A stretch of 6,990 bases of DNA from positions 1-6,990 of the forward strand of contig CALEDJ010000042.1 in assembly GCA_937951485.1 (NCBI GenBank), read 5' to 3'. Position numbers and translations under genes: made by a program. Origin of the DNA: an uncultured bacterium. GTDB lineage: Bacteria > Hydrogenedentota > Hydrogenedentia > Hydrogenedentales > CAILVY01. How positions within the stretch are numbered: the first letter of the stretch is position 1; the number at the start of each line of letters is the position of its first letter. This document shows, piece after piece, positions 1 to 6,990 of the stretch. The notes beneath the pieces were generated by a model. The model was not told the DNA's origin. It ran no database searches and worked only from the letters and a program-made list of their open reading frames with translations.

Positions 1-1
1 G

Positions 2-151
2 GGTGAGGGCGAAGGCGAGGGCGAAGGGGAAGGTGAGGGTGAGGGCGAAGGCGAGGGAGAGGGCGAAGGCGAAGGTGAGGGCGAAGGCGAGGGCGAAGGG
101 GAAGGTGAGGGTGAGGGCGAAGGCGAGGGAGAGGGCGAGGGCGAAGGCGAA
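2..151 (+). repeat. Gly-Glu codon repeat with 72-bp higher-order duplication
   Basis: The stretch is 50 codons of strictly alternating GGN and GAR, encoding (Gly-Glu)x25. Two 72-bp blocks, 2-73 and 74-145, match at 71 of 72 positions; the single difference is GAA against GAG. The array therefore grew by recent block duplication rather than dipeptide by dipeptide. The plus strand is purine-dominated with many GGG runs. The array probably continues left of the window. Confidence 0.9.
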
Positions 152-1015
152 GAGCCGGTGTACTTGATTGGCTATCGTGATCTTGTTTTTGCAGATGCCT
201 CCCGAGGCAATCGCCTGGTGGACGTACGCGTTTATTATCCAGCGACGGAAAGCGGGGTCAACAAACCTGTTGCGGGCGATGCCGGCGTCCAGTTCCCGGT
301 GGTGATGATGGCGCACGGCTATCAGATCAGCACAACATCATACGACTACTTGTGGCAATCGCTTGTGCCCAGGGGCTACTTCTTCGTATTGCCGAAGACC
401 GAGAGCGGTTTGTTCCCCAGCCACGGTGAATTCGGCAGGGACTTGGCCTTCATCGCGGATGTCATGCAGGCGGAAGGGGAGCGCGCCGATTCGCCGTTCC
501 TGGGCAAGGTACGGAATGCCACCGCAGTCATGGGCCACAGCATGGGCGGCGGCGCCGCGGTGCTTGCGGTGCAGCACAGCGCCAACATCCATGCGCTGGT
601 CCCCATCGCCGCCGCTGAAACGAATCCCTCCGCCATTGCCGCGTCCGCAAATGTGTTCATTCCGGCGCTGGTGATCGCGGGTGCGTCGGATTGTGTCACG
701 CCGCCCACATCGAACCAGACGCCGATGTACGACAACATGCCGACTTCATGCAAATACATGGTCAGCATCACAAGGGGCAGCCACTGCCAGTTCGCACAGA
801 ACGCATCGCTCTGCAACTTGGCGGAGTCCTTTGCCTGCCCATTCCGGTCTTACATTGCGGCATCCCTGCAGCGTTGGATCACCCTGTCCGTGCTGGAACC
901 CTGGCTGGATTTCGTGCTCAAGGAACGGAGCAGCGCCTGGGGTCAGTTCCAGGAGAATCTGACAACGTTGACCGGTCTGGACCAAATCAGCGTGGTGGGC
1001 GCCTGCGGGGGTTGA
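2..1015 (+). CDS. Alpha/beta hydrolase with N-terminal poly(Gly-Glu) linker (5' partial)
   Basis: The frame is open from the left window edge to a TGA at 1013-1015, so the true start lies outside the window. The GTG at 158 is an internal Val codon, not a start. The visible protein has 25 consecutive Gly-Glu dipeptides, then about 287 residues of alpha/beta-hydrolase fold. Counting the Val at 158 as residue 1, a probable oxyanion-hole His-Gly is at 53-54. The nucleophile elbow GHSMGG is at 126-131 (catalytic Ser128), the likely Asp is D178 (GASDC) and the likely His is H209 (RGSHC). This resembles the chlorophyllase/dienelactone-hydrolase/PAF-acetylhydrolase-like group, which cleaves esters; the substrate cannot be told. 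Six cysteines (179, 198, 210, 219, 227, 283) cluster in the C-terminal half, which suggests disulfides and an extracytoplasmic location. The acidic GE stretch is probably a flexible linker between this domain and an unseen N-terminal part. The gene converges with the glycosyltransferase downstream. Confidence 0.85.
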   Translation, partial: GEGEGEGEGEGEGEGEGEGEGEGEGEGEGEGEGEGEGEGEGEGEGEGEGEEPVYLIGYRDLVFADASRGNRLVDVRVYYPATESGVNKPVAGDAGVQFPVVMMAHGYQISTTSYDYLWQSLVPRGYFFVLPKTESGLFPSHGEFGRDLAFIADVMQAEGERADSPFLGKVRNATAVMGHSMGGGAAVLAVQHSANIHALVPIAAAETNPSAIAASANVFIPALVIAGASDCVTPPTSNQTPMYDNMPTSCKYMVSITRGSHCQFAQNASLCNLAESFACPFRSYIAASLQRWITLSVLEPWLDFVLKERSSAWGQFQENLTTLTGLDQISVVGACGG

Positions 1016-1085
1016 GTGCAAGGCGATTCTTAGGTTGGCGCAACGTGATTCTGCGGAACCCGCCGGGTACGGTTCGGGAGATTGG

Positions 1086-1197
1086 GTTGTCCGCTAAGTT
1101 CCGGCCAGACGCGTGATGCGCGCCCCGAGAATGCGCCATTCGCGGGATTTCTGCCCGCGTTGTCCGCTAAGTTCCGGCCAGACGCGTGATGCGCGCC
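1086..1197. repeat. 39-bp direct repeat, a duplicated gene tail
   Basis: Two identical 39-bp copies lie at 1086-1124 and 1159-1197, separated by 34 bp. The right copy holds the last nine codons and TAG stop of the minus-strand glycosyltransferase (its terminal ARITRLAGT). The left copy is the same sequence repeated beyond the stop, with no gene attached. This looks like a short segmental duplication of the gene's 3' end. Confidence 0.85.
1141..1159. terminator. Candidate hairpin between convergent genes
   Basis: A perfect 6-bp GC-only stem (CGCGGG at 1141-1146 with CCCGCG at 1154-1159) encloses a 7-nt loop, midway between the hydrolase stop and the glycosyltransferase stop. No T-run follows on either strand, so an intrinsic terminator is possible but weak. 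It lies between the two copies of the 39-bp repeat, overlapping the second by one base. Confidence 0.3.
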
Positions 1198-2714
1198 AGC
1201 ACGATGCCGTGTTTCTCGTAGAGCACTTCATGTTCGCCCAGATGCTGGAGCCAGTGGGACTCCGTCAGGACGACCAGATCGGAGCCGGACGGCGCCTTCG
1301 GCATCAGCCGATCCTGATAGACCATGAAACTCGGCAGGCTCACCTGCCACGGGACCACTTCCAGATCGCGCTCGCGCGCCACCAGCGCCGCCTCCTTCAC
1401 CGGCTGGTGCAACACCGCCCCCGTGATCGACATCCCGGCGAAATTGACCATGGCCGTCATGATTATTCCCGCCGCAACCAGTTTCCATGCGCGCGACGGG
1501 CCGCGCGCGAAGGCCATCGCGAGAAGACAGGCCAGCCCGGCGCCCATCGGCAGCAGACAGGTCCAATGCCGCAGATACCCCGCTGCGGCGCGCAGCGCAT
1601 CCGCCGCGTAGGGGTCTTTCACGCGCGGAATGGCAAGGGGCAGCACGGCGGAAAGCGCCAGCAACACGATGAACAACAGCGCGGCGGGCGCGAACAGCCA
1701 GCGGTCGCTACGCACGTCCTCCAGATGCAGCGCCATGAGCAGGAACAGCGGCGTGTAGCCGTAGATGACGTAATGCGGGAGTTTTGTGCCCGACAGCGAG
1801 AAAAAGACCCAGACAAACAGGAACCACAGCAGCAGATACTGCCGGAAGGGGTCGCGGAAATCCTCGCGGAAGCGCGACAGGCTGCGCAAGAGGACCGCCG
1901 TGTACGGCATCACGCCGACGAGGATGACCGGCACGTAATAGATGAGGCTGCCGCCGTGTCCCTCGAAAGGCCCTCCGAAACGCTGCACGTTATGGCGCAA
2001 TATGAAACCTTCCACGAATTCCCAGCCCTGAACCCACAGCACCGCCGCATACCACGGCAATGCAATCGCCAGGAAGAGCAGGATCGGCCCCGGCGCGGCG
2101 AGCGACCGGAACCAGCGCCGCCATTCGCCGCGAATCAGGCAGAACAGGAATGTCACCGCGCACGGAATCAGGATCGCCACCGGGCCTTTGGTCAGCATGC
2201 CCAGCGCCATCGCGATGGCCGCCGCGTAGAGATGCGTCGTGTCGTTGCGTTCGTAATAAAGCCACAATGAGAACATCGTGACGGCGATGCAGAGGTTCAG
2301 CAGCGCGTCGGCGATGGCCGCCTTGCCGATCACTGTCACCTGCGCGGCGGTCATGAGGAAAAACGCCGCCCAGAACGCGGTCTCCGCGCCGAGGCGCCGC
2401 CGCGCGAAGAGATAGAGCGCCAATGCCCACAGGCTCGCGGCAATCGAGGAGGGCAGCCGGAACGCGAATTCCGTCAAGCCAAACATTTTCACACTCAACG
2501 CCTGAAGCCAATAAATGAGAATTGGCTTGTCGTATCGCGGCTCGCCGTTCAGATAGGTCATCAGATAATTGCCGCTCACAAGCATCTCGCGCGTGGCCTC
2601 GCAGAACGCTCCCTCATCCTTGTTGAACAGCGGCGCGCGGCCAATCCCCGCGAAGAAGGACAGCCATGCCACGGCAACCAACAACGCGATCCGGAGTTTT
2701 TCATTCCCGAACAA
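1167..2714 (-). CDS. GT39/ArnT-like membrane glycosyltransferase
   Basis: This 515-residue polytopic protein has roughly 12 hydrophobic segments, starting at about residues 7-25 and 87-105 and ending near 411-431. It has the hallmarks of the PMT/ArnT family, which moves a sugar from a polyprenyl-phosphate carrier onto lipid or protein on the periplasmic side. The first extracytoplasmic loop has the acidic pair D33-E34 followed by EATREML and SGN; D33 is the expected catalytic base. An RYDKPILIYWL motif (60-70) follows, then RHNVQRFGGP (240-249) and the SGTKLPHY segment (308-315) corresponding to the ArnT SxxKxxxY region. The soluble C-terminal part is about residues 435-515. The start is TTG at 2714, overlapping the phosphatase stop by 14 nt; an AAGGA lies 11 nt upstream, suggesting translational coupling. 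Later TTG or GTG codons at residues 11, 12 and 15 are alternatives. Acceptor and sugar are unknown. A duplicate of its last codons lies beyond the stop. Confidence 0.87.
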   Translation of the reverse strand: MFGNEKLRIALLVAVAWLSFFAGIGRAPLFNKDEGAFCEATREMLVSGNYLMTYLNGEPRYDKPILIYWLQALSVKMFGLTEFAFRLPSSIAASLWALALYLFARRRLGAETAFWAAFFLMTAAQVTVIGKAAIADALLNLCIAVTMFSLWLYYERNDTTHLYAAAIAMALGMLTKGPVAILIPCAVTFLFCLIRGEWRRWFRSLAAPGPILLFLAIALPWYAAVLWVQGWEFVEGFILRHNVQRFGGPFEGHGGSLIYYVPVILVGVMPYTAVLLRSLSRFREDFRDPFRQYLLLWFLFVWVFFSLSGTKLPHYVIYGYTPLFLLMALHLEDVRSDRWLFAPAALLFIVLLALSAVLPLAIPRVKDPYAADALRAAAGYLRHWTCLLPMGAGLACLLAMAFARGPSRAWKLVAAGIIMTAMVNFAGMSITGAVLHQPVKEAALVARERDLEVVPWQVSLPSFMVYQDRLMPKAPSGSDLVVLTESHWLQHLGEHEVLYEKHGIVLARITRLAGT

Positions 2715-3348
2715 TTTCCGCCCGATCCTTGTCCTTTTCGAAAAACCAGTGCCACGTCAGCGCCGACCCCGCGTAACCCAGCCATGCCCCGGCGATTACA
2801 TCGCTGAGATAATGCTGCGTGGTGATGGCGCGCCCGAAGGATAGCACGATTCCCGCCGCGCACAACAGCCGGAACCATCGGGGGAACAGGCGCCCCAGCG
2901 CCCCGGCCACCGCCATGCAGGTCGTGGCATGGCCAGACGGAAAAGAAAGGTACGGGAGCTGATAGTGAAACAGGTGAAAACCATAAAGCGATTCCTCAAA
3001 AAGGAGGGTCGGACGATAGCGGGCAAAGATCATCTTGATCAGCAAAGCCGCACTGCCCGTGAGCGCCACTGTCACGATGAAATAGCCTGCATATGGCGTT
3101 CGCTCCGGTCGGAGCCATCGGCATGCCAGCCAGGCGATGGCCCCTGCGATGAGATAAGGGCGCGCTTCCCCTGTTTGCGCCAGAAACCGGAATGCGAGAT
3201 ACAGCGAAGATCCGCGTTGCCCGTGGAAAAATCTCGCGATGGGAATATCCCACAGAAAATACGCGGCCGTGCAGGCCGCAACGGCCAGAGAAAACAGTAT
3301 GGTATGTTGGCTGGTTCTGAAGTTCACATGCGGCTCCGGTCGAGGCAT
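2701..3348 (-). CDS. PAP2-superfamily membrane phosphatase
   Basis: This protein of 215 residues (222 if the in-frame GTG at 3369 is used) carries all three motifs of the type 2 phosphatidic acid phosphatase family. They are K105-x6-R112-P113, PSGH at 137-140, and R173-x5-H179-x3-D183. The phosphohistidine is expected at H179 and the acid/base His at H140. Five or six hydrophobic segments place it in the inner membrane with the active site near the periplasmic face. Family members dephosphorylate undecaprenyl pyrophosphate, phosphatidylglycerol phosphate or lipid A. It overlaps the following GT39 gene by 14 nt, so a role in supplying or recycling a polyprenyl-phosphate carrier is attractive, but that is inference. 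Neither start has a clear Shine-Dalgarno; ATG at 3348 was chosen over GTG at 3369. It is divergent from the sulfotransferase. Confidence 0.88.
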   Translation of the reverse strand: MPRPEPHVNFRTSQHTILFSLAVAACTAAYFLWDIPIARFFHGQRGSSLYLAFRFLAQTGEARPYLIAGAIAWLACRWLRPERTPYAGYFIVTVALTGSAALLIKMIFARYRPTLLFEESLYGFHLFHYQLPYLSFPSGHATTCMAVAGALGRLFPRWFRLLCAAGIVLSFGRAITTQHYLSDVIAGAWLGYAGSALTWHWFFEKDKDRAEIVRE

Positions 3349-3674
3349 TTGTAGAATGCGTTTCCCCACGCTGTGCGCAGACTGCTCGCATCAAAAATCA
3401 ATGGCTTGTTCGATGTTGTGACGACCAAAAGGGTTTATTTCGCAAATGCCCCGGCCTTGAACGAGGACAATGCGGACATTACGATCAGTGCATCGTGACG
3501 CCCCTCCCGCGCGTCATCCAACGTGGCGGCGCTCAGCGCCTTATCATGCTTCCTGAAACAGTGAGGTGCTCGAAACCTGACGATGTTCTGCCCTTTCAAA
3601 TGCATCCCGGTGTGTATCATAGGACGGATTGCAGGGAGAATGCCAGTCTGCGCTTCCTCATGTATGGCGGGCGA

Positions 3675-3704
3675 TTGACATGCCGTAATCACAGGGAATA
3701 AGGT
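3675..3704 (+). promoter_or_regulatory. Candidate sigma-70-like promoter for the sulfotransferase gene
   Basis: A perfect TTGACA -35 hexamer (3675-3680) is followed after 17-18 nt by a poor -10 region (ATAAGG at 3698 or TAAGGT at 3699). The position, about 40 nt upstream of the sulfotransferase start, fits. The -10 match is weak, so this is tentative. Confidence 0.35.
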
Positions 3705-3729
3705 AGCAAGTCACAACAGGCAATCACGC

Positions 3730-3737
3730 AAAGGAAG
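3730..3737 (+). promoter_or_regulatory. Shine-Dalgarno that fixes the sulfotransferase start
   Basis: AAAGGAAG lies at 3730-3737, with AGGA ending 10 nt before the ATG at 3746. An upstream in-frame GTG at 3737 overlaps this ribosome-binding site, so it cannot be the start served by it. ATG 3746 is preferred. Confidence 0.7.
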
Positions 3738-3745
3738 TGAAAAAC

Positions 3746-4765
3746 ATGTCGGTCCAAATGTTGTTTGTCATAGGCGCGCCGCGCTCGGGCACGACTATGC
3801 TCGAGCACATGCTGTCGTCGCATTCGATGATTCAGGGCGGCCCCGAACCGCACCTGCTCACCCCGCTGGCGCATCTGGGGGTGTGGAACAAGGTGGATAA
3901 GGCCCCCTATGACCATGTGCTCGCGGCGGAATCGCAGAAACTCTTTGTGAGTCAATTGCCCCGCCAGGAACAGGACTACTGGGACGCCTGCCGCGCCTAT
4001 TGCGATGTGCTCTACGGGCGCTATCTCGCCGCGAAGGGCGGCAAACCCATCTGCCTGGACAAGACCCCCGCCTATGCGCTCATCCTTCCGTTTATGATGA
4101 AGGTTTTTCCGGACGCCAAATACGTGGTCATCACGCGGCATCCGCTCGCCGTCTTCTCCTCCTTCGCCAATTCCTTTTTCGACGGCGACTACCTGGTGGC
4201 CCAACAGTACAACCCGATCCTCAACCGCTATGTGCCGGCCATCGCCGCTTTCCTCCGCCAACGGGAGATTCCGTTCATTCATGTGCGCTACGAAGATTTC
4301 GTGAAAGACCCCGAAACCTGGTTTGCCCGCATCTGCGAGTACATCGGCGTGCCGTTTGAACAGGAGGCCATAGAGTATGGCAAACAGGCGGGCAATGAAG
4401 ACCGTCCCAAAGGGCTGGGCGACCCCATCGGCGTGGCGCAACACACCCGCCCGACCACCGCGTCCGTGAAGAAGTGGGTGCAGGAACTGGCGTCGGACCC
4501 CGCGAAACTTGCGCTCATGCGCCGCATCGTCGGCGAACTGGACCCGGATGACCTCGCGGTTTTCGGGTTTCCGCCGGACACGCTGTGGAAACCGCTGGAA
4601 GAGGCCGGCCCGGGCGTGGCCCCGCCGAAACCCCCGAAATTCGACCGCTATCGCCTGCAACGCAAACTCATCATCCGCCTGCGCGCCCGCGCGCAGAAAG
4701 GCGGCCTCTTCCGCAAGGCCATGCAGAAAATGCGCCTCGCCTGCGATGTGATTCTGCGTGAGTAG
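3746..4765 (+). CDS. PAPS-dependent sulfotransferase
   Basis: This 339-residue soluble protein belongs to the P-loop-like sulfotransferase superfamily, which transfers sulfate from PAPS to hydroxyl or amino groups of carbohydrates, lipids or small molecules. The 5'-phosphosulfate loop is at the extreme N-terminus: VIGAPRSGTTMLE, residues 8-20. The LDKTPAY segment is at 104-110, a common landmark of the bacterial sulfotransferase_3 type. The 3'-phosphate-binding Arg and Ser are R131 and S139 (ITRHPLAVFSS, the R-x7-S pattern). The YEDFVKDPETWFARICEYIGVPFE-type helix at 182-205 is typical. The last 45 residues are Pro-rich then strongly basic (about residues 293-330), possibly for binding an anionic acceptor or membrane surface. 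No signal peptide is visible, so it is cytosolic. It is a lone gene, divergent from the phosphatase/GT39 pair and converging on apbE. A link to envelope glycan sulfation is plausible but unproven. Confidence 0.88.
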   Translation: MSVQMLFVIGAPRSGTTMLEHMLSSHSMIQGGPEPHLLTPLAHLGVWNKVDKAPYDHVLAAESQKLFVSQLPRQEQDYWDACRAYCDVLYGRYLAAKGGKPICLDKTPAYALILPFMMKVFPDAKYVVITRHPLAVFSSFANSFFDGDYLVAQQYNPILNRYVPAIAAFLRQREIPFIHVRYEDFVKDPETWFARICEYIGVPFEQEAIEYGKQAGNEDRPKGLGDPIGVAQHTRPTTASVKKWVQELASDPAKLALMRRIVGELDPDDLAVFGFPPDTLWKPLEEAGPGVAPPKPPKFDRYRLQRKLIIRLRARAQKGGLFRKAMQKMRLACDVILRE

Positions 4766-4882
4766 CCCCCGTGCGGCAAGACCTCGCCGGCCGTTCCTGT
4801 TTTTCGGCGGCACTTGAGCGGAATGGCGCGAAGCGCCGGCGGATGTGGAAAAAGCACAGCATTCCCCCCCGGCCCCCACTCC

Positions 4883-4908
4883 GCCAAAAAGTACCGGCCC
4901 CTGCCGGT
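4883..4908 (-). terminator. Rho-independent terminator downstream of apbE
   Basis: Read on the minus strand just after the apbE stop (4919), ACCGGC pairs with GCCGGT (4903-4908 with 4893-4898) around an AGGG tetraloop. It is followed by AC and a run of five T (4890-4886). The geometry is that of an intrinsic terminator. The same hairpin read on the plus strand is followed by only a mixed pyrimidine stretch and may act weakly on the sulfotransferase transcript. Confidence 0.65.
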
Positions 4909-4918
4909 TCTTCGCTTC

Positions 4919-6109
4919 TCAGGGCCTTGCCATCATGGCCTCGAAAGCGGGGGTGGTAATTTCGGTGAAGCCGTCACGGCCGTCGTGGAGGAAGAACAGC
5001 GCGGCGATTCCGTGACGCCGGGCGAAGGCCAGGCCCTCGTCGGGACCAAGCGCCATGATCGCGGTGGCGTAGGCGTCGGCCCAGGCGCATTCGGGGTGGA
5101 AAACGCTGACGGAAGCGAGCGCATGCGCGACGGGGCGGCCCGTGCGCGGGTCAATGGTGTGCGACTGGCGAACGCCGTCCACCACGCGGAAGTTGCGGTA
5201 ATCGCCGGAGGTGGCCAGCGCCATATCGCGAAGCGCCACGACGCGCGCGACGGCGCGCCGGTCGGGATCGGGGCGTTCGATGCCGATACGCCAGGGGACG
5301 CCGCGTTCGTTCTCGCCGCGCGCGCGCACTTCGCCGCCGACTTCGATCATGTAGTGGGCGATGCCGCGCGCGTCGAGCGCCTCGGCCACACGGTCCACGG
5401 CGTAGCCCTTGGCGACGGCGGACAAGTCGCAGTAGAGGTCCGGGAGATGCTTGCGGAGGTGGCCGTCTTCGGTCATCTCGAGGTGTTGATAACCGACGCG
5501 GGCGCGCAGACCTTCGATGGCGGCGTCATCCGGCGGCGACGCGGGCGGGTCCGGACCGAAGCCCCACGCATTGACCAGCGGGCCGACCGTGATGTCGAAT
5601 GCGCCGCCGCTCTGACGGCTGACTTCCAGGGCAATCGCAAACACCCCGGCCACGGGCGCATCCACGGGGAACGGCGCGTCGCTTGCGTGCCGGTTGAACC
5701 GGGAGAGTTGCGAATCGGGATCATACGTGGACATCAGGGCGTTGACCTCCTCCAGCCGATCCCGGATAACCTGTTCCATCGCGACGGACGAGAAATCCCC
5801 GACCGGCGGCGCAATCACCTTCACGGTGTACACCGTGCCCATCGTCTGCCCCGTAAAAACATGCACGACAGGCCCGCGCCCACACCCGCCCAGCAGCGCC
5901 GCGCAAAGCAAAAGAAATATCTTTGTTGTGGCCGGTCTTTTGTTGTGGCCGGTCTCCTGACCGCGCCACAGGTTCACTTTGTTGTGGCCGGTCTCCTGAC
6001 CGCGCCACAGGTTCACTTTGTTGTGGCCGGTCTCCTGACCGCGCCACAGGTTCACTTTGTTGTGGCCGGTCTCCTGACCGCGCCACAGCCCCCGACCGAA
6101 GGTCTCCAT
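4919..6109 (-). CDS. apbE: FAD:protein FMN transferase, ApbE-family lipoprotein; 5' end made of REP repeats
   Basis: ApbE enzymes attach FMN through a phosphoester to Thr/Ser of proteins such as NqrB/C and RnfD/G, on the outer side of the inner membrane. Counting from ATG 6109 (396 residues), the landmarks are a hydrophobic stretch and lipobox ALLGGC with Cys76, then MGTVYTV (90-96). These are followed by LMSTYDPDSQLSRFN (125-139), FDITVGPLVNAWGFG (171-185) and DLSAVAKGYAVDRVAEAL (228-245). IEVGGEVRARG (255-265), SGDYRNF (301-307), HTIDPRTGRPV (317-327) and ADAYATAIMALG (344-355, likely Mg ligands D345 and T349) complete the domain. The oddity is at the front: residues 1-63 are translated REP repeats, a 13-residue unit containing RGQETGHNK. 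No native Met precedes the signal peptide core. Candidate starts are TTG 6133 (GGAG 10 nt upstream, overlapping the RAYT stop by 11 nt), ATG 6109 inside a repeat, or a repeat GTG such as 5977. A flavinylation target is not in the window. Confidence 0.85.
   Translation of the reverse strand: METFGRGLWRGQETGHNKVNLWRGQETGHNKVNLWRGQETGHNKVNLWRGQETGHNKRPATTKIFLLLCAALLGGCGRGPVVHVFTGQTMGTVYTVKVIAPPVGDFSSVAMEQVIRDRLEEVNALMSTYDPDSQLSRFNRHASDAPFPVDAPVAGVFAIALEVSRQSGGAFDITVGPLVNAWGFGPDPPASPPDDAAIEGLRARVGYQHLEMTEDGHLRKHLPDLYCDLSAVAKGYAVDRVAEALDARGIAHYMIEVGGEVRARGENERGVPWRIGIERPDPDRRAVARVVALRDMALATSGDYRNFRVVDGVRQSHTIDPRTGRPVAHALASVSVFHPECAWADAYATAIMALGPDEGLAFARRHGIAALFFLHDGRDGFTEITTPAFEAMMARP
5922..6088 (-). 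repeat. Left REP-like array: 39-bp tandem hairpin units
   Basis: Three perfect 39-bp units (5939-5977, 5978-6016, 6017-6055) are followed by a 33-bp fourth unit (6056-6088) and preceded by a 16-bp partial unit (5922-5937). Each full unit contains an imperfect palindrome. In unit 1, TGTGGC (5944-5949) pairs with GCCACA (5965-5970) and CGGTC with GACCG, around a TCCT loop, with one unpaired C: an 11-bp stem with a single bulge. The units are in frame with apbE. Copies in opposite orientation occur at 6768-6979. Confidence 0.9.
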
Positions 6110-6112
6110 ATT
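6056..6112 (-). repeat. Left inverted-repeat arm of the RAYT element
   Basis: On the minus strand from 6112 this 57-bp arm starts AATATGGAGACCTTCGG. It runs through one hairpin unit to ACAAA at 6056. The right arm (6744-6799, plus strand) is the same except for one G fewer in a G-run and A instead of G at the hairpin bulge. It lies 10 nt beyond the RAYT stop codon. Confidence 0.85.
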
Positions 6113-6122
6113 CCCCGTTTTC

Positions 6123-6668
6123 TTACCACTCAATCGGCGTTATCTCCAAATCCGCATGGTCATCTTTTCCCTCAACATAGAAACGCGCGGACGAAAACCG
6201 CCAGTCCTCAGGATACCGTACAAGTCCTTTGCGGCAGGGATTATCATGCAAATAGTCCAGTTTCTGCCGCCAGAACCCTTCCGAGGCAATGGCTATGGGG
6301 TGTTGGCCCGGTTGCCAGAAACGGCGCATTCGGTCCGATGCGGCGCCGTCCCGAAATGCCTTGCTGAACATGGGGGGAAGATGCTTCGCCACGTAGTCAA
6401 GCATCGCGCGCCCGGTGTATTTGCGAAATGCATTCCAGGATTCCGCCAATCTGCCGGAATTGTGATCCTTGTCAAAGACGATCACATGCAAATGCGTCGG
6501 CATGATTACGTAAGCGTTGATGCGCAGTTCCGCGTTCACAACGCAATACGTCAAACTATCGGTGACAATCCTGCATGGCATTTCGTTGATGAAGACCGGT
6601 AGCCATTGAAACACGGAACATGTGATGAAATAGACGGAACAGTCTTCGTGAATGCGATGCGTGTACAT
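6123..6668 (-). CDS. rayT: REP-associated tyrosine transposase (RAYT, Y1/HUH family)
   Basis: This 181-residue protein matches the Y1_Tnp single-stranded-DNA transposase fold related to IS200/IS605 TnpA. Features seen: VYFITCSVF (12-20), the HUH-type metal-binding motif MPTHLHVIV (56-64, H59 and H61), and a basic central region around 82-120 ending in RRFWQPGQH. The RAYT-typical segment QKLDYLHDNPCRKGLV (135-150) carries the likely nucleophile Tyr139, and DWRFSSAR is at 155-162. No residue needed for activity is obviously missing and the length is usual for the family. RAYTs bind and nick REP hairpins and are often single-copy, domesticated genes flanked by their REPs. Here inverted, near-identical REP arrays flank the gene on both sides. 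The start is ATG 6668, without an evident Shine-Dalgarno. Its last 11 nt can overlap the TTG-initiated frame of apbE downstream on the same strand. Confidence 0.9.
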   Translation of the reverse strand: MYTHRIHEDCSVYFITCSVFQWLPVFINEMPCRIVTDSLTYCVVNAELRINAYVIMPTHLHVIVFDKDHNSGRLAESWNAFRKYTGRAMLDYVAKHLPPMFSKAFRDGAASDRMRRFWQPGQHPIAIASEGFWRQKLDYLHDNPCRKGLVRYPEDWRFSSARFYVEGKDDHADLEITPIEW

Positions 6669-6675
6669 GGGGAAT

Positions 6676-6704
6676 AGGTTAGCGGGACGGGAAAGGAATG
6701 TAAA
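6676..6704 (-). promoter_or_regulatory. Candidate promoter for the RAYT gene
   Basis: On the minus strand TTTACA (6704-6699) is followed after 17 nt by TAACCT (6681-6676), a modest -10. Only 7 nt separate this -10 from the ATG, so transcription would begin close to the start codon and give a leaderless mRNA. That fits the absence of a Shine-Dalgarno. The -35 directly abuts the right repeat array. Confidence 0.35.
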
Positions 6705-6770
6705 GCGCGCAATATGGAGACCTTCGGTCGGGGCTGTGCGCGCAATATGGAGACCTTCGGTCGGGGCTGT
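6705..6770 (+). repeat. 33-bp tandem duplication at the RAYT-proximal end of the right array
   Basis: Two perfect 33-bp copies, 6705-6737 and 6738-6770, start GCGCGCAATATGGAG and contain a small GACC-TTC-GGTC hairpin. This is the module that begins each arm of the inverted repeat; the left side has it once. Confidence 0.9.
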
Positions 6771-6799
6771 GGCACGGTCAGGAGACCGGCCACAACAAA
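6744..6799 (+). repeat. Right inverted-repeat arm of the RAYT element
   Basis: This 56-bp arm is inverted relative to 6056-6112 and near-identical to it. It contains the GACC/GGTC mini-hairpin and then the full REP hairpin at 6768-6794 (TGTGGC, bulged A, CGGTC, loop AGGA, GACCG, GCCACA). The orientation of both arms points away from the transposase gene. Confidence 0.85.
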
Positions 6800-6990
6800 A
6801 GTCAGGAGACCGGCCACAACAAAGGCACGGTCAGGAGACCGGCCACAACAAAGGTGTGCTGATTGGCGACGCACTGGAGACCTTCGGTCGGGGCTGTGGC
6901 ACGGTCAGGAGACCGGCCACAACAAAAGTCAGGAGACCGGCCACAACAAAGGCACGGTCAGGAGACCGGCCACAACAAAGGTGTGCTGAT
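6748..6990 (+). repeat. Right REP array: 127-bp higher-order tandem repeat (continues past window)
   Basis: Two identical 116-bp copies (6748-6863 and 6875-6990) are separated by 11 bp, giving a 127-bp period. Each holds one mini-hairpin module, one complete REP hairpin, a 5'-truncated REP (6801-6823 and 6928-6950), a shorter-stem REP (6824-6852 and 6951-6979), and the tail GTGTGCTGAT. The second copy ends exactly at the window edge, so the array probably continues. All frames are open over long stretches, but the apparent peptides are translated repeats, not genes. Confidence 0.88.

Follow-up and report, generated by a model that had tools for sequence, protein, structure and literature searches.

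The window analysed here, a complete contig of 6990 bp (C42) from a genome of 4.55 Mb in 77 contigs, very probably carries a REPtron, in which one RAYT is accompanied by its cognate REPs, each built of two hairpins. The RAYT would mobilise these REPs, and they would spread as inverted pairs, or REPINs. What we observed in support of this reading is the two-hairpin module, its dispersal, its link to one RAYT clade, the grammar of its pairs and the dispersal of its derivatives. A REPtron of this type is undescribed in the literature searched, which had few subscription papers and did not contain the 2017 classification of RAYT groups.

The RAYT gene and its flanking repeats

The central gene encodes a TnpA-REP-type HuH/Y1 transposase (Table 1). 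The protein matches the NCBIfam model NF047646 (REP_Tyr_transpos) with 95.3 bits (E = 3e-27; cut-off 80), and Pfam gave no match even at E = 10. The intact reading frame of 181 aa and the score above the cut-off bear out an earlier note on this DNA, which had described a complete Y1-type transposase gene. The HuH motif reads THLH (H59, H61), and the protein also has WQ (W118, Q119) and the catalytic Y139 within YLHDNP; H59, H61, Y139, N143 and P144 are invariant in an alignment of 19 RAYTs. A structural model built with this alignment reached a pLDDT of 88 (a single-sequence model with a pLDDT of 32 was discarded). The predicted fold most closely matches 4er8, a complex of TnpA-REP with a REP hairpin (Z 14.7; rmsd 2.1 across 133 residues), with the transposases of IS608 and ISDra2 next (Z ~11). 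The gene is present in one copy and has no other relative in the same genome.

Table 1. Features of the RAYT locus in the 6990 bp window
Feature	Position	Strand	Details
ApbE gene	4919-6133	-	left REP array overlaps its 5' part (5906-6133)
Left tandem array	5925..6058	-	39 bp period; no mini-hairpins
Left terminal composite REP unit	6057..6107	-	covariance model 69.3 bits, E 2.7e-19; ssDNA fold z -4.0; outer main hairpin 6059-6086, inner mini-hairpin about 6094-6107
Minimal element REP-RAYT-REP (putative)	6059..6798	.	ends GTTGTGGC...GCCACAAC(AR)
RAYT (TnpA-REP-type HuH/Y1 transposase)	6123..6668	-	181 aa, uninterrupted ORF
Additional inner mini-hairpin	6716..6730	+	direct repeat of 33 bp at 6705-6737 and 6738-6770
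Right terminal composite REP unit	6749..6798	+	covariance model 71.4 bits, E 5.6e-20; ssDNA fold z -3.5; inner mini-hairpin 6749-6762, outer main hairpin 6769-6793, then AAC
Right tandem array	6801..6990	+	127 bp period: 6748-6874, then 6875 to contig end

Each arm places a mini-hairpin (GGA, then GACC-TTC-GGTC) on the gene side and a main hairpin, ending in CCACAAC, on the outside; folded as single-stranded DNA, the composite forms two hairpins in both the left and the right arm (z scores in Table 1). The arms are complementary over 37 nt at 97% (6056-6092 / 6763-6799) and over 28 nt at 93% (6090-6117 / 6739-6766), in agreement with the near-identical inverted arms reported earlier. The core GGAGACCGGCCACAAC occurs ten times in the window, four times on the left on the minus strand and six times on the right on the plus strand, and never in 200 shuffles. 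The element likely ends at 6059 and at about 6796-6798, limits placed to correspond to those at which the deletion derivatives of genus g3 (see below) terminate; the coordinates 6056-6799 in the earlier note lie within 3 bp of them.

The left array contains three main hairpins (5942, 5981, 6020) and a truncated unit (5925-5938). The right array has a second full composite unit (6876-6925) as well as 5'-truncated main hairpins, and the contig end falls inside it. Multi-unit arrays had been described on both sides and are indeed there, but the left one amounts to four full 39 bp units and one truncated, and each unit of the 127 bp tandem on the right has a single full main hairpin, the other two being truncated at the 5' side. 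Likewise, the single-base bulge is found in the copies of the window's genome but is not conserved across the clade. Contig C70 terminates in a composite unit matching the window's right end (L020, C70:14736-14757) and may be its true neighbour.

Other features of the contig were recorded as well. With units of 39 bp, or 13 codons, the left REP array keeps the reading frame as it passes into the ApbE lipoprotein signal. REP sequence supplies the codons directly before IFLLLCAALLGGC, and a GTG within the REP linker is the closest start codon that looks plausible. ApbE orthologues have other N-termini, and the original start of this gene may have been supplanted by REPs. At the contig start, a PETase/hydrolase-like gene has a repetitive (GE)n stretch (1-152), probably an assembly break. 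A direct repeat, TTGTCCGCTAAGTTCCGGCCAGACGCGTGATGCGCGCC, is located at 1087-1124 and 1159-1196, where its second copy overlaps the end of a glycosyltransferase gene.

Dispersal of the composite REP in the genome

A search for the modules elsewhere in the genome, proposed in the earlier note, yielded at least 80 covariance-model matches to the composite REP. The REP core with up to two mismatches has 36 genome sites (none for the reversed control), and the copies are scattered over many contigs. Outside the RAYT locus, the mini-hairpin and the main hairpin mostly occur together as one composite. A rough gene caller based on codon usage placed 24 of the 32 checked sites between genes, and the remaining eight, called intragenic, fall at, or close to, the beginning of a possibly overlong ORF. 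The composite repeat is the cognate REP of the window RAYT, and the statement that the RAYT is flanked by its own REPs holds up, given the inverted composite arms, the genome-wide dispersal, the single RAYT and the TnpA-REP-like fold. The idea of an active hub generating REPs is consistent with the dispersed copies and with the association of RAYTs and REPs across the phylum (see below).

A two-hairpin module shared by one RAYT clade

RAYT relatives were sought in 84,980 species genomes. Those with 42–60% identity were found in Hydrogenedentota, Planctomycetota, Chloroflexota, Desulforhabdus and one Thermoplasmata bin, and a phylum search added further RAYTs with identities up to 62%. The clade is rare in Planctomycetota, where a close RAYT turned up in one of the 294 genomes drawn. 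An archaeal host for the Thermoplasmata locus (L042) was dropped as unsafe because a neighbour protein ends in YLPLVMRN and a short tail; we take this ending to resemble those of Chloroflexi surface proteins, and the locus may be a misbinned bacterial contig in a contaminated bin.

All 16 clade RAYT loci (from Hydrogenedentota, Planctomycetota, Chloroflexota and Desulfobacterota) have two-hairpin flanks, degenerate at some of them (L039, L043), and no such flanks were recognised around RAYTs outside the clade. In the tree, the 16 flank-bearing RAYTs form one side of a single branch (support 95/87), and none of 500 shuffles was as clustered. The inward/outward order of the modules is the same across phyla. 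The Desulforhabdus RAYT is nested among planctomycete RAYTs with support of 98/91, pointing to a transfer between phyla.

The module, a mini-hairpin plus a main hairpin, is 49–52 nt long. Across 41 aligned modules, GGA never varies and the mini-hairpin stem hardly does, and the outer stem varies with compensation, reaching a covariation of 0.175 versus 0.050 ± 0.010 after shuffling and no more than 0.08 when partners are slid. In the same alignment, 90.9% of the cells are paired, a percentage biased upward because the structure was proposed from those same sequences, and the compensating changes are the stronger evidence for the predicted structure. The foot position reads GTGG in 24 of the 41 modules, inside the covarying stem, and CGCG, AGTG, GCGG and others elsewhere; a fixed GT[AG]G foot is absent across the alignment. 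The repeat had earlier been said to match no nameable REP class, and this agrees with the literature searched: it lacks the conserved GT[AG]G foot and has an almost invariant mini-hairpin.

Comparison with known systems

Similar to known REPtrons (TnpA-REP; Nunvar 2010, PMC2817692; Quentin 2018, PMC6006769), the locus has a single-copy HuH/Tyr enzyme with Y---NP, inverted flanking REPs dispersed in the genome, and 4er8 as the best structural match. Known RAYTs have [ND]HuH, whereas the window RAYT has THLH, and the REP differs from those of known REPtrons by its two-hairpin module without a conserved GT[AG]G foot. Canonical GTAG REPtrons (subclasses 2.2, 2.4, 2.5, 2.7 and 2.8) are thereby set apart both by their GT[AG]G foot and by E100, H101 and R104. 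Indeed, GTAG is read in E. coli by W94, Q95, E100, H101 and R104 (PMC6006769); the window RAYT retains W94 and Q95, whereas the other three are replaced by P124, I125 and A128. A REP without a fixed foot fits a RAYT with these GTAG-contacting residues replaced.

Subclass 2.6 (PMC6006769; Bertels group 5), described mostly from Bacteroidetes, is flanked by 'atypical secondary structures'. Compared by published motifs, it resembles the window RAYT in having WQ and about 180 aa; its motifs are NH[LIV]H, WQ and YIH[QN]NP, against THLH, WQ and YLHDNP here. Anaerolineaceae members of the clade (NHLH / WQ / YIHQNP) match the subclass 2.6 motifs exactly, whereas the Bacteroidetes RAYTs fetched are 25–28% identical and lack two-hairpin flanks. 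The IS200/IS605 elements (IS608, ISDra2) share the HuH/Y1 fold (Z ~11) and subterminal hairpins. Unlike them, the locus has no visible tnpB, Y---NP instead of Y---Q, inverted ends and a single copy; class 1.1, with Y---Q and several near-identical copies, thus differs from the one YLHDNP copy found here.

Inverted pairs and deletion derivatives in relatives

Genome G071 (Pirellulaceae) has, among the 67 modules listed, 20 neighbouring pairs within 300 bp, and every one of them stands in -/+ order; 18 of 20 inspected regions hold discrete units, most of them 107–135 bp long. Main hairpins lie outside and mini-hairpins inside, and the bounds are GTTGTG...CACAAC or near variants. Judged by sequence, these pairs are REPINs with a grammar matching that of the RAYT element. 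Like the REPINs of Bertels and Rainey (2011; PMC3116915), they are inverted REP pairs spreading as units, with a fixed order and the main hairpin outside; unlike those, they have two hairpins per arm, and in genus g3 the interior is RAYT-derived. Such pairs spreading as a unit were found in relatives of the window's genome both as the G071 pairs and as nine derivatives in genus g3.

The genus g3 derivatives are 216–278 bp elements (roughly 220 bp) at nine places in two genomes, each with inverted REPs around pieces of the RAYT. The C94 copy is collinear with the full element of genome G005 in three blocks, which implies two internal deletions; four other copies share its layout, and the filler differs in C148, C26, C44 and C17, which make up a second subfamily. 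Eight of the nine copies start with GTTGTGG and all nine finish with CAACAG, the left side of C17 being degenerate. Their flanks are unrelated, save for one duplicated pair (C26, C44), and no derivative is present at the orthologous one-sided flanks in g3 congeners. If REPINs originate in RAYT elements that lose internal sequence, copies such as these, which come from relatives and not from the window's genome, would be the expected intermediate. Bertels and Rainey (PMC3116915) named the origin of REPINs from a RAYT element as one possibility, with RAYTs apparently unable to move themselves.

Other partial copies were seen in relatives. RAYT fragments in G023 (C158 and C188; L098, L099) were rejected as element copies; they belong to a duplicated stretch of 2.5 kb or more, with 97% identity, that includes a RAYT fragment (aa 1-75). 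In genome G004, the 3' end of the RAYT (aa 140-181) occurs twice with one REP (L095 and L096; C69, C145), preceded by a common GGTCAAATCCGGGACAG stretch in otherwise differing contexts. Another dispersed repeat, about CCCCCGGCGCTTCGCGCCACCCCCTTCAAAGGGGGAT, is present in G000 and abundant in G003-G005 (L019, L022, g3 flanks).

Occupied and empty sites

The whole REP-RAYT-REP unit could also be an autonomous IS200/IS605-like single-strand transposon, from which the REPINs and the 220 bp derivatives would descend as non-autonomous forms. Orthologous spacers that are empty or otherwise filled in two genera speak for this. In genus g43, the G065 spacer holds the RAYT block, the orthologous G064 spacer is about 110 bp long, and G066 has an unrelated 785 bp insert. 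In Desulforhabdus, a spacer of ~1 kb with the RAYT and REPs in strain TSK corresponds to 91 bp between the same two neighbours in the congener G079. However, neither comparison is base-exact, and presence or absence may also arise through recombinational acquisition or loss. The joined-flank search for base-exact empty sites in genus g3, swamped by another repeat family, found only one-sided orthologous flanks without the element. No exact insertion emerged from aligning the Anaerolineaceae loci L044 and L046, whose RAYT-side array lengths differ; the outer upstream stretches lack orthology, which makes this alignment uninformative.

The exact REP ends of the g3 deletion derivatives and the inter-phylum transfer suggested by the Desulforhabdus RAYT also favour an autonomous transposon. 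Against it, at most one full-length clade RAYT was found per genome searched, and no plasmid or phage record has a close relative. We hold this explanation to be possible but somewhat doubtful because the genomes searched contain no second full-length copy. The earlier proposal of an element that still moves as a unit is therefore supported by the occupied and empty spacers and the dispersed, exact-ended derivatives, but not by copy number; the comparison with loci lacking the element, suggested alongside it, gave such loci in two genera but not the exact ends. With the same reserve, the clade can tentatively be seen as a surviving mobile kind, whose full unit would still transpose and cross phyla and whose REPINs would be born by internal deletion, with the g3 family midway.

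REP numbers with and without a RAYT

REP modules were counted in 68 genomes of the phylum; most genomes compared are MAGs, and the counts, taken from listed matches, are lower bounds. The five genomes with a full clade RAYT contain from at least 12 to at least 80 modules each, two genomes with RAYT remnants at least 39 and at least 68, and 55 others 0–3. Six genomes (G040, G014, G003, G038, G050, G055) have between at least 27 and at least 85 modules with no clade RAYT detected. At least ten REPs are thus present in 7/7 genomes with a full or remnant clade RAYT versus 6/61 of the rest (Fisher p = 2e-6, a test that ignores relatedness and is inflated by shared ancestry). Genomes of the other phyla have 4–133 modules, and at least three of the six in Desulforhabdus sp. 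TSK adjoin the RAYT. On these counts, the RAYT-REP association across the phylum appears strong, not strict. The earlier note named two findings that would refute its reading of the locus, absence of the repeats elsewhere in the genome and high copy in genomes lacking such a RAYT; the repeats are present elsewhere, but the second applies in part, since the association is not strict and six genomes are REP-rich. RAYT loss, known for E. coli REPtrons (PMC3733652), or MAG assembly gaps may explain these genomes.

REPs abundant without a clade RAYT would also be expected if they were host elements, such as transcription terminators or RNA stabilisers, among which the RAYT had inserted or which it borrows, with no role in spreading; a terminator-like scan matches two array units, near chance. 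We find this very improbable, as the module type tracks the RAYT clade across phyla in the same inward/outward order, half or more of the TSK copies lie beside the RAYT, and the deletion derivatives carry RAYT sequence between their REPs. Plain tandem duplication without mobility, with symmetry from inverted duplication around the gene, accounts for the 39 bp and 127 bp periods and is true of local array growth, but as a full account it is refuted by the copies on many contigs and by the inverted two-hairpin arms around clade RAYTs in every phylum sampled, leaving it a negligible chance.

Proposed mechanism and implications

Binding, cleavage and the role of the RAYT as mobiliser are the parts of the REPtron reading that we infer. 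The TnpA-REP enzymes of E. coli, Stenotrophomonas and Marinomonas bind folded single-stranded REP DNA, cleave it by a tyrosine and transfer strands (PMC8266576). By analogy, the HuH/Tyr enzyme would bind the module of mini-hairpin and main hairpin on single-stranded DNA. The GGA-GACC-TTC-GGTC mini-hairpin and the NGGA loop might act as specificity marks replacing the GTAG foot, a guess from their constancy in sequence. Y139 would cut beside the outer ...CCACAAC end, and with the strands rejoined, REP pairs in inverted orientation would spread as REPINs.

The origin and spread of REPs, which are common among bacteria, are an old question. The literature searched contains no paper that combines REPINs, RAYTs and internal deletion, and none that links Hydrogenedentes with REPs. 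Descent of REPINs from the ends of IS200-like elements has been proposed, with no intermediates in that literature; the g3 copies keep REP ends together with RAYT pieces. The clade also provides a system for testing what a RAYT reads and whether it moves itself, one in which the constant part is the mini-hairpin and not the GTAG foot.
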